Shown here: positions 1 to 64,000 of the stretch, one piece after another | How the letters are laid out: each line of letters starts with the position of its first letter | Position numbering within the stretch: position 1 is the stretch's first letter | Source: Chthonomonadales bacterium | GTDB lineage: Bacteria > Armatimonadota > Chthonomonadetes > Chthonomonadales > CAJBBX01 | NCBI GenBank assembly: GCA_027459625.1 | Contig: DAIDHP010000014.1 | Coordinates: forward strand, 1-64,000 | Direction: 5' to 3' | Length of the DNA stretch: 64,000 nucleotides | Notes under the pieces: model-generated | The model's database searches: none | Seen by the model: the letters and a program-made list of their open reading frames with translations, nothing else | What the model was told of the DNA's origin: nothing | Translations under genes and position numbers: made by a program

Positions 1-74
1 TGAACCGCCCGGTGCGGACCCGCATGCCGGGTGGTGTGGGAGGCGGGATCAGTAATGACCCCGCCTACCCGATT
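1..74 (+). ncRNA. 3' end of a group II intron (domains V and VI), truncated by the window edge
   Basis: Bases 4-12 pair with 27-35 and 13-16 pair with 21-24, leaving a GACC loop and a two-base bulge (TG, 25-26): this is the domain V hairpin. Bases 6-8 are a CGC catalytic triad with the expected G-U wobble (7 with 32). Bases 38-40 and 42-47 pair with 68-70 and 60-65, leaving A67 bulged as the branch point of domain VI; the 3' splice site should follow about base 73-75. The CGC triad is the one described for the group IIC intron of Oceanobacillus iheyensis, but I cannot assign a subclass. The reverse-transcriptase ORF, if present, lies upstream of the window. The intron ends about 28 bp from the stop codon of the opposite-strand methyltransferase gene. 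Confidence 0.8.
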
Positions 75-101
75 CATGTTACAAGAGCCGAATACAATGG
101 T

Positions 102-1139
102 TTAGTCCTTGTACGCTACCACAAGCGGCGAATCGGAATTGATATGCTTTCCCATCGGGAGTTCCTCCACTTGGCTGAAACCCGCCTCGCAGAGCCACCG
201 CCGATATTCCGGAAACGTAAATGTATTGCCCTCCTCGGTGTTCACAAGCATGTTAAGGGCGAAAAGCAAGGGCCATTCCGGGTCGGTGCGATTATCATTG
301 GGGATTATATCCGCAATGACGATTCTCCCTTTTGATTTTAGGGCTCTGTGCAATTTCCTGAAAAGAATGCATGAGGATCGTTCCCCTTCGGAATGTACGA
401 TATTCCCTAATATTACCAAGTCGTACCGGTTTTCCCCGAAGTCAACTGTTTTCAAGTCTCCTGGAAGGTAGTCAAATTGCTGAGCCACCTTGTGTCTCTC
501 CACATATTCGCGCGTAACATTCAGCACTCCCGGAAAGTCTTGGGCGGTTACCCTCGACGTTGGATCAGCTTCGGCGATGGCGATACCCCACACACCAGAA
601 CCGCACGCCACATCCAATACCGACAGACCTTTAACCGCGATACCGATTCCCAATGATAACGCAGCCAGCCTAGCAGGCTGACTGTTTAAAACATGCAATC
701 CTCTTACGAGGATGGGAAAGAATCCCTCCGCCGTTTCCTTGTTTTCCACTTTGACCGCAGGACGACCAGTGCGCACAACCTCCGTTAATTGCGCCCAAGT
801 ATTCCAGAGCATATCTCCGTGCTCCATCATTGCGCCGATGTAATCTTGGCTTTCACGAACAAGATAACGTTCGGAAATAGGTGTCAAGCCGTATCGGTCT
901 CCGACCTTTTCAAGCAGTTTAAAGCCAGTCAGAGCGTTCAATAGCATCGTCATGCCGCGTAAAGAGCATTTGGTTTGCGAGGCGATCTCTTCGGCTGTTT
1001 TACTCTCAGACGTCATTGCGGAGAAAACGGATAGCTGCACCGCCGCGCAGAGCATCCTTGACGGCATAAAAGACATGTTCAACTGAAAAATGGGGGTGGA
1101 ATCCATTTCCGGGTTCGGATTTTTTTGTTTTGCACTCAT
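102..1139 (-). CDS. SAM-dependent O-methyltransferase (COMT/acetylserotonin methyltransferase-like)
   Basis: 345 residues. An N-terminal helical dimerisation domain (about residues 15-100, with a winged-helix stretch near EEIASQTKCSLRGMTMLLNA) is followed by a Rossmann methyltransferase domain. Motif I is VLDVACGSG (174-182), and NIVHSEG (246-252) carries the histidine that sits where the family's catalytic base lies. It should transfer a methyl group from SAM to a hydroxyl on a small molecule; the substrate is unknown. ATG at 1139 was chosen because AAGGA lies about 8 bases upstream; the upstream in-frame TTG (1145) has no room for a ribosome site. It is an isolated gene, though S-adenosylhomocysteinase, which removes the by-product of such enzymes, is encoded about 1.1 kb away on the same strand. 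Confidence 0.82.
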   Translation of the reverse strand: MSAKQKNPNPEMDSTPIFQLNMSFMPSRMLCAAVQLSVFSAMTSESKTAEEIASQTKCSLRGMTMLLNALTGFKLLEKVGDRYGLTPISERYLVRESQDYIGAMMEHGDMLWNTWAQLTEVVRTGRPAVKVENKETAEGFFPILVRGLHVLNSQPARLAALSLGIGIAVKGLSVLDVACGSGVWGIAIAEADPTSRVTAQDFPGVLNVTREYVERHKVAQQFDYLPGDLKTVDFGENRYDLVILGNIVHSEGERSSCILFRKLHRALKSKGRIVIADIIPNDNRTDPEWPLLFALNMLVNTEEGNTFTFPEYRRWLCEAGFSQVEELPMGKHINSDSPLVVAYKD

Positions 1140-1196
1140 GATCAATTCCTTTTTCCAACAAATGATTGAAGCGATAGACTAATATTGACTTTCAGC

Positions 1197-1895
1197 TTAG
1201 GGAGTGAATTGTTCGTTTCCCGCTGGATAACTCGGAAGGGGATACGGACCGATTGCGGAGGATGTGTAAGAGCTTGCCCAGAAATTCGGCGGTCCCTGGC
1301 TTGCGGGAACCGAGTTGCTTACAGGTTTGATACCGTATTTCAAGTAAGCCACGATCGCCCAGAGATCGTTATCGGACATGTTACGCGTTGACGGCCAAGG
1401 CATTGGAGGTGCCAAATAGTGAGGAGTTGACGGGAAATTCCCCTGACCAGGCGTGGTGGATGTGATGACGACCGATGGTGTGCTCGCGGGATCCAGCCCA
1501 TATCTTAGGGCGTTGTATATCTGTTGATCCGTATACCCTCCGATGCCAGTCGTTTTATCGGGCGTCAAATTGGCGGCGTAAGTCGTGAATGGACCGATTT
1601 GGAATTTTCCCGCACCGGTTGGATTTGGGATGTATCCCGCTAGCCAGTTGGAATCCGAAGGGTTGTTCACGCCTCTGTTGTGGCAATCCACACACCCGAA
1701 ACTTGTGAGGATTGCGCGACCTTGAAGGACTTGGTTCATTGATGGAGTGCCGTTTGGTAAATTTGACGGACCGTTACCTCCTCCGCAACCATAGGAACTT
1801 ATCAGAATGATAACCATGGTGGCTGCGATCAAAGTACTGATGACGGAGGTGAAAATGATACGTTTCGGAGATTGGTCGAGGCCTTTATACGACAT
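1197..1895 (-). CDS. Membrane-anchored monohaem c-type cytochrome
   Basis: 232 residues. A hydrophobic N-terminal segment (about 13-33) ends in SSYGC (33-37), which could be a lipobox or the end of an uncleaved anchor. A single haem-binding motif CVDCH occurs at 68-72, with a C-terminal half rich in Met, Pro and Gly (PPMPW, NMSDNDLWAIVAYLKYG) that resembles the C-terminal helix of class I cytochromes c of the cytoplasmic-membrane electron-transfer type. The start has AAGGGG six bases upstream. It would carry electrons at the outer face of the inner membrane or in the periplasm; partners are not encoded nearby. The family assignment rests on the haem motif and the WAIVAYL helix; a role in respiration is inferred. 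Confidence 0.8.
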   Translation of the reverse strand: MSYKGLDQSPKRIIFTSVISTLIAATMVIILISSYGCGGGNGPSNLPNGTPSMNQVLQGRAILTSFGCVDCHNRGVNNPSDSNWLAGYIPNPTGAGKFQIGPFTTYAANLTPDKTTGIGGYTDQQIYNALRYGLDPASTPSVVITSTTPGQGNFPSTPHYLAPPMPWPSTRNMSDNDLWAIVAYLKYGIKPVSNSVPASQGPPNFWASSYTSSAIGPYPLPSYPAGNEQFTP

Positions 1896-2185
1896 GGTAT
1901 TCCCCTTTACATAAAGCTAAATGAGCACTTGGCTCGTTGGTGAAAAGACGGGTCAGGTCGTACAGTGTATCAAAAAACTATCATTAACTATGTATGATAG
2001 GTCCATACCTACGGAGAGGTGAATATTTATCGTAGATACATTCTATTATATGCCTCTTTCATATGCAAGTCAATACTTTTTTATATTTTATAAATCGGTT
2101 GGAAAAGTTCAATCCTTAATTGATGTTTTCAGTCTGACGGGGTGCAGTGGATTTAGAGGATTGGGTGCGATGCTTATACAGTCAT
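1896..2185. other. Gene-free AT-rich intergenic stretch
   Basis: About 290 bases between the start of the cytochrome gene and the terminator of ahcY. It is AT-rich around 1980-2130 and must contain the cytochrome promoter on the minus strand, but I see no convincing -35/-10 pair and no conserved RNA structure. Confidence 0.5.
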
Positions 2186-2211
2186 AAAAAAAAAGGAGGC
2201 GAAAGCCTCCC
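2186..2211 (-). terminator. Intrinsic terminator of ahcY
   Basis: Inverted repeat GGAGGC / GCCTCC (2195-2200 and 2205-2210) with a four-base GAAA/TTTC loop, followed on the minus strand by nine consecutive T (2186-2194). It lies 28 bp past the ahcY stop codon. Confidence 0.9.
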
Positions 2212-2238
2212 ATTTGAAAAAAATCGATTTATCGTTTA

Positions 2239-3923
<1,685 letters not shown>

Positions 3924-4814
3924 ATGTGTGGAAAAAGATCGTATCCCGCCTTCACTTTGATTGAACTGCTTATTGTCATTGCGATTATCGCTCTTCTTTG
4001 CGCCATTCTGTTTCCGGTGTTCTACGCCGTGAAAGAGGGGGCAAACTCGGCGATGTGCAGTTCGAATTTACGGCAATTGGGTCAGGCGTTCGCGATGTAC
4101 GCCTCGGATAAGGATGGCTGGTTTCCCTCCCCCGGAGGGCATAGAACCCTTTTAGGTGAGATTGGATCCGGATGGATACAGAGCGATGGACCGGGCATGG
4201 GCAAGGATAACGGAGGAATATGGCCCTACGTGCAACAACGTGGCAACGGCGGGATGTCCAACGTTTGGGGATGCCCTCACGCTCTTCCCGGTCCCCCTTG
4301 GGCGTATTCCCCAGGTCAAAATTATATCATGAACGATTATCTCCGTTGCTGGCATCCCGGGGAAGAGCGTATCTATCCATTTATAAAGTGGAATATCCCG
4401 CTTCAAGTGGAGGCTTACGCCTGCGGAATTAGCCCTGATAATCTCATCGTATCCCCGTCCGGGATCATCCTGCTTTTTGAGGGGGCTCAGCACTCCTCAA
4501 TGCATAACACCAGCCGACCCGGTTCTCCGTTCTTCAACACCGGCGCCAGCGCAACTCCTCCACTATGCAAGGATATGCCGCAAAACTATCATCACGGAAG
4601 GGGAAATTACCTGTTTTGCGACCTTCATGTTAAAGCCCTGTATGCGGGGAAGACCTGGACCGCAGAGGATCAACCCGCTTTCGAGAAGTACAACGGCCCG
4701 GGATATAACGAATGTAAGACGCTTGCGGCAATATTGGACTTAGGAGGGGATTATCATGGTTCCGCTGATGAATCGATGTGGAACCCTCGCATACCTTCCG
4801 TGGTTTACCCGTAA
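3924..4814 (+). CDS. DUF1559-type prepilin-like protein (type II pseudopilin leader)
   Basis: 296 residues. The N-terminus shows the class III signal: a short basic leader, then AFTLIELLIVIAIIALL with Phe10 at the cleavage site and Glu14 at position +5, leading into a transmembrane helix. The C-terminal part contains YHHGRGNYLFCDLHVKAL, the H-x8/9-D block typical of the large DUF1559 paralogue families of Planctomycetes, Verrucomicrobia and Armatimonadota. Such proteins are processed by prepilin peptidase and exposed on the envelope; their function is unknown. ATG 3924 is preferred over the longer frame because AAGGAG (3911-3916) lies eight bases upstream and it places the leader correctly. 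It is a monocistronic gene. Confidence 0.88.
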   Translation: MCGKRSYPAFTLIELLIVIAIIALLCAILFPVFYAVKEGANSAMCSSNLRQLGQAFAMYASDKDGWFPSPGGHRTLLGEIGSGWIQSDGPGMGKDNGGIWPYVQQRGNGGMSNVWGCPHALPGPPWAYSPGQNYIMNDYLRCWHPGEERIYPFIKWNIPLQVEAYACGISPDNLIVSPSGIILLFEGAQHSSMHNTSRPGSPFFNTGASATPPLCKDMPQNYHHGRGNYLFCDLHVKALYAGKTWTAEDQPAFEKYNGPGYNECKTLAAILDLGGDYHGSADESMWNPRIPSVVYP

Positions 4815-4832
4815 ACTCGTATGCTTAAGTAT

Positions 4833-4861
4833 TTGACATCTGATGAATACGGCATCATAAT
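4833..4861 (+). promoter_or_regulatory. Sigma-70 type promoter for the purH leader
   Basis: TTGACA at 4833-4838, a 17-base spacer, and CATAAT at 4856-4861. It predicts a transcript beginning near 4868, so the 5' leader would contain the palindromic repeat (4870-4956) and the ZTP riboswitch before purH. Confidence 0.75.
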
Positions 4862-4869
4862 ACATATGA

Positions 4870-4956
4870 GGAGTTGCAAAAAACTCGATTTTGCCATGAT
4901 ATGAAATGTCAAAATCGCTTTGAACGTTTCATATTATGGAATTTGCAATGATCTCC
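4870..4956. repeat. Diverged copy of the dispersed palindromic element, in the purH leader
   Basis: Outer ends GGAGTTGCAAAA and TTTGCAATGATCTCC are imperfect inverted repeats resembling the termini of the 83-85 bp element found at 16998, 30961, 37945 and 44280. An inner stem (CCATGATATGAAA against TTTCATATTATGG, 12 of 13 paired) encloses about 20 bases. Length 87 bp. Membership is likely but the interior is not clearly alignable to the other copies. Confidence 0.5.
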
Positions 4957-4970
4957 TAAAACCGATTTTG

Positions 4971-5048
4971 CGATGGGCGTCACTGGCGCAGCAGGGGAGT
5001 TCACCCCAAGGGAGCGTCCATCCGAATTTGCCGAGCGCCTGGGCTTCC
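4971..5048 (+). promoter_or_regulatory. ZTP (ZMP/AICAR) riboswitch aptamer upstream of purH
   Basis: The leader carries the conserved blocks of the ZTP (pfl motif) riboswitch in order: CACTGGCGC (4981-4989), a hairpin GGGGAGTTCACCCC (4994-5007), AAGGGAGCG, and TGCCGAGCGCCTGGGC (about 5029-5044). GGCGC (4985-4989) can pair with GCGCC (5035-5039), the long-range pairing of this class. ZTP riboswitches sense the purine/one-carbon intermediate that builds up when 10-formyl-THF is short; PurH is the enzyme that consumes that intermediate, so the placement fits. Expression control is probably by the terminator immediately downstream. Confidence 0.88.
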
Positions 5049-5056
5049 ACTTTATT

Positions 5057-5082
5057 AAAAGCGGAGTGTCCGGGCGCTTTTT
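5057..5082 (+). terminator. Riboswitch-controlled intrinsic terminator of the purH leader
   Basis: AAAAGCG (5057-5063) pairs with CGCTTTT (5075-5081), with a run of five T (5078-5082), 47 bp before the purH start. AGCGC in the aptamer's 3' part (about 5034-5038) is complementary to GCGCT of the terminator arm, so aptamer and terminator could compete. The switching logic is inferred. Confidence 0.65.
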
Positions 5083-5129
5083 GATTCCCGAACACGCCAC
5101 CTTATTCAAGGGTATGAAAGGAGCAAACG

Positions 5130-6710
5130 ATGAGCGCGATAAAGCGTGCGTTGATTAGCGTATCGGACAAGACGGGCGTAGTGGATTTCGCCCGGGAGTT
5201 ATCCGGGATGGGCGTGGAGATTGTGTCGACGGGCGGAACGGCAAACGCCTTGAGAGAGGCTGGCGTTGCCGTAATTGGAGTGGAGGAGGTAACCCATTTT
5301 CCCGAGATGCTGGACGGAAGGGTGAAGTCGCTGCATCCTGCGGTTCATGGGGGATTGCTCGCCAGGCGCGATATTCCCGAGCATATGAAGACAATACAGG
5401 ATCATGACATCAAACCGATAGACATGGTGTGTGTGAACCTATATCCCTTCGCTAAAACCATTTCAAATCCAGATGTGAAATTGGAGGAAGCTATAGAGAA
5501 CATAGACATAGGCGGTCCTTCCATGGTTCGCTCGGCAGCAAAAAACCACGATGCCGTTACCGTGGTGGTGAACCCCGCCGATTACGCCGTCGTCCTGCAA
5601 GAGATGAAAGATAATGATGGAGAGACCCTTTTGGAAACTCGACGCAGACTCGCCGCCAAAGCGTTTTCCCATACCGCCCGATACGATTCTCTCATCTCTC
5701 GATTTTTGAGCAAACGTTTCAATCCGGAGGAGTATTTCCCGGAGGAGATCAGTTTCGGATATGTGAAGGCGCAGGATTGCCGATACGGAGAGAACCCGCA
5801 TCAGAATGCGGCTTTTTATAAAGAGACGAATGTAATAGAGCCATGCGTCGGGAACGCAAAACAGATTCACGGGAAAGAGCTATCCTTCAATAACTTCTTT
5901 GACATCAACGCGGCTTTCGAAACGGTGAAGGAGTTTTCCGAAAGACCCGCCGCAGTGATTGTAAAGCACACAAATCCATGCGGAGCCGCAGTGGCGGATA
6001 CATTGGCGGATGCCTTTCTTCGCGCAAGGATGGGCGACCCTGTATCCGCGTTCGGGGGAATACTGGCGGTGAATCGACCGTTGGATGTCGCAACTGCGGA
6101 TGAGATTACGGGTAAGAACACCTTTTTCGAGGCGATTATCGCTCCCTCTTTTGAGCCCAGGGCTTTGCCCGTTCTGACCGAAAAGAAAAAATGGGGCGCC
6201 AACCTTAGATTACTGGAGGCGGGTGATCTTGCCTTCCCTGCGAACCTTGCTTCGGAGTTTGATATGAAAAAGGTGGTCGGAGGGCTTTTGGTACAGGAGA
6301 GGGATCTTCGGATCGCTTCACCGGAGACATGGAAAACGGTAACCAATCGCGCCCCATCCAAGGAGGAGTTGGAGGAACTTCTGTTCGCTTGGAAGATCGT
6401 CAAGCACGCAAAATCCAACGCCATTGTTTTTACTAGAAACAGGAAAGTGGTCGGAGTGGGAGCGGGACAGATGAATCGCGTTCAGTCGGTGAGATTGGCG
6501 GTGGAGCACGCAGGCGAAAACGCCAAAAGCGCTGTGATGGCTTCCGACGCCTTCTTCCCCTTCCCGGACGGTCCGGAAGCCGCCGCCGAAGCTGGCATCG
6601 TCGCAGTGATACAGCCAGGAGGGTCGGTGAAAGATCAAGAGACAATCGACGTTTGCAACCGGTATAATATCGCCATGGTTTTTACAGGAATGCGTCATTT
6701 CCTGCATTAA
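5130..6710 (+). CDS. purH: Bifunctional AICAR formyltransferase / IMP cyclohydrolase
   Basis: 526 residues, the usual length. It catalyses the last two steps of IMP synthesis: formylation of AICAR with 10-formyl-THF and ring closure. The N-terminal cyclohydrolase part (about 1-150) shows VSDKTG (11-16) and LDGRVKSLHP (61-70). The transformylase part shows RYGENPHQ (218-225) and KHTNPCG (279-285), which carries the catalytic Lys-His pair. The C-terminus ends in the conserved GMRHFLH block. AAAGGAG lies six bases before the ATG. It is preceded by a ZTP riboswitch and terminator, so transcription should rise when AICAR/ZTP accumulates. It appears monocistronic or followed loosely by the isomerase gene 105 bp downstream. 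Confidence 0.98.
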   Translation: MSAIKRALISVSDKTGVVDFARELSGMGVEIVSTGGTANALREAGVAVIGVEEVTHFPEMLDGRVKSLHPAVHGGLLARRDIPEHMKTIQDHDIKPIDMVCVNLYPFAKTISNPDVKLEEAIENIDIGGPSMVRSAAKNHDAVTVVVNPADYAVVLQEMKDNDGETLLETRRRLAAKAFSHTARYDSLISRFLSKRFNPEEYFPEEISFGYVKAQDCRYGENPHQNAAFYKETNVIEPCVGNAKQIHGKELSFNNFFDINAAFETVKEFSERPAAVIVKHTNPCGAAVADTLADAFLRARMGDPVSAFGGILAVNRPLDVATADEITGKNTFFEAIIAPSFEPRALPVLTEKKKWGANLRLLEAGDLAFPANLASEFDMKKVVGGLLVQERDLRIASPETWKTVTNRAPSKEELEELLFAWKIVKHAKSNAIVFTRNRKVVGVGAGQMNRVQSVRLAVEHAGENAKSAVMASDAFFPFPDGPEAAAEAGIVAVIQPGGSVKDQETIDVCNRYNIAMVFTGMRHFLH

Positions 6711-6815
6711 ACGAGGAATCCCATGTCTCCTTGGCAGACGGTTATTCGTGTTTTGAAATATGCGTATCCGAATGCTTAGGGTAGCGGGAGTTCCTCAGAT
6801 TTCAAGGAGAGTTCA

Positions 6816-7568
6816 ATGGGTAAAATTCCGATTGCATTGCAGTTGTATTCCATTCGGGAACTCTGTGAGAAGGATCTCCCTGGGACGCTAAAAGCGGTCG
6901 CCAAGATGGGATACGATGGGGTCGAATTCGCTGGATATTACGGTAGGTCTGCGAATGAGTTGCGTAAGATGCTGGATGACCTTGGGCTTAAGTGCGCCGG
7001 TACGCATTTAAGTATAACTGTGCTTTTCGGAGATGAATTCAAGAAGACGGTGGAATTCAATAAGACGATCGGCAATCCTAATCTTATTGTCCCCGGTTTG
7101 CCAAGGGAGTTCACCTCCTCTCGGAACACCTGGTATCTAACCGCCTTGCTTTTTAACGAGCTAGCCGAGAAGGCGAAAGGGGAGGGGATGCGCGTGGGCT
7201 ATCATAACCACCACACTGAATTTCAGCCGCTGGATGGGGAGATGCCCTGGGATACCTTCTTCAGCATCGTTCGCAAGGATGTTATCATGCAGTTCGATGT
7301 GGGGAACGCCCGTCATGGCGGAGGGGATGCCTCGGTATTTTTGAAAAAATATCCTGGACGAGCCGTGACGGTTCACGTCAAGGAATACTCCACCACGAAT
7401 GATACCGCTCTCATCGGCGAAGGCGATGTGAACTGGGCGGAGATTTTCGCGCTTTGCGAGGAGCAAGGTGTTACCGAGTGGTACATCGTGGAGCAGGAGA
7501 GCTACGCTCATCCTCCATTGGAATGCGTGGATTTGTGCCTCAAGAACCTTCGGGAGATGGGTAAGTAA
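6816..7568 (+). CDS. Sugar phosphate isomerase/epimerase (xylose isomerase-like TIM barrel)
   Basis: 250 residues. Sequence landmarks of the AP-endonuclease-2 / xylose isomerase-like TIM barrel: GYDGVEFAG near residue 32, VGYHNHHTEF mid-protein, MQFDVGNARHGG, VHVKEY and the final metal-ligand block WYIVEQE. These supply the Glu, His and Asp ligands of a divalent metal. Family members isomerise or epimerise sugars, inositols or related polyols; the substrate cannot be read from sequence. AAGGAGAG lies eight bases before ATG. The abundance of exported glycosidases elsewhere in the window makes a role in sugar catabolism plausible, but nothing adjacent supports a specific pathway. Confidence 0.85.
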   Translation: MGKIPIALQLYSIRELCEKDLPGTLKAVAKMGYDGVEFAGYYGRSANELRKMLDDLGLKCAGTHLSITVLFGDEFKKTVEFNKTIGNPNLIVPGLPREFTSSRNTWYLTALLFNELAEKAKGEGMRVGYHNHHTEFQPLDGEMPWDTFFSIVRKDVIMQFDVGNARHGGGDASVFLKKYPGRAVTVHVKEYSTTNDTALIGEGDVNWAEIFALCEEQGVTEWYIVEQESYAHPPLECVDLCLKNLREMGK

Positions 7569-7653
7569 CGGAGTGCGGATCAATCGATCCTCTCCAAGAT
7601 CGAGAGCGAATGTTAACTTGCCGTGTCCATTGCAGGAATTTATTGGCAAGTGT

Positions 7654-7674
7654 AAAACCGAAGGTGGTTTTTTT
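7654..7674 (+). terminator. Possible weak terminator of the isomerase gene
   Basis: AAAACC (7654-7659) and GGTTTT flank a short GAAGGT loop, followed by a T run to 7674. The stem is short and AU-rich, so efficiency is doubtful. Confidence 0.4.
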
Positions 7675-7882
7675 AATATTAAGAGGATATGCACCTTGAC
7701 ATAATAAGTAGAAAGTGATATGCTTAATATGGTCATAATCCCCACTACAATTGAAGAACAATGGAAGGCAAAAGCGATCCCCTTGTTGCGTCGCCTGCCT
7801 CGGTGACTCCGCAAAGCAACATGATGGTTGCCAATGTTGTTCGAAAGTGATGTATTTGGCCCGAGAATACCACATTTTAGGG

Positions 7883-7914
7883 ATCCGGGAGCGTCGCCCT
7901 CGACGTTCCCGGAT
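7883..7914. repeat. Long GC-rich hairpin upstream of murJ
   Basis: ATCCGGGAGCGTCG (7883-7896) pairs with CGACGTTCCCGGAT (7901-7914) around CCCT, 14 pairs with one G-U. Outer GAGAATA / TATTCTC sequences extend the symmetry. No T run on either strand, so it is not a standard terminator; it lies about 50 bp before the murJ start. Confidence 0.7.
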
Positions 7915-7966
7915 ATTCTCCAAAATATTGACACGTCCTCCTTTTCATCGGTAAAATATTCCAGCC

Positions 7967-9586
7967 ATGCCGTCAGCAATAACTTCATCCGATTCCGACA
8001 ATCATTCCCATGTAACACACCGCATAGCATCTGCATCAATCATCATGATGACGGCGGTGCTTGCTAGTCGTGTTTTGGGTTTGATAAGGGACGCCGTCAT
8101 CGCCAGCAAGTTCGGCCAATCCTTCAATTCCGATATCTATTTCGCCGCATTTTCCATCCCCGATCTTTTTTCCTTTCTCATAACCGGAGGCGCGTTATCC
8201 GCCGTCTTCATACCTGTTTTCACCGAGAAACTAACTCAGGGAAAGGAGGAGGAGGCTTGGCACATCTTCAATTCGCTGGTCTGCGTGATGGTGATCGGGA
8301 TTACAACTTTGGTCATCTTCGGGGAGATTTTCGCGAGGCCCTTGGTCGCCATCATGAACTTTGGCTTCACCCCCTACAAAATCGCACAAGCCACACCATT
8401 GACACGCATCGTATTGCCGGCGCAGTTGTGTTTTTTCGTCGGGGGATTGTTGATGGGCACGCAATATGCACGGCATCAATTCCTTATTCCCGCCTTAGGA
8501 CCGATCATCTATAATCTGGGCATCATCTTCGGAGGCGTGGTTTTGGTTAGGTGGTTCGGCGTGGCTGGATTGTGCTGGGGGGTGCTTATCGGCGCCATCA
8601 TTGGTAATCTCGCTTTGCAGCTATGGGCGACGATACGCAACGGCATGCGCTTTCATTTTACACTGGACCTCAAGCACCCGGATATCAAAAAAGTATGGCT
8701 TCTCATGCTCCCATTACTCTTGGGACAGGCGCTTCCTCAAGTGAGCATCATCGTAAATAAAATGTTCGCCTCCACGCTAGGAAACGGACCGCAGTCGATC
8801 CTGAACCGAGCTAATATGATTATGCAGGTTCCTTTGGGTATTTTCGCACAGGCGATAGCCGTGGCGATTTTCCCGACGCTGGCTACTCAGGCTGCGTTGA
8901 AACGCAAGGATCAGATGCAATCAACCACGAGCCTCGGGATCCGCGCCATTTTTTTTCTCACCATTCCCGCATCCGTATTTATGATCGTTCTTTCCCGTTC
9001 CATCATCCAGCTTTTATTACAGCACGGTCAATTCACATCAATGGATTCAGTGGATACAGCCACGGCGTTAAGCTATTACGCCATTGGAATTTTCGCTTGG
9101 TCCGCTCAATCCATCATCGCAAGGACGTTTTACGCCATGATGGACACCATTACCCCAATCATTATCGGGACGATTGTAACTGCGGTGTTTGTACCCATGA
9201 ATTGGTTATTCATGAAAACGTTGAATATGGGATACGCCGGTCTGGCACTCGCCACCACCATTGCCGCCGTGTTGAACATGATATGGCTGGCAGAAGTGTT
9301 ACGAAGACGTCTAAAGGGGTTGGAGGGAAGGAGATTGATTCAGTCCACACTTAAGATCACTGTTTCGTCTCTTATAGCAGGCTCTGCGGCTTATGGATGT
9401 CGATTGTTATTTGACCATCGTCTGCACCCTCTCACCACGCACCATGTTAAGGTTGTATCCGGAATAACACTATTGGTGAGCGCTGGAATTGGAATAGCCG
9501 TTTATTTGTTATTTGCGATGATTTTAAAAATCGAGGAATTGCAGGTGGCCATTCGGCTCTTGCGCCGTAAAGCCTTGGATAACTAA
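7967..9586 (+). CDS. murJ: Lipid II flippase MurJ (MviN family)
   Basis: 539 residues with about 14 hydrophobic segments, the length and topology of MOP-superfamily lipid II flippases. It moves undecaprenyl-linked peptidoglycan precursor across the inner membrane. The N-terminal signature ASRVLGLIRDAVIASKFG (33-50), with conserved Arg35 and Arg41, and the NSDIYFAAFSIPDLF stretch (54-68) match the family. The ATG at 7967 has no clear ribosome site; a later Met (27 or 28) would remove the hydrophilic, Ser/His-rich leader of about 25 residues and is an alternative. The gene converges on the antiporter gene with only 19 bp between stops. Confidence 0.94.
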   Translation: MPSAITSSDSDNHSHVTHRIASASIIMMTAVLASRVLGLIRDAVIASKFGQSFNSDIYFAAFSIPDLFSFLITGGALSAVFIPVFTEKLTQGKEEEAWHIFNSLVCVMVIGITTLVIFGEIFARPLVAIMNFGFTPYKIAQATPLTRIVLPAQLCFFVGGLLMGTQYARHQFLIPALGPIIYNLGIIFGGVVLVRWFGVAGLCWGVLIGAIIGNLALQLWATIRNGMRFHFTLDLKHPDIKKVWLLMLPLLLGQALPQVSIIVNKMFASTLGNGPQSILNRANMIMQVPLGIFAQAIAVAIFPTLATQAALKRKDQMQSTTSLGIRAIFFLTIPASVFMIVLSRSIIQLLLQHGQFTSMDSVDTATALSYYAIGIFAWSAQSIIARTFYAMMDTITPIIIGTIVTAVFVPMNWLFMKTLNMGYAGLALATTIAAVLNMIWLAEVLRRRLKGLEGRRLIQSTLKITVSSLIAGSAAYGCRLLFDHRLHPLTTHHVKVVSGITLLVSAGIGIAVYLLFAMILKIEELQVAIRLLRRKALDN

Positions 9587-9605
9587 ACGCCGGTCTCCTC
9601 GCTTC

Positions 9606-10793
9606 TCATTTTGACTCCTCTTTTCGATTCATGGTTTGCAGCAACGGGCCAATGGTGATGCCCTGTACGATGATGGAGAATGCAACAACCGCAAAAGTTA
9701 CGATGATAATATCCCCTCGTTGCGGTACTTCGGGGCTTAACCCCAATACCAACGCAAGCGCCAATGCTCCGCGCAAGCCTCCCCAAACCAATATATGCTG
9801 ATTTGCGTTGGATACCTTGGACCAGGTAAAGGATGCCATTGCGCAACACCCATAAACCGCCAAAGCTCTGCCCAAGATCACCAGGAGGATGGTGCAAATG
9901 ATAGGAATCCAATAGTGCTCAAAGGCGTAGTGCGGCAGTCGCATTCCAATGAGAAGGAATATTATGGAGTTGGCAATAAACGCTACATACTCCCAAAATG
10001 AGATTACGGCATCCCTGCCTTTTTTCGTAAGTATCCCATTAGTACCGGCATTGCCGAATACCAGTCCCGCTGTCATCGCGGCAAGAACGCCGGACAAATG
10101 AAAATGCTCCGCCAACAAGAAGGAGCCATATGCGGCAACGGTCGTAAATGTGATTTCGATAAGATGATCTTCGGTATGGCGAGTAAGAAGCATTACGAAT
10201 AATGTGAATAAGCCCCCACATAGGATCCCTCCGAATGCAGTGTAAAGGAACGCAATGCATACTCCTGCGGCTGTGATGTGCGCACCCCCCAGGGCGGCGA
10301 GCGCCACCATGAAAAGCACTGCGACCGTACCGTCATTGAAGAGACTTTCGGATTCCACAAGTAATCGAAGCCGCCCCTGGATTCCGATCTCCTTGAATGT
10401 TGCGATCACGGACACCGGGTCGGTGGCGGATAGCAGAACGCCAAGAAGAATAACAGTGGGCCAAGACCACATTGTTGCGACTTTTAATCCTGTCGCCACC
10501 AATATCGCGGACAGCAAAACCCCTAATGTGGAAAGAAGTGTAACAACACCAACCTCCTTGCGAAGATCTTTCCATGGGATTTGAATGGCGGCTTCGAAAA
10601 TAAGCGGAGGGAGGAGAACATTAAAGATAAGAGTTTTGGTTAAGGGGATTTCTCGGACATTGGGAAGGAACGCTAACCCAGCCCCGGCGAGCACCAAGCC
10701 AACTGTATAAGGAAGACGCAAGAGGCGCGCCAACATGGCTACGACCGCCGCCACCAATAATAAAGCCTCAATCTGCTCGATATTCAACCCCAT
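9606..10793 (-). CDS. Cation:proton antiporter, CPA1 (NhaP-like) family
   Basis: 395 residues, about 12 transmembrane segments. CPA1 signatures are intact: FNVLLPPLIFEAAI (57-70), ATDPVSV (123-129) and ESESLFNDG (147-155), the latter two holding the ion-binding Asp/Asn-Asp residues, plus WGGLRGALALAL in the C-terminal third. It should exchange Na+ (or K+) for H+ across the inner membrane. There is no cytoplasmic regulatory tail. The ATG lacks a ribosome site and follows an AT-rich TATATAAT stretch; it starts only 28 bp after the upstream gene's stop, so read-through from that gene is possible. Confidence 0.92.
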   Translation of the reverse strand: MGLNIEQIEALLLVAAVVAMLARLLRLPYTVGLVLAGAGLAFLPNVREIPLTKTLIFNVLLPPLIFEAAIQIPWKDLRKEVGVVTLLSTLGVLLSAILVATGLKVATMWSWPTVILLGVLLSATDPVSVIATFKEIGIQGRLRLLVESESLFNDGTVAVLFMVALAALGGAHITAAGVCIAFLYTAFGGILCGGLFTLFVMLLTRHTEDHLIEITFTTVAAYGSFLLAEHFHLSGVLAAMTAGLVFGNAGTNGILTKKGRDAVISFWEYVAFIANSIIFLLIGMRLPHYAFEHYWIPIICTILLVILGRALAVYGCCAMASFTWSKVSNANQHILVWGGLRGALALALVLGLSPEVPQRGDIIIVTFAVVAFSIIVQGITIGPLLQTMNRKEESK

Positions 10794-10820
10794 ATTATAT
10801 ATACGATACCCTGAATCGCC

Positions 10821-13616
10821 TTAAGTGGATGCAGCCTTTCTAATATCATGAATGCGATTGGTTCCTGGATTCCATGCTATGCGTACCATCTCGCCGACTT
10901 TCAATGGCGGTTCCCCGATAGCGTAACTCCAACTGGATCCGTCATCTTTCTTGATCGCTCCTTGCCCGAATGGGCGAGGCGGTAGCCCCTCTATGGTTAT
11001 CGTAGGCAATGCAAATGGGGTGACTGCTGTGAAAGCGACGATTCGCGCTTTTGAATAGGCTCGATGCGCTTTGATGTTCGTGGCGATTCCGTTCCTTATG
11101 ATGACATGAATGTCATCCCCGGCGTTTAATTCTTTGATTTGCGCCGAAGTGGCGGGGCGGTCGTTTTCCACGAGGCTGATTTCAGTATCATTTGAAATTG
11201 GAATGGTGCGATTTTGGAAACCCGGGTTATAGGGATTTACGCCGATACTGTTTGAATTCACCCATGTGAGTTCGCCTCGTTCCTCTCGATCAAGAGGAGG
11301 AATGCGCCATTCCGGTGGCGGTGGTTGAGCTTGGGGTGAGTGCCTCAGAACGATATTCCATGCTATGCGGCATGCCTTTGCGTAAGAGCCTTTTTGGAAA
11401 AGAGACTTCGCCTTTGTTAATAAGTGCTTGTCCGTTTCGGGAAGATGCTCCGGTGGCTGGGATGCCGTCAGACCTAGAAACCATTCCGCATCCGCCCGCC
11501 ACCCGACTATCGACGCCTCCGCTCGCAATCTTTTCGCATCATAACTTCGGTTCATGGCAATTAAATGTTCCACCGTCCAAGTCTTTTGCAAGGAGAATGC
11601 GAAGAGATTCACCCAGTCGGTTAAGCCCAATGGGTGAAAATCGAACTCAACCCATATTTCAGCCGCCCCTTTGGCTATGTTGGTGATATCCGCTTGTAAT
11701 ACACCGCCTCCGTTATTGTACATTCGGCTTACTTCATGAAGTTCGTTCGGTCGAGTTCCAACCTGTACCGAAAGGAAACCGTCCATGTTATCCTGTTTAA
11801 ATACAAAAGCTCTAGCACGGTAGCTGAGTGCGAGACTGCTGAATGCAGGTTGCCCGATGGTTTGTTGACTATTCAGTTTCAAGAGTAGGATATTATCCTT
11901 GTTCAACTCACGCCCAAGGATTTTATCATGTTCGAGAACGATATCATTGCTGACAGTCGCCAATTCCAGCAAGTCTTTAAGTGAAGGGGAGTATAGAGTC
12001 TCACGCCATACGGTGGGGGGATAATTATCCCATCCATTTTCAAACGATTTTCGTATATTATCCACGGAGGCGTCCTCTGCATTGAAGAGGGTTACATGGT
12101 CGCATCCTGCGGCGTATGCGTCTTGAACCACAGGACCCGCATCTGAACGTCCGCCAAACTCCACATTGACAGCCGCCGGTATTCCCAATTCTCTGAATTG
12201 AGTGAAATTCCCATTCACGTCTATGTCCCCTTCGACACCGAGGCGTGAACTTTTTATGACTCCTTCTCCGACCCCTTGAACAATCGAACGAAAGATACCG
12301 TTGCATATAGTTTCAAATGAGTGTGTGTAGACATAATAGGACAACGGAATGTTGCCAAGCCCTTTGTGGATTGCTGAGTGAGTCGCATGATAATACTCCG
12401 TAAGGACATCCCTGAGGAACTTTTTCTGAGGCTCCGCCAATCCGTTTTTCGGATCCAGGTTGTTCCCTCTTTCTTGCGCCAGTTGCGTCATCGCCGGGTT
12501 GAAATCCGCAATGGCGTCAAAAGTATCCCATTCGGAGAAGGGGCTTCCGCCTGGATTTCCTCTCGCCCAGTAAGTGGGTTCATTGTCCAAAACCATTCGC
12601 TTGATGGGGAAGTCTCCATTAAAACTATGATAAGCTTCCTGGAGGAGATAGCCGAAGGTTTGAAATCCTGTCTCCTTAAACGAGTTTAATCGTTCATTTC
12701 CCATTGTGAGCCATGGGGTGTTGCTCCACTGATTCGGTATGGAGATGCCATACATGCGATGGCTTGGTGAGTAGGTTACCTGCTGATAAGTGACATCGGT
12801 CCAATAGCCGCCCTTCCCATCACAACCGGAAGGGGTGCCGCCCCACCAAGTGATGGGATCAACCTCAATGGGGATATCGTACTCTTTTCCGAATGCGATG
12901 ATGCGCTCCAATTCCCTCTTTTGATCTTCAGGCGGCATCTGCGCTATTGGGAACGTGCAATAGCACAAACCGATTTTCACATCCTTCCTATCGCTCCAGG
13001 ATTTCCTCCATGCATTGATTCGCGCAGGATCGAGAAGAGCGGTTATATAAACAGTGAGAGGCTGGATCAGCTCTTCTCGGAGCGCATACTCCTCGATATC
13101 GGCGTAGAGTGTCGCCTCGGAGATGAGAAGAGGCGAATGAGCCAGGTTTATTAGTTCGACTCGAAGGTCTCTTTGGGTATTCGAACTGTCCGGGATGTCC
13201 AGAAAACAGGTGGTAACTCCCATATCCGCGAAGGCCGTGTTTCGAAAAGCCATATCCTTGCCGTTGAGACGTACGAGATACGCGATACCACCGTTATTTT
13301 CAGATCGATATTCTCGGATGGAAAGCGTGAGGTTACGAGTGTGACCATGGGTATCCAGGTTGAAAGAGATTTTATCGTTGTCGCCATGCATTTGCATCCC
13401 GGATATTTGGATGGATCGTTCCCCAATGATCCAGGAGGCATGCGTTATTCTATGTTTGATATCCGGTGTTTTAAGAGTCTGGTCAAAGGACACATGATCC
13501 AGAACGTGCCCGTTTCCCGACGCAATGGATGCATTCTCCCCATCACTCAATGCGGGTGCAAATAGAGATGCACCCGCAAAACACAGGCTTTTAATAAGGA
13601 ATTCACGTCGCAGCAT
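10821..13616 (-). CDS. Tat-exported protein, candidate unclassified glycoside hydrolase
   Basis: 931 residues. RREFLIKSLCFAGASLFAPA (3-22) is a twin-arginine-like export signal. Residues 40-180 look like a beta-rich N-terminal domain. A TIM-barrel-like core follows: KIGLCYCTFPIAQ (215-226), a Gly/Trp-rich ITWWGGTPSGCDGKGGYW loop (255-272), and MVLDNEPTYW (341-350), where the Glu sits as in NEP acid/base motifs of many glycosidases. NVEFGGRSDAG further on offers a second candidate carboxylate. The C-terminal 400 residues are beta-rich. I do not recognise a named GH family; glycan binding or hydrolysis is inferred from fold-like features. AAGGAGAG precedes the ATG. Confidence 0.6.
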   Translation of the reverse strand: MLRREFLIKSLCFAGASLFAPALSDGENASIASGNGHVLDHVSFDQTLKTPDIKHRITHASWIIGERSIQISGMQMHGDNDKISFNLDTHGHTRNLTLSIREYRSENNGGIAYLVRLNGKDMAFRNTAFADMGVTTCFLDIPDSSNTQRDLRVELINLAHSPLLISEATLYADIEEYALREELIQPLTVYITALLDPARINAWRKSWSDRKDVKIGLCYCTFPIAQMPPEDQKRELERIIAFGKEYDIPIEVDPITWWGGTPSGCDGKGGYWTDVTYQQVTYSPSHRMYGISIPNQWSNTPWLTMGNERLNSFKETGFQTFGYLLQEAYHSFNGDFPIKRMVLDNEPTYWARGNPGGSPFSEWDTFDAIADFNPAMTQLAQERGNNLDPKNGLAEPQKKFLRDVLTEYYHATHSAIHKGLGNIPLSYYVYTHSFETICNGIFRSIVQGVGEGVIKSSRLGVEGDIDVNGNFTQFRELGIPAAVNVEFGGRSDAGPVVQDAYAAGCDHVTLFNAEDASVDNIRKSFENGWDNYPPTVWRETLYSPSLKDLLELATVSNDIVLEHDKILGRELNKDNILLLKLNSQQTIGQPAFSSLALSYRARAFVFKQDNMDGFLSVQVGTRPNELHEVSRMYNNGGGVLQADITNIAKGAAEIWVEFDFHPLGLTDWVNLFAFSLQKTWTVEHLIAMNRSYDAKRLRAEASIVGWRADAEWFLGLTASQPPEHLPETDKHLLTKAKSLFQKGSYAKACRIAWNIVLRHSPQAQPPPPEWRIPPLDREERGELTWVNSNSIGVNPYNPGFQNRTIPISNDTEISLVENDRPATSAQIKELNAGDDIHVIIRNGIATNIKAHRAYSKARIVAFTAVTPFALPTITIEGLPPRPFGQGAIKKDDGSSWSYAIGEPPLKVGEMVRIAWNPGTNRIHDIRKAAST

Positions 13617-13690
13617 GGAGCGGCTCTCCTTGAAGCGGGAATGTTACGTCTTGAAAGAACATTATAATTGCGTGGGGTTGCGGACGCAAT

Positions 13691-14323
13691 TCAACTTGGA
13701 ATTTCGTCGGAGCTTATCCGAACTCGGCGCGACAGATCAAGAGGATCGGGAGGTGACTGGAAATTATCGAAATCCGTTAGAAGAACGCGCTCAATTTCAT
13801 TGAACAAGTCATCATCCATGCATGGAGTGACTCCCTCCAAAGATATCGGCTCCGCTAATGTAACCCATGATTTGCACCCGGAGTATTCCTTGCGCATAGG
13901 GATATCCACATGTTTTGCCAAGCGATATGCACGCAAAATAATGAGATAAAGCGGATCATACGGATTGAAGTCGAATCTAATTTTCAGATAGTTATCGTTC
14001 CATATAAAAGGATCGTGGTTTTTTTTCAACGAGTCTTCATCCACGACCTGCAAAACCTTCGTCACTTCGGCGTATAACGAAACTGTAACATGGTCCGCTT
14101 CGGGTTGCGACATGGATACTTTCTCCCCCCATGGGGTGCGAAGCGACCCGGCGTTTTGATGTTCAAAAGTAGGAAATAGTAGGAAATCCATTTCCTGAAT
14201 GCGAAAAACACCGCCCTCCTCTCGAATACCTCCTTTGCGCAAAAGGGCTGTTTGCTCTCCCTTTTCGATAGCTTCGCAAATAATCGCCCATTCCTTCAAT
14301 GCCACGCTGCATGATGATTTCAT
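13691..14323 (-). CDS. DUF1802 family protein
   Basis: 210 residues. The N-terminal block LKEWAIICEAIEKGEQTALLRKGGIREEGGVF (split over about residues 8-40) followed by FLLFPTFEHQ is the hallmark of DUF1802, a family of unknown function. The protein is cytoplasmic, without signal or membrane segments. It is the last gene of a four-gene minus-strand run (AAA ATPase, metallo-beta-lactamase fold, GlcG/HbpS), 12 bp after the GlcG-type gene. A GGGGGG ribosome site suits the second Met (14323) better than the first (14329). Confidence 0.82.
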   Translation of the reverse strand: MKSSCSVALKEWAIICEAIEKGEQTALLRKGGIREEGGVFRIQEMDFLLFPTFEHQNAGSLRTPWGEKVSMSQPEADHVTVSLYAEVTKVLQVVDEDSLKKNHDPFIWNDNYLKIRFDFNPYDPLYLIILRAYRLAKHVDIPMRKEYSGCKSWVTLAEPISLEGVTPCMDDDLFNEIERVLLTDFDNFQSPPDPLDLSRRVRISSDEIPS

Positions 14324-14334
14324 AGTCATCCCCC

Positions 14335-14775
14335 CTAATCCCCCAAACTTGCCATTAGCGCGTCAATGCCCGCTTGGGATACGCTTCGGTCCTGATCGGA
14401 TGTGCCGCTGCTGCATCCCACTCCGCCGGCGCACTGCCCCTCTATGATGATGGGCAGTCCTCCCCCGAAAATGGTGAAGCGACCTTCATTGCTGGCATGG
14501 ATGCCGAACGCCGCACCGCCTGCTCCTCCGGTGACGGCGTATTCATGGGTTCCCTTGCGCGTACCTGCTGCGGTAAATGCCTTGTTGATGGCTATGTCAA
14601 CACTGGTAATCTTCGCGTGATCCATTCTAATAAAGCCTAAGAGCATTCCATCCTCGTCCGTTACGGCGATATCCATGTCCACGCCGATTCTTTTCGCTTC
14701 CTGTACGGCGGCGTCTATAATTATTTTAACGGCCTCCATCGTTAACTTGATGCCATCTCTTCGCAGTAACTTCAT
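14335..14775 (-). CDS. GlcG/HbpS family (DUF336) protein
   Basis: 146 residues. The compact alpha/beta fold signature is clear: MEAVKIIIDAAVQEAKRIG, then AVTDEDGMLLGFIRMDHAK and the ALTK-like NKAFTAAGTRKGTHEY, and the Gly-rich end GGGLPIIIEGQCAGGVGCSSG. Members include HbpS, a haem-sensing/degrading protein, and GlcG of glycolate loci; the biochemical role here is unknown. The ATG overlaps the stop of the preceding metallo-beta-lactamase-fold gene (ATGA) and has AAGGAG upstream, so the two are translationally coupled. Confidence 0.87.
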   Translation of the reverse strand: MKLLRRDGIKLTMEAVKIIIDAAVQEAKRIGVDMDIAVTDEDGMLLGFIRMDHAKITSVDIAINKAFTAAGTRKGTHEYAVTGGAGGAAFGIHASNEGRFTIFGGGLPIIIEGQCAGGVGCSSGTSDQDRSVSQAGIDALMASLGD

Positions 14776-15401
14776 CTTATCTCCTTAAGAAATGGATTGA
14801 ATAGTCTTTCGTTGCCAATCGTGGTTGAAGGACCATGCCCGGGATAAACTGTGTAATTATCCGGAAGGGATAAAAGCTTTTTCTGGATGGAATCAAGCAG
14901 GGCGCTCATATCTCCTCCGGGAAGATCCGTTCTACCTACGGATCCGGCGAATAAAATATCCCCTGATATTACGAAATCGTCCCCAACGAAACACACCCCT
15001 CCAGGCGAATGTCCCGGAGTGCGGATAACCTTCAATTGCTCTTCACCAACGGGTATCTCCTCATTGTCCATCAGCCACCCATCCGGTTCGAATTGGTCTG
15101 GCGGATCTATTCCAAACCAGGATGCTTGCAAGGGGATTTCATCAAGTGATTTTGCCGCGTCAGCATGCATGCATAGCATCCCGCCGGAGTTATTCCTGAA
15201 AAAAGCGTTTTCGTAGATATGATCCAGATGCGCATGCGTATTAAGTATGAACGTGAAATGATATGGTTTCGCTTTGATTTGACGCCATACCCATTGGCTG
15301 TCAATTCCTGGGTCCACTAAAACACACTCACTCTCCGCATCATCTATAATGGCATACATATTGTTATCTGCGGGGCCGACTTTATAGGATCGAACTTTCA
15401 A
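14772..15401 (-). CDS. Metallo-beta-lactamase-fold hydrolase (glyoxalase II-like)
   Basis: 209 residues. HAHLDH (56-61) is the H-x-H-x-D-H metal motif, followed by the expected HSPGG and a C-terminal YPGHGPST block, all typical of the glyoxalase II-like MBL subgroup that hydrolyses thioesters or related bonds. Start is a TTG at 15401 with GAGGTGG five bases upstream. It lies 14 bp after the AAA ATPase gene and overlaps the GlcG-type gene by four bases. The substrate is unknown. Confidence 0.9.
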   Translation of the reverse strand: MKVRSYKVGPADNNMYAIIDDAESECVLVDPGIDSQWVWRQIKAKPYHFTFILNTHAHLDHIYENAFFRNNSGGMLCMHADAAKSLDEIPLQASWFGIDPPDQFEPDGWLMDNEEIPVGEEQLKVIRTPGHSPGGVCFVGDDFVISGDILFAGSVGRTDLPGGDMSALLDSIQKKLLSLPDNYTVYPGHGPSTTIGNERLFNPFLKEIR

Positions 15402-15415
15402 AAAGCCACCTCGGA

Positions 15416-16978
15416 TCAGTTGTTGATATTTCTAAAAGAGGAAGGGTTGTTGCGATTTTTAATCGCCATCACCTCCATTTCCTCCATGCCCTCGGGAACG
15501 GCGGAGGATGCCTTACGGGCGCGTGTGAGCGCCCAGTTACGCATTTCGGAGATCTTTTCGCGCATGGTCATGGCCATTGGCACGGATGCGCTGCAGGCGT
15601 TTAGGATATCCTCCGTGGTGATGTCTCGCCCTTCTCCGTAAGCGTTATAAAGAGCCTCGATAACCGCTTGCTCTATCTCCGCCCCGGAATAACCCGGAGT
15701 GACGATTCCGAGTTGCTGCAGATTGAATTGATCGGGGTTGCGATGCCGTTTGAGCAAGTGAATTTTAAATATATCCTCCCTTTCCTGGATCGCCGGTAGA
15801 TCAACGAAGAAAATCTCATCAAACCTGCCTTTGCGGAGCAGTTCCGGTGGTAGGTTTTCTATGGAGTTGGCGGTTGCGACCACAAAGACAGGAGCCTTTT
15901 TCTCTTGTAGCCAAGTCAGAAAAGTGCTGAAAACCCGTGCGGTGGTGCCGCTATCCGTCGATCCTGAGCTTTGAAGCCCGGAAAGCCCTTTCTCCAGTTC
16001 ATCCAGCCAGAGGATACAAGGCGATACGGATTCCGCCACGCTTAGCGCGTGACGCATATTCTCTTCGGATGCGCCCACATATCCGGCGAATATTCTGCCT
16101 ACATCCATTCTCAGAAGCGGCAGCTTCCATAGTGCGGAGATCGCTTTAGCGAGAAGGCTTTTTCCGCAACCCTGAACTCCAAGCAAAAGCACGCCCTTAG
16201 GCTCAGGCAAACCAAAATCACGCGCCTTTTGCGTAAACGAGGAAGAACGTTTCTCCAACCACGCTTTCATGTAATCCATTCCACCGACGTTTCCGATCTC
16301 CTCCTCCGCAGGAAAATATTCAAGGATTCCGGATTTCCTGATGATCTGCTCCTTTTGGGTAAGGATGGAGTTGATGTCAAGTTTTCTGGTCTCCACAAGG
16401 GATTTGGCGAAAACGTCCTTAGCCTCCACCGCTGTCAATCCCTGAGCGGCTTTGATAAGCGCCTCCTTGTCCAATGGGGTGATATCCGTTTGAATTTCCG
16501 GCTTGTCCTTGACGGACAAGAGTATCTCCTCCAGGATTTCCGCCAACTCGCTGTATTCCGGTATGTCGAAGTCTATGACCGTCACGTCCTTCTCCAATTC
16601 CTTGGGAAGGTGAAGAGTTGGTGACAGTAGAATGACTGTTTTGAAAGAGTTGCGCAGGGTCGAGGCGATATCGCGTAACATGCGAGTCGCGAGAGCATCC
16701 ATATAGGGATGAAAATCCTTGAGCACAAAAAGCGTGTGATCCGGAGCGTTCAAAATAAAGCTTAATGCGTAAGCGGGATCTCTCGTGCTGTTTTGAATCA
16801 GGGTTTCCGCTCGGGTGAAACCTTTTGTCGAAGTCCACATGAGAAGGGTCTTTTTAAGATGAAAGGCGATGGATTTCATAGCCTCTTCAACTCTTTCCTC
16901 CTCCCAGGAAACTATGTAGATAATGGGGTAGCGTGCGCGAATGAGGATTTCCAAGTCATTGCAATTTTTCTTCGACAT
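15416..16978 (-). CDS. AAA+ ATPase, Ycf46-like
   Basis: 520 residues. The N-terminal 200 residues, starting with [19 protein letters not shown] (12-30), match the Ycf46 type of chloroplast/cyanobacterial AAA proteins and look like a degenerate ATPase-fold domain. The second half is a canonical AAA module: GVQGCGKS (267-274, Walker A), ILWLDE (323-328, Walker B), then an Asn-containing sensor 1 ([12 protein letters not shown]) and an arginine-finger region LRKGRFDE. No protease or membrane segment is present, so it is probably a remodelling ATPase. GGAGGAGTGA directly precedes the ATG. It heads a four-gene operon with an MBL hydrolase, a GlcG/HbpS protein and a DUF1802 protein. Confidence 0.88.
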
Positions 16979-16997
16979 TCACTCCTCCGTAATGAAA

Positions 16998-17080
16998 GTA
17001 CGCATTGCAAAATTCGCTCTTGCGAGTTTATGTCAGTGGCATCGCTTTTAACGCGAATCCAATGGAATTTTGCATGCACC
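16998..17080. repeat. Dispersed 83-bp palindromic element, copy 1
   Basis: Ends GCATTGCAAAATTC (17002-17015) and GAATTTTGCATGC (17065-17077) form terminal inverted repeats. Read on the minus strand, the internal GACATAAACTCG aligns with GACATAGCCTCG of the copy at 44280. It lies in the 5' leader of the AAA ATPase operon, between it and the upstream TPR gene. Confidence 0.8.
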
Positions 17081-17140
17081 TTAAGGAACAGTGTTTACTG
17101 TTGCGCCAAATATGGAACACACAGAGTTCAAAGCGTAAAT

Positions 17141-18751
17141 CTATGATGACGCGGCCGCTGAAGATGCGGTCGGCTCCAATTTGCTTAAATCAGCTTTCAA
17201 TGCGTTTTCCGCAGTCGTGATCTGATTTGCAGCCTCCAAGCGCAGCAGCTCCGACTGATCGCTGGCCTCCTTGCGATTGGACTGAAGATAGTCAAGCATC
17301 TCTTCCGTTGACTGACTTAGAAGGGAGGCTGCGAGCGAGTATTGCGCCACGGCGTCTTGCAACGACGAATTTGGTAAGTTTTGGAGGAAGCCATTCAGAT
17401 CAATGGTGTTTTGTTTGATTGCGGTTATTTTTTGGAAAGCGGTTTCTCTGGTTGAAAAGCCATCCATAAAGTTCTTATGAGCTTGCTGGATCTCCAGAAT
17501 GATGTCTGTTAAAATGGAATCCGATTTCTGCAGGATAGCGGCGATATTGGACTGAAGCGTGGTGCTGTCGTTAGGCGCCAACAATGCTTTTGCGGTCAGC
17601 AATTCCTTGCCAGCATTGCCGTAATCTCCTGTTTGGAAATAAAAGAAGGCGAGCTTGCTATGAGGTAACGGATTATTCGGTTCCGATGCAGCGGCTTGGT
17701 GGTAGTCCTTTAACGCTTGGGTGTTGTCGCCCATTTTCATTTCCATATCCGCCAGCGATACGAGAAGATTGCCATCCTTCGGATCCAACGCCACTGCAGT
17801 CTGATATTCCTTGAGCGCTAGGTCGTTGTTGGATTCATCCGCGTATGTATCTCCCAAGAGTTGATGCAACAGAGCGCTTTTCGGGGATAAGGCGACGGCG
17901 CGCTCGGCTTCATTTTTCGCCTTCTCCGTCCATCCTTTCTCCTCGTATGCTTTTATAAGTTCGCGTCGCAAAGTGGGATCAGTCGGTTTCAGATTGATCG
18001 CGCGCCTGAGGGAAACGATCAGATTGGCGATATCACCGGTCTTGCGCGCCTGTTGTATCAGCATTTGATAAGCTTGCATGGAGATAGAGGCTACCGGAGT
18101 TGTGGTTCCGGTTGACGCCGCAGGGGTAGAAGGGATTGCGTTAGGCTGGGCGGGCGGATTCACCGCGACGGGTTGGGACGGGGGCGGAATCGTCGATGCC
18201 GAAGGCGCAGGCTGCAATGCCATGCGCTGAAGAATATCATCCTTCAGACCATTTATCATATCAAGGAGATTCGCTTTGGTATCGGTTTTCGCCGGTGTAA
18301 GATGCAAAAGAAATACGGAACTCCAATCTTGCAAACCCACGCTTCTTTCTAATAGCACCGAGGATTTAATCCCTTTATCAACATAATGAGCTGAGATGGA
18401 GAGCAAGAGATCCGCCCCTAGCGCGTGGGCGATCTTTTGCATCGAATCCAAAGTGAGAGGGGGAGTGATATACAGCGCGGATAGTTGTCCCTGCTGCACC
18501 GCATTCCGCACTTCGGAGAGCTTCTGCGAGTAGGGAAGGGAGCGGAATTCCCCGCTGTTTTTAAGAGCATGGTCCATAACAACCGCCATGTCAACGTATG
18601 TGTTCTTGGGTAATTTCGGATCTGGCTGTGAAAAAATAATGACTAAAGGTTGTTTGGTTATCGATACGGTGTCCAACCCATGAGCCATATTGGGGATGAA
18701 TGGGATTATCATCAGGGTTATGGCGACACTTAAAAACAGATTCAATTTCAT
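17141..18751 (-). CDS. Exported TPR-repeat protein
   Basis: 536 residues from the ATG at 18751, which overlaps the upstream stop (ATGA); an ATG at 18757 is the alternative. A signal peptide (MKLNLFLSVAITLMIIPFIP...AHG) is followed by a domain resembling a periplasmic lipoprotein-like alpha/beta segment (about 30-180), a Pro/Ala-rich linker, and at least four tetratricopeptide repeats (for example LRRELIKAYEEKGW, LHQLLGDTYADE, LLVSLADMEMKMGD, PHSKLAFFYFQTGD). A C-terminal helical part follows. TPRs mediate protein contacts, so this is probably an envelope scaffold. The upstream gene encodes a membrane TPR partner. Confidence 0.75.
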   Translation of the reverse strand: MKLNLFLSVAITLMIIPFIPNMAHGLDTVSITKQPLVIIFSQPDPKLPKNTYVDMAVVMDHALKNSGEFRSLPYSQKLSEVRNAVQQGQLSALYITPPLTLDSMQKIAHALGADLLLSISAHYVDKGIKSSVLLERSVGLQDWSSVFLLHLTPAKTDTKANLLDMINGLKDDILQRMALQPAPSASTIPPPSQPVAVNPPAQPNAIPSTPAASTGTTTPVASISMQAYQMLIQQARKTGDIANLIVSLRRAINLKPTDPTLRRELIKAYEEKGWTEKAKNEAERAVALSPKSALLHQLLGDTYADESNNDLALKEYQTAVALDPKDGNLLVSLADMEMKMGDNTQALKDYHQAAASEPNNPLPHSKLAFFYFQTGDYGNAGKELLTAKALLAPNDSTTLQSNIAAILQKSDSILTDIILEIQQAHKNFMDGFSTRETAFQKITAIKQNTIDLNGFLQNLPNSSLQDAVAQYSLAASLLSQSTEEMLDYLQSNRKEASDQSELLRLEAANQITTAENALKADLSKLEPTASSAAASS

Positions 18752-20112
18752 TTGCATGCTTGGATCCCAGCCTGACAAGTATTGATGCCGCTCTGTGCTG
18801 CGTCCACGTTCTTCCCTGAGCTCAGTTGAGATTTATAGATGGCGATGGCATCCTGATAGTGAGCGATCGCCTTATCCTTCTCGCCTAGTCTGAAGTAACA
18901 CAGCGCCATCTGCTGTTGGATTATGCCACCCAGACTTCCAGCCCCATCCAACGCTTTGATATAATTCCTTATCGCTTGGCGGTATTGTCCCTGCATTTGC
19001 AAGTCCTGAGCGATCTTCAAGGAGGATTGTGAATCCATCCCGGCGGATGAACCGGCGGAGCTTGAAGTGTTCGAGGATGTCGGAGAGTTAGCACCGCCGT
19101 TATCCGGTAACACCTGAATAGAGATTTGTCCTGGGTTTCCCTGAGTGGGTTGGGAGGTTGCACCGCTATCAGGAGCCGCAGTGTTAGTGTTTGGGGAATC
19201 CGGAAGGTGGATCGTTGTCGAGCCCTGATTGACGGGTTTTTGGGTTGTGGTTGGTTGCTTTTCAAGAAGCGGGGTTCCTCCACCAACCAACGGCAGTGGC
19301 GCAAGAGCCCTTGGCGCGGGAGATTGCGGGACGTATGGGGTTTGCGGTTGCGTTTGCGCCTGCGGACTGTACGTTTGAGTGAAGGAAGGATATTGCCATG
19401 TATTTGTGTAGTATCCCGCCGGAGGATAGGGCTGCTGAGTCTGTTGCGAGTCGGCGCCCTGGGCGATCTGTTGGGACGCATATGGATTGACCGCCTGATT
19501 GGTGTTGGAGGCCGTAGTTGGATTTGATGGCTGTTGATATTCGGAAACGTAACTCGTGGTTGAGCTTGCGGGTTTGTGAGAAGAGCGCCAAAGGATGATT
19601 CCCGCTCCTATCATTAGGATAAAGAGCGTAACGGATACGGCCAGTAAAGCGAAAGCTCCCGGGCTGTCAAGGAAAAATTTGGTTGTGGACTTATGCAAGG
19701 AGATGATCTTCTTCGGGGTGACTTTTAAATCCTTGTCCTTGAGTTGATCGAGCTTTTCCCTGTCCGCTATGCTGCCAGGATTAAGCTCAAGTACATGCTC
19801 CCTGTGCTTGATGGCTTGCTCCATGTCTCCCTTGCGTTCATATAGAGTGCTTATGAGCGACAATGCGTCGGAACTATCGGGATTGTAATGCAAAGCTTCG
19901 GAACATGTGTGGATCGCCTTGTCTATCTCCCCTCTTTCGCTCTGCTTGAACGCTAGAAGCAACAGATCCTTGATGCGTTGCTCCGGATCTTCCATGAAAT
20001 CAAACTGATCCTCGGCAGGGGGCTGTTCGGTCTCAGTAACCAGTTTCCTGCCGCACTGTTTGCAAAATTTTGAGTCTTTCGTGTTATTGGCGCCGCATTC
20101 GGTGCAATACAT
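18748..20112 (-). CDS. Membrane protein with N-terminal zinc ribbon and split TPRs
   Basis: 454 residues. MYCTECGANNTKDSKFCKQCG is a zinc ribbon (CxxC...CxxC) at the very N-terminus. TPRs follow (about 50-120), then one transmembrane helix near 160-180 (ALLAVSVTLFILMIGAGIIL), a Gln/Pro/Ser-rich low-complexity linker (about 190-350) and a C-terminal TPR pair (AQDLQMQGQYRQAIRNYIKAL...). The layout implies a cytoplasmic zinc ribbon/TPR part and an extracytoplasmic TPR part. ATG 20112 is chosen over GTG 20121 because AGAGGG lies about eight bases upstream of it. It is translationally coupled to the exported TPR gene. I do not recognise the system. Confidence 0.72.
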   Translation of the reverse strand: MYCTECGANNTKDSKFCKQCGRKLVTETEQPPAEDQFDFMEDPEQRIKDLLLLAFKQSERGEIDKAIHTCSEALHYNPDSSDALSLISTLYERKGDMEQAIKHREHVLELNPGSIADREKLDQLKDKDLKVTPKKIISLHKSTTKFFLDSPGAFALLAVSVTLFILMIGAGIILWRSSHKPASSTTSYVSEYQQPSNPTTASNTNQAVNPYASQQIAQGADSQQTQQPYPPAGYYTNTWQYPSFTQTYSPQAQTQPQTPYVPQSPAPRALAPLPLVGGGTPLLEKQPTTTQKPVNQGSTTIHLPDSPNTNTAAPDSGATSQPTQGNPGQISIQVLPDNGGANSPTSSNTSSSAGSSAGMDSQSSLKIAQDLQMQGQYRQAIRNYIKALDGAGSLGGIIQQQMALCYFRLGEKDKAIAHYQDAIAIYKSQLSSGKNVDAAQSGINTCQAGIQACK

Positions 20113-20654
20113 CGCGTTCACCCTCTTTCAACTATGCAGCGGTTTTGTGATGGACCGCCCAAAACATCCCAAACGATATTACCTCTTTTCGCCAAAATAT
20201 GCATGAACGGGTCAAGCCAATTGTAAGGATTGGATTTCGTTACCTTAACCAAACGTTATAACATTTAATCGGGAACCCGATGAAACCTTTTCCTGATTAT
20301 TGCGTTTTGTTGCATATGGCTCTTATCATTATATACGAACTGGTGAAAAATCACGTTACAGGTACCAACGTATGGCGGCACCGCTATCTTATATGACTGA
20401 GATTAGGGCTAAGAGTTCCGGTGAATTGCGGTGTAAATCCCGCCGGAGAACAAAAAATAATTGAAAGTCGTCAATAAGGAGAAGACATTGATCATTGCAT
20501 GTATTCGTAACGCATCATAGCAGGTATAATCAAATATATTTGCACAATTCGAGAGAGAAAACATGCCGCGACGTTTTCCAATCCGCATCCTAATAGGTTT
20601 GCATGAATTCTGCAATGAGACGTGATACTAAAAACTAACAGAAAGGAGAAGCAT
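20113..20654. other. Divergent intergenic region with an unassigned hairpin
   Basis: About 540 bases, AT-rich, between the zinc-ribbon/TPR gene (minus) and the 61-residue gene (plus). GTTCCGG (20415-20421) and CCGGAGAAC (20443-20451) form a stem with an inner GCGG...CCGC pairing. The segment GGTGTAAATCC faintly recalls a cobalamin-riboswitch core but the rest of that motif is missing. No gene is evident. Confidence 0.45.
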
Positions 20655-20840
20655 ATGAACGAAAGCGTGTTGATGCATCTGAGTTTCCCGCGCAGCGGTC
20701 AGAGAATATCCATATCGTTACCGAAGTCCATGACGGATGATCCTTCCGACCGCATCAGCCCAGAGATCATGAAATATCTCAGTTGCTCCAGTGACAGGGA
20801 CAAACATGCAGAGCATGATAAACCTAGCTATCATGATTAA
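20655..20840 (+). CDS. Small protein of unknown function (61 residues)
   Basis: The ATG at 20655 has an excellent ribosome site (AAAGGAG, about seven bases upstream). The product is hydrophilic: an N-terminal stretch MHLSFPRSGQRISISLPKSM with alternating hydrophobic residues, then an acidic/His-rich tail (SDRDKHAEHDKPSYHD). No signal peptide or membrane segment, and I recognise no family. A hairpin (20870-20898) follows at 30 bp. It is reported because of the strong start signal; it could still be a chance frame. Confidence 0.5.
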   Translation: MNESVLMHLSFPRSGQRISISLPKSMTDDPSDRISPEIMKYLSCSSDRDKHAEHDKPSYHD

Positions 20841-20869
20841 TTTCTACAGTGTATAATCATTCAAACACA

Positions 20870-20898
20870 AAACGCCTGACCTCCGAGGTCGGGCGTTT
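20870..20898 (+). terminator. Strong hairpin after the small gene, possible terminator
   Basis: AAACGCCTGACCT and AGGTCGGGCGTTT pair over 13 positions with one G-U around a CCG loop. The downstream sequence (CAAATTTAT) has no long T run, so it may act as a weak terminator or as a leader structure for the kinase gene that starts 23 bp later. Confidence 0.5.
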
Positions 20899-20920
20899 CA
20901 AATTTATCCCCGAGGGTGCC

Positions 20921-21952
20921 ATGTTAACGAAAGAACGTTTATCCGAACTGTTTCATAAAATCAGAGATTTATCCGTCATCATGGTTGGAGATTTTTTCCT
21001 TGACAAATATTTCGTCACCGATCCCCGGTTGTCAGAGATATCCGTGGAAACGGGGCTGGAGGCGCGACAGGTGATTGAAATTCGTTGCAGCCCCGGCGCG
21101 GCAGGCACGGTGGTGAATAACCTTTACGCCCTTGGCGTGGGGGAGATCCGGGCGGTCGGGATCGCAGGAGACGATGGGGAGGGGTATGAACTGGATGCAA
21201 GGCTCCGGGAGATGGGTGTCAATACCGATTCGCTGTTGCGCTACCCCTTCGTTCACACGCCCACGTACATGAAACCGATGCGTGTAGTCAATGGCGCGGA
21301 AGTGGAGATGGAGCGTTTGGATGTAAAGAATCGCGCCCCGTTAACAGAACAGATGGAGCAGCAAATCATCGCACTTCTAAACGAGCAGCTATCGGGAAGG
21401 CATGGATGGCGAACTCCGAACGCTGTGGTTATATCCGATCAGGTGGAGGAGAGAAACTGCGGTGTGATATCCGACAGAGTGAGAGAGGCGTTATCGGATA
21501 TGGCTAGGAAATATCCGAATACGATCTTCTTCGCCGATTCACGAAGGAGGATAGGGGAGTTTAACAATATCATCCTCAAGCCGAATCGAAGCGAAGCGAT
21601 AAAGGTCTTGAAGAGTGAAGGGGCGAGGGACGCGTATGATTCAGACAAGGATATCTCAATTGCTATCAGTTCATTAAAATCGACTCCGGTATTCCTGACC
21701 TCCGGCGAGAACGGCATCTGGGTTGCGGTAAACGGAAAAGCGAGCCATGCGAAGGCGATTCGGTACGAAGGAATGATAGATATTTGCGGGGCGGGTGATA
21801 GCGCCACATCTGGAATTGTCAGCGCTTTGGCTAGCGGGTTCTCGCCTATCGAGGCTGCCGAGATGGGGAATTTGTGCGCGGGAGTGACGATACGCAAGCT
21901 TGGTACGACCGGAACCGCCTCCGAGGAAGAGATCCTATCCCTCTTGGATTAA
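20921..21952 (+). CDS. PfkB family sugar kinase, HldE/RfaE domain-I-like
   Basis: 343 residues. The ribokinase fold is evident: VIMVGDFFLDKYFVTD near residue 23, SPGAAGTVVNNLYALG (a Gly-rich substrate loop), and the PfkB signature DICGAGDSATSGIVSAL with the catalytic Asp in GAGDS. The overall pattern resembles ADP-heptose synthase kinase domains, but the nucleotidyltransferase half of HldE is absent. The sugar substrate is therefore uncertain. ATG 20921 was chosen because GAGGG precedes it and because the longer GTG frame would translate through the hairpin at 20870-20898. Confidence 0.8.
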   Translation: MLTKERLSELFHKIRDLSVIMVGDFFLDKYFVTDPRLSEISVETGLEARQVIEIRCSPGAAGTVVNNLYALGVGEIRAVGIAGDDGEGYELDARLREMGVNTDSLLRYPFVHTPTYMKPMRVVNGAEVEMERLDVKNRAPLTEQMEQQIIALLNEQLSGRHGWRTPNAVVISDQVEERNCGVISDRVREALSDMARKYPNTIFFADSRRRIGEFNNIILKPNRSEAIKVLKSEGARDAYDSDKDISIAISSLKSTPVFLTSGENGIWVAVNGKASHAKAIRYEGMIDICGAGDSATSGIVSALASGFSPIEAAEMGNLCAGVTIRKLGTTGTASEEEILSLLD

Positions 21953-21975
21953 TTCCCATGGACACATACAGAGGT

Positions 21976-22009
21976 GAACCCTGTTTGAAATGCTTTTCAA
22001 ACAGGGTTC
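21976..22009. terminator. Hairpin spanning the csrA stop codon
   Basis: GAACCCTGTTTGAAA (21976-21990) pairs perfectly with TTTCAAACAGGGTTC (21995-22009). The csrA stop codon (21997-21999) lies in its stem, so the hairpin is partly coding. Neither strand has a good T run after it; a bidirectional barrier between the convergent kinase and csrA transcripts is the simplest reading. Confidence 0.65.
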
Positions 22010-22245
22010 TCCGCACTCTTTTTGGTCACTAGGTCATCCAGATTGGGTAATACATCGGGATTGGATATGATGGCGGATCGATTCTCCTCCTCGATCTGTT
22101 CATAAACCTCTTTGCGATGGATCATGACGGATTTCGGCGCTCTAATTCCTATGCGAACCTGTTCCCCCCGCACCTCGAGTATTGTTATCTCGATATCCTC
22201 CCCAACCATGATGCTTTGGTCCGGTTTACGAGTAAGTACCAGCAT
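21997..22245 (-). CDS. csrA: Carbon storage regulator / translational regulator CsrA
   Basis: 82 residues from the ATG at 22245, which has GGAGGGC seven bases upstream; the longer frame adds a non-conserved leader. [25 protein letters not shown] and [22 protein letters not shown] are the full five-strand RNA-binding core of CsrA, with a C-terminal extension of about 20 residues as in many flagellated Gram-positive-type lineages. CsrA binds GGA motifs in leaders and represses flagellin translation; FliW, encoded immediately upstream, sequesters it. It is the last gene of the flagellar run, and its stop codon lies in a long hairpin. Confidence 0.95.
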
Positions 22246-22304
22246 CGTATGCCCTCCATGGCGTATTTGAGAAGCCATTAGTACGTATATTGTACCATCA
22301 GATT

Positions 22305-22754
22305 TTAATGGTTCCTTCTCATATGAATCTCTTCCATGATACTGTGTCGTGTGGTATATCTTTCATCCGATAAAACTACCTGTTTTCCTATTTTTCTCAA
22401 CGGATTTATCACGATTGGCCCCAAAAGATTGGCAGTCATCGCGGCGGGATTGTTTCTGGGCACTGTAACGACGACAAAGACGATTTTCGGAGTGTCCTCA
22501 TCCATGTGCAAAAAGTCAGCGTCCGCATCCGAAATGGAAAGGCTGTAATCCCTTTTGAAATCCCAGGGGTTGATGATGGGAAACGCCAACGCGCCGTCAT
22601 CAAGGGATTGAAACCATTTCAAGGGATTGTCGGGATCCTGATGCATTACCACGAAGCGTTTGCAATCCTCGAAGCCGATCATTCCATCAGGCAGTGTGAT
22701 GATGAGCGATTCCTCGACGGATATTTCACCAAATCGTGAGGTGTTCACTTTCAT
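22305..22754 (-). CDS. fliW: Flagellar assembly factor FliW
   Basis: 149 residues. The FliW fold is recognised from [30 protein letters not shown], then [18 protein letters not shown] and [30 protein letters not shown] (each a conserved block, shown in part). FliW binds CsrA and flagellin alternately and so couples flagellin translation to secretion. Two starts are possible: ATG 22754, which matches family N-termini but has GAGGG only two bases away, and ATG 22781 with AAAGG eight bases upstream. It lies 59 bp before csrA. Confidence 0.93.
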
Positions 22755-22955
22755 TTCCCTCTTTAAATTGGTCGTTATCATATGCGTAACCTTTCAAATT
22801 AGTATTTACCAATCCGGGGTACTGAACAGGAATATCGCAGGATGTTTTCCATCTAACAATTCCCAGGATGTAATTGCGCCATTCAGCTTGCCAAGAGCGC
22901 TAAGCGCCTTGAACGCCCAATGAAACTTCTAAATGTGAGTTATAATTCACCTGTG

Positions 22956-23849
22956 CTATTTGATGTAATCCAATAGACTCTGCTGAAACCCTTTCGATGT
23001 GGCCGTGAGAGCGGCTTGATATGCCAGTTGCGAGGATTGCAATCGCACCGCAGCCTGGCTGATGTCCACATCCTGAATCTGTGACAGAAGGTTTGTAAAA
23101 TTCTCCTGCACCGCGCTATTTCGCTGCAAAGAGCTGTTAATACGCTGCACATTCGCCCCTAACATCGCTCTCGCCTGGGTGACGCTCGACAAACTGGAAT
23201 CCAAGTTCGTTAGGTCCGTGTTGGAAATGGCTGTCAAATTGTTGTTCGTCATATCATTTGAAAGTTGGGTTAGCGTACTTAAGACCCCGGTAAAGACTTG
23301 ATCTCCGGTGACATTAGTTACGATGCTCTCTCCCTGTGCGATGTCCACTGTGAGATTGGCGTTGCCATTCGCAACCGTACCCCCTTGATATACAAAGGTT
23401 CCGTTTGATCCGGTAAAAGGCGGCGTAGTTGCTTTTTGACCACCGAAAAGATATCTCGATCCGTCTTTCGAATTACCTAAAGCCCCAATTTGCTGGATGA
23501 TCGTGTTGATCTGATAGGCGAGATTCTGGCGCTGTGCGTTGGATACGGTGTCCGATGCGCTCTGCACCGCCAGACTGCGCGCTTGCTGGATCAGGTTGGT
23601 GACGCTCGCCAACGCAGTGTCGGTATTTTCCATAAAGGAGTTGGCTGTGTTCATATTCTGCACGTACTGAGTGAGTTGCCCCAGGGATTCCTCCAATGAG
23701 AGAGCCTGGGATGTGCCAGCGGGATCATCGGAAGGCTGGTTTAGCTTCTTTCCCGTCGCAAGCGACTGTTGAGCGTCCACGTAGTTTTGATAGGATGTTT
23801 CCACGTTGTTCAACGTATCGTTCAACATCATGTTTGTTGATATTCTCAT
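22956..23849 (-). CDS. flgL: Flagellar hook-filament junction protein FlgL (HAP3)
   Basis: 297 residues, with the flagellin-like termini: RISTNMMLNDTLNNVETSY at the N-terminus and QSSQLAYQAALTATSKGFQQSLLDYI at the C-terminus. It joins the hook to the filament on the cell exterior, next to FlgK. GGAGGG lies seven bases before the ATG. It is 14 bp after flgK on the same strand. A small GC hairpin (about 22890-22908) separates it from fliW. Confidence 0.95.
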   Translation of the reverse strand: MRISTNMMLNDTLNNVETSYQNYVDAQQSLATGKKLNQPSDDPAGTSQALSLEESLGQLTQYVQNMNTANSFMENTDTALASVTNLIQQARSLAVQSASDTVSNAQRQNLAYQINTIIQQIGALGNSKDGSRYLFGGQKATTPPFTGSNGTFVYQGGTVANGNANLTVDIAQGESIVTNVTGDQVFTGVLSTLTQLSNDMTNNNLTAISNTDLTNLDSSLSSVTQARAMLGANVQRINSSLQRNSAVQENFTNLLSQIQDVDISQAAVRLQSSQLAYQAALTATSKGFQQSLLDYIK

Positions 23850-23863
23850 CGTTTACCCTCCGC

Positions 23864-25270
23864 TTACTGGACCATGGATAAAAGGCTGTCCAACATGGAG
23901 TTAATATTGGTGACCATCTCCGCCGCAGCTTGATAGGATCGTTGGTATTGAAGCATGTTCGTCATCTGTTCGTCGATATTGACGCCGCTAACGGAACTCT
24001 GCATGCTCTGTAACTGCTGGACGATTTGCGTTTGGTTGTTATAATCATTCGTAAAAGATTGGGCGTCCGCTCCGATCTTCGATATATTCGCGTTATATTG
24101 TTGAAGGATGCTGTTATTGCCGAATATCGACGTATTGGCTAGATTGGAGATCGCGCTTGCGTTATCGCCGTTCGATGCTGACACGGATTGTCCGGCTGCA
24201 GGGGCGGTTGACGCCGCTATGGCGTTCGGATTAGAGACCAGTTCGGGATTGACCTGGATCGTCGCCGCATTTGTCCCCGTGAAAAAATTCAAGCCCGTTT
24301 CACCATCCAACCCGTAACCACTGGAGTGCAGTTGATTCACCTGGGTTATCAGCGTTGATGCGATCGTATCCAAATTGGATTGATAGCCTGCTATAAGATT
24401 GATCGATTGGACCATGCCCCCAAGTGAGCCGCCGCTTATTTGTACAGGCGTGCCATCGTTCACCAAATAGGGCTGGTTGTTAATCGTTTCGGTTTGAGTT
24501 GGTATTTTGTACGACTGAGTCCCCTGCACGATGGACATCCCGCCAATGTAGACATCCACCATTCCATTTGGCTGTCCGGAAGGGCTCAATTCCTGAGAAG
24601 TGGTCACGCCGACCAAATTGCCCAGTTGTGAAATAATCTGGTCTCTCTGGTCCATAAGGTCGTTAGGATGCGTATCATTCACCACTCCATCCATGATCTG
24701 CTGGTTCAGTTTAGCGATCTGACCGACCAAATTGTTCGCCTGGGTTATTGTGGATTGAATGGATCCCTGTAAATTTGTAGTCATATTGGTCAAACCCGTG
24801 CTCACGCTGTTGAACATCCCCGTCATGGCTTGTGCGTTGGAAATGACCGTGGTTCGTATCCCGCTATCCTCCGAATTGGTGGCAAGAGTTTGGAATGAGG
24901 TGAAGAATGTGTTCATTAAATTCGACAAACCATTCGTTCCAGGTTCGTTGTATAAACCTTGCACCTCGTTAAGGGTTGTTTCCAATTGGTTGGATTGCGA
25001 TTGATTGGCGGTGGCGCTCAGCAACCTCTGCGTGACGAATTCATCCGTGGCGCGAGTAATGGAACTCACCTGCACCCCTGTCCCGATTTGGGTGGATTGG
25101 AAAGCGACTCCCGTGTCGGTGTATGGCGGCATTTGAGTGAGATTAGCGGTTTGCTGTGAATAGCCGGGTGTGTTCACATTTGATACGTTTTGGCTGATCA
25201 CATCCAACACCGCCTGATTTGCGATCAATGCGGATCCCGCCGTATTTATTCCCAGAAATGAATTAGACAT
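23864..25270 (-). CDS. flgK: Flagellar hook-associated protein FlgK (HAP1)
   Basis: 468 residues. The N-terminus FLGINTAGSALIANQAVLDV and the NVNTPGYSQQT motif (about 31-41) are those of rod/hook family proteins; the C-terminus (EQMTNMLQYQRSYQAAAEMV) is the matching helix. The protein sits between hook and FlgL. It is slightly short for FlgK, consistent with a reduced outer domain. It follows flgN by 21 bp. Confidence 0.96.
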   Translation of the reverse strand: MSNSFLGINTAGSALIANQAVLDVISQNVSNVNTPGYSQQTANLTQMPPYTDTGVAFQSTQIGTGVQVSSITRATDEFVTQRLLSATANQSQSNQLETTLNEVQGLYNEPGTNGLSNLMNTFFTSFQTLATNSEDSGIRTTVISNAQAMTGMFNSVSTGLTNMTTNLQGSIQSTITQANNLVGQIAKLNQQIMDGVVNDTHPNDLMDQRDQIISQLGNLVGVTTSQELSPSGQPNGMVDVYIGGMSIVQGTQSYKIPTQTETINNQPYLVNDGTPVQISGGSLGGMVQSINLIAGYQSNLDTIASTLITQVNQLHSSGYGLDGETGLNFFTGTNAATIQVNPELVSNPNAIAASTAPAAGQSVSASNGDNASAISNLANTSIFGNNSILQQYNANISKIGADAQSFTNDYNNQTQIVQQLQSMQSSVSGVNIDEQMTNMLQYQRSYQAAAEMVTNINSMLDSLLSMVQ

Positions 25271-25291
25271 TTTGTTCTCCGCGACTGTGGA

Positions 25292-25819
25292 TTAGCATCG
25301 CTGATCCAAGTAAAAAACGGGTTTGATCAAAGCATTAGGATTTATCCCGTATTTCGCCGGTTGCAACGCGGCGTTGGAAAGATACTGCATCGTATATCGA
25401 ACGTATTCGATCGCGTTTTGGAGGAGTGCTCTGTTTCTCTCGTTCATCGCCTTAAGCTCCGTGTTGGTTTTGATGATATCCTCTCGTATCATGCCCAAAC
25501 GCTTCGCTTCCGGCTGGGACAATCGGTTCATTAATCGCGATAACGGAGGAATGGCGGTGTCCCGCTCGTTCATTATTCCGGAAAGTATCGCGACGTTTCT
25601 TGCGATCTGGATGCGTTCAGCCTCAAGAATCTCCTGGTGACGGTGAAGAATATCCATCCGAACTTGAATCTCCTCCACTTGTCCGTGATTGAGCTTAAGC
25701 AATGCGTCCGTTAGCATTTTCCCTTCGGATATCAATTTCCCACCGGTATCGCATTCGCTTTGCAGCACACGAATTAGCTTTCGAACCTCTACACTCAAGT
25801 TTTTCGTCGTTTCAGCCAT
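25292..25819 (-). CDS. flgN: FlgN family export chaperone
   Basis: 175 residues, almost wholly helical with heptad-like hydrophobics (VEVRKLIRVLQSECD, ERIQIARNVAILSGIM, LLQNAIEYVRYTMQYL). This is the size and composition of FlgN, the cytoplasmic chaperone of FlgK and FlgL, and the gene lies directly upstream of both, which supports the call. Sequence conservation in this family is low, so identity rests partly on position. Confidence 0.85.
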   Translation of the reverse strand: MAETTKNLSVEVRKLIRVLQSECDTGGKLISEGKMLTDALLKLNHGQVEEIQVRMDILHRHQEILEAERIQIARNVAILSGIMNERDTAIPPLSRLMNRLSQPEAKRLGMIREDIIKTNTELKAMNERNRALLQNAIEYVRYTMQYLSNAALQPAKYGINPNALIKPVFYLDQRC

Positions 25820-25823
25820 TTCG

Positions 25824-26150
25824 TCACCTTCCTAAATTCGGAGACAACTCTTTATATAACATATCGGCGATCCCAAATGAGCCGTTTTTTCCGATCTCGT
25901 TGCCTATCGCCTGGTCGAACATCCCCTGATAAATCGACGATTGGTTCCCGGTTCCCATCATGGGGTCCTTGGGAACGCTTTTTTGCATCTCATCCAGAAG
26001 CATCCCGACGAAATATCCCTCCATCTCGGTGCAAGCCTTCATCAGGTTTTTATCCTTTACTTTGGACATACCCAAGGAATTGGATTGGGTGATGGCTGCA
26101 GGCGAAGACGCCAGTTGAATGCTTGATGAAACGCCGTTAATTGTGCTCAT
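25824..26150 (-). CDS. flgJ: Rod-binding protein, FlgJ N-terminal domain only
   Basis: 108 residues from the ATG at 26150 (GGAGG about eight bases upstream; the longer frame begins at a GTG inside the ribosome site). The KDKNLMKACTEMEGYFVGMLLDEM...SIYQGMFDQAIGNEIGK stretch is the rod-capping domain of FlgJ. The muramidase domain found fused in many Proteobacteria is absent, so a separate hydrolase must open the peptidoglycan. It lies between flgI and flgN. Confidence 0.9.
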   Translation of the reverse strand: MSTINGVSSSIQLASSPAAITQSNSLGMSKVKDKNLMKACTEMEGYFVGMLLDEMQKSVPKDPMMGTGNQSSIYQGMFDQAIGNEIGKNGSFGIADMLYKELSPNLGR

Positions 26151-26183
26151 ATTTCTAACCTCCACATGGGTGAGTGGTTATCC

Positions 26184-27290
26184 TTATTGAATCTCTATCT
26201 GTGCGGAAATATCCCCAGCCTCGTGCATTGCTTGCAGAATCGATATGAGATCTCTTGGTGTCACTCCTAGTTTGTTTAACGCTTTGACCAGGTCATCCAC
26301 GGTCGGATTGGCGTTCAATAAAGCGAGACTCCCTTTGGATTCCGTTACCTGCGTACTCTTTTGAGGCAAAATAACAGGCTTTCCATTCTTGCTGAAGGGC
26401 GGGGGAATGGCAACGACCGGCGTGTTCGTAACGCTCACCTGGATGTTGCCATGTGCGATCGCGCACGGGGATATCCTGACATTGCCTCCAATCACGACCG
26501 TTCCCGTTCTCTCATTCACTACGATCCGGGCTATGGTGTCGGGGGAAACGGTTAGTTCCTCGATTTTAGAAATGAATGCCACGGGATTATCCTTCATGGA
26601 TTGAGGGATATCCACCTTCACGGTGTAGGAGTCCTGAGCCTCAGCGTGGGTGTTCGGTATCGCAGTTTGAATGGCTTCCGCAACACGGTTCGCAGTGGTG
26701 AAATCCGGCTGGTTCAGGGTAACCTCCATCGTGTTGCCATCCCCTTGCGTGAGAGAGGTGGGAACCACCTTCTCCACGATTCCTCCTTGAGGAATTCGCC
26801 CCACGTTCACGGCATTCTTTTGGACGCTTGATCCGCCGCTGCTGTAATTGAATCCGCCAATTGATATCGGACCTTGCGCCACAACATAAACTTGCCCGTC
26901 CGCCCCAAGCAGGGGAGTTTGGATCAGAGTGCCTCCTTGCAAAGAGCGTGCATCGCCAAGGGAACTTACCGTGACATCAATCTGGCTGCCGTTCTTAACG
27001 AAAGGGGGTAACGTGGCGGTAACCAAAACCGCCGCCACGTTCTTGACTTTCACAGTGTTCTGAGGCACGTTCACCCCGAGTCGCTCAAGTGTGTTCACCA
27101 CGGATTGCGCGGTGAAGATGGTGCTATTGCTATCGCCGGTGCCCTCAAGACCAACCACCAAGCCGTAACCCACTAGTTGGTTGTTTCTCGCACCTTGTAT
27201 TCCTGCAATATCTTTGATCCGCACCTGAGCGAAGCAGATGGAGGGAAGCAAAACGCATACGATATAGAGAAGGTATGAAGCACGTTTCAT
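26184..27290 (-). CDS. flgI: Flagellar P-ring protein FlgI
   Basis: 368 residues with an N-terminal signal peptide (MKRASYLLYIVCVLLPSICFA). RIKDIAGIQGARNNQLVGYGLVVGLEGTGD (conserved opening block), GTLIQTPLLGADGQVYVVAQG and the C-terminal LVKALNKLGVTPRDLISILQAM are diagnostic. It forms the ring around the rod in the peptidoglycan layer. Its presence with FlgH indicates a diderm envelope. Confidence 0.97.
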   Translation of the reverse strand: MKRASYLLYIVCVLLPSICFAQVRIKDIAGIQGARNNQLVGYGLVVGLEGTGDSNSTIFTAQSVVNTLERLGVNVPQNTVKVKNVAAVLVTATLPPFVKNGSQIDVTVSSLGDARSLQGGTLIQTPLLGADGQVYVVAQGPISIGGFNYSSGGSSVQKNAVNVGRIPQGGIVEKVVPTSLTQGDGNTMEVTLNQPDFTTANRVAEAIQTAIPNTHAEAQDSYTVKVDIPQSMKDNPVAFISKIEELTVSPDTIARIVVNERTGTVVIGGNVRISPCAIAHGNIQVSVTNTPVVAIPPPFSKNGKPVILPQKSTQVTESKGSLALLNANPTVDDLVKALNKLGVTPRDLISILQAMHEAGDISAQIEIQ

Positions 27291-27319
27291 ATCCGTATAA
27301 CCTCTTAATTACCTTTTAC

Positions 27320-27940
27320 TTAGAATAACCAACCGAATAATCGACCTAATAATCCGCCGTGCGTTTGTTTGGAGACCGGTCCTTTGCCCTGATACGTAAT
27401 GGTGGCGTTCGCAAGTGAGACCGAGGAGACCGTATTGTTCGGGGAAATGTCTTGCGGGCGCACTTCTCCTGTGAGGACAATGTTCTCCTTCTCCTTGTTC
27501 ACCGTGATCAGGCGTGTGCCTTGAATCATCAAATCGCCGTTAGGCAGCACCGTCTTCACCATGGCGGACATTGTCGTAATGAGTGAGCCGCTTCTGCTCG
27601 TCTGTCCGGATCCATTCAGACTGGACGAATCGGAACTCCCCAATGGCCCTAATAGTCCGTGCAACCCGCCCGTCAGCCCGTTGAAAGCGTATGCCTCGCT
27701 TTTGCTTGTCTTCGTGGAGGCGGTGGAGGATGCCGTGGATGATTCCTGCACCAAAATGGTGATGGTGTCACCCACTTTATGCGCTCTGCAATCCGCCGTC
27801 AAACTCTGAGAGTTTGAACTCCAGAGTGAGCCGTTCGGCGTGGTTTTCCCGCTTGTCTGGGATATGCATGGCTGCGATATCATGAAAGGAGCGCTAAACG
27901 CCAAATAAAATGTGATTATGCGCAAACTGATGTTTTTCAT
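27320..27940 (-). CDS. flgH: Flagellar L-ring protein FlgH
   Basis: 206 residues. N-terminal export signal, then SLWSS...LTADCRAHKVGDTITILVQESSTASSTASTKTSKS and GDLMIQGTRLITVNKEKENIVLTGEVRPQDISPNNTVSS, both typical of FlgH (long blocks quoted in part). The protein forms the outer-membrane ring. The lipobox is atypical: the first Cys context is SQPC. ATG 27940 has AAGGTGA upstream; the flgA stop codon lies within that ribosome site, so the two genes are nearly fused. Confidence 0.94.
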   Translation of the reverse strand: MKNISLRIITFYLAFSAPFMISQPCISQTSGKTTPNGSLWSSNSQSLTADCRAHKVGDTITILVQESSTASSTASTKTSKSEAYAFNGLTGGLHGLLGPLGSSDSSSLNGSGQTSRSGSLITTMSAMVKTVLPNGDLMIQGTRLITVNKEKENIVLTGEVRPQDISPNNTVSSVSLANATITYQGKGPVSKQTHGGLLGRLFGWLF

Positions 27941-27941
27941 A

Positions 27942-28889
27942 TTAGTCACCTTCAACCTGAATGTTTTGATTGTCTATAACAACACCCGAAAGCTCCTTGC
28001 GCGTTTCGGCGGAATAGACCCGGATCGTATCTCCCACGGCTCCGTATGCTCTTGCGATACCTGGACACGTGATTTTAATGCCCCCCTCCGTGATAATGAG
28101 GTTTACCTTCGCTCCGGGTGTGATGACGTTATTTTTCTCCACCGCCCCGCATAAAATCGGAGCCCCAGGCATTATTAATCGCATGGAACGCTTTCCAATG
28201 ATGGAGTCCATATCCTGGATGATGTCGGGATTTGGGGACGAAATGGTCCCCAACGCTACCATGTCGGAAGTGATCACGGTATGGGGCATGATCGTTTTGG
28301 CAGCCACCACTACAGGGATGTCTTGATGGATGCGGAAAACGATGTCTATGGAACGAACCGGTTGTCCATCCACTTGTATCGTTTCCGGCACGGTGGCAAG
28401 GGTTTCATCATCGCCGATTTTAGGAACTCCCGCAACCATCTTGGTTTGTCCCATATTGACAATGCTCGCCATCGGTTTTTGGATCGGTGTCACAGTGGCG
28501 TTGGGCGGCAAAAGCGGCGTCAATGCTGAAAGCGCGGTTTGCACCATCATATCGGAAGAGATCGACAGCCCTCCGTGGGTAATATGAATTTCGGAAGGAT
28601 AGTTTATCTCCAAATCCTTAAGCATGAGATGGTTCATCAGCAGTTTCGATGTGATGTCCGAATGATACAGATCCCTGCTGAACCCTGGGAGCGGTGAGAC
28701 CCCGATCACAACCGCCGCAAGCTTCCGTTGCAGCGCTGCATCCTGCGAGGTGATAAGCGCAATGTCCCCAAGGGTGAATGACGCACCGGAGACCATGCTG
28801 TTTGGCTGGATTGTCACAATCGCTTGAGGGGCCCTTTTCACAGTATTCATGCATAAAGCTATTAAAGTGATGAGATGAATTATTCGCAT
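27942..28889 (-). CDS. flgA: Flagellar basal-body P-ring assembly chaperone FlgA
   Basis: 315 residues from ATG 28889 (GGAGG just upstream; the extended frame starts at a TTG inside it). N-terminal signal-like segment, two mid-protein domains, and a C-terminal SAF-type domain: VVAAKTIMPHTVITSDMV, then GKRSMRLIMPGAPILCGAV and AYGAVGDTIRVYSAETRKEL. FlgA is a periplasmic chaperone for FlgI polymerisation. It is longer than enterobacterial FlgA (about 220), with the extra length N-terminal. Confidence 0.9.
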   Translation of the reverse strand: MRIIHLITLIALCMNTVKRAPQAIVTIQPNSMVSGASFTLGDIALITSQDAALQRKLAAVVIGVSPLPGFSRDLYHSDITSKLLMNHLMLKDLEINYPSEIHITHGGLSISSDMMVQTALSALTPLLPPNATVTPIQKPMASIVNMGQTKMVAGVPKIGDDETLATVPETIQVDGQPVRSIDIVFRIHQDIPVVVAAKTIMPHTVITSDMVALGTISSPNPDIIQDMDSIIGKRSMRLIMPGAPILCGAVEKNNVITPGAKVNLIITEGGIKITCPGIARAYGAVGDTIRVYSAETRKELSGVVIDNQNIQVEGD

Positions 28890-28923
28890 ACTCTCCTCCA
28901 ATCCGTAATACTTTGTCTTGGGA

Positions 28924-29709
28924 CTACTGTTTCAGATTGTTTGCGTCAGAGAGCATCTGATCGGCGGTCTGTATCGCTTTGGAGTTCGTCTCGTAACTGC
29001 GTTGAGCGGTAATCATCTTAATCATCTCTTCGACAATTTGCACGTTCGATGTTTCCAGCGAATTCTGCAGTATCGTGCCCAATCCGCTTTGCCCCGGAAC
29101 GTCCGTGACAGGGTCTCCCGACGCAGAGGTGTTTCGAAAGAGATTTCCACCCAAGTTAAGCAATCCGGAAGGATTAATAAAGCGAGTGAGTTGTATCTGT
29201 CCTATCTGCTGCGCGTTTGTTTGACCGGCTCGCATGACGCTGACCGTGCCGTCGCTGGCAATTGTGACGGAGGTGTTGTCGGGAGGGATGATGATTTCGG
29301 GTTGTATGGGGTACCCATCCACGGTGGTGAGTCTTCCTTGGGAATCGAGAGTTAAGGAACCATCCCTTGTGTAAGCCGTTGTGCCGTCAGGCATAAGGAC
29401 GCTGAAAAAACCGTCCCCTTTTATCGCAAGATCATAGGGATTTCCCGTGGACTGGATGGTGCCTTGATTGAAAATCTGAGTGGTGGTACCTTGACCCACG
29501 CCAAGTCCCACCTGTGAACTGGTGGGCATTTGTCCGCCATTAGCGTTAATGGCACCAGGGATTTGGTTGTATTGATACAACAGATCCTGAAATTCAGCGG
29601 AACTTCCCTTGAAGCCGTTCGTGTTTACGTTGGCGAGGTTGTTGGCGATTACGTCTAGATTAAATTGTTGCGCCATCATACCGGTGGCGGCGGTGTATAG
29701 TGCACGCAT
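28924..29709 (-). CDS. flgG: Flagellar distal rod protein FlgG
   Basis: 261 residues, the standard length. MRALYTAATGMMAQQFNLDV, NNLANVNTNGFKGSSAEFQD and the C-terminal NVQIVEEMIKMITAQRSYET blocks are diagnostic of FlgG. It forms the distal rod of the flagellar drive shaft. It lies between flgF and flgA. Confidence 0.97.
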   Translation of the reverse strand: MRALYTAATGMMAQQFNLDVIANNLANVNTNGFKGSSAEFQDLLYQYNQIPGAINANGGQMPTSSQVGLGVGQGTTTQIFNQGTIQSTGNPYDLAIKGDGFFSVLMPDGTTAYTRDGSLTLDSQGRLTTVDGYPIQPEIIIPPDNTSVTIASDGTVSVMRAGQTNAQQIGQIQLTRFINPSGLLNLGGNLFRNTSASGDPVTDVPGQSGLGTILQNSLETSNVQIVEEMIKMITAQRSYETNSKAIQTADQMLSDANNLKQ

Positions 29710-29850
29710 CGTATACTCCTGATGGGAGATACCCGTTTCAAGGATATCTCGAAGAATCGTAATAAGCTCCGTCTGTCATTCGGGAGCGATCTTCGGCTTC
29801 CATCCCGATGCGTACCGGGGTAGGTCCAGCCGAAATGAAATGGGTCTTAA

Positions 29851-30606
29851 TTATGTCTTAGGCAAATCGCTTACCGTCTGCGATAAAGTGCTGTCCTGTG
29901 CGGTTATGGCGTGTTGCGCAGCTTCGTAAGCCCGTTGCACGGAGATCATCTGAACCATGGCTTTGACGGCGTTGACATTGGCCTGTTCCAGAAAACCCTG
30001 TTTCACTTGCGCCTTGGATGGATGGGTTGCGCCATTGATGGAGAACCAGTTGTTCCCATCCTTGCTGATTGCCGTCGCCGGGGCGTTCACGATCTTCAGT
30101 TGGTCCAACAGTTTTCCGTCCGCAAAGACGTTGCCGTTGGATGTGATGGTGATGGATTGCGCTTGATTGAGATTGATCGGCCCCTTTTGTCCAAGCACAT
30201 ACTCGTTGTTTTCATCAGCCAAATAGGCGGTGGTTTTATTCACAGGTTGCAAATGAAAATTGCCGTTGCGCGTGAATCGAACACCCTGCGCCGTTTGAAC
30301 CGAGAAGAAACCGTCACCGACGATCGCCAAGTTCAACGGGTTTTTTGTGTTCGTGAGTTCACCTTCCGTGTAATTCGTGAAGGATTGCGCGGGGGATGTT
30401 CCCATTCCGAGAACTCCAACATATTGGGCGGATTGTTCCGGCGAACCTTGAATTCGATCAATCGCCATCTGACTCAATTCCTGAAATGTGGGAGTATCCT
30501 TTTTAAATCCAACGGTATTGATATTGGCAAGGTTGTTGGCTATGGTATCCAATGCTGTTTCCTGGGCGATCATCCCGGTAGCGGCGGTGTATATGCCTCT
30601 GAACAT
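29851..30606 (-). CDS. flgF: Flagellar proximal rod protein FlgF (FlgF/FlgG family)
   Basis: 251 residues from ATG 30606, with GGAGG about 12 bases upstream. FRGIYTAATGMIAQETALDT, NNLANINTVGFKKD and QANVNAVKAMVQMISVQRAY are rod-protein signatures; position ahead of flgG makes flgF the likely identity. It is the first gene of the operon, and a sigma-28-like promoter lies 60 bp upstream of its start. Confidence 0.92.
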   Translation of the reverse strand: MFRGIYTAATGMIAQETALDTIANNLANINTVGFKKDTPTFQELSQMAIDRIQGSPEQSAQYVGVLGMGTSPAQSFTNYTEGELTNTKNPLNLAIVGDGFFSVQTAQGVRFTRNGNFHLQPVNKTTAYLADENNEYVLGQKGPINLNQAQSITITSNGNVFADGKLLDQLKIVNAPATAISKDGNNWFSINGATHPSKAQVKQGFLEQANVNAVKAMVQMISVQRAYEAAQHAITAQDSTLSQTVSDLPKT

Positions 30607-30665
30607 ACTATGTGTCACCTCCTTTCCATATTTCGCGGCTTTTCTAACATTGTTTCTTACATGGA

Positions 30666-30693
30666 TTGTCGGATAGGAATACGGTAATCTTTA
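30666..30693 (-). promoter_or_regulatory. Sigma-28 (FliA)-like promoter of the flagellar operon
   Basis: On the minus strand TAAAGATT (30693-30686) is followed after 12 bases by TCCGACAA (30673-30666). The consensus is TAAAGTTT, 11 bases, GCCGATAA, so the match is 7/8 and 6/8 with a spacer one base long. It points at flgF, 60 bp away. Confidence 0.6.
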
Positions 30694-30960
30694 GATGTTT
30701 TTTACGGTAGAGATATGTAAGAAATAAGACCGCAAAATGCGAAAGGTCCCACTGCCGATATCATCCGTCATACTTTCGTGAAGGGAACTTGGATCGTCCT
30801 ATCGGATGTGTGATTGGCACCGAGGGTGCATAAGGCTCTCGCAACAGGTATGTGTAAAATCCGAGGATACGATTTTTTCCTTGTGCGTCAAATGCGCATT
30901 GTCCGCATTTCCGGCGATGACCTGATGGAATTGACTTGAAAATAGATGCTTATCTATTTA
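30694..30960. other. Upstream part of the flgF / siroheme-decarboxylase divergent region
   Basis: No gene is visible. Near 30931-30959 TTGACT, 17 bases and CTATTT form a possible weak plus-strand promoter, overlapped by a small hairpin (AAATAGAT / ATCTATTT, about 30941-30960). The palindromic element starts directly after it. Confidence 0.4.
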
Positions 30961-31045
30961 GGTAATTGAATAATTCGATTTTCAGATATTCCGTATAGCG
31001 TGAAATGAGCGATATTAGCCTTATTTTCCGAATTTTGCAATTCTC
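30961..31045. repeat. Dispersed 85-bp palindromic element, copy 2
   Basis: Left end GGTAATTGAATAATTCG, right end CGAATTTTGCAATTCTC, an imperfect terminal inverted repeat. AGCGTGAAATGAGCG and TAGCC inside align with the copy at 44280. It occupies the leader of the siroheme-decarboxylase gene. Confidence 0.82.
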
Positions 31046-31090
31046 TCTATTGAGAAAATTATGCTGGAAGAGCATATAAGGAGATATTTT

Positions 31091-32212
31091 ATGAGGTGTT
31101 GGGAGTGTATGGAGTGTGAATATCGTTTCGAGGGGGAGACGGCACCTGATAAATGCCCCATCTGCGATGAACTTCGTGAATCTTTTGTGGAGACTCATCC
31201 CATTAAACTGGATCAAAAGGATAAACTGCTCTTAAACGAAATTCAATCCAGCGTTCCTTTATCGGAAAGACCCTTTCTGGAAATAGGCCGCTTATTGTCG
31301 TTATCCGAGACGGATGTGATTGAACGTATAAGGCGATTGAAATCGGGGGCGATAAGGCAGATATCCGCGATATTTGATTCGAGGAGTATTGGATATCGCA
31401 GCACCTTGGTGGCCTTTAAATTGAAAGCGGATCATCTGGAGGAGGGGGCGAGGGTCGTCAGCAGCCATCCGGGTGTGAGCCACAATTATAGACGGAACCA
31501 CCCCTTCAATCTCTGGTTCACTCTCACTATTCCAGGCACGGCGAGCTTGGAAGGGGAAGTGGATAGGCTTAAACGAAAAAGCGGCGCCGAATTGTCGATC
31601 ATTCTGCCAACCATCAAGCTGTTCAAAATTGGTGTGAAACTGGATACGCTGGGCGAAGAGCCTGCGACGCGCAAGGAGAAAGGTCCCGTCGTCAAGGGCT
31701 TTAGAGAGGCTCAAAAGCTAACGGACATAGAGATCAGCGCTATTCGGGCGTTGCAAAGAGATTTGCCCTTGATTGAGGAGCCCTTTCATAATATTGCGGA
31801 GAGGTACGGCGAGGGATTAACGCAAAATGAGCTTTTCGAAATGGCGAGGGATTTTCAAGCGCGAGGCGTAATGCGACGATATAGCGCGGTCTTAAGACAC
31901 CGTAGCGCGGGTTTTTCCGCAAACGCCATGGGCGTATGGGTTATTCCAGACGAACGGATGGAGGAGATTGGGAATATGATGGCGGAATACGCCGCAGTAA
32001 GCCACTGCTATCAACGACCCGCCTATCCCCCAGACTGGCCCTTCAATATGTTTTCAATGGTGCATGGGCGAAGCGTGGAGGAGTGCGAATCCGTACTCGA
32101 TGACATTTCACGCAAGGCCGGTATCAGCGATTACGCCAAATTATACAGCACGCGAGAGTATAAAAAGGTCCGGGTGAAATACTTCACCTGGACCCCGGAA
32201 CAACTGAATTAA
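31091..32212 (+). CDS. Siroheme decarboxylase, AhbA-AhbB type fusion with N-terminal rubredoxin-like zinc/iron knuckle
   Basis: 373 residues from ATG 31091 (AAGGAG upstream). Residues 1-30 carry CMEC...CPIC, a rubredoxin-like four-Cys site. Two Lrp/AsnC-type halves follow. The first (about 40-210) contains SHNYRRNHPFNLWFTL; the second (about 225-373) contains SHCYQRPAYPPDWPFNMFSM. These are the conserved blocks of siroheme decarboxylase subunits AhbA and AhbB (NirDLGH family), which remove the acetate carboxyls of siroheme to give didecarboxysiroheme, en route to haem or haem d1. AhbA/B are normally separate chains, so this is a tandem fusion. A cytochrome c gene nearby shows that the cell needs haem; no other haem genes are in the window. 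Confidence 0.86.
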   Translation: MRCWECMECEYRFEGETAPDKCPICDELRESFVETHPIKLDQKDKLLLNEIQSSVPLSERPFLEIGRLLSLSETDVIERIRRLKSGAIRQISAIFDSRSIGYRSTLVAFKLKADHLEEGARVVSSHPGVSHNYRRNHPFNLWFTLTIPGTASLEGEVDRLKRKSGAELSIILPTIKLFKIGVKLDTLGEEPATRKEKGPVVKGFREAQKLTDIEISAIRALQRDLPLIEEPFHNIAERYGEGLTQNELFEMARDFQARGVMRRYSAVLRHRSAGFSANAMGVWVIPDERMEEIGNMMAEYAAVSHCYQRPAYPPDWPFNMFSMVHGRSVEECESVLDDISRKAGISDYAKLYSTREYKKVRVKYFTWTPEQLN

Positions 32213-32213
32213 T

Positions 32214-32250
32214 TAGGAAAAGGCTTGCTCCGAGCTAATCGGTGCAAGCC
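32214..32250 (-). terminator. Terminator of the 1074-residue gene, possibly bidirectional
   Basis: GGCTTGC (32222-32228) pairs with GCAAGCC (32244-32250), extended by CCGA/TCGG inside. On the minus strand TTTT follows. It lies between the convergent siroheme-decarboxylase and candidate glycosidase stops. Confidence 0.75.
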
Positions 32251-32258
32251 GATGTGTC

Positions 32259-35200
32259 CTATTTTATGCGATAATAGATCGCACTCGGAATCGTATTCGC
32301 TGTGAATTGAAGCCATCCATTGGTTCGTTCAACCGGCACGGTTTTCACAACTTTGTAATCGCTGTTCAACGCCTCCAAAGCCGGAGTAGCTGTGGAGATG
32401 TTGAAGTCTTTCTCTTTCAAGCGTATTGTGAATTGACGAGTGCGAGGGAATGGAATGATGAGCCAGTACCCTGTTTTATCCTTGTTCATCAGGATACTGC
32501 CATCCGTTGCCACCTTTCCGAAATCGACCAAGATCCCCTTAAGATTTACATGTCTCTCCGGTGGGAGAGTACCCTCCTTAATGGATTCTTCAAGAGGAAC
32601 CGGTTTGAAGCCTATATCGGCTCCGTTGTTCGACACTGTCAATGTGCCAATCATATAGCGATTGTTACCATCATTCAATCCTGTCAGATTAAGCCTGTTG
32701 CCATCCGGCTCCGGATTGTACATTCCCGTATACAGAATGTACGAACCATCTTTCAGCGTATCCGGAAGCGTTACGGACACGGGACTTCCAACCATATCCC
32801 CGAGGCTCCATTGACTTGGAGATGAGGCGATACCCGAGGAGGTCTGCAGAACGATACCCTCATTCGCGCTATCCTGCGGGTTTGTCAGATGGATGAAAAT
32901 CACGTATCCTTGCGGCAACTTATCCTTGGTGCGCCAAGCGTATGTGATGTCGAATTGGCGAGGACCTGTTTGGTGGAAGGACGGAACATAGGGCGTCGCT
33001 TCCCAAATATGCGGTCTGGTTTGCATATCCGTTCGGGAGTTCGCGAATATCATATTTGGGGTTTCCAAATAGTCGGACACCACTCCGTCCCGGATTGCGG
33101 TTGCGGCGAACAGATTTTTGCCTTTGACCTCCCAACCGTATTGAGGCAACTCCGCTCCGACATTCCAATGCTGTTTTGCGCCATTCGCCCAAACGCGTAG
33201 TCCGTCGTTATATTGCACGTAAACGCGATTAAGAGGATCATCCGCGGCGATAGCCTGCTCTATTGGGAGCATCCTGCCATGGACATCGTAAAGGATTAAC
33301 GATGCCTTGGCCGTTGCATACTGCGATGTGATCGGCCATAGTAGATTGTGCTCCTCCCATACGAATGGGAGATTTTTATAAAATTGCCCTGCAACGAAGC
33401 CAGCGTGCCCATATGCGATCTCCTGCATTCGATACTGATCCAAGGTTTTCGCATCCGGAACGCGATGCTGCCAGTCTCCTGTGTAACCCGAGGCGAGCCA
33501 TCGTTCAATATAGCCCATTCCATGGTTGAATTGCAGGGGATGAATGCGATCCAGGTCAAAGTTCACGAAGAGGGGCGCTGTCTGTCCTTGATTTGCGGGC
33601 CATCCCACTCCGAACTGCGCCTCCACTCCGTCCAGCAATCCGCTCCAATACCAATGGTTTGCACCTTCGCCGAGAACGGGGCCGTGATGCACTTCGCGGA
33701 AGAGCTTCCACAGGTTCTTATGCGCTTCTAAAACAGTATGGAATTTACCGGCGCCCGGGACATTCGCTCGGAAATCCACATGGAACCACGGGGGAACGGC
33801 GGAGTGAACGTCGAGATAACTCATGTTGGGATGAAGTTCTTTTTGAACTTGGGGTGTGATCATCCTCGCATAATGCAATATCTCCGTGGGCGCCATCGCG
33901 TAGGATTGTATGAGGTTCTTCCATGCGGGGATCAGGTTACCATTTGAATCTCTGGCGACGTTGTTCACATCATACAGAGCCGCGTTCGGGTAGAAGTCCA
34001 CGTAATTCTCATGAACACCAATCAGTTCCCCCAACTTTTCGGCGGTGGAAATCCACGATCTCAATCCTGCGTTGCCGCCCAAATCCGCGTTTGCGGGCAG
34101 TGTGTTAGGAAGCTTGTTGTCGTAACCGCCATTTTGCCATACATGAACGATTGTGGCGAAATGAGTGAGATGATAACTCGCCAATGTGTTTAACCACTCC
34201 CCGTTCTCCTTGAAATTCCCGCCCCAGGTATCCAAAATAACCTTGTTCGAAAGCAGTTTGCGATAGGGTGATGGCGGATTGGGCGGCGCGGGGAGAACAT
34301 CCTTCAGGATCGGGGAAACGAGAAAATCGCCTACTTCATACACCGGATTGCGAATACCCGATGTCAGTGGGAGGTATTCGGCGGTGTATCCATTCAAATC
34401 GCTCGCTTGGGATACGGTGTAATCGATATAAGTGTTGGCGAATAGCATTTTATCCGGCATGTAAATCACGTTTCCGTAGTAGGGCACGGATATGGTTTTC
34501 CTATAATCCAGCGGTCCGAATGTTCCGAAATGCACGGCTGAGATATGATGAGAGTCGGAATGAATGATCGCTCGGATTGTGTACGGGGGTATGAATTTCA
34601 AAGTGGCTGTGACGTTAACGGGCTTCCCGTTAACGACGTATTTCGCCACTCTTTTAACTTCATTTTTCGTGGTTTCAGGATATTGCACTATCGTTTTTCT
34701 TAAGTTTGAATCCTTGGAGGATTGGAGGGCGTTGAAATCAATGGCGGACCCCAAACCCACATCTATGCGCTCACCGGCTGATTTCATCGAGATCCCTTGC
34801 AGTAAATCGCTGGGATGCGGAGAGAAGCGAACGGTCACCGCTGATTCATTCCATTTTAAATGAGGAGTGAATTTACCGGATCCATTTACGACTATCTCTC
34901 TGTCACCCCATAGGGCGAAATCAAAGCTCGGATCATGCTTAGGCCCGGGATCGGTTTCAAAACGGAGTTCGATCGTTTGTCCAGCGTACGGGGTAAGGTC
35001 AAACTGATAGTCTGTCCATTTTGAGTCCTTTTTAAGCCGGTACATTATCTGCTTGTTGTTAAGATACACGTGAAAACCGACGCCGTCGGATTTCCCAGGT
35101 TGCGCCGCTTCATCGCTGAGCGCCACCGCGAAACGGAAATACACGTTTTTCGCCTTGGGCAGGCGCAAGTCAAAGATTTGATTGGAAACCCCGGTTCCGT

Positions 35201-35483
35201 TTCTCCAGGGAGGATGAAGGAGGAACGCCTGTTTTCCGTTTTGTATTCCAAATGGCATACAGGCGACCCCCGTTGTGTCGTCGAAATAGGAAACCCAGCC
35301 TACGGGCATCTTCCCGCTTGATCCCCCGTAATATTGATAAGTCACATTGTATACGCCAATATCATCAAGGCGATTAACCCCGTTATGCAGGGGAACAGCG
35401 CTCAGTGCGAAGGAACGGAGGGAGTAGAGAAAGAGTAGCGGAAGAAGAATGGAAAAAGTCATTAGGATACGTTTATATCGCAT
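32259..35483 (-). CDS. Exported candidate glycoside hydrolase (GH101-like / DUF5696-like)
   Basis: 1074 residues from ATG 35483, which has GGAGG six bases upstream. Hydrophobic signal segment (ILMTFSILLPLLFLYSL). N-terminal NPCBM-like beta domain (about 40-200: VYFRFAVALSDE, GVGFHVYLNNKQ, IELRFETDPG). Middle (about 400-780) looks like a TIM barrel with SYLDVHSAVPPWFHVDFR and GPVLGEGANHWYWSGLLDG, where Asp and Glu are candidate catalytic residues, as in endo-alpha-N-acetylgalactosaminidase-type enzymes. C-terminal beta domains follow. The family call is tentative; glycan hydrolysis is inferred. It is convergent with the AhbAB fusion gene and ends at a terminator. Confidence 0.6.
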   Translation of the reverse strand: MRYKRILMTFSILLPLLFLYSLRSFALSAVPLHNGVNRLDDIGVYNVTYQYYGGSSGKMPVGWVSYFDDTTGVACMPFGIQNGKQAFLLHPPWRNGTGVSNQIFDLRLPKAKNVYFRFAVALSDEAAQPGKSDGVGFHVYLNNKQIMYRLKKDSKWTDYQFDLTPYAGQTIELRFETDPGPKHDPSFDFALWGDREIVVNGSGKFTPHLKWNESAVTVRFSPHPSDLLQGISMKSAGERIDVGLGSAIDFNALQSSKDSNLRKTIVQYPETTKNEVKRVAKYVVNGKPVNVTATLKFIPPYTIRAIIHSDSHHISAVHFGTFGPLDYRKTISVPYYGNVIYMPDKMLFANTYIDYTVSQASDLNGYTAEYLPLTSGIRNPVYEVGDFLVSPILKDVLPAPPNPPSPYRKLLSNKVILDTWGGNFKENGEWLNTLASYHLTHFATIVHVWQNGGYDNKLPNTLPANADLGGNAGLRSWISTAEKLGELIGVHENYVDFYPNAALYDVNNVARDSNGNLIPAWKNLIQSYAMAPTEILHYARMITPQVQKELHPNMSYLDVHSAVPPWFHVDFRANVPGAGKFHTVLEAHKNLWKLFREVHHGPVLGEGANHWYWSGLLDGVEAQFGVGWPANQGQTAPLFVNFDLDRIHPLQFNHGMGYIERWLASGYTGDWQHRVPDAKTLDQYRMQEIAYGHAGFVAGQFYKNLPFVWEEHNLLWPITSQYATAKASLILYDVHGRMLPIEQAIAADDPLNRVYVQYNDGLRVWANGAKQHWNVGAELPQYGWEVKGKNLFAATAIRDGVVSDYLETPNMIFANSRTDMQTRPHIWEATPYVPSFHQTGPRQFDITYAWRTKDKLPQGYVIFIHLTNPQDSANEGIVLQTSSGIASSPSQWSLGDMVGSPVSVTLPDTLKDGSYILYTGMYNPEPDGNRLNLTGLNDGNNRYMIGTLTVSNNGADIGFKPVPLEESIKEGTLPPERHVNLKGILVDFGKVATDGSILMNKDKTGYWLIIPFPRTRQFTIRLKEKDFNISTATPALEALNSDYKVVKTVPVERTNGWLQFTANTIPSAIYYRIK

Positions 35484-35601
35484 AGGTCGCCTCCGAAAAT
35501 TAGTGGAATCAGATGGGTCATGGGTTACCATTCAATCAAAAGCGTAACTTGCATCCCGTGGGAATTCAGTCAGTCCATAAATATCATTGAATGCGAAAGC
35601 C

Positions 35602-37890
35602 TCACTTGAAGGGGTTGTCATCAAACATACGGTCAACCTCATCCCGGGAGATGAGTATCTCTCTTGGTTTCGCCCCATCCGGCGGACCGACAATTCCTCG
35701 GTCCTGCATATTATCGATGAGTCGCGCAGCCCTGGTATAGCCTATTTTAAACCGTCTTTGAAGCATAGAAGTGGAGGCTTGACCATTCAATACTACCAAT
35801 TTCACTGCCGCTTCGAAAAATTCATCATCCTCCTCGCCGTCCGGATCATTGGAGAACCCGCCGCTTGACGCTCCCACGTCCACGGGCGTAAGAGTGTAGT
35901 TCGACGATGTTTTTCTCTCCTTGAGATATTTCACCAAGTCGTTAGTTTCCTGCTCCGAGAGGAAACACCCCTGCATTCTTATGGGCTTCATCGCGTCAAT
36001 CGGCATAAAGAGCATATCCCCTCTTCCGATTAGGCGTTCCGCGCCTGTTTGATCTAAAATGGTTCTGCTATCGACTTGACTCGAAACCGCGAATGCAATG
36101 CGGGAGGAGATGTTCGCTTTGATTAAACCGGTGATCACGTCCACCGACGGACGCTGCGTGGCGATGACCAGGTGTATGCCCGTGGCGCGCGCCAATTGCG
36201 CCAAACGACAGATGGATGTTTCGATCTCCGCAGCGGCTTGCATCATCAAATCGGCGAGTTCATCCACTACAATTACCAGATACGGCAGTCGTTCCTCGGT
36301 ATCCACTTTTGAATTGTAGCCATCGATATTGCGCGTGCCAATTCGCGCGAATAGATCGTATCTATGGTCCATCTCCTTCAACGCTGCGCGAAAGATTCCC
36401 GCCGCCTGTTTTACATCCTTCACCACGGGGTGCATCAGATGGGGGATTCCATCCCAGAGGGATAACTCCACTCGTTTGGGGTCGATCATGATCAATTGAA
36501 CCTCATCGGGAGTGGCGCGAAATAGCATGGTGGCGATGAGCACGTTCAGACAGACGGATTTGCCTGAGTTCGTGGAGCCGCCGATCAAAAGATGTGGCAT
36601 CTTGGTGAGATCTGCGAAGCGCGTGGCTCCTGCGACATCCTTGCCCAACGCGAAGGTGAGCTTGCTCGCTTTTTTCAGTTCAGGGGATTCCAAGCACTCT
36701 TTGAGGGTCACAATGCTCGGCGTTGCGTTTGGCACCTCAACGCCAATGGCGGATTTACCGGGGATTGGCGCCTCCACTCTTACATTAATCGCCGCGAGAG
36801 CCATCGCGAGGTTATCGGCGAGAGATGCGATTTTGCTCACCTTTATGCCAGGGGCGAGTTGAATTTCATATCGGGTGATCGTTGGACCATGTGCGATTTC
36901 AACCACGTTCGAACCGATGTTGAATTGATCCAGAGTCTGTTCCAATATCCGAATCTTATCGGCGAGTTCCTGCTGGGATCGTTTTGGCGGTTGCACGGGA
37001 TCCTTGAGTAGGGATATAGGTGGGAGTTCAAAGGAATCCGATCCTGTGGAGTGGTCATGAGAATTCGCCGCCGCCTTGGATCGTTCCGAAGAGAGAACGA
37101 TATCCGTATCAGACTCTTTTTCCGACGTGGCATGGTAGGGGTCTTGGAGGGGCAGCGTGAGTTGGGTTCCATCGTCGGGGACGGATTTACCAGAAAGCTT
37201 GGGAAACAGGCGGATACGCTTTGGTTTTGACTCCTTGTCGTTTTGCGGCGCCAATGGGGAAGCGGCGGTCTCCTCAGGCGCTATCAACGGATTAGAATCC
37301 GGATTCTTTCTTCGTAAACTCACTTCCCCACCGCCGATGCGCTTTTTAACCGCATTCACCCCTATGTCCGCCGGTTTTCGCAGATAGGCGAGAAGCTCGA
37401 TGAACGGTTTGTCCACCAATAAAACGACGGAGATGCACGCCATGAATATTAAAATCACATATGATGTAATTAACCCGAAAAGTCGATAAAAAATAACTCC
37501 AAAAACCGCCCCTATAATTCCGCCCGCAGGAAGGAAATGGTTGGTATCAAAGGATACGTCATGCAACGCAACGGGAGTGGTGATGTGCCTCCAAATCACA
37601 TAGGTGAAAAAAAGGAGTATGGATCCCAACGTGGAATGGGTGAAACTGAGACGATCATAACCAATGAGGAACATCGCTCCCACATACATGGCGATGATAG
37701 GGGGCAGGTACGCGCCCGTGCCGGCGACTAAGCGCAAAGAGTAATCGATGAACGGGGGGATCACTCCGTTTTGAGGCCATGTGAGGGCTAGGAAACTGAC
37801 TACTCCGATGAAAAAAAGGAGTAAACCGAAAATATCAGATTTTCTTCTGCTGCGTGAATCCGACGCGTTCATTTGTTTGGTTCGAATCAT
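35602..37890 (-). CDS. ftsK: DNA translocase FtsK/SpoIIIE
   Basis: 762 residues. Four N-terminal transmembrane segments (about 18-165), a charged, low-complexity linker (about 200-300), then the motor: GGSTNSGKS (Walker A), LVIVVDELADLM (Walker B region) and HLVIATQRPSVDVITG. The C-terminal 65 residues (VKLVVLNGQASTSMLQRRFKIGYTRAARLID) are the gamma winged helix that reads KOPS/SRS sequences. It pumps chromosomal DNA at the division septum. The ATG lacks a clear ribosome site. A palindromic repeat lies 55 bp upstream of the start. Confidence 0.96.
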   Translation of the reverse strand: MIRTKQMNASDSRSRRKSDIFGLLLFFIGVVSFLALTWPQNGVIPPFIDYSLRLVAGTGAYLPPIIAMYVGAMFLIGYDRLSFTHSTLGSILLFFTYVIWRHITTPVALHDVSFDTNHFLPAGGIIGAVFGVIFYRLFGLITSYVILIFMACISVVLLVDKPFIELLAYLRKPADIGVNAVKKRIGGGEVSLRRKNPDSNPLIAPEETAASPLAPQNDKESKPKRIRLFPKLSGKSVPDDGTQLTLPLQDPYHATSEKESDTDIVLSSERSKAAANSHDHSTGSDSFELPPISLLKDPVQPPKRSQQELADKIRILEQTLDQFNIGSNVVEIAHGPTITRYEIQLAPGIKVSKIASLADNLAMALAAINVRVEAPIPGKSAIGVEVPNATPSIVTLKECLESPELKKASKLTFALGKDVAGATRFADLTKMPHLLIGGSTNSGKSVCLNVLIATMLFRATPDEVQLIMIDPKRVELSLWDGIPHLMHPVVKDVKQAAGIFRAALKEMDHRYDLFARIGTRNIDGYNSKVDTEERLPYLVIVVDELADLMMQAAAEIETSICRLAQLARATGIHLVIATQRPSVDVITGLIKANISSRIAFAVSSQVDSRTILDQTGAERLIGRGDMLFMPIDAMKPIRMQGCFLSEQETNDLVKYLKERKTSSNYTLTPVDVGASSGGFSNDPDGEEDDEFFEAAVKLVVLNGQASTSMLQRRFKIGYTRAARLIDNMQDRGIVGPPDGAKPREILISRDEVDRMFDDNPFK

Positions 37891-37944
37891 CGTTTACACT
37901 ATGCAAATGCCGAGAGATGAGATGTTAAATTCCTTCTCAACCGA

Positions 37945-38029
37945 GGTAATGGCAATGTTCGGTAAATGAGGTTAGTCTCACACTTTTTACGCTTGGAGCC
38001 ATACTCGCAAGATGAATTGTGCAATTACC
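37945..38029. repeat. Dispersed 85-bp palindromic element, copy 3
   Basis: Left end GGTAATGGCAATGTTCG, right end GAATTGTGCAATTACC; inside, CATACTCGCAAGATGAATT aligns with CATAAACTCGCAAGAGCGAATT of copy 1 read on the minus strand. Length 85 bp as in copy 2. Confidence 0.8.
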
Positions 38030-38213
38030 TAAACCAGCAATACATAAAGCGAGTGTCGATCACCTATAATGCGTCCATCGACGTCCGAGGACATTCGTTG
38101 GAAATTATCAAGCGATTTATGCAATTGCGCATCATTTTAAATTATATCAAATGAGTGGGAATAGGTCAATTGACGCACTGAAATAGTACAAGCCGGGAAC
38201 TATGAAATTAATA

Positions 38214-38290
38214 AATTGCAAAATCATATTGGTGATTGACACGCATGGCTATTGGCGTGTGAAAGAGACATTACGATGCTTTTACAATCA
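38214..38290. repeat. Imperfect palindrome next to the zinc-ribbon gene stop
   Basis: AATTGCAAAATCAT (38214-38227) and ATGCTTTTACAATCAT (38276-38291) are inverted, with an inner ACACGC / GCGTGT stem (38239-38260). Its ends resemble the dispersed element but it is shorter (77 bp). It could also end transcription of the adjacent minus-strand gene. Confidence 0.45.
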
Positions 38291-38292
38291 TA

Positions 38293-39000
38293 TCACTCGG
38301 GAATATATAGCATTCTGCCGCAATTATCACAAAAAACGATCTCTTCGCTATCCTTGATACGTCGGATGACAGAGTTCCTCAATGTGGTGTGACAGGCGCT
38401 GCAGGATTCCGTTTCGATTTTCCCTATACCGATTCCAGCTTTGCCGGAGCGAAGTGACTCATATTTTTTGAGCATTGCCGAATTGATGGTCGGCGTCAGT
38501 TTTTCACGTTCAGCTTTTAGGTTTCTCGCCTCGCTAGCCAGAATTGACACTTCCTTTTTGTACTCGCTCTCTTTTTTCTTGTAATTTTGTTCGACTTCCA
38601 TAAGGTGGGCGGTTAACTCTTTTTCCTTATTCTTATTCGCCTCCGCCTCATCCATCATAAGGAGAATTTTTTCGTCAAGACGGCTACGTTGTTTTTTCAA
38701 AGACTCGATCTCTTTTTCCAACGCCGCCAACTCCTTTGGGTTGGATACTCTTCCTCCGTAAAGGCTCTTATGGCATTCCTTCTCCTTTGCCTCGATATTG
38801 GCAAGTTCGAGTTCGGCGTCTTTGATATCCCGCTGCAAATTCTTAAAGGATGTTTGGAAGGTTTCGTTCTGTTTTAGAGTTTCGTCATAGAGAGCCTTAA
38901 GCGCGGAGCCGTTATCCAGTTCGTGATAACGCTTGTTCAAATAGGCGATGCGGCTGTCGATCTGCTGCAGTTGGTAAAGGTCTTTTAGCGAGGAATTCAT
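38293..39000 (-). CDS. Coiled-coil protein with C-terminal C4 zinc ribbon (DUF164/CT398-like)
   Basis: 235 residues. Residues 5-170 form a long antiparallel coiled coil (many Leu, Lys, Glu: LKDLYQLQQIDSRIAYLNKR..., EKECHKSLYGGRVSNPKELAALEKEIE). The end has CSACHTTLR and CDNCGRMLY, a C4 zinc ribbon. The NPKEL block is a family hallmark. These proteins (for example chlamydial CT398, Helicobacter HP0958/FlgZ) bind RNA or sigma-54/flagellar components in some bacteria, so a link with the flagellar operon is possible but unproven. AAGGAG is 11 bases upstream of the ATG. Confidence 0.85.
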   Translation of the reverse strand: MNSSLKDLYQLQQIDSRIAYLNKRYHELDNGSALKALYDETLKQNETFQTSFKNLQRDIKDAELELANIEAKEKECHKSLYGGRVSNPKELAALEKEIESLKKQRSRLDEKILLMMDEAEANKNKEKELTAHLMEVEQNYKKKESEYKKEVSILASEARNLKAEREKLTPTINSAMLKKYESLRSGKAGIGIGKIETESCSACHTTLRNSVIRRIKDSEEIVFCDNCGRMLYIPE

Positions 39001-39198
39001 TATGTTGATACTCCTTCAATGACATTTTAGCAAAGACCGGTGCCTGAAGTCAAATCACGCGCATCTGGAAATCATGGAAATCTGAGGGTATAGTCTGATA
39101 ATCGCAAAATTCAGATCACGCAGGGCATCAAGTTCGATAAACCGGATGAGCTTGCGAATGCCCCTAGTAATTCGATTAAACGCTTAGGCTTGCTATGA

Positions 39199-39966
39199 AT
39201 GGGAAGCGGATCAATGGTTAAATCATTGCAACTGGATAGATTCACGATAAAGACCGACGGGGCAACGATATCTTGTCTGCATTATTCCCCGCCTGTTACT
39301 AAAAGCCGTTTTTGCGTCGTGTTGTCGCACGGATTGACATCATCAAAGGAGAGTATGGACGTATTGGCATCCTATCTGGCTGAAAAGGGGTTTCCGACCG
39401 TGACCCATGATTTTCGAGGGCATAAGTTAGGCGGAAGCACGGGCGAGTTGCATCAAGTGATGGATCTCGTCTTGGATACGGTCGCTGTGTGCAATATCGC
39501 AATGCATCGAACCGGTTTGCATTTTGTGGTTCCTATCGGGCACTCCATGGGCGGAATCATAAGCCTTGCGGTTTTGCATGGCATTAAAAACGCGATTGGG
39601 GTTGGAGTGATCGCTTCCGGACCGGAACCGATAAAAGGGTTTCAAGGCATGGCGGGACAGTCCCTTCTGCGACAGCGAGCCGATTATATCGAGGGGATTT
39701 CCCCGGAAACGGCGCTGAAAGAGCTTGGAGACCTTTATGCAGGCATGACTCCGTCGAAGAATCATCCCGCATTATTCGTCGCCGCGAAAGATGATTTTTT
39801 CGCGAAATCCAAGCCGATTCTCGCCATGGTTGAAAAGCATGGCAAGCGCGCGGAATATGCCGAGGTGGATGGCGCTCATTTGGAGGCGCCCTTGCGTTCG
39901 CGAGGCGTTGTGACACGCTGGCTCGAAAAGACCTTCGAATCCCTTCCATATCCACAAGTGAAGTGA
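39199..39966 (+). CDS. Alpha/beta hydrolase (serine aminopeptidase/lysophospholipase-like)
   Basis: 255 residues. LSHGLTSSKESMDVLASYLA near residue 42 is the oxyanion-hole strand, VPIGHSMGG (nucleophile elbow, Ser in GHSMG) lies near 112-120, and VAAKDDFF plus VDGAHLEAP supply the Asp and His. It is a cytoplasmic hydrolase of unknown substrate. The start is uncertain: ATG 39199 or ATG 39214, neither with a good ribosome site. The alcohol dehydrogenase gene starts 13 bp after its stop, so they are probably co-transcribed. Confidence 0.85.
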   Translation: MGSGSMVKSLQLDRFTIKTDGATISCLHYSPPVTKSRFCVVLSHGLTSSKESMDVLASYLAEKGFPTVTHDFRGHKLGGSTGELHQVMDLVLDTVAVCNIAMHRTGLHFVVPIGHSMGGIISLAVLHGIKNAIGVGVIASGPEPIKGFQGMAGQSLLRQRADYIEGISPETALKELGDLYAGMTPSKNHPALFVAAKDDFFAKSKPILAMVEKHGKRAEYAEVDGAHLEAPLRSRGVVTRWLEKTFESLPYPQVK

Positions 39967-39979
39967 GTGAATCCTCCGT

Positions 39980-41023
39980 ATGAAATCAGTTATGCTTGTT
40001 GGCAAGCGAAGCATTGAAATTCGCGATATCCCCGTGCCTAACCTGAACGCAGGGGAGGCGTTGATTGAAGTGGAATACGTTGGCGTTTGCGGGGCGGAGA
40101 TCAGTTGGTGGGCGTCTGCCGGAGATTCCTCGGGGCTGCCGTGCGTCCTAGGGCATGAGTTTTCCGGAATAATCACGAGTATCCATGGAGATGGAGAGGG
40201 CTTCATCGTTGGGGACAGGGTAACCGCCGATCCTTTGATTGCCTGCGGTAAGTGTTCTTATTGCTTGCGAAGACAAACAAATCTTTGTGATAGCTTGAAA
40301 TTAATGGGGCTTTACGGATATCCCGGAGTTTTTTGCGAATACGTCTCCCTGCCTTTAAACCGTCTTTATGCGATATCCGCCCAAGCAAGCGCAAGGAATA
40401 GCGTTTTAGCGGAGCCTATTGCATCAAGCGTCCATCTTCTGCGCCTCATTTCTCCGAATTTGCCGAAGGATGCTAAAATCGCCATATTCGGCGCTGGCAT
40501 GCAGGGGATTATTTGTCTCAATCTGGTGAGAATCAACGGTTGGAGCAATGTGGCGATGGTGGATGTGGATGAAGATCGTTTGCAAATCGCCAATGAACAA
40601 GGTGCGTCCCTAATCGTCAATTCCTTAAGAGAGGATTCCATCGATCTTTTGAAGCGGTGGACGGACGGTGCGGGCGTCGAGGTCGGTATCGATGCATCGC
40701 GGTCCGGTGACGTCAGAGGGCGGCTTTTACGAGTTATGGCGAAAGGTGGAACCATTCTTTTGCTTGGAATGAATGATACGATCGTCGAGGCGGATTTCAG
40801 ATTGGCCGTGGAGCGCGAGCTGAAAATACAAGGCTCGTTCGGATATTGTGCGCAGGATTTTGCAACGGCGGTACAATATATATGCGACGGACATATTTCG
40901 ATGGACAGGTTCATCCGCCGGTTGCCGTTTGCCGAGGCGATAAACGCATACGCTCTCTCATCGCAATTCGGGGGAGAGTATCTGAAAACCGTAGTGTGCA
41001 TGAAAAATACGGGTTTATCCTAA
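39980..41023 (+). CDS. Zinc-dependent alcohol/polyol dehydrogenase (MDR superfamily)
   Basis: 347 residues, the standard length. Catalytic zinc ligands Cys37 (GVCGAE), His59 and Glu60 (GHEFSG); structural zinc cysteines 89, 92, 95 and 103. The NAD(P)-binding Rossmann fold starts near IAIFGAGMQGIICLNLV. The pattern fits sorbitol/threonine dehydrogenase-like members; substrate unknown. It follows the alpha/beta hydrolase gene by 13 bp. Confidence 0.92.
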   Translation: MKSVMLVGKRSIEIRDIPVPNLNAGEALIEVEYVGVCGAEISWWASAGDSSGLPCVLGHEFSGIITSIHGDGEGFIVGDRVTADPLIACGKCSYCLRRQTNLCDSLKLMGLYGYPGVFCEYVSLPLNRLYAISAQASARNSVLAEPIASSVHLLRLISPNLPKDAKIAIFGAGMQGIICLNLVRINGWSNVAMVDVDEDRLQIANEQGASLIVNSLREDSIDLLKRWTDGAGVEVGIDASRSGDVRGRLLRVMAKGGTILLLGMNDTIVEADFRLAVERELKIQGSFGYCAQDFATAVQYICDGHISMDRFIRRLPFAEAINAYALSSQFGGEYLKTVVCMKNTGLS

Positions 41024-41324
41024 CTTTTTAAGTGCGCGCCACCTAAAATGAATTAACGCACAAGTTCCCGATTCCATGTGGAAAGGGAGTATCAGGCGAT
41101 TAAATTCGAGTGATTGCGTGTGGCTGCGAATCACTTCTAATAAAACATCTCGGAAGATGAAGTAAGGAATACTTCCATGACAGGTTTATAGGAACCTGCC
41201 ATAAACGTTTCTTCCAAATGTGGTTTCTTGTCACAAACTCATGTCTGATTGTTTTTAACGATCATCAAATCTTAAATAAGGGATAGGGGATATTTGACAT
41301 GAGACCGCATGGATTGGATTTTTT
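41024..41324. other. Intergenic region with three small hairpins
   Basis: Inverted repeats AGTGATT/AATCACT (41109-41135), GGAA/TTCC (41167-41177) and CAGGTT/AACCTG (41181-41198) lie between the dehydrogenase and opgC-like genes. No T runs follow. No gene is evident. Confidence 0.5.
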
Positions 41325-42485
41325 ATGGCTCTTGATCTACAATTCAGACCTTTTTCACAAACCACGCAGTCCCCGCAACTGCAAAACGTTTCCAAAGTTC
41401 CCGTTGTTAGAACCAAACGAAATGTCACGATTGATATTTTACGCGGTTATTGCATCGTTATGATGATAACCAGCCATATAAGCCCGAATTCACTCGTCAA
41501 TCAGTGCATTCACTTTCAGCAATTCATAAGCGGCGCGGAAGGTTTTGTATTCCTTTCCGGCTTGGTTTTGGGACTTGTGTACCGTCGCAAACTGGATGCA
41601 TTTCCGGCGGTTCAATCCTATGTGAAAATATGGAAAAGGGCGTTGATGATATGGGGGGTTCATTGCATTATCGTCCTTGGCGCACTGGTTGCCAATGTGT
41701 GGGTTTTTCATTTTCCGGATATTCCCGATATTCGTTCACTTGGTGTGCTCCACGCAATTTGGATAACGATTTCATTGCAGATGCAGCCCGGACACATGCT
41801 GAATATTCTGCCCATGTATGTGATTCTTCTCGTAATCGCTCCGCTGGCGTTTGAAATGCTACGCAAAGGTAAAACGGGATGGTTGGTCTTTTTATCCGCC
41901 GCGATGTTTGCATACACTCAATTCAATCCTGCTTTTTTGACATGGGGTGATCCGAATCTCGGGGGCGTTGCGTTTCCTCCGGTGATGTGGCAGGTTCTAT
42001 TTATCGCGGGGATGTGCATCGGTTATCATTCAAATCTCATTCGCACCACGATTTTGGATAGAAATCGCAACGAAATCACCTGGATTTTGGGCGGTTTGGT
42101 GCTTCTTATGATGGTCATCACACTGTACCATACGCCGCACTTCGCGTTTTACAGACATACGAAGTGGGACTTGTTCCTATGGCAACGCGAACCTCTGCGT
42201 TTTGGACGGGTTTTGTATTTCATGCTGAGCGTAAGCTTCTTTTATCTGCTTGTCCAAAGACTTCAGAAACTCTTTTTCACAAGAAGGGTGATGAATGCTT
42301 TGTCCATGCTCGGGAGAAACAGCCTTTACTCCTTTATCGTTCATCTGGGCATCGCTTTCGTTGTAGGGGCGTTAATGATGATTGCCACGGATCGTGTTTC
42401 CCTGGAGTTGAGCCCTGTCTTCACGGTTGCTCTGGTTTATTTTATGGCGAAGTATCAGGTTGGTCGCAAGTTCATTCCCAATTAA
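41325..42485 (+). CDS. OpgC family membrane acyltransferase-like protein
   Basis: 386 residues with about ten transmembrane segments. TIDILRGYCIVMMITSHISPN (N-terminal, split here) and QQFISGAEGFVFLSGLVLGLVY are the OpgC signatures. OpgC transfers succinyl groups to osmoregulated periplasmic glucans in Proteobacteria; here no OPG synthesis genes are adjacent, so the acceptor may be another surface glycan. The start is chosen as the first in-frame ATG; the upstream sequence lacks a good ribosome site. It precedes a block of exported carbohydrate proteins. Confidence 0.87.
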   Translation: MALDLQFRPFSQTTQSPQLQNVSKVPVVRTKRNVTIDILRGYCIVMMITSHISPNSLVNQCIHFQQFISGAEGFVFLSGLVLGLVYRRKLDAFPAVQSYVKIWKRALMIWGVHCIIVLGALVANVWVFHFPDIPDIRSLGVLHAIWITISLQMQPGHMLNILPMYVILLVIAPLAFEMLRKGKTGWLVFLSAAMFAYTQFNPAFLTWGDPNLGGVAFPPVMWQVLFIAGMCIGYHSNLIRTTILDRNRNEITWILGGLVLLMMVITLYHTPHFAFYRHTKWDLFLWQREPLRFGRVLYFMLSVSFFYLLVQRLQKLFFTRRVMNALSMLGRNSLYSFIVHLGIAFVVGALMMIATDRVSLELSPVFTVALVYFMAKYQVGRKFIPN

Positions 42486-42558
42486 GATATCTCCGTGTTC
42501 GCATATTCCCAAGGGTATGATATGTTGAAACATACTCTTTCACTGAGGTGAAAAAAAT

Positions 42559-44271
42559 ATGCGTTACTTGGCGCAAAGTTGTTTTCTGATTCTTATGATC
42601 ATCGCTCCCGTCCTATCGCATGCGCGAGGGGTTCGGGAGGGATATGCGCCTGCCCCCGCCTATTCCCCATCGAAGTGGTCTCTCTGGATTTCTCAGCCCC
42701 CCGGGGATTGCCCCTTCAAACAATCATCCCACTTCAAGGGGCTCGCCTTTTCCGATCTTCATGCGGAGTATGAGAATGCGGATACTTGGTATCCCTCTTG
42801 GGCTTCCGACGGCAATCTCTATTCTCCCTGGACGGACGGAACGGTGGAGGGAATCAAGTCCTACTCGGGTGGCAAAGAGGCGACAACGGGATTCGCGAAA
42901 ATCATTGGGGATGACCCCATGCATTTGACCATCACCGATGTTGGAACGTATCCGTCCGATCCCTCCCCCTATGGCGGAAGATACCCATGCGGAAGCTTGG
43001 TTTACAACGGAGTGTGGTATTACGGCACCTATTGTCTTTTGGATGGAGGGAATCAATTAAACTGGGACGTCCTCGGCCCGTTTGTGGGATTCCGGTGGTC
43101 CGAGAATTACGGGAAAAGCTGGACTCAAACGCCCTGCACCCCGTCACATCCGCTATTTGGCGAGCAATCCTTGCATCATGAACCCATCCGGATTGGATCA
43201 CCTCATTTCGTGGATTTCGGCAGGGATATGGAATATTCCCCCGATGGCTATGCATACCTGGTGGCGCACGGAGCATCCCAAGGTCCGCAAGGAAGAAGAA
43301 AAGCCTATGATAGTTGGATCACGGGGGATGAGATATATCTCATTCGGGTGAAACCAAGCATTGCGGATATGAACGACATCTCGAAATATCAATTTTTCGC
43401 GGGTTACGACAAAGCCGGCAGCGCCATTTGGAGCGAGGATTTCAAGAAGATTCATCCTATCGCCAAATGGATGAATCATATGGGCTGCGTCACCATGACC
43501 TATGACGCGCCTCTTAAAAGATACCTGATGTGCGTAACGGATGGCGGAACCACGCTTTCCATGTTCAACACCTACATCCTTGAATCGCAGGATATCACAG
43601 GCCCGTGGAGACTGGTCACCTATATGGAGCATTTCGGGCAGCAGGGGTATTTTGTGAATGTCCCTTCAAAGTTCATCAGTCCAGACGGAAAGACCTTCTG
43701 GCTTTGCTATGCGGCTAATTTCAGCGGAGGGGAGGATGGTGTGCCGTTTCGCTCCAATCCTTCAGGCAGTCGATATGGAATGTGTCTTCAAAAAGCGAAG
43801 CTTATTGGGTCGAATGATCCAATGTTGAATACCAATATTTTGCAATCCCCCGATAATATCGCCCCGGATGCGCTTCTAACGGTCAGTTCCGTGCACCCGG
43901 ATTACTCGGCGGACGGAGCGGTAGATCGCGTTATTGGAGGGTTTCCTGGCGATATCCTCCATGAATGGGCTTCAAATGGTGAGGGAAGCGGGACGTTTAT
44001 ACGCTTGGAATGGCAAAGCGATCATTTGGTGAACAGGGTGATGCTTTTTGACCGCCCGAATAATCTGGATCAGATACTCTCCGGGGTGTTGGTTTTCAGC
44101 GACGGGACTTCCATTCAAACCAAGGCGCTGCCGGATGACGCCAAACAGGGATTGGATGTCACCTTCCCCCCAAAGAAAATCCATTGGTTGATATTCATTG
44201 CGACCAAGGTGAAACCTAACTCCCCGAATATCGGGTTGTCGGAGATTGCGGTGTTCAAGACGAAAAAATAG
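42559..44271 (+). CDS. Exported beta-propeller protein (DUF4185-like) with C-terminal discoidin-like domain
   Basis: 570 residues with a signal peptide ending near SHARG (residue 25). Residues 45-420 show repeated propeller-like strands (SLVYNGVWYYGTYC, AYLVAHG, MTYDAPLKRYLMCVTDG, SPDGKTFWLCYAAN), as in DUF4185 and GH43/GH117-type folds. Residues 430-568 (ALLTVSSVHPDYSADGAVD... IRLEWQSDHLVNRVMLFDRP) resemble an F5/8 type C domain that binds carbohydrate. GAGGTG precedes the ATG. Whether it is an enzyme or a binding protein cannot be told. Confidence 0.72.
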   Translation: MRYLAQSCFLILMIIAPVLSHARGVREGYAPAPAYSPSKWSLWISQPPGDCPFKQSSHFKGLAFSDLHAEYENADTWYPSWASDGNLYSPWTDGTVEGIKSYSGGKEATTGFAKIIGDDPMHLTITDVGTYPSDPSPYGGRYPCGSLVYNGVWYYGTYCLLDGGNQLNWDVLGPFVGFRWSENYGKSWTQTPCTPSHPLFGEQSLHHEPIRIGSPHFVDFGRDMEYSPDGYAYLVAHGASQGPQGRRKAYDSWITGDEIYLIRVKPSIADMNDISKYQFFAGYDKAGSAIWSEDFKKIHPIAKWMNHMGCVTMTYDAPLKRYLMCVTDGGTTLSMFNTYILESQDITGPWRLVTYMEHFGQQGYFVNVPSKFISPDGKTFWLCYAANFSGGEDGVPFRSNPSGSRYGMCLQKAKLIGSNDPMLNTNILQSPDNIAPDALLTVSSVHPDYSADGAVDRVIGGFPGDILHEWASNGEGSGTFIRLEWQSDHLVNRVMLFDRPNNLDQILSGVLVFSDGTSIQTKALPDDAKQGLDVTFPPKKIHWLIFIATKVKPNSPNIGLSEIAVFKTKK

Positions 44272-44279
44272 TGAAGTAA

Positions 44280-44362
44280 GGTCATTGCAAAATTCGCTTA
44301 TGGGGTGTTTCGCAAAGCGTGAATGCGCGACATAGCCTCGTTTTCTGAATTTTACAGTTACC
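44280..44362. repeat. Dispersed 83-bp palindromic element, copy 4
   Basis: Left end GGTCATTGCAAAATTCG, right end GAATTTTACAGTTACC. The interior (AGCGTGAATGCGCGACATAG) aligns with copies 1 and 2. It lies between two convergent stops, so it cannot be only a promoter element. Confidence 0.85.
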
Positions 44363-44422
44363 TAAAGTGAAAAAAGGTAAAAAACATATCCTAATCGGCG
44401 CGTTTCATGAAATCGGGTATTT

Positions 44423-46069
44423 TCATTTCTGCGTTTGCTGCGCCACGATGGGGACGTAACCAATTTCCAAACCCTTCGGAGGCTTCACGATCAAGGCGGG
44501 GTCAATGGATACCAATTTACCGTGAGCCAGGGGGGGGATATAGTCGGTTTTAGTTTTCCATGCGGACTGTATCCTCTCAAACCTCGCCTGCAAATCCTCC
44601 TTTTGCTTTTCGTTCAAATGAAGATGCTGCAATGATGGTTGGTCCACAAAGCGATACCAGTAATAGGTTACAACGGAGCCATCCGTTAGTTTCGCATGGT
44701 AAGGGCCGCGCTTGGGGCCCGGAGTCCACCATACTGAGGTGGAATCCGCAGGGCATTCATAGGACTTTCCCTTGCCGGAGGGTTGGAACTGCTGCGATTG
44801 GAGTTGAGTGCTCTCCGGGACTTGATTGGCGGGGATGACTTCCATCTCTTCGCCTACCTGTTTGTAGTACTCCGGGAATATTCCCGTGCTCCCGGGGGTT
44901 TTCCATTCCAGCCCGAAGGTTCGCGAAGAGGGTTTGCCGAATACCTCGGTCTGAACGATATCGCCGATACCGTGAATCGGCAGGTTTTCCGATCCTTGCC
45001 GGAAATTGATTCGATTGGCTGTGAGCGCTGGGGACCAGGAATAGAACGAGTTGAATTTACCCGTGGGTTTTATTTTCCCTTCCATCATGGATTGAACGGA
45101 ATCCCACAAAGCCTCCTTCGAATACGTTCGGACATCCTCCATGAGCGTCGTCCGTCCGGATTTGTCCACGGGAAAAAGAATCTCGGGAATTCTGGCGTAT
45201 GTGTTTCCCGCATCATCATGATTCTGGAAATAGGGGACGGTGTTAAACTCCATCGCGCCACCCGCCATGATTGCGGGTCGGGCGTCCAGCCCGCGCCCAT
45301 CGATAACGGGATATCCTGCGGAGAGCATGCTCCATATCCGAGGAATCCAAAACGCGACGGGGCCCTTGAAGTTCGCGGCGTTAAAGAACAGCGTCCAGCA
45401 CTGATCGCCGGTTGGGGGATTTTGGGATGGAACATCCCCGCTCATCAACGGCAAAGCCATCCAAGCGTTACCCAACACTTCTCCGTTGGCGCCTTTTTTA
45501 AAGGTGAAGCCATCGGGGGGGAGGAGTATTCGGTTGGAGAGTTGCGCGATCCCCATTATATTCGCAGGCAATGGATTGGGATCTCCAAAACCGAAACCCG
45601 GGGAGGATATCTGATGGTTATACCCGTCCGGAGTTCCATTGATACGGTATTTCGGAGTTGGCGAACCGAACTGAGTACTCGCCCAAAAGCCCAATCCGCC
45701 CTCGATCGTTTGGAAAACATCGCGATAATAAGGGCCTCTTTCGGGCCAGTTGTCTCGTGCGAAGGTGCCCGGCGGACACAACGGCTCCTTGAAATCGGTG
45801 TTGTCCGGAATGATCCACGTGGCAGGGAGACCAATCTGAAACGAATCCAATGGCGTTTTTAACAGAGGCCATACGCTTGAATAAAAGCTTACGCCATACC
45901 GGAAATCCGACGGAGGTTTGCTGACATTCATGGAAATGTAGCCCTTCAAACCACCGTATTGCTCCGGAAGTTTTTCAGCGGAGGAGGGGGATGCACTTGC
46001 AATAAAGGAAAGCGCCCCTGAGAATAGAAGGAAAACATATGCTTCTTGAAGGATGCTTGATTTGCCCAT
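44423..46069 (-). CDS. Exported protein of unknown function (548 residues)
   Basis: An N-terminal signal peptide (YVFLLFSGALSFIASASPSSA) leads into a long secreted protein rich in Trp, Tyr and Pro without a domain I recognise. Conserved-looking stretches include FRYGVSFYSSVWPLLKTPLD, GLDARPAIMAGGAMEF and VTYYWYRFVDQPSLQHLHL; the C-terminal 60 residues are helical (QKEDLQARFERIQSAWKTKTD). AAGGAG lies six bases before the ATG and only 9 bp separate it from the upstream Tat-exported gene, so the two form an operon and probably act on the same substrate. Confidence 0.7.
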   Translation of the reverse strand: MGKSSILQEAYVFLLFSGALSFIASASPSSAEKLPEQYGGLKGYISMNVSKPPSDFRYGVSFYSSVWPLLKTPLDSFQIGLPATWIIPDNTDFKEPLCPPGTFARDNWPERGPYYRDVFQTIEGGLGFWASTQFGSPTPKYRINGTPDGYNHQISSPGFGFGDPNPLPANIMGIAQLSNRILLPPDGFTFKKGANGEVLGNAWMALPLMSGDVPSQNPPTGDQCWTLFFNAANFKGPVAFWIPRIWSMLSAGYPVIDGRGLDARPAIMAGGAMEFNTVPYFQNHDDAGNTYARIPEILFPVDKSGRTTLMEDVRTYSKEALWDSVQSMMEGKIKPTGKFNSFYSWSPALTANRINFRQGSENLPIHGIGDIVQTEVFGKPSSRTFGLEWKTPGSTGIFPEYYKQVGEEMEVIPANQVPESTQLQSQQFQPSGKGKSYECPADSTSVWWTPGPKRGPYHAKLTDGSVVTYYWYRFVDQPSLQHLHLNEKQKEDLQARFERIQSAWKTKTDYIPPLAHGKLVSIDPALIVKPPKGLEIGYVPIVAQQTQK

Positions 46070-46078
46070 GATATCTCC

Positions 46079-48028
46079 TTATCCCCGTTTGTTGATGGCG
46101 GCTATCAAATGCAGAAAACCGATTTGGCAGAACGCGGTGGATTCAGGATACATATCCTGCTTCATTTTGTCCTCGACACCGTCTCCGTTCGTATCATCCG
46201 TCCAATTATACACCCCGCCCATCTCGTTAAACAGCCGGACTTGGAAGGGGTTGTCACCGCAGAGATAGCGCACCATCGACATGGCACGGTCGCAATAACG
46301 CTTCTCTCCGGTCAACGCGTACAAATCCGCCAAGGCATGAATCCAATGCCCGGTCTGATAGTAAAAAAACTGCGCATTGCCACCCTTGCTCCAGATATAG
46401 GTCATCCTTCCCGGGGCTATGAGCAACCCGAAGTTCACGCAGGGTGCCTTCCTCTCCTTGGGATCGGCTTTGGCGGTTATCCATGCGTCCGCAACCTGCA
46501 TCGCGGAAGTGCGCCAGTGGTCGGCGTCAGGCTCTTGAGGCAGTAAGGCGGTCCCTTCCGCTAACGCCGCAACCCCCATGGCATCCACATTGGGATAGAT
46601 GGACCATTGATGGTTGGCGGATTCCAAATCCACCAGGGCGTTAAGGGAGTTGACGCAAAGCCGGCGCAGGGGTTGAGTGTCGTTGGGGGCGAGCATCACC
46701 GGCATGTCCGGATGCACGCTGCAAGCCGCGAGCATTCCCAGTAAAAGATACGCGTGCTCTCCGGCATCCCGCCAGTAGACATGCCCTTGGGGCGTGGTTT
46801 TGACGTATCCGCCTTTTTTCCCGTCATGCAGACAGAAGCGCAGGGAGAGTGCGATGCTGTCTCGAAGATTGGCGGCTATTGGACCTTCGGGATCCGCCTT
46901 CAACATCTCCCCCAGTCCCCACGTCGCCCGACCATTAAGCACCCCTCCGGCGGCGTAATCGTGAAAGGAGGGGTTGTAAAACCAGCCCTTGCGCTCTGTC
47001 ATATAATCACCGTTGTTGAACATGCCATAGTGAAACGCTCCCGCCGTGTATATCTCCCGCATGCCCTGCCAATCCGGAAGGCAGAAGTTGGACGCCGTTT
47101 TATGCTGCATCGCCATCAAGTTGCGCGCAGCCTCGCGGCAGAACCCGAGGGTGTTCTCCATGGGATCGATTGGCGCGTGGATTCGCATAACATGCATGAT
47201 GAGGACATCTGCGAAATCGTTGGAGAAGGCATAAGGACGATAGTTATCCGGATTGTTGTTCTTCGGGTTACCGTCAAGAGGGTTATCGTTGCTGGAGTTG
47301 AACCACGTGCTCCACACCGACTGCCAAAATGTTTGCGCTACGCGATGGTTGAGCGGTTGATCCCAATCCCTGTCCCGGTATCGGAACTCGTAGAGCGAGA
47401 GGTTGTTTTTGAACCACTCCAAATCAGCCTTATTCGCCAGATCGAAGGTCTGTCGCTCCGCATTCGCCTTCATCGCCCCCTCGCTATGCAGATAGAGGTT
47501 TATCAGGGAGCGCATCTCGTTCCATTGCGCGCATTTTTCGTCCGTCCTGCCTTCCCGATCTATAAGCCCGGTGGTGAATCCGGTCGGGAGTACGGTTCCG
47601 GATGAATCGTAGAGGATGATCGTCGCCTCCGTTTGGCGGTGATCGGGTCCGGTTACGTCGAAATCGTTGTCGGTTGTGGCGTCGATGAAGAGGGTTCCCA
47701 GACGCAGCTTCGGTGCGCCGAGGAAGTCATTGGGGTATCGGCATCGGAATTTACCCGAGTTCACCGCGACCTGTTTTATAACAGACACGCCGGCACCCGT
47801 GGTGACGCGAACTCTCACTGAGGATGCGTTTGTACTCGTCACCACTCCATCGATATCCACATGTCCCTTGCGAATATCCGCGAGGACGGAACGCCTTAGT
47901 GTGGGCACTAGGGATACGGGCGATTGGGAAGGGGTTTGAGCGGCGTGGCAAACCTCCATCATAGGGAGCGCCAGGGCTGCGCTTATGAAGGAGAGCGCTT
48001 GACGGCGGGTGAATGTCGCTTTGTTCAT
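46079..48028 (-). CDS. Tat-exported alpha/alpha-barrel-like protein, possible glycosidase
   Basis: 649 residues from ATG 48028 (AAGGA upstream). TFTRRQALSFISAALALPMM is a twin-arginine signal. An N-terminal beta domain (about 50-170) precedes a mostly helical region, which suggests an (alpha/alpha)6 barrel. Near the end YLCGDNPFQVRLFNEMGG recalls GH9 enzymes, and DDTNGDGVED is an EF-hand-like calcium loop. The family is uncertain. It heads an operon with the unknown 548-residue protein. Confidence 0.6.
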   Translation of the reverse strand: MNKATFTRRQALSFISAALALPMMEVCHAAQTPSQSPVSLVPTLRRSVLADIRKGHVDIDGVVTSTNASSVRVRVTTGAGVSVIKQVAVNSGKFRCRYPNDFLGAPKLRLGTLFIDATTDNDFDVTGPDHRQTEATIILYDSSGTVLPTGFTTGLIDREGRTDEKCAQWNEMRSLINLYLHSEGAMKANAERQTFDLANKADLEWFKNNLSLYEFRYRDRDWDQPLNHRVAQTFWQSVWSTWFNSSNDNPLDGNPKNNNPDNYRPYAFSNDFADVLIMHVMRIHAPIDPMENTLGFCREAARNLMAMQHKTASNFCLPDWQGMREIYTAGAFHYGMFNNGDYMTERKGWFYNPSFHDYAAGGVLNGRATWGLGEMLKADPEGPIAANLRDSIALSLRFCLHDGKKGGYVKTTPQGHVYWRDAGEHAYLLLGMLAACSVHPDMPVMLAPNDTQPLRRLCVNSLNALVDLESANHQWSIYPNVDAMGVAALAEGTALLPQEPDADHWRTSAMQVADAWITAKADPKERKAPCVNFGLLIAPGRMTYIWSKGGNAQFFYYQTGHWIHALADLYALTGEKRYCDRAMSMVRYLCGDNPFQVRLFNEMGGVYNWTDDTNGDGVEDKMKQDMYPESTAFCQIGFLHLIAAINKRG

Positions 48029-48087
48029 GATGGTGTTCCTTGCATTACATTCATGTGAAGCGGGGTTGCCTAATATTACCATACGGG

Positions 48088-48148
48088 GGCGCCTATCTCA
48101 CGATAAGGCGGAATTATCTCTCGCGGAGGCGGATTTACCTCACGCAGA
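48088..48148. repeat. Three tandem ~21-bp units
   Basis: GGCGCCTATCTCACGATAA, GGCGGAATTATCTCTCGCG... and GGCGGATTTACCTCACGCA... repeat at 48088, 48107 and 48128 with 19-21 bp period, followed by a CGCGGAGACGC tail. Confidence 0.75.
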
Positions 48149-48189
48149 GACGCGGAGACGCTGTTTTTCTTACAATGTACGGAGGATTC

Positions 48190-48243
48190 GTAGGGGCGAC
48201 CCTTGTGGTCGCCCGAAATGTTGCGAGTTCCGGAAATCTTGTG
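48190..48243. repeat. 54-bp direct repeat, left flank of the array
   Basis: Starts GTAGGGGCGACC; contains the palindrome GGGCGACC-CTTGT-GGTCGCCC. It differs at two positions from the copy at 48662-48715, and the pair brackets the 85-bp array. Confidence 0.9.
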
Positions 48244-48278
48244 AGCGGTACGGTTTCGCCTTAACGCCCAATCCCCGC

Positions 48279-48620
48279 GCAGGTTGGCGGTCCCCCCGCG
48301 CGGTGAACCATGCGGTATGCGCTCGCGAACGCCATGAATGGCGTGACGCGTGGAATTCGATCCCGCAGGTTGGCGTTCCCCGTGCGATAAATCACGTGGT
48401 ACGCGCTCGCGAACGCCATGAATGGTGTGATGCGTGGAATTCGATCCCGCAGGTTGGCGGTCCCCGCGCGATAAATCACGCGGTACGCGCTCGCAAACGC
48501 CATGAATGGCGTGGCACGGGGGTATTCGATCCTGCAGGTTGGCGTTCCCCCCCGCGCGGTGAACCACGCGGTACATGCTCGCGAACGCCATAAATGGCGT
48601 AACACGTGGAATTCGATCCC
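48279..48620. repeat. Four tandem ~85-bp units with internal palindromes
   Basis: Units 48279-48364, 48365-48448, 48449-48533 and 48534-48620 (84-87 bp each) start GCAGGTTGGCG and end near ATTCGATCC. Each carries ACGCCAT-GA-ATGGCGT or a close variant (the last has ATAA). There are no unique spacers, so this is not a CRISPR array. Confidence 0.92.
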
Positions 48621-48661
48621 GAACGGGTACATGGTTTCATCGAATGTGTCGCGATGATTTT

Positions 48662-48715
48662 GTAGGGGCGACCCTTGTGGTCGCCCGAAATGTTGCGGGT
48701 TCCGGAAATCATGTG
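48662..48715. repeat. 54-bp direct repeat, right flank of the array
   Basis: Identical to 48190-48243 except two bases. Together with the array it makes a composite island of about 530 bp. Confidence 0.9.
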
Positions 48716-48809
48716 ATCGATAGCGAATCCACCATCACGCCTAACCCCTGCGCGACATATTATATGACCGGTGAGATGTAAATCCGTATTTCAAAACTCC
48801 CGCCGAATA

Positions 48810-49883
48810 CTAATTACATCTCGTATATTGGCATACATGCACGGCGCAAATATTCGTTAAAAATGCGCAAGGTTCCTTTGTTGCAATGTCAAACACCTCT
48901 TCATCCGTTTTTTCTAAGATTACCCGGCAAATTCGTATAGGATGTTGGTCAATTCCACCATACGCCAAATCGCTTGTTTTTACGGAACGTGCAAATAACC
49001 ATTGCTTTTCCGGATCTTTTGGAAGAATTGATTCCCTGCAATGCTTGGAAATATCGATAATAATACCGTGAAGATTCTGGAAGATATCCCTCGCAGTATA
49101 ACGAAGGACCTTTAAGCCCATGCTCTCCATCCATTTATCTCGCTTCATATCATATCTTCGACTATCCTGAGACCCATGCGCTATATCCCCATCCACTTCG
49201 ATAACAAGTCCGGCGTCATGGGAATAGACATCCGCGATAAAAGGACCAATCGGGTGCTGTCTTCTGAATTTAACACCGCATTTATGTCCTAAAAGCGCTT
49301 GCCAAAGCAATCTCTCAGGTGGTGTCATCGAGTTACGTAATTCCCTTGCGTATGCGAAATGTTCAACTGGAACGCCGCTCCATCCACCATTAGGAGAGAG
49401 TTGTTGAACCCTCCTGCGCACCAAAACTCGATGGTATTCCGTGAGCCAAAGGACGCTTTCGCTCTCTTCGGTTTGTATTCCAATCATTATCCCCCGGTAA
49501 TGTCTTCGAACCACCTTTTGTATCGGAAATACGTTCCCGTCATAAGCCACGATCAATTCGTCGGGATGGAGAGATTCAATGGGTTTCCATGCAAACCAAT
49601 CACCCTCCTTAAATCCCGCCTCTTCCTCACCCCCCACAAATCCCTCCGCCGCACCATCGCCCCCTTTAAATTCCCCCGCATGCGGGGGGAGACTGGGTTT
49701 TTCGTTGTCGTGGAGGGTATTCTCCCCCGCGTGCGGGGGAGTTGGAGGGGGTAAATCCGGCGATGTATCTTGGGTGTTTGGAGGGGGTAGCACGCAAAGG
49801 ACGAGAACTCCCGCCCTTACGCAACATGAATGGATCTTTTTAGATCGAAGAAAGTTGAAGTTCGCCTTTTTCATTCGCACCAT
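48810..49883 (-). CDS. Orphan intein-like Hint protein with inserted DUF559 endonuclease domain, probably inactive for splicing
   Basis: 357 residues. Cys21 starts an intein-like block (CVRAGVLVLC). A Pro/Gly-rich linker (33-95) follows. WLTEYHRVL (146-154) has the T-x-x-H of intein block B. Residues 175-280 are a DUF559 (Vsr-like PD-(D/E)XK) domain: MTPPERLLWQALLG, FRRQHPIGPFIADVY, GLVIEVDGD with candidate Asp218, Glu229 and Asp231. After it, EVFDIATKEPCAFLTNICAVHVC (328-351, quoted in two halves) is intein block F/G, but the terminal Asn is replaced: His349 is followed by Val350. There is no recognisable extein on either side (18 and 7 residues). It is most likely a decayed intein whose host gene was lost or moved. 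Confidence 0.7.
   Translation of the reverse strand: MVRMKKANFNFLRSKKIHSCCVRAGVLVLCVLPPPNTQDTSPDLPPPTPPHAGENTLHDNEKPSLPPHAGEFKGGDGAAEGFVGGEEEAGFKEGDWFAWKPIESLHPDELIVAYDGNVFPIQKVVRRHYRGIMIGIQTEESESVLWLTEYHRVLVRRRVQQLSPNGGWSGVPVEHFAYARELRNSMTPPERLLWQALLGHKCGVKFRRQHPIGPFIADVYSHDAGLVIEVDGDIAHGSQDSRRYDMKRDKWMESMGLKVLRYTARDIFQNLHGIIIDISKHCRESILPKDPEKQWLFARSVKTSDLAYGGIDQHPIRICRVILEKTDEEVFDIATKEPCAFLTNICAVHVCQYTRCN
49672..49741. repeat. Pair of GC-rich palindromes inside the Hint linker
   Basis: TCCCCCGCATGCGGGGGA (49672-49689) and CTCCCCCGCGTGCGGGGGAG (49722-49741), each nearly perfectly self-complementary. They encode the Pro-rich linker (PPHAGE occurs twice) of the minus-strand ORF, so this is repeat DNA carried in frame inside a gene. 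Confidence 0.85.
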
Positions 49884-49925
49884 CCCGAGTACGTGTTTGA
49901 AATCCGTCTTGAACTATATATGCCC

Positions 49926-50117
49926 CTACCCGAAATCCATCTCCTCGTTTCGCGCCCGGGGTTTTCCAGAGCCCTCGTTGCGTTGCACCATGTATCCCAA
50001 TGGGAGTTCGGGTCGTTTGCCCTCCTCCAGAATCTCCTTGATGGTGAGAAGCTGCATTCGTGGGATGCGCCGTGTGCCGAAACCCTCCACGAATCCGAGA
50101 CCCTCCGCCTCATGCAA
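49926..50117 (-). pseudogene. C-terminal fragment of a DNA methylase-like protein
   Basis: About 63 codons whose translation GFGTRRIPRMQLLTIKEILEEG continuing GKRPELPLGYM resembles the C-terminal end of site-specific DNA methyltransferases (Q-(L/I)-LT-x-(E/K)-(E/I/L)-L-x-GKRP-(E/D)-(L/I)-P). An in-frame TGA lies 9 bp before the TTG that opens the frame, and nothing of a catalytic domain remains. It sits immediately upstream of the Hint/DUF559 ORF on the same strand, suggesting that both are leftovers of one modification locus. Resemblance is short, so this remains tentative. Confidence 0.45.
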
Positions 50118-50124
50118 TCTTGAT

Positions 50125-50162
50125 CAATAATAAATGCAGGGGCGATGTATTTACCGCCCCTG
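50125..50162 (-). terminator. Terminator of the GH116 gene
   Basis: CAGGGGCG (50137-50144) pairs with CGCCCCTG (50155-50162); on the minus strand CATTTATTATTG follows, a T-rich but interrupted tail. It begins 16 bp past the GH116 stop. Confidence 0.65.
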
Positions 50163-50177
50163 AGCATTACACGAATG

Positions 50178-53100
50178 TTACGCGTTCCTAATCACCAGCA
50201 TATCGCCGGGTTTGAGGAGGATGGGGGATTGGAACCGCAGAAGGACGGCGTTTCCCTTCGAGGAATGATCCGCCTCCAGAACCGTGCCGTTGCGCCGAGC
50301 CACCCACTTTGCCGAAGATGACGGCAGGCTGGTGAGGATCTCCGCTAATGGCAGGGAGCCCTCGCGCAACGTCAGGCGTACTTCGTCGCGATTTTGATTG
50401 AATATCCCCCACGACGTAGGAGTGCAGAAAACCGCCTGGTACTTCTCCGGGGTTACTCTCGGCGAGAACCCGATGCTTTTTGTTTTGGCGTTGTAGGAGA
50501 AACCCTGCGTCGCCATGTAGGTGGTCCAAACGCTCATGGGGCGGTAGTAATGGTTGCCGCATTCGAAATGGTTCCAAGGCTTGCCCCACGCTAGATATCT
50601 GTCCTGAACGTCGCGGATCATTTGCAGCCCTTCGTCCACCATTCCGGAGTAGATCATATTGGACGCAAGGGAGTACTCCACGCCGGTCCACGTCGCGGAC
50701 CACTGCCCTCCTTGCTTCGGTGCGTCGGCGGGATTCGGCCACCACCCGTTGATGATGCTGCGGTGTTGTCGGTTTTTTGTGTAGATGGTTTTCAAGTCGG
50801 AAACCACGTGGTCGTTGGGCAACGGATCGCCAAGGTCCGGGATCAGCCTGGCGTACCACATGGAGTCCATTCCCGCCGCGAGGCTGGCGTTGCTTCGTTT
50901 TCCGGTTGCGGGGTCGTAGTATAGGTCGTAATACTCGCCGTTCCATAGCTCCTTCTCGAAGTTGGGTTGTCCCTGCTTGAACCAGCTTGTTAAAAGCGCG
51001 TGATTGGCTTCGTCTTTCATCTCAAGTGCCATCTCGATCGCCGCTTTCACCGCCACCAAATAGAGAGAGGAGACGTAGACCGAGGTGCCATAGAACCCCC
51101 ATTGATCGTAGGTTTGATCCGCACCGGTGTCGTTGGGAAGCCCGTCGCCATCGGTGTCTCTGTTGCGCATGTTGGTGAGAGCGAGCATGATGTGCGGCCA
51201 GTGCATATGCAGGAAGGCGTGGTCGCCCATCCACTTCCAATCCCTGTAAACCATGAGAACATATTGAGGCATGAGGTCTATGCGATAAAAGCTGTCGGGA
51301 TGATCGAATGTGGCGGGAAAGAAGTGGGGGACATGCCCGCTTTTCTTTTGAAAATCCATGATGAGATCAATTTGACTTCTCTCTAAATCGGGATAGAGAA
51401 GCGCTATCACATGGGAGCCGTAGTACCCCACATCGGTCGTGTCCAGTCCGCAGCACCCTTCGCCTTCCCACACACTGAATTTGTCCTCCTTGGTCCACCA
51501 TGTCTCTTTTGTGAAGGTGGTCAATTGGGCGTTGATGGCGTCAAGCACCTTGCGCTCAAGAGTGGATTCGTAGAAATCCGTATGAAACCGCTCCGTTTTC
51601 TCATGAAGCGACTGCAGGTTTTTCGTGACGTAATTCGCCACCTGATTGGCGCTGGAGAACCAGTTGGAGTACATGTGACCGATCCTCGTGTGATCCGCAT
51701 CGTAGTGGTTTGGGTAGTACCAGGTAAGAATGAACGTAGCCTCCCGCGATTCCCCTGCGGGAATGGCGAGCTTCTGGGTCATGGCGGTATTACGCCCGGA
51801 TTCACCTGTGAGCGCACCGGTCGCCTCCACGGCGCCGTCCTCGGCGAAATCCGCCAACAACTCGTCGAATTGATTCCATTCCGCGCGCACGGAGCCCGCC
51901 CCCAAGCCGCTCAAGGTCATTTCGCCATTGGTTCCCCATTGCGCCGGAATTCCGTCCCCCGTTTTGTATGTGGTGTGCGCCGCATAGGAGATCAAGTGAG
52001 CGTAGATATCCGAAATAAGATCCGAAGAGGCGGGCCACCCTCCCCATATCGCGGTGGCGTAGACCAGAGTTCTGCCCGAGCCGTACTTGCCCGCTACGAT
52101 CAAGGGTTGTCCGCCGTCCCCCTTGGCGATCACGACGCCATCCGGTTTGACGGATGCGATGGTGTTGTATCCGCTGTATTGGGGGAGGCTCATTTTGCCG
52201 AAGATCGCAGTCGCCTCGGGATTATTGACCTTCGTCATTTGAACGTTAACGTTGTTGGCGTCGAATTGGTTTTCAAACGTGATCGGAAGAATGCTTTCCA
52301 AAACGGTTCCGTTCATGTGACCCCATCGGTCATCCGAAATCCCGTAGAATGCATCCCATCCTCCGGAGTAGATAAACCCCATGCCGCTGTTAACTGCGTC
52401 CTTGAGGATGATCATGTTCGCATCACCGAGGGTTGAACTTGCATGAGCGGTCTCGCCCATCCAAGCGCAATCGAACTTTTGAGCCAGTTCCGCGCCGGTT
52501 CGAGCGGGCAGATGGATGCCGTTGGGACCTTCGCCGGTCGCCCAGGTGATTTTGATGTTTTTGATACCGCTTAGCGTTTGTTGAAATTCCGGATGCTGCT
52601 GGTCGGAGATCATCAGCAGGCGTACCGGTTTTGCGAAGGCGGAGAGCGATCCGCCGGTTTTCGCATCCATAAGAACCCGCAACCCTTTTTCCACATCGAT
52701 TTTTCGGTTTCTCGATCCCAGGGATCCGATGTCAAAGCCCGTGCCGTTCCTCATGCTGGAGAGCAAGGAGACCTCCATGGGTTTGTCCGTCGGATTGTGC
52801 ACGGTGAAGGAGAATATGCACGCGGGGATCCCGGAGTTCTTGGAGTCGTGGGGGATGAAAGGCGTCCATGCTTTCATATCCACCTTCGCGGGGATATTGG
52901 CGTCCATGAACTTCATCATTGCGAACGGATGCTCGCCGACATAGTCAATCGTAGTCACTCCAGGAACATAGCCTCTCCCATTCAACTGCAGCAAATGAAC
53001 GGCGGATTTGGCATCCTGTTGTGCTCTGACTGCGAAGAAGGCGTCATCGAACGCCATTTGGCTCGCCCAGTTATTGAAAATCTGCCAGTCGTGAAAGTTA

Positions 53101-53300
53101 CCGTCCGCGCGAATCTCCACCGTTCCGCATCCGATTCCTCCCAGCGGTATGCCGGAGTTCATAGGGGGATTCACGCCGGTGTACTCATTGGGCAACGGCT
53201 GCGCCTCCGTCTGAGCGATGCTTTTGCACGCCACCGCCCCTGAAACCGCGGTTACGGCGATTGTCTTAACAAAATCCCTTCTGGTTAACCCTTTTCTCAT
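50178..53300 (-). CDS. Tat-exported GH116 glycoside hydrolase with an amidotransferase-like insertion
   Basis: 1040 residues. LTRRDFVKTIAVTAVSGAVA is a Tat signal. Residues 45-215 are the GH116 N-terminal beta domain (GIPLGGIGCGTVEIRADGNF). The C-terminal (alpha/alpha)6 barrel carries EGCCGLDTTDVGYYGS and DQTYDQWGFYGTSVYVS, holding the family's catalytic carboxylates, which in beta-glucosidase/glucosylceramidase members act on beta-linked glucose, xylose or GlcNAc. Between the two, residues about 226-442 form an extra domain (GMGFIYSGGWDAFYG, RWGHMNGTVLESILPITF, GKYGSGRTLVYATAIWGGW) resembling class I amidotransferase-like modules. The ribosome site (GGAGTCAGGAA) is good. The exact substrate is unknown. 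Confidence 0.85.
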   Translation of the reverse strand: MRKGLTRRDFVKTIAVTAVSGAVACKSIAQTEAQPLPNEYTGVNPPMNSGIPLGGIGCGTVEIRADGNFHDWQIFNNWASQMAFDDAFFAVRAQQDAKSAVHLLQLNGRGYVPGVTTIDYVGEHPFAMMKFMDANIPAKVDMKAWTPFIPHDSKNSGIPACIFSFTVHNPTDKPMEVSLLSSMRNGTGFDIGSLGSRNRKIDVEKGLRVLMDAKTGGSLSAFAKPVRLLMISDQQHPEFQQTLSGIKNIKITWATGEGPNGIHLPARTGAELAQKFDCAWMGETAHASSTLGDANMIILKDAVNSGMGFIYSGGWDAFYGISDDRWGHMNGTVLESILPITFENQFDANNVNVQMTKVNNPEATAIFGKMSLPQYSGYNTIASVKPDGVVIAKGDGGQPLIVAGKYGSGRTLVYATAIWGGWPASSDLISDIYAHLISYAAHTTYKTGDGIPAQWGTNGEMTLSGLGAGSVRAEWNQFDELLADFAEDGAVEATGALTGESGRNTAMTQKLAIPAGESREATFILTWYYPNHYDADHTRIGHMYSNWFSSANQVANYVTKNLQSLHEKTERFHTDFYESTLERKVLDAINAQLTTFTKETWWTKEDKFSVWEGEGCCGLDTTDVGYYGSHVIALLYPDLERSQIDLIMDFQKKSGHVPHFFPATFDHPDSFYRIDLMPQYVLMVYRDWKWMGDHAFLHMHWPHIMLALTNMRNRDTDGDGLPNDTGADQTYDQWGFYGTSVYVSSLYLVAVKAAIEMALEMKDEANHALLTSWFKQGQPNFEKELWNGEYYDLYYDPATGKRSNASLAAGMDSMWYARLIPDLGDPLPNDHVVSDLKTIYTKNRQHRSIINGWWPNPADAPKQGGQWSATWTGVEYSLASNMIYSGMVDEGLQMIRDVQDRYLAWGKPWNHFECGNHYYRPMSVWTTYMATQGFSYNAKTKSIGFSPRVTPEKYQAVFCTPTSWGIFNQNRDEVRLTLREGSLPLAEILTSLPSSSAKWVARRNGTVLEADHSSKGNAVLLRFQSPILLKPGDMLVIRNA

Positions 53301-53506
53301 TTCCTGACTCCGTTAAATGTTTGATAGGACAAGGTGTTTTCACAACTCTCAATACGGGGGGAATCGCGCCGATTTGTGGCTTAATGTTGCGCCAGCATCG
53401 TGAATTCAGCGATTACCTGCGGTTGGAACGGCGTTCCAACGTCTCTTCAAGTCTAAAAGCCATGGATGATTTTCGTGCGTTGGTTGAACATGATTGCAAA
53501 TTCCAC

Positions 53507-55438
53507 TTATGGCTTTATCGTTTCCACTATCAAGATCGGTCTCAGGCTTGGATCATCATATGCGATTGAAATGAAGGATTTGTTGCAGGGCTGATTTCCC
53601 CAAGCAGCTATCATCATACCGTAATCCGTACCCTCCATCAATTTACGGACCAGCTTCGTGACATCCCATTCCACTTTCGCTCCAAGCGTTGTAAAAGGGG
53701 GGACATCGGTGATCGCCCACGGTACAAGATGCGCACACGCACGGAAGGGGCGCCCTTTCGCGTCTTCAGCCGTTCCGCCAGGTCTGGTCCAATCCACGCC
53801 TAAATCCGCCTCTTTCCACGTCGCGCAAATCGCCTGCCAAGGCTGTGTTACGCGATAGATCGCCAGCGGCGCGGTTATATTGAGATGGTAATTCAGATAG
53901 CGGTGCAATACCAGTTTCGCGGAACGAATTTTGCAGCCATTTGGCAACGATTCGAAAGGAAACTTAAGCAGAATCCTCTGTGTCTGCCCCCCCTGCACCA
54001 CCGCCATTTCCGGGTCCGTCGCTTTGAGCGCGTCGGGGTAAGCACTCATTATGCGTGTGCTTTCATAGCAATCTATCATCCATGTTCCAGGAGCGGCACG
54101 GTGGACCACATCCTCTTTTAGATACGGTGGAAGCATCTTGCCAGTAGCATAGAACGCGCGTATCATACGCACCATGTATTCGAAAGGCTTATACGTTTGC
54201 GAGGGTGTAACGCCATCGTTTTCAAACAACCAGTTGCTCCAAGTGTAATCCACTCCGCGAATACCGCAATTTATCACCACCTCCCCAAGCCAAATGGGAT
54301 TGCGCCCGGCGGATTCGCTTCCCGCATTCTCCCCCCACATGGATTTATAGGCGTCGCTCCCAATAGCCTTGAGCTTTCGGACGATATTTCGCACCTCGTG
54401 AACATTTTCCGCCCCGGTGTATTGCAGAATGCACCCCTTGGTGATAGCCGTTTTCATCAGCCAATCGTTATCCATCATCAACCTAATGGATGCGGGACCG
54501 GAGGCGTCCCTGACCGCCACGTCCCAATCCGCCTGAGTATACGCGGTACCCGGAAGGTAAACGATGCATTTCACATCCTCGCCTAGGAACTTCTTCGCCA
54601 GGGATTGTGTTTGATTGATGCGTTTTAGTATCATGTCGCGCTTGGAATTGCGATACCAGAGAAGCATGTCATTCCAGAAGGCGCCGCGAGCCCATTCGGT
54701 ACTGGGTTTGGGAATCAGCACCTCGTTCCATGAAGCGAACCTATGCGATCCGGATAGCTTCCATGCGTCGTTGGCGGAATTGATATCCCCGTATTTCGCT
54801 TGCATTGCGGAACGGAAGCTCACCTGGGCTTGCGCGGAGTAACACCAATACGCCTCCTCCCCCTGACGATTTAGGGTCCAATTGGCGGGGTAGATTCCTT
54901 CTCCGGCAGGACCGCAGTCCACGACCAACTCCTTGACATTGCCAGCTAGTCCCGATGCAACAAGCTGTTGCAACTGCACCCTGCCAGCCTCCAGGGTGGT
55001 TTCCGAGAAATCGATATTCCATGGACCGAGATGCCAATCCGTAACGCCATGTTCATCCACCATGCGTTCGTTTGGATATTTGTCCGAATAAGATTTGGAG
55101 ATTCCCAGCACATATAGAATGTATTTAATATTGAAGGGGTGATTTTTCAAAGCTTCAATCAGCGGAGGGTGGTTCAGCCAGCCGGTCTCCAATCGGATCA
55201 TGTCCACGTCCAGTTGGGTGTAATACTCGAACCGTGCTTTAAACGAAGACAGTGGATCTCCATAAAATCCCGCCCATTCAGTCACGCAAATACGGGACAT
55301 GGCATGCGCGGCGCTGGAGTTAGGGAGAGGATAAGCATCCATTCCATATGCACCGGGCGGATTCGCAATTATGACGCCGGAAATGGCGGCAAGCCCAATC
55401 GTTTTTACGAAATCCCTTCGTGATATGTCTTTTGGCAT
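53507..55438 (-). CDS. Tat-exported GH42-like glycosidase with C-terminal DNRLRE-type domain
   Basis: 643 residues. ISRRDFVKTIGLAAISGVII is a Tat signal almost identical to that of the GH116 protein. Residues 50-440 are TIM-barrel-like (ICVTEWAGFYGD, VDMIRLETGWLNHPP, ELVVDCGPAGEGIYPANW, SMWGENAGSESAGRNPIWLGEV) and fit the GH42/GH-A clan. Residues 480-640 (QRILLKFPFESLPNGCKIRS..., YDDPSLRPILIVE) resemble the DNRLRE/CBM96 sandwich that coats surface or extracellular proteins. AGGGAG precedes the ATG. It probably removes terminal galactose or arabinose; the substrate is an inference. Confidence 0.72.
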   Translation of the reverse strand: MPKDISRRDFVKTIGLAAISGVIIANPPGAYGMDAYPLPNSSAAHAMSRICVTEWAGFYGDPLSSFKARFEYYTQLDVDMIRLETGWLNHPPLIEALKNHPFNIKYILYVLGISKSYSDKYPNERMVDEHGVTDWHLGPWNIDFSETTLEAGRVQLQQLVASGLAGNVKELVVDCGPAGEGIYPANWTLNRQGEEAYWCYSAQAQVSFRSAMQAKYGDINSANDAWKLSGSHRFASWNEVLIPKPSTEWARGAFWNDMLLWYRNSKRDMILKRINQTQSLAKKFLGEDVKCIVYLPGTAYTQADWDVAVRDASGPASIRLMMDNDWLMKTAITKGCILQYTGAENVHEVRNIVRKLKAIGSDAYKSMWGENAGSESAGRNPIWLGEVVINCGIRGVDYTWSNWLFENDGVTPSQTYKPFEYMVRMIRAFYATGKMLPPYLKEDVVHRAAPGTWMIDCYESTRIMSAYPDALKATDPEMAVVQGGQTQRILLKFPFESLPNGCKIRSAKLVLHRYLNYHLNITAPLAIYRVTQPWQAICATWKEADLGVDWTRPGGTAEDAKGRPFRACAHLVPWAITDVPPFTTLGAKVEWDVTKLVRKLMEGTDYGMMIAAWGNQPCNKSFISIAYDDPSLRPILIVETIKP

Positions 55439-55550
55439 TGTATCTCCCTGTGATGATTATGTTTGTTGGGAAAGATGCAATTCAACTTCTTGGTAAATTA
55501 GCTCGAAAGTAAAAAAACCATATCGGGAAAAATCGCGAGGAATGAGCGGA

Positions 55551-55949
55551 TTACCTCTCGTATGGCTGAATTGTCCTCAGACCCGGAACGGCGTCGAAAT
55601 GGCGTTTATTGAAGGTGACCACACTCAAATCGCGGTCCAAGGCTGTTGATGCGATCAAGGAATCAATTATCCCAATGCCAGTGGATAGATGCAATGGTGT
55701 GAAATCGTTAAGAGCACGTTGCATTGCTTCAATAGATGGCCAAATAATAGGAAATACATGTAGAAATGCACGGGCTCTTCGTATCTGATCGGAATTTGAT
55801 ACGCCAAAAAGAAATTCCATTGCCGAAAACCCACATATGTTGGGCATGGGGGTGTCATATATTTCATAGAGCCAATTCAATGCGGGAGCATATTGCCGGG
55901 AAAGATCGATCAATATATCCGTATCTAACATTAAGTGGCTGGCTACCAT
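55551..55949 (-). CDS. PIN-domain ribonuclease toxin (VapC-like)
   Basis: 132 residues. The PIN acidic residues are visible: MLDTDILIDL (Asp near the N-terminus), SAMEFLFGV (Glu), GIGIIDSLIAST (Asp) and VVTFNKRHFDAV (C-terminal Asp). PIN toxins cut tRNA or other RNA. The start codon overlaps the stop of the upstream antitoxin-like gene (ATGGTAG), a usual vapBC arrangement. ATG 55949 or the Met seven codons in could initiate. Confidence 0.85.
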   Translation of the reverse strand: MVASHLMLDTDILIDLSRQYAPALNWLYEIYDTPMPNICGFSAMEFLFGVSNSDQIRRARAFLHVFPIIWPSIEAMQRALNDFTPLHLSTGIGIIDSLIASTALDRDLSVVTFNKRHFDAVPGLRTIQPYER

Positions 55950-56236
55950 TGTCTATGTTCCGCTTCCGCCCTCAATTTGCGTGCGAGTTCGGGTGAATCG
56001 ATATCTTCTGAAAAAATCCCTTTCGTTGCTCCGGATTCCAAAAACTCGATTATATCTTTAATGGACTTTCGTTTTGATTCGATTGGAGCAAAATCATTGC
56101 GAGAGCTTGGCGCATTGATTTTAATGATTTTATCTATCACATGCTTTAGGTAATCATCCACGCTCATTCCTGCGCGCGCGGCTTTGCGCGCCAGAACAGC
56201 CTCCTGCTCGGGGGTTAATTCCAAAATTCTTGTCAT
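55943..56236 (-). CDS. VapB-type antitoxin-like protein
   Basis: 97 residues from ATG 56236, which has GAGG eight bases upstream. The first part (TRILELTPEQEAVLARKAARAGMSVDDYLKHVI) resembles ribbon-helix-helix/AbrB-like antitoxin helices; a Lys-rich helical middle and an acidic C-terminus (SEDIDSPELARKLRAEAEHRQW, in part) would wrap the toxin. It overlaps the PIN gene by 7 bp and precedes it, the normal antitoxin-first order. Confidence 0.7.
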   Translation of the reverse strand: MTRILELTPEQEAVLARKAARAGMSVDDYLKHVIDKIIKINAPSSRNDFAPIESKRKSIKDIIEFLESGATKGIFSEDIDSPELARKLRAEAEHRQW

Positions 56237-56433
56237 TTCATACACCTCGCATTCCAGATAACCCAATCCCCATTGGAACGGAGAGGTTGCCCATCGCGGA
56301 GCTATCTCCGTTTCGTCCATCGTCATTTTTTAGTATATCCGCATTCTCGTATTTTGATTGCCATGGATCGGGTTCCGACATCCGAGCCATGGCGTAACTG
56401 TGCGCTTATCAGCAACGAAAACCATCGCCAAAC

Positions 56434-57906
56434 TTAATGTGTGAATGTCACCAGGGTGGCGCTTGCAGCGGGCATATATATTTTATACTCACCGTTGCTT
56501 TCCCGCACATTTTCTCGTTGCAGCTTTCCGACCGGCTTGCCGTCCATGCTGCCGTCAAACGTTTGCCCTCCTAGGGTGATGCCGGTCGCAGCTTTGTAAT
56601 CCGGCGCCAGCAATCGAATGAGGCTAGCATGATGGTAATCTTCGGGAAGCGTCAGAGCGACATCTCCGGATGTGTCCGTCTCCTTGTTCAATATCGCCAC
56701 GCGCACTTTCCCGCCGCTTTGAGTCGCATAGATCTTTATATTGGCTGTGGTTTGTTCCATGACGGGTACTGTGCGAGAGTGATCCGCAATGGCGCGAGCG
56801 AAAAAGTAGAGGCCGTAATATAGCGGTCGAACGTAGGGTGTGTATCCGGAAGCAGGGTCGTTTTTGTCATGCATGAAAGAGAATACCGCATAATTCCCTC
56901 CATTGCCGGAATGGAAATTCACTCCGCACACCCCTTCATCGGCAAATCGAAACATCGAGTCAATCGCCCATAAGGCGGAGACGAACCGATCACTTACGCC
57001 GAGAGCCCCACCGCAGGCGAAGGAGTTCATCTCCCCCATGCGAAAGTCCAAGTGGTATTGCCGAGCCACCTTCACCCAAGGCTTAACTGCATCGGGTCCG
57101 CTAGCCGCCGGGGCTTCCGTGAGCAAATAGGATGCCGGCGGAGGCTGGCGATTCCCGCAGACATTGTTGGGATACCAATGTTGCGTCACCAAAGCGAGAT
57201 ATCCCTTTTCCGCATCCAGAAATTCAGGCAGATGTTTTAGACTTCCCGACATGGCCCAGGCGGGTCCGATCACCTTGATGTTTTTGGTTTTCGGATCCTG
57301 CATGATCTGCTCGCGGAAAAGGGTGAAATCGTTGATATAGTCCTGATAGGAGTAAGAGTGCCCGCGATGTCCGTTTGAATGGAAGAGGTCCGGCTCATTT
57401 CCGATCTCAAACCCAATGATGGAGCCGCCCGGCATGTTTTGAGCGTAGGTGCGCGCCTGCTCCTCCGCCAGCTTTGGGTCATCCGCTCCAAGGTTCACGC
57501 CTAAAATGAACCTCACCCCAATCGCCTTATGCAGCGCCGCGAACGGCGCGACCGTTTGCGGCGTCGCGGCTTTCGTGAAATCCGTGCTGTTCCCGCCTAT
57601 GCGGAGAATAAAAGGCCCGTTCCCGAATGAAGTCAGATTCTTTAGCAGTTGAATATAGGACTTATTCAGATTGGGTGGCTCGCCAATCATCGCCTGGGCG
57701 GTTCCCCATTCGTGGGATAGTCCCAGGAAATCGGGAGGAATGGGAATGCCAGGTTTGTTCGGTTCTATTTGCGCTTGAGCCAAAATCGGGCTGGTATTTG
57801 CGGATTGGGATTGACCGGCTATTCCCTGGGTGTTTTGTGCGTATGCATCCGTTCGTGCAATAATCAGGATAAACGCAAGCGATGCCAATAGTCTGAAGAA
57901 TCTCAT
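56434..57906 (-). CDS. Exported GH79 family hydrolase (beta-glucuronidase/heparanase-like)
   Basis: 490 residues with a cleavable signal (FFRLLASLAFILIIARTDAYA). IIGFEIGNEPDLF has the acid/base Glu171 and FRMGEMNSF the nucleophile Glu292, both in GH79 context. The N-terminal FLGLSHEWG and LRIGGNSTDF (substrate-cleft blocks) match as well. The C-terminal 150 residues are a beta domain. GH79 enzymes remove beta-linked glucuronic acid, for example from arabinogalactan or heparan-like glycans. It is preceded by the GH43/GH99-like pair on the same strand. Confidence 0.85.
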   Translation of the reverse strand: MRFFRLLASLAFILIIARTDAYAQNTQGIAGQSQSANTSPILAQAQIEPNKPGIPIPPDFLGLSHEWGTAQAMIGEPPNLNKSYIQLLKNLTSFGNGPFILRIGGNSTDFTKAATPQTVAPFAALHKAIGVRFILGVNLGADDPKLAEEQARTYAQNMPGGSIIGFEIGNEPDLFHSNGHRGHSYSYQDYINDFTLFREQIMQDPKTKNIKVIGPAWAMSGSLKHLPEFLDAEKGYLALVTQHWYPNNVCGNRQPPPASYLLTEAPAASGPDAVKPWVKVARQYHLDFRMGEMNSFACGGALGVSDRFVSALWAIDSMFRFADEGVCGVNFHSGNGGNYAVFSFMHDKNDPASGYTPYVRPLYYGLYFFARAIADHSRTVPVMEQTTANIKIYATQSGGKVRVAILNKETDTSGDVALTLPEDYHHASLIRLLAPDYKAATGITLGGQTFDGSMDGKPVGKLQRENVRESNGEYKIYMPAASATLVTFTH

Positions 57907-58026
57907 TTTACTCTCCGAAAAGATATGTTAATGTTTGTTGAGGAACGGTACTTTGTTACTTCGGCTTAAACCTCTCTGATACCGCATGGCTGACACGCAT
58001 TGGACGGCTTGTTAATCGCATTGTGA

Positions 58027-59037
58027 TTAAGTTGAATTTGGCGAGAGCGGAAGCGGCCAGCCGGCATGGGACCATTTTATTTGATCTATTCTCAGAGTTG
58101 GAACGCCGCCATTTCTCGCATCGTAAGCGTGGTACGTCATCCACCAACGACCGCATGCCCTGAATAGCGATTCTCCGCCTGGCCCTTTCCAGCGCTCCGT
58201 TCCCGATAGAATCTCGCTCCCCCCGCCATTCAACATCGAAATCCCTTCCTTATCCATATACGGGCCAAGAATATTTATTGAACGTCCGACACGTACATTA
58301 TACGTGCTCTGTGCGCCGCGACAGCAAAAATTAAACGATGCGAAGAGGTAATAATATTTTCCTCAATGAATAATGAAGGGGGATTCGATTGCGTCCGGCT
58401 GGTCAGGGCGCCGCGCCAAAGGTGAAATGTCCAATCCTCCGCCCAATGGCTTGCCGGTTAGCCGATCCACCCTTACGATCTTCAAACCGCTCCAGAAACT
58501 CCCAAACGAAAGCCAAGGATTTCCATTCTCATCAAAACATATATTGGGATCAATCGCGTTCCAATCATCCTCGTTTTTGGATGTAAGCACAACCCCCTGA
58601 TCCACCCATCGATATTCAGGATTGTTTCCATCCAAGGTTTTATTGGTTGCCAATCCGATAGCGGAACGGTTACTTCCAAAGGTGGAAATCGCGTAATAGA
58701 GATGATATTCACCACTGAAATAGGATATGTCCGGAGCCCATACATCGCTCTTTCCTGGAAACATGGCGGTGATCCAAGCAGGCATGGCGTTAAACACGAC
58801 ACCCGCGGTCACCCAATGTTTCATATCCCGTGATTTTCTTATGGGTATGCCCTTACCAGTTGAGAATAGAAAGAATGTATCCCCATTGTGCACCATGCAA
58901 GGGTCATGAACATGTCTTATATCGCCGATGACATGCACGGATCGGTTATTTGAGATTGAGGCGTCGCCTTTCAGGTACGAACAGGCTTGCACACTAAGCA
59001 TTATAAGAAACCCTGTTATGAGTGGAAACCGCCCCAT
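58027..59037 (-). pseudogene. GH43 endo-arabinanase-like gene interrupted by one in-frame TGA
   Basis: Signal/lipobox N-terminus (LITGFLIMLSVQAC), then arabinanase blocks HDPCMVHNGDTFFLFSTG, KSDVWAPDISYFSGEYHLYYA and NAIDPNICFDENGNPWLSFG. The reading frame meets TGA at 58363-58365 right after ESPFIIH, but the same frame then continues without other stops for 111 codons: GKYYYLFASFNFCCRG, STYNVRVGRSINILGPYMD, ILSGTERWKGPGG and HAYDARNGGVPTLRIDQIKW, all conserved arabinanase sequence. In homologues a residue such as Arg is expected at the stop position. Full length would be about 336 residues. It is a fresh nonsense mutation, sequencing error or read-through case. Confidence 0.88.
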
Positions 59038-59083
59038 GAATCGCGATCTTTTCCGATAACCAGTCAATGGTATTTTTCGCAGA

Positions 59084-61270
59084 CTATTTAATTGTGAACT
59101 CCAAGGTGTCTTGCGCCAATGCCGGTTTCCTTAATCTGGCGGTCTCATTCCATTCAGCGAGCAAATAGTGGGTATTAGTTCCTTCCCCCTGCACCGTCAA
59201 ATTGTGAGCGCCTCTCTTCAAGTCTTTCAGCGGAACCGTATACGTGGCGCTTTGTACGTCACGCGCCAAAACACGGTGATCCAGTAGAATGTCGTATCCA
59301 GTTGGTTTCGCCCCCATGACGCTCCATTTTAATATCAAGTCACCCTTGTTCGGCAACATGAGATGATTGGTGTTCGAGATCACCAGGATCGATCGCTTTG
59401 AGGTCGGGGCTTTGTAAAGCGTAATCATGGCGCGTGTGAGGTTTAGGTAACGGAATCCCCACCCGCCGCATCCGCGATAAGCGCACGATGTGAGCGACGT
59501 GGGTTCGATATCGTTGCTCAAAGGGACATTGTAGCAATCCACGAATTGATCGTGTTTCGGACCGTAACCCGCGCCAATGGCTTGTCCCGCAAATTCGTTC
59601 CATTGGCAGATCAGCAGGAATTTCGGATGAACGGTCATGGCGTATTTAAACTCCTCCAGATACGTCGCGCCATTTCTCCTGCCTATCGCCTGAGGGTAAG
59701 TCCACCCGCCGTCTCCGAAGAATGCGGGCGTGATGGTCAACGCTTCGGGTTTTCCGTCATGGTAGGTGGGTATCGGATGAATCGAACCATCCATCCAGGA
59801 CCAATATCCCTCCTTGGCTACTCCGGGATTGTATTGCAATTGGCTTGTCATCCAGCGAACGGTGAACTTTGATTGATCGATTGGCGATTTCCCTGCGAGA
59901 AACCCCGGTCCTCCGCCGTTAAAGGGAACGATAAGCGGCTTGCCCTCATAATAGAGCCACAATCCTTTGTATTTTGGATTTTCCACGATATGGTTGTAAA
60001 TCCAGTCCATCTCCTCGTTAAGAGCGTACATGGTGGTGGTGGGACCGTTATCCAATCCCAGTAACAGGGTGATTTTGGGAGTGGGTACGCCTTCCTTTCT
60101 CATTTGAGCATAGGTGTCGAATAGGAGAAGAGTGGAGCGGATTAACTCATCAACGCCCGGCGCCCGATCCCGCCAATGGTCTTTGCCCCATAGATTGTTG
60201 GACCAATCCACGAGCAGGTAGTCTATTCCTATTTGATCAAACCAAAGACAATGCTGTCGGATGACGGCTTTTTGGAAGGAGTCATACCTTCCTTCAATCG
60301 GCACCGCTTCCGCGGTGTCCCAGGTGGCGTTCAGCGGGGTGAACCAAGGCTCGTATTCCATGCCTATCAGATGATTTGGATCAGTGTGCAAAAAGAAAGG
60401 GCGTTTCATCACGCGAACAAGAACCGCATTCGATACTTTCACCCCTTTTGAAATCGGACTGCCCACGGGGAATTGATCCATTTGACTCATTCCGGGCCAG
60501 CCCACTATGGAGCGTCCCCAAACTCCGCCACCCACGGCGCCGATGATGGTTGAAGCTTCGCCAGGAGAGCCACCAGGCTTCGGCCAGCTGTGGGGTTTTT
60601 CAGGGGATACCATCCATGAGGGATTCGTGAAAATACTCTCTCTCTTTTTATTATCCCTAAGCTCAATGCACGCCAGCAATCCGGCTGGTCCGGAACCGTT
60701 CAGGGATTCAACGGCGATTGTGTTTACCCCTTTGACTAGGTATCGGGCGGGAATGACTGGATTTTGCACTTTGTGGAAATCGGTTCCCTGTGCCACAAGA
60801 CGACCGTTCAAATAAGCGTGAAATGAATCATCGCAAGTAATGAATAGTCGAGCGGATGAAGGGATAGAGGTAAGACTGAAATGCTTTGTAAAATAGACCG
60901 TTTGCTGATCTCGCGTCGTATGATACCAAATCCAATATGCCGGAAGGGGATTCTGTACGGTTGGAATCGCCACCTGCAGTCTGGCTTCGCCCGGGTACGG
61001 GAGGGGGATTAGAAAAATCGCTTTGCCGGATGCATTGGTTTTTTCCGGGGCTCCCCATTGGCGCCCGTTCCAATAGGGTAAAAGCGAGATGCCAGAAAAC
61101 GGACGATGCCGGGGATTCGATATGGTTGCGGTCATGGTGACGGTTTGTCCCATGGAGATAAGGGATTTATTAACGATCAGCTTGACAGATTGCTGCGCCA
61201 TAGCGCCACGACCGAGGATTAGCAAACAGTAAGCCACAAGTGTTAAGGACGCCTTTCCGGTGAGTTTCAT
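59084..61270 (-). CDS. Exported GH99/GH71-like glycosidase with N-terminal jelly-roll
   Basis: 728 residues. Signal peptide (VAYCLLILGRGAMAQ). Residues 28-95 Ig-like. Residues 108-210 a beta jelly-roll (AYWIWYHTTRDQQTVYFTKHF, FITCDDSFHAYLNGRLVA) like that of bacterial rhamnosidases. The catalytic part (about 300-640) starts IGMEYEPWFTPLNATWDTAEA, with GRYDSFQKAVIRQHCLWFDQ and DYLLVDWSNNLWG: the GH99/GH71-type TIM barrel, whose members are endo-alpha-mannanases or related. The C-terminal 75 residues are Ig-like. It lies 46 bp upstream of the GH43 pseudogene, same strand. Confidence 0.75.
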   Translation of the reverse strand: MKLTGKASLTLVAYCLLILGRGAMAQQSVKLIVNKSLISMGQTVTMTATISNPRHRPFSGISLLPYWNGRQWGAPEKTNASGKAIFLIPLPYPGEARLQVAIPTVQNPLPAYWIWYHTTRDQQTVYFTKHFSLTSIPSSARLFITCDDSFHAYLNGRLVAQGTDFHKVQNPVIPARYLVKGVNTIAVESLNGSGPAGLLACIELRDNKKRESIFTNPSWMVSPEKPHSWPKPGGSPGEASTIIGAVGGGVWGRSIVGWPGMSQMDQFPVGSPISKGVKVSNAVLVRVMKRPFFLHTDPNHLIGMEYEPWFTPLNATWDTAEAVPIEGRYDSFQKAVIRQHCLWFDQIGIDYLLVDWSNNLWGKDHWRDRAPGVDELIRSTLLLFDTYAQMRKEGVPTPKITLLLGLDNGPTTTMYALNEEMDWIYNHIVENPKYKGLWLYYEGKPLIVPFNGGGPGFLAGKSPIDQSKFTVRWMTSQLQYNPGVAKEGYWSWMDGSIHPIPTYHDGKPEALTITPAFFGDGGWTYPQAIGRRNGATYLEEFKYAMTVHPKFLLICQWNEFAGQAIGAGYGPKHDQFVDCYNVPLSNDIEPTSLTSCAYRGCGGWGFRYLNLTRAMITLYKAPTSKRSILVISNTNHLMLPNKGDLILKWSVMGAKPTGYDILLDHRVLARDVQSATYTVPLKDLKRGAHNLTVQGEGTNTHYLLAEWNETARLRKPALAQDTLEFTIK

Positions 61271-61600
61271 GATAGAACCCTTCTTCCAATTCCATCGAAG
61301 CTATAAAATTCGATCGTTTCACGATTCATTCAGCTATTTGATGTTTGTCAAACAACGCCATTCCATGCGAAGTTCTGAAAAATTGCACGGATGTCCAAGA
61401 TCATAACCGATTTTACCTGCGGATTGGAAGGGGATACAACGAAAAAAGGGTTCCTCGCTGCATTGTGTGGGTATACGACAGGCGGGTATCTCTGCATTGA
61501 ACTCATTCCATCCCGAAAAAGATGTCCAATGGAGTGTGCCGATACGCTTGCAAAGCCTGAAGAAGGATGTGTTGCGGGCGAACCGAGCTATTAATATTCA
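61271..61600. other. Gene-free stretch upstream of the GH99-like gene
   Basis: About 330 bases. Short open frames (for example 61391-61594, plus) have no ribosome site or recognisable product. The region must hold the promoter of the minus-strand glycosidase operon but I see no clear signal. Confidence 0.5.
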
Positions 61601-61857
61601 ACCCCTTCGAGGTTGGGGGATGGCTTTCAAGCCATTCGTGAGAGCGTACCTCGGGATTTATCCCGAAGGTTCGATACGTGCACTTTCCTTACTTCTTCAC
61701 TTCGGAACCCTGTAGCTTCCTTCCCCTCGGAATCCCGCCGTCTTCCGCACTTCGGAATCCTGATGCCTCCCGCACCACGGGATAACCCACACCGGCTCCC
61801 GCACTACGGGATAAATCCCGAAGTGCTCGCTAACGAATGCCATGAATGGCATCGGGG
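61600..61857. repeat. Two inverted copies of a hairpin-rich unit around five short tandem units
   Basis: Left copy (61600-61670, minus orientation) and right copy (61807-61857, plus orientation) share GGGATAAATCCCGA, GCTC and a GAATG-CC...GGC-AT hairpin (AATGGCTTGAAAGCCATC on the left; AATGCCATGAATGGCATC on the right). Between them five units of 25-29 bp with cores CTTCGGAA or CACGGGAT repeat (about 61693-61815). The right copy also resembles the 85-bp units at 48279-48620 (GATAAATC, GCTCGC, CCATGAATGGC). Confidence 0.8.
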
Positions 61858-61869
61858 GAGAGTGGGCTT

Positions 61870-62555
61870 TTCGGGGGGGGGAATAAATACGAGAGCGGCG
61901 GCGAGCCTTGGGCGCTGCTTGAAGAGAACACTTGTCGAATGCGTCATTCGGAATCTCCTTCTCGAAACGAGCCTCAAACAGAACCTTCCCTTGCACAAAC
62001 TATCATATCGCCGCCCGTTCAGGTTGTATAGAGGGATTTGATATAATCTAAAATATTTGTTTCGGCTAGTTATTTCATATGGGGGTCATCGCCTGAAAGA
62101 GAAGAGTTAGCCCATCATTCTGGAAGCGGGCATACGCGGCGCGAAAGCCTTCATCGTTTCTGTCGGCTTTGGCGTTTACGGAAATACTTGCTGTGGCTTT
62201 TCTCACGCGGAACAGGCGGTATTTGATTCATCGGAGGGAAGCCGATGGTCGATGATAGGTCAACTGTTCGAGGAGGTTTGGTTGCTGTCGCAATGGGGGT
62301 CGCATTCACTACATCTTGACATAATTGGGGCGTTCGGGACGAGGTGACTCCCAATCCCATCAATTATCGGGCAGGAAGGGGGACTCGCAGGTTTCAACAT
62401 TAACTTCGGGCTTCTTCACATGAAAGAGCGGTTTCAATCCAATCTCGGCGGAGGATATAAGAGTAATGATGATTCAGATTGATGTCATATATTGGGTAGC
62501 AAAGGTTTAAAATACGGCAATAGAGTTGCAATAATCCGCGCAATGTGACGAATAA
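61870..62555. other. Gene-free region before the groEL terminator
   Basis: About 690 bases. Minus-strand frames such as 62151-62363 carry no family resemblance or ribosome site and could be gene remnants. Nothing else is recognisable. Confidence 0.45.
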
Positions 62556-62589
62556 CAGAAAAAGGGTTGGAGGCATAAACCTCCAACCC
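62556..62589 (-). terminator. Intrinsic terminator of groEL
   Basis: GGGTTGGAGG (62564-62573) pairs perfectly with CCTCCAACCC (62580-62589); the minus strand continues with TTTTTCTG (from 62563). It lies 24 bp beyond the groEL stop. Confidence 0.95.
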
Positions 62590-62612
62590 AATTTGGCATG
62601 TTTACATCTATA

Positions 62613-64000
62613 TCAATACATTCCGCCCATTCCGCCTCCGGGAGGCATGGCTGGAGCGGCGGGTTTGTCCTCTTTCTTCTCAGCGACGAGGCACTCGGTG
62701 GTGAGAAGCATGGCACCGATGGAAGCAGCGTTCTGCAGAGCGGATCGGGTGACCTTTGCAGGATCCACAATGCCGGCGCCGATCATATCCTCATATTTGT
62801 CCGTGGCGGCATTATATCCGATACCGTCGGCGGCGGATTTCAAGCGCTCCACGACCACCGAGCCTTCCACGCCAGCATTTTGGGCGATGCATCTGCAAGG
62901 CTCTTCCAACGCTCTCTTAACGATATTCACGCCGATCAGTTCATCACCTTCAGCCTTGATGGCTTCAACGGCTTTGATGCATTTAAGCGGAGTGACTCCA
63001 CCTCCTGGAACGATTCCCTCCTCCACGGCGGCGCGGGTGGCGGAAAGAGCGTCCTCTATTCGATGCTTCTTCTCTTTAAGTTCCGTTTCGGTCGCTGCGC
63101 CAACCTGGATCACTGCGACGCCACCGGCGAGCTTCGCCAATCGCTCCTGAAGCTTTTCGCGGTCGTAGTCACTATCGGTCTCTTCGATCTGCCGACGAAT
63201 CATCGCGATGCGGCCCTGGATGGCGGAATTGGAACCCTTGCCCTCCACGATGGTGGTGTCGTCCTTGGTCACGGTCACGCGTTTGGCGGAACCCAACATG
63301 GCGATGTCCACATTCTCCAATTTGATGCCGAGGTCTTCGGTGATGAACTGACCGCCTGTTAGAATGGCGATATCCTCCATCATCGCTTTTCGACGATCGC
63401 CAAAACCGGGGGCTTTCACCGCGACGCAATTGATGATGCCGCGCAGTTTGTTCACCACGAGGGTGGCGAGGGCCTCCCCGTCAACATCCTCGGAAAGGAT
63501 GACTATCGGCTTGCTCATTCGGGCGACCTTCTCCAGAACGGGAACCAAGTCCGCCACGGCGCTGATCTTTTTCTCGAAAAGAAGGATCATGGGTTCATCG
63601 AGAACAGCCTCCATGCGTTCAGGATCGGTTACGAAATAAGGTGAAATGTAACCCTTGTCGAACTGCATCCCCTCAACTAGTTCCAGAGCGGTCTGAGTTC
63701 CTTTGCTTTCCTCGACGGTGATGACGCCATCCTTGCCAACCTTATCCATCGCCTCCGCGATCAATTCGCCGATGGTGGTGTTTTTCGCTGAGTTAGTGGC
63801 AACGCGAAGGATGTCATCCTTGGTGTCAACGGGCGTGGCGATCTTGCGAATCTCCTCCACAACCGCCTCCACCGCTTTGTCGATTCCTTTTTTGACGGAG
63901 ATGGGGTTCGCACCCGCCGCCACGGTCTTCAAGCCTTCGCGAACAATGGATTGGGCGAGAACGGTGGCGGTTGTGGTACCGTCCCCCGCGACATCGTTGG
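62613..64000 (-). CDS. groEL: Chaperonin GroEL (Hsp60), 5' end outside the window
   Basis: At least 462 codons are visible, running off the window edge: upstream of the first internal Met the frame continues with [20 protein letters not shown], the ATP-binding block. Further signatures: [33 protein letters not shown], and the C-terminal Gly/Met tail ending GGGMGGMY. GroEL folds client proteins in a tetradecameric ring with GroES, which is not in the window. It ends in TGA and a strong terminator. Confidence 0.98.

Follow-up and report, generated by a model that had tools for sequence, protein, structure and literature searches.

The region upstream of purH in this Chthonomonadales contig (GCA_027459625.1, DAIDHP010000014.1) raises two questions: whether it holds a riboswitch sensing a ligand that the downstream enzyme itself consumes, and what the long hairpin-forming stretch between promoter and aptamer represents. 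The window analysed here is the whole stretch of 64,000 nucleotides taken from positions 1 to 64,000 of that contig. An earlier, sequence-only reading had placed a ZTP riboswitch with an overlapping terminator at 4833-5129, and this interval proved correct, running from the -35 element through the base preceding the start codon. The features of the locus, with the evidence for each, are as follows.

4833-4861, + strand: sigma-70-type promoter, with -35 TTGACA at 4833-4838, a spacer of 17 and -10 CATAAT at 4856-4861 (11/12 consensus; kept in the sister species)
4868-4957, + strand: single-copy inverted-repeat leader, with an inner hairpin at 4894-4939 and outer arms near 4868-4880 and 4943-4955 (fold; sister alignment)
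4969-5051, + strand: ZMP/ZTP riboswitch aptamer, RF01750 (55.9 bits; covariation in 22 loci)
4985-4989, + strand: pseudoknot strand 1, GGCGC (Rfam structure on the window row and pair count in 22 loci)
5035-5039, + strand: pseudoknot strand 2, GCGCC (shared with the 5' arm of the terminator)
5033-5082, + strand: intrinsic terminator, hairpin 5033-5079 and U-run 5078-5082 (fold energy; shuffle test of arm pairing)
5115-5129, + strand: ribosome-binding region, with AAAGGAG at 5117-5123 (read from the sequence; 14 of 15 letters the same in the sister species)
5130-6710, + strand: purH, bifunctional AICAR (ZMP) formyltransferase / IMP cyclohydrolase, 526 aa (TIGR00355, 698.3 bits, cut-off 528)

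Aptamer and target gene

The covariance search that the earlier reading had set as its check was run, and upheld it. The ZMP-ZTP model RF01750 matches window positions 4969-5051 over its full length (model positions 1-86 of 86) with 55.9 bits against a gathering score of 39 (E 2.2e-6 over the window), and this is the only RF01750 match in the genome. The structure was then compared across 22 aptamers (the window's own, one from the sister species, seven from the family and 13 from the order), counting the Rfam structure as it falls on the window row, with the pseudoknot added and with a nonstandard outer pair of P1 and two T-T positions of P3 removed. Across these loci 91.9% of cells are paired, compared with 81.5% in shuffles, and 62 cells have changed on both sides, compared with 19.8; neither value was reached in any of 500 shuffles. 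The number of pairs with a both-side change is 12 against 8.9 in shuffles and was reached by 18 of 500, and sliding the partner columns by 1-3 positions lowers pairing to 54% or less. The P1 and P2 helices are backed by covariation, with both-side changes in 8 of the 11 pairs of the first helix and in three of the four pairs of the hairpin.

The GGCGC/GCGCC pairing that had been read by eye holds as the pseudoknot, in which 98.2% of cells are paired and four of the five pairs are invariant in all 22 loci. The fifth pair is CG in 13 loci, UG in five, UA in two and unpaired in two, with two sequences changed on both sides. By a simpler count covering 51 of the 53 aptamer places surveyed (two were skipped, the block being absent), 20 of 22 places from the window's own genome out to the order have a standard fifth pair, compared with 16 of 29 elsewhere in the phylum.

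The downstream gene is purH, as had been claimed, and begins at 5130. The nearest named database record is a PurH that is 94% identical, and the next ones are labelled Chthonomonadales, Armatimonadetes or Chthonomonas. The lineage's purH is placed by this assignment under likely ZMP control, like that of many relatives, which is mainly of value for annotation. The earlier reading rightly linked this gene to the ligand, but its wording that purH uses the ligand's precursor pathway does not stand, since PurH consumes the ligand ZMP (AICAR) itself. A purine gene downstream of the aptamer agrees with the class, and purH is listed among the targets of the pfl motif (PMC2864571). The window shares with this class the full-length match, the pseudoknot, the P3 CGCCUGGGC block, the overlapping terminator and the purH target, and no difference from the class was found in its aptamer or terminator. 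The element at 4969-5051 is an ordinary member of the known ZMP/ZTP riboswitch class, ahead of a usual target gene.

The very start of the contig (3-73, + strand) carries a group II intron match (RF00029, 45.0 bits). This model covers the 3' end of the intron; the remainder would thus fall outside the contig, and a break in the assembly at this point is possible.

Terminator and predicted switching

The hairpin at 5033-5079 folds at -30.6 kcal/mol (z -4.6) and is followed by UUUUU. It includes the GCGCC pseudoknot strand and the 3' side of P3, and because it reuses both, aptamer and terminator are mutually exclusive. This bears out the proposal that the terminator arm can compete with the 3' part of the aptamer: none of 300 dinucleotide shuffles gives an equally good pairing between the P3/pseudoknot strand of the window and the downstream arm. 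The hairpin is absent from the list of a simple terminator scan, probably because its stem has interruptions.

The overlap recurs among relatives. Taking as the threshold that at most 15 of 300 dinucleotide shuffles pair the P3 block equally well with the downstream arm, such pairing was found in the window's own locus (1/1), the sister (1/1), 7/7 family, 9/13 order and 15/31 phylum places; in one of the family loci the contig ends within the arm. The remaining four order and 16 phylum places failed, including two phylum places that lack a P3 block and were scored as misses. Adding the demand for at least five U in a 10-base end window leaves the window's own locus, the sister, six family, eight order and 11 phylum places.

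An ON-type, transcription-terminating ZMP/ZTP riboswitch almost certainly controls purH; ligand binding and the direction of switching are what we infer here. At minimum energy the leader folds into the terminator form, which is expected for the ligand-free RNA, so that folding alone cannot show switching. The proposed sequence of events would begin with RNA polymerase starting near 4868 and making the hairpin-forming leader first, then the aptamer. When ZMP is absent, the downstream arm would invade P3 and the pseudoknot strand, the terminator at 5033-5079 would form and transcription would stop before purH. Should ZMP build up, through a shortage of formyl-folate or too little PurH, it would stabilise P3 and the pseudoknot, the terminator would fail and purH would be transcribed, and the PurH produced would in turn use up ZMP.

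This mechanism has been demonstrated experimentally in other ZTP switches (PMC10085676; PMC7484762). The pfl switch of Clostridium beijerinckii is described as one in which the terminator arm displaces P3 and the pseudoknot unless ZMP holds them, and in which imperfections of the invader near the top of the hairpin increase the ON state (PMC10085676); for the Fusobacterium ulcerans ZTP switch the decision is described as kinetic (PMC7484762). RNAs of the pfl motif with overlapping terminators were described along with the motif itself (PMC2864571). According to the account of the C. beijerinckii switch (PMC10085676), the 3' arm of its terminator, the invader, pairs with the pseudoknot strand as well as with P3, just as in the window, and both invaders are imperfect, with three wobble pairs and one bulge in the window and three wobbles and two bulges in C. 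beijerinckii. The target genes differ, purH in the window and pfl in C. beijerinckii. This comparison covers invader and target gene; for its part, the window has a long hairpin-forming leader before its aptamer.

It is very improbable that the aptamer region acts on translation, governing access to the ribosome-binding site and not termination: 65 bases separate the aptamer from AAAGGAG in the window, with the hairpin and the U-run in between, and the loci that lend the idea some colour are four from a single genus of the phylum (L118, L119, L121 and L126; genus g71), where purH begins 28 bases past the aptamer. The P3 block of these loci is able to pair with a CCCAGGAG-type stretch, but 62-86 of 300 shuffles pair equally well. 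Those four loci may perhaps be under translational control in their own right, the pairing in them being not beyond shuffles.

The long leader between promoter and aptamer

The promoter of the earlier reading was recovered at 4833-4861, and no other + strand promoter-like site (at least 9/12) lies within 4300-5600. By itself the match is not beyond chance: when the 250 bases ahead of the aptamer were letter-shuffled 200 times, 16 of the shuffles also contained a site of at least 10/12, and the number of sites of at least 9/12 was two against 1.3 expected. The sister species (G001) has exactly the same two hexamers and 6-base discriminator. From promoter spacing we infer a transcription start site at about 4867-4869.

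The -10 element ends 107 bases before the aptamer in the window and 109 in the sister. Promoters in the family and order were called by consensus alone, and on that basis five of the seven family loci have a promoter match (at least 9/12), at 13, 13, 13 and 20 bases before the aptamer and, weakly, at 5; nine of the 13 order loci have one at 4, 4, 4, 14, 20, 20, 51, 133 and 166 bases. From matches 4-5 bases before the aptamer the RNA would start inside the aptamer, and these matches may be false. In three order loci the best promoter match lies even further from the aptamer than that of the window, or about as far. ZTP-purH leaders elsewhere in the family and order, among them L016, L018 and L030, have the aptamer, gene and overlapping arm as in the window; in these three the -10 match lies 13-20 bases before the aptamer instead of 107. 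Within the genomes searched, a leader of this length seems peculiar to the genus, and the claim that it is unusually long owing to a palindrome agrees with the shorter leaders seen in those family members whose promoter is recognisable.

The element itself was only partly described by the sequence-only reading. An inverted repeat is real, the 4867-4965 region folding at -32.4 kcal/mol (z -6.2) with none of 200 shuffles equally good. However, neither a DNA search nor a covariance model built from both species found another copy in the genome, so that the term palindromic repeat gives way to single-copy inverted repeat. Among 101 genomes searched by DNA the hairpin was found only in those of the window and the sister, and among 31 searched with the model it was likewise absent outside the genus. 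In the sister genome it occurs at two places, which are the two overlapping contig ends discussed below.

This hairpin is probably a genus-level spacer that takes no part in sensing. It is possible, though doubtful, that it is instead a second functional leader element added in the genus, either a 5' stem that stabilises the mRNA or a stretch bound by a regulator protein; a riboswitch would then have gained another layer of control within a single genus, a small example of its kind. Its position directly downstream of the expected start and its strong fold in the window are consistent with such a role; the sister hairpin folds more weakly (z -2.1, with 6 of 200 shuffles equally good). Alignment of 4868-4957 with the sister gives 72 identical letters of 90 with two gap columns, and this identity of 0.80 exceeds that of two short stretches beside promoter and aptamer (0.67 for 4815-4832 and 0.64 for 4958-4968), but resembles that of 5084-5114 (0.81) and of the promoter spacer (0.82) and falls below that of the aptamer (0.96); the terminator loop and arm and purH stand at 0.91 each. 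Paired letters are conserved more often than unpaired ones (56/64 vs 14/24, Fisher p 0.006), in a comparison of two species that takes adjacent sites as independent. One compensated pair occurs in a small alternative 5' stem, but of the 32 pairs in the fold of the window, 25 stay the same in the sister, two are kept through a one-sided change, five are broken and none is compensated. Because the variation stays within the range of the neighbouring spacers and no pair of that fold is compensated, any role of the hairpin is only putative.

A second alternative, which we consider unlikely, makes the hairpin the remnant of a mobile palindromic, MITE-like element that the ancestor of the genus acquired by insertion between promoter and aptamer. 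The inverted-repeat shape and the difference in promoter-aptamer distance, 5-20 bases in five of the seven family loci against 107-109 in the genus, would suit an insertion. Against it, the genome holds one copy, the other 99 genomes hold none by DNA search, a plasmid search gave no match to the leader, and no clear target duplication is visible at the hairpin by eye. A dispersed palindromic repeat or MITE with several genomic copies is rejected on the single copy found by both searches.

Other candidates for the leader were set aside. No other known RNA family was found in it, microRNA and snoRNA models matching far below their cut-offs. By eye, an ATG at 4866 opens 12 codons in a frame within the ORF 4821-4904, and both its start and its stop are retained in the sister; a leader peptide would need the RNA to start exactly at the A of this ATG, and five of the 12 residues differ in the sister. 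An alternative pairing of 4910-4921 with 4959-4970, touching the 5' edge of the aptamer, is not kept in the sister, again by eye.

The two sister contigs overlap exactly by 126 bases over the promoter and hairpin, and one of them, whose name gives a coverage of 3.8, continues into the aptamer. The other (C2, L133) ends 9 bases past the overlap, those 9 bases being the reverse complement of the stretch before the ribosome-binding site of purH (L134), which forms an inverted junction at a shared CTCCTTT. One exact pattern for the partner junction of a true inversion was found in neither of the two genomes. It is highly implausible that the switch region of the genus rearranges, the segment of aptamer and terminator flipping across a weak inverted pair made up of the leader's 3' arm and the purH ribosome-binding region, which would leave purH in some cells freed from, or cut off from, its switch; a fold-back artefact that arose in the library or the assembly is far likelier.

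Distribution among relatives

The aptamer was surveyed in 201 genomes, including that of the window, with stricter filters under which weak matches are lost, and is present in 51 of them at 53 places. At 36 places the aptamer is followed, 28-155 bases on, by a PurH match that starts within the first seven residues. Ten fetched stretches are without a PurH match, two of them (L026 and L125) shortened by contig ends, and at one place a second aptamer lies 965 bases ahead of purH. At the remaining six places, all in the wider phylum (L003, L004, L005, L007, L009 and L022), the aptamer precedes a protein that matches only the formyltransferase half of PurH, with 30-35% identity. From the window's own genome out to the order, purH lies 47-112 bases downstream at 21 of 22 loci, the last (L026) being the one cut by a contig end.

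The switch is unevenly present even among close relatives. Three of the 12 family genomes (the window's own included in the count) are without a ZTP match, and all three have purH without the switch; among nine family or order genomes without a match, seven have a PurH match. Five of these seven purH loci were scanned (L135, L136, L137, L138 and L139), and there was no ZTP match at E up to 1 in any of them. This pattern suggests that the switch was lost or gained within the order. A literature search combining Armatimonadetes (in that spelling) and riboswitch with purH or ZTP found nothing.

Two genomes each carry two ZTP aptamers. In one (G055; L029 and L127), one aptamer precedes purH and the other is without a PurH match. 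In the other (G068; L116), a single contig carries both aptamers at a distance of about 835 bases, and purH follows the second.

Follow-up and report, generated by a model that had tools for sequence, protein, structure and literature searches.

GTAG-tagged REP elements, probably mobilised by a RAYT on another contig, flank a distinct tandem array in a Chthonomonadales genome

The repeat island in the stretch of DNA analysed here (64,000 nucleotides, the window) carries two direct repeats that are GTAG-tagged REPs of a genome-wide family. The family appears to be mobilised by a RAYT gene on contig 5 of the same genome (G000 in the coordinates below); a second REP copy would have arisen near the first, and the four-unit array between them would have been duplicated separately. 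The probability of this account as a whole is put at about 0.85. This ties the island to miniature mobile DNA of a known class and points to the gene that probably moves it.

The anatomy of the island, direct repeats around four tandem units, was confirmed, and the coordinates of an earlier note on this DNA were right to within a few bases. The direct repeats are 64 nt each and lie 472 bp apart. Within positions 47900-48900 the best ungapped 64-column self-match was 61/64, a value that tests the REP pair and the array jointly, and 200 dinucleotide shuffles gave at most 38. At the array, TRF returned a period of 84 with 84% matches and a score of 459 (span 48278-48621), and the later units were 69-88% identical to the first in ungapped comparison. 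The 21-bp tandems that the earlier note had described are present and above shuffles (0 of 500 as good), but they are weak (2.4 copies at 76% identity). Its four palindromic 85-bp units stand as tandem units; "palindromic" was an overstatement, because each unit carries a single short hairpin, ACGCCATGAATGGCGT or a variant of it, and no long palindrome. Folding of the entire 85-bp unit was not above shuffles (z -1.2 to -1.6); the fold of the REP hairpin was more stable than shuffles (z about -2.5). The CACGCAGAGACGCGGAGACGC word at the left edge is also found next to a REP elsewhere in the genome (G000:C10:91986), and short matches in G024 and G057 overlap it. An Rfam search of the island returned no RNA family up to E 1, and no sigma-70-type promoter match was found in it. 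Terminator-like matches were seen only within the left gene, near chance level, and a role of the island as promoter or terminator was rejected.

Table 1. Coordinates of the repeat features and of the genes to their right (window positions).
Feature	Position	Strand	Remarks
Weak 21-bp tandem	48094..48144	.	Left edge; runs into the CACGCAGAGACGCGGAGACGC word at 48141-48161
REP copy 1 with tail	48187..48250	+	GTAG foot 48190-48193, hairpin 48194-48214, tail to ~48250
Tandem array, four 84-88-bp units	48278..48633	.	Units begin at ~48278, 48364, 48448 and 48533
REP copy 2 with tail	48659..48722	+	GTAG at 48662; 92% identity with copy 1
ORF with DUF559 domain	48810..49883	-	Right of the island; context, outside the repeat
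DNA methyltransferase C-terminus remnant	49932..50114	-	83.6% identity to the G001:C51 gene; context

Each REP is built of GTAG, the hairpin GGGCGACC-CTTGT-GGTCGCCC and a tail of about 40 nt. Pattern and BLAST searches of the contigs found at least 43 exact copies of the core in the window's genome (control 0), six in a genome of the same genus (G001), one in another member of the family (G004) and none in 16 further relatives; the copy numbers are lower bounds because REP clusters are enriched at contig ends. End-proximal clusters occur on contigs 2, 21, 26, 32, 37, 40, 41, 47, 61, 64 and 70. The foot is GTAG in 44 of the 51 elements collected from G000 and G001. With GTAG at the 5' foot of the hairpin and many dispersed copies, the element is a GTAG REP; the earlier suggestion of a REP-like palindromic element on both sides is borne out by these REPs and by the RAYT gene that REPs flank elsewhere in the genome. 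The base preceding the foot is C or T in 47 of the 51, and the upstream bias (A/T, A/T, pyrimidine) points to a possible target or cleavage preference. Many copies in the genome form outward-facing inverted pairs, two at a spacing of 85-90 bp and five at 143-147 bp, a REPIN-like arrangement (85-147 bp overall). At another locus (L055, G000:C83:1942-2609) four near-identical REPs follow each other in direct orientation, spaced by 175, 296 and 175 bp. A full-text literature search with GTAGGGGCGA returned papers on unrelated subjects, as judged by title.

Two Y1_Tnp genes were detected in the genome by profile search, on contigs 5 and 25. The contig 5 gene (G000:C5:44279-44773) encodes a RAYT (TnpAREP, Y1_Tnp). 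Before it lie two REPs (43826 and 43993) and a degenerate third (44138), after it two more (44776 and 44919), and the TAG of a REP's GTAG foot serves as its stop codon. A cognate RAYT flanked by the same REP, the arrangement of a REPtron, is found at G000:C5:43826-44940. The protein scored above the cut-off for PF01797 and below the cut-off of 80 for NCBIfam REP_Tyr_transpos (E 1.2e-19, 70.7 bits), and its sole match in a PDB search was TnpAREP 4ER8. Its sequence has the HUH motif (HLH), Y-x-x-x-N and the W, Q, E, H and R residues that have been tied to reading of GTAG (PMC6006769). No REP of this family lies near the contig 25 gene, which is disfavoured as the mover solely on that ground. The copy number, the inverted pairs and the REP-flanked contig 5 RAYT with its REP-supplied stop codon make mobilisation by a RAYT the best explanation of the REPs, and, judged from sequence, the contig 5 gene is the likely mover of the family. 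At the island, none of the neighbouring ORFs examined was recognised as a transposase, and a self-contained transposon there was rejected; the search for a matching transposase that the earlier note had proposed was answered by a candidate on contig 5 but not at the island.

The two window REPs are singlets in the same orientation. Two close inverted REPs, as in a REPIN, are found at other sites of the genome but not here, and the best match to a hidden inverted partner within the island was 12/25, under the shuffle mean. The REPs of the window are therefore probably immobile at present, being direct singlets with no detectable inverted partner. PMC3733652 reports this arrangement, singlets in direct orientation, as under-represented.

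The closest kin of the window REPs is a single REP with tail at G001:C51 (GTAG at about 2812), beside the same methyltransferase gene and about 140 bases from its end (2956). The gene is intact there, and neither array nor second REP is present. Comparison of the two genomes suggests that the single-REP state is ancestral. GTAG REPs would have been mobilised genome-wide by the contig 5 RAYT, a TnpAREP of the HUH/Y1 single-strand transposase type, and one REP with its tail would have landed next to the methyltransferase gene, probably in a common ancestor of the two species sampled from the genus. The second copy would then have arisen close by, in the same orientation, through local copying or duplication.

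It is possible, though not the favoured reading, that simple segmental duplication without a transposase gave rise to the second REP, with the array a part of the same slippage process. In tail comparisons the two window tails were each other's closest relatives (mutual best match, 32), followed by the G001:C51 tail (26) and all others at 16.5 or less, so that these three tails form a subgroup apart from the other REPs; other tandem REP repeats are also known in this genome, such as the four on C83. Against a plain duplication, the shared block begins within 3-4 bases of GTAG in both window copies as well as in the G001:C51 copy, as the ends of an element predict, and upstream of this point the two window copies agree at only 13 of 40 positions.

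The array units are, as judged by their sequence, distinct from the REP. The best plus-strand match of a unit to the REP was 13/25, and descent of the unit from this REP family by decay was rejected. Expansion of a REP-like element, which the earlier note had offered as the origin of the array, is unproven and does not explain it, since the 85-bp units differ from the REP in sequence. Elsewhere, a core of about 50 bp is all that is shared with the units. In a search of 291 genomes of the phylum this core was found only at C61:82-129, in repeats on G001:C179 and C98, and as two short matches in distant genomes; it occurs mainly in this genus. The CGAATGCCATGAATGGCAT word, which resembles the hairpin of the 85-bp unit, is common to window positions 61834-61852 and G000:C31:26196-26214. 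The four units would be a separate sequence multiplied by ordinary tandem duplication, most likely via slippage or recombination.

The array lies between two REPs and begins about where the homology of the REP tail fades, as might be expected of a compound REP-array-REP element whose parts move or multiply together, its tandem growth being driven by RAYT nicks in the REPs on either side. This is unlikely, since no other REP-array-REP copy was found in the genome, the full array was found nowhere else in the 291 genomes of the phylum, and the array-like cores at C61 and G001:C179 have no REP bracket in the stretches read. It is quite doubtful, too, that the REPs serve as amplification brackets, RAYT nicking at both driving local tandem amplification of unrelated DNA between them. 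An assembly artefact is highly improbable. REP clusters do break the assembly, 11 of 22 being no more than 1 kb from a contig end (p 2e-9), but this segment has unique flanks and is far from the ends of its 84.5-kb contig, and its repeats are not identical: divergence is 12-31% among the array units (ungapped) and 8% between the two REPs.

The genes around the island fit the accessory hot spot that had been proposed, as those adjoining it differ in the same-genus genome. The DUF559 ORF sits between the methyltransferase remnant and the window REPs. On the other side of the island the gene differs from that in G001, and the left-hand window protein had no match in that genome. Pfam did not confirm the exported glycosidase named there by the earlier note, the left protein matching no family, nor its decayed intein on the right, where a DUF559 ORF downstream of an amputated methyltransferase C-terminus was found instead.

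A RAYT match was more frequent in relatives with REP matches than in those without (6/8 versus 15/53, Fisher p 0.016), in a small test with groups drawn post hoc and relatives treated as independent, uncorrected for phylogeny. The RAYT genes of relatives often carry REP variants, and several loci (L099 of G006, L194, L217 and L136) have an inverted REP pair within the RAYT reading frame, between the HUH and Y motifs. REP variants track RAYT only partly. G015 and G033 have related REPs without a RAYT match; the G006 variant has a single occurrence in G006, within the RAYT, and nine in G015; and that of G060/G008 is present in both of these and a single time in G040. The closest RAYT relative, in the same-genus genome (G001:C115:4176-4660), is split between two reading frames, has a TAG in frame and seems to be broken. 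Reference genomes of many phyla contain the exact 25-base REP word, in at least 120 stretches; by record title, the phyla among the matches listed include Pseudomonadota, Chloroflexota, Acidobacteriota, Bacteroidota, Bacillota, Planctomycetota and Armatimonadota. The word is also present in five viral contigs. A near match occurs at 40 or more places on a Vescimonas fastidiosa plasmid, on which the RAYT query had no match at E 1e-5. With so wide a reach of the exact word, it can be tested whether one REP-RAYT pair has spread between distant bacteria.

The elements resemble the GTAG-tagged REPs described by Di Nocera et al. (2013, PMC3733652) in having GTAG at the foot of a short hairpin, in forming dimers and clusters and in their association with RAYTs. 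As stated in the text of that paper, such REPs often supply stop codons through the TAG of the foot, as is seen here in the contig 5 RAYT. The core of the present REP was not found in its main text and may be listed among the families of its Figure 1. REPINs are inverted REP pairs, singlets being read as their remnants (Bertels and Rainey 2011, PMC3116915); the inverted pairs elsewhere in this genome are alike, whereas the window pair, direct and 472 bp apart, is not a REPIN. The contig 5 protein agrees with TnpAREP subclass 2.4 (RAYT group 4; Quentin et al. 2018, PMC6006769) in its HUH and Y motifs and its W, Q, E, H and R residues, an assignment made from such features; the GTAG-reading residues alone do not fix the subclass because they are partly common to subclasses 2.2, 2.5 and 2.7. 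In-frame REPs inside RAYT genes were already reported for subclass 2.4 in the same study and are no novelty; they are seen here in relatives, whereas the RAYT of the window's own genome has no internal REP. The island is an ordinary patch of mobile bacterial REP hairpins adjoining an unrelated four-copy tandem repeat, of a kind already known.
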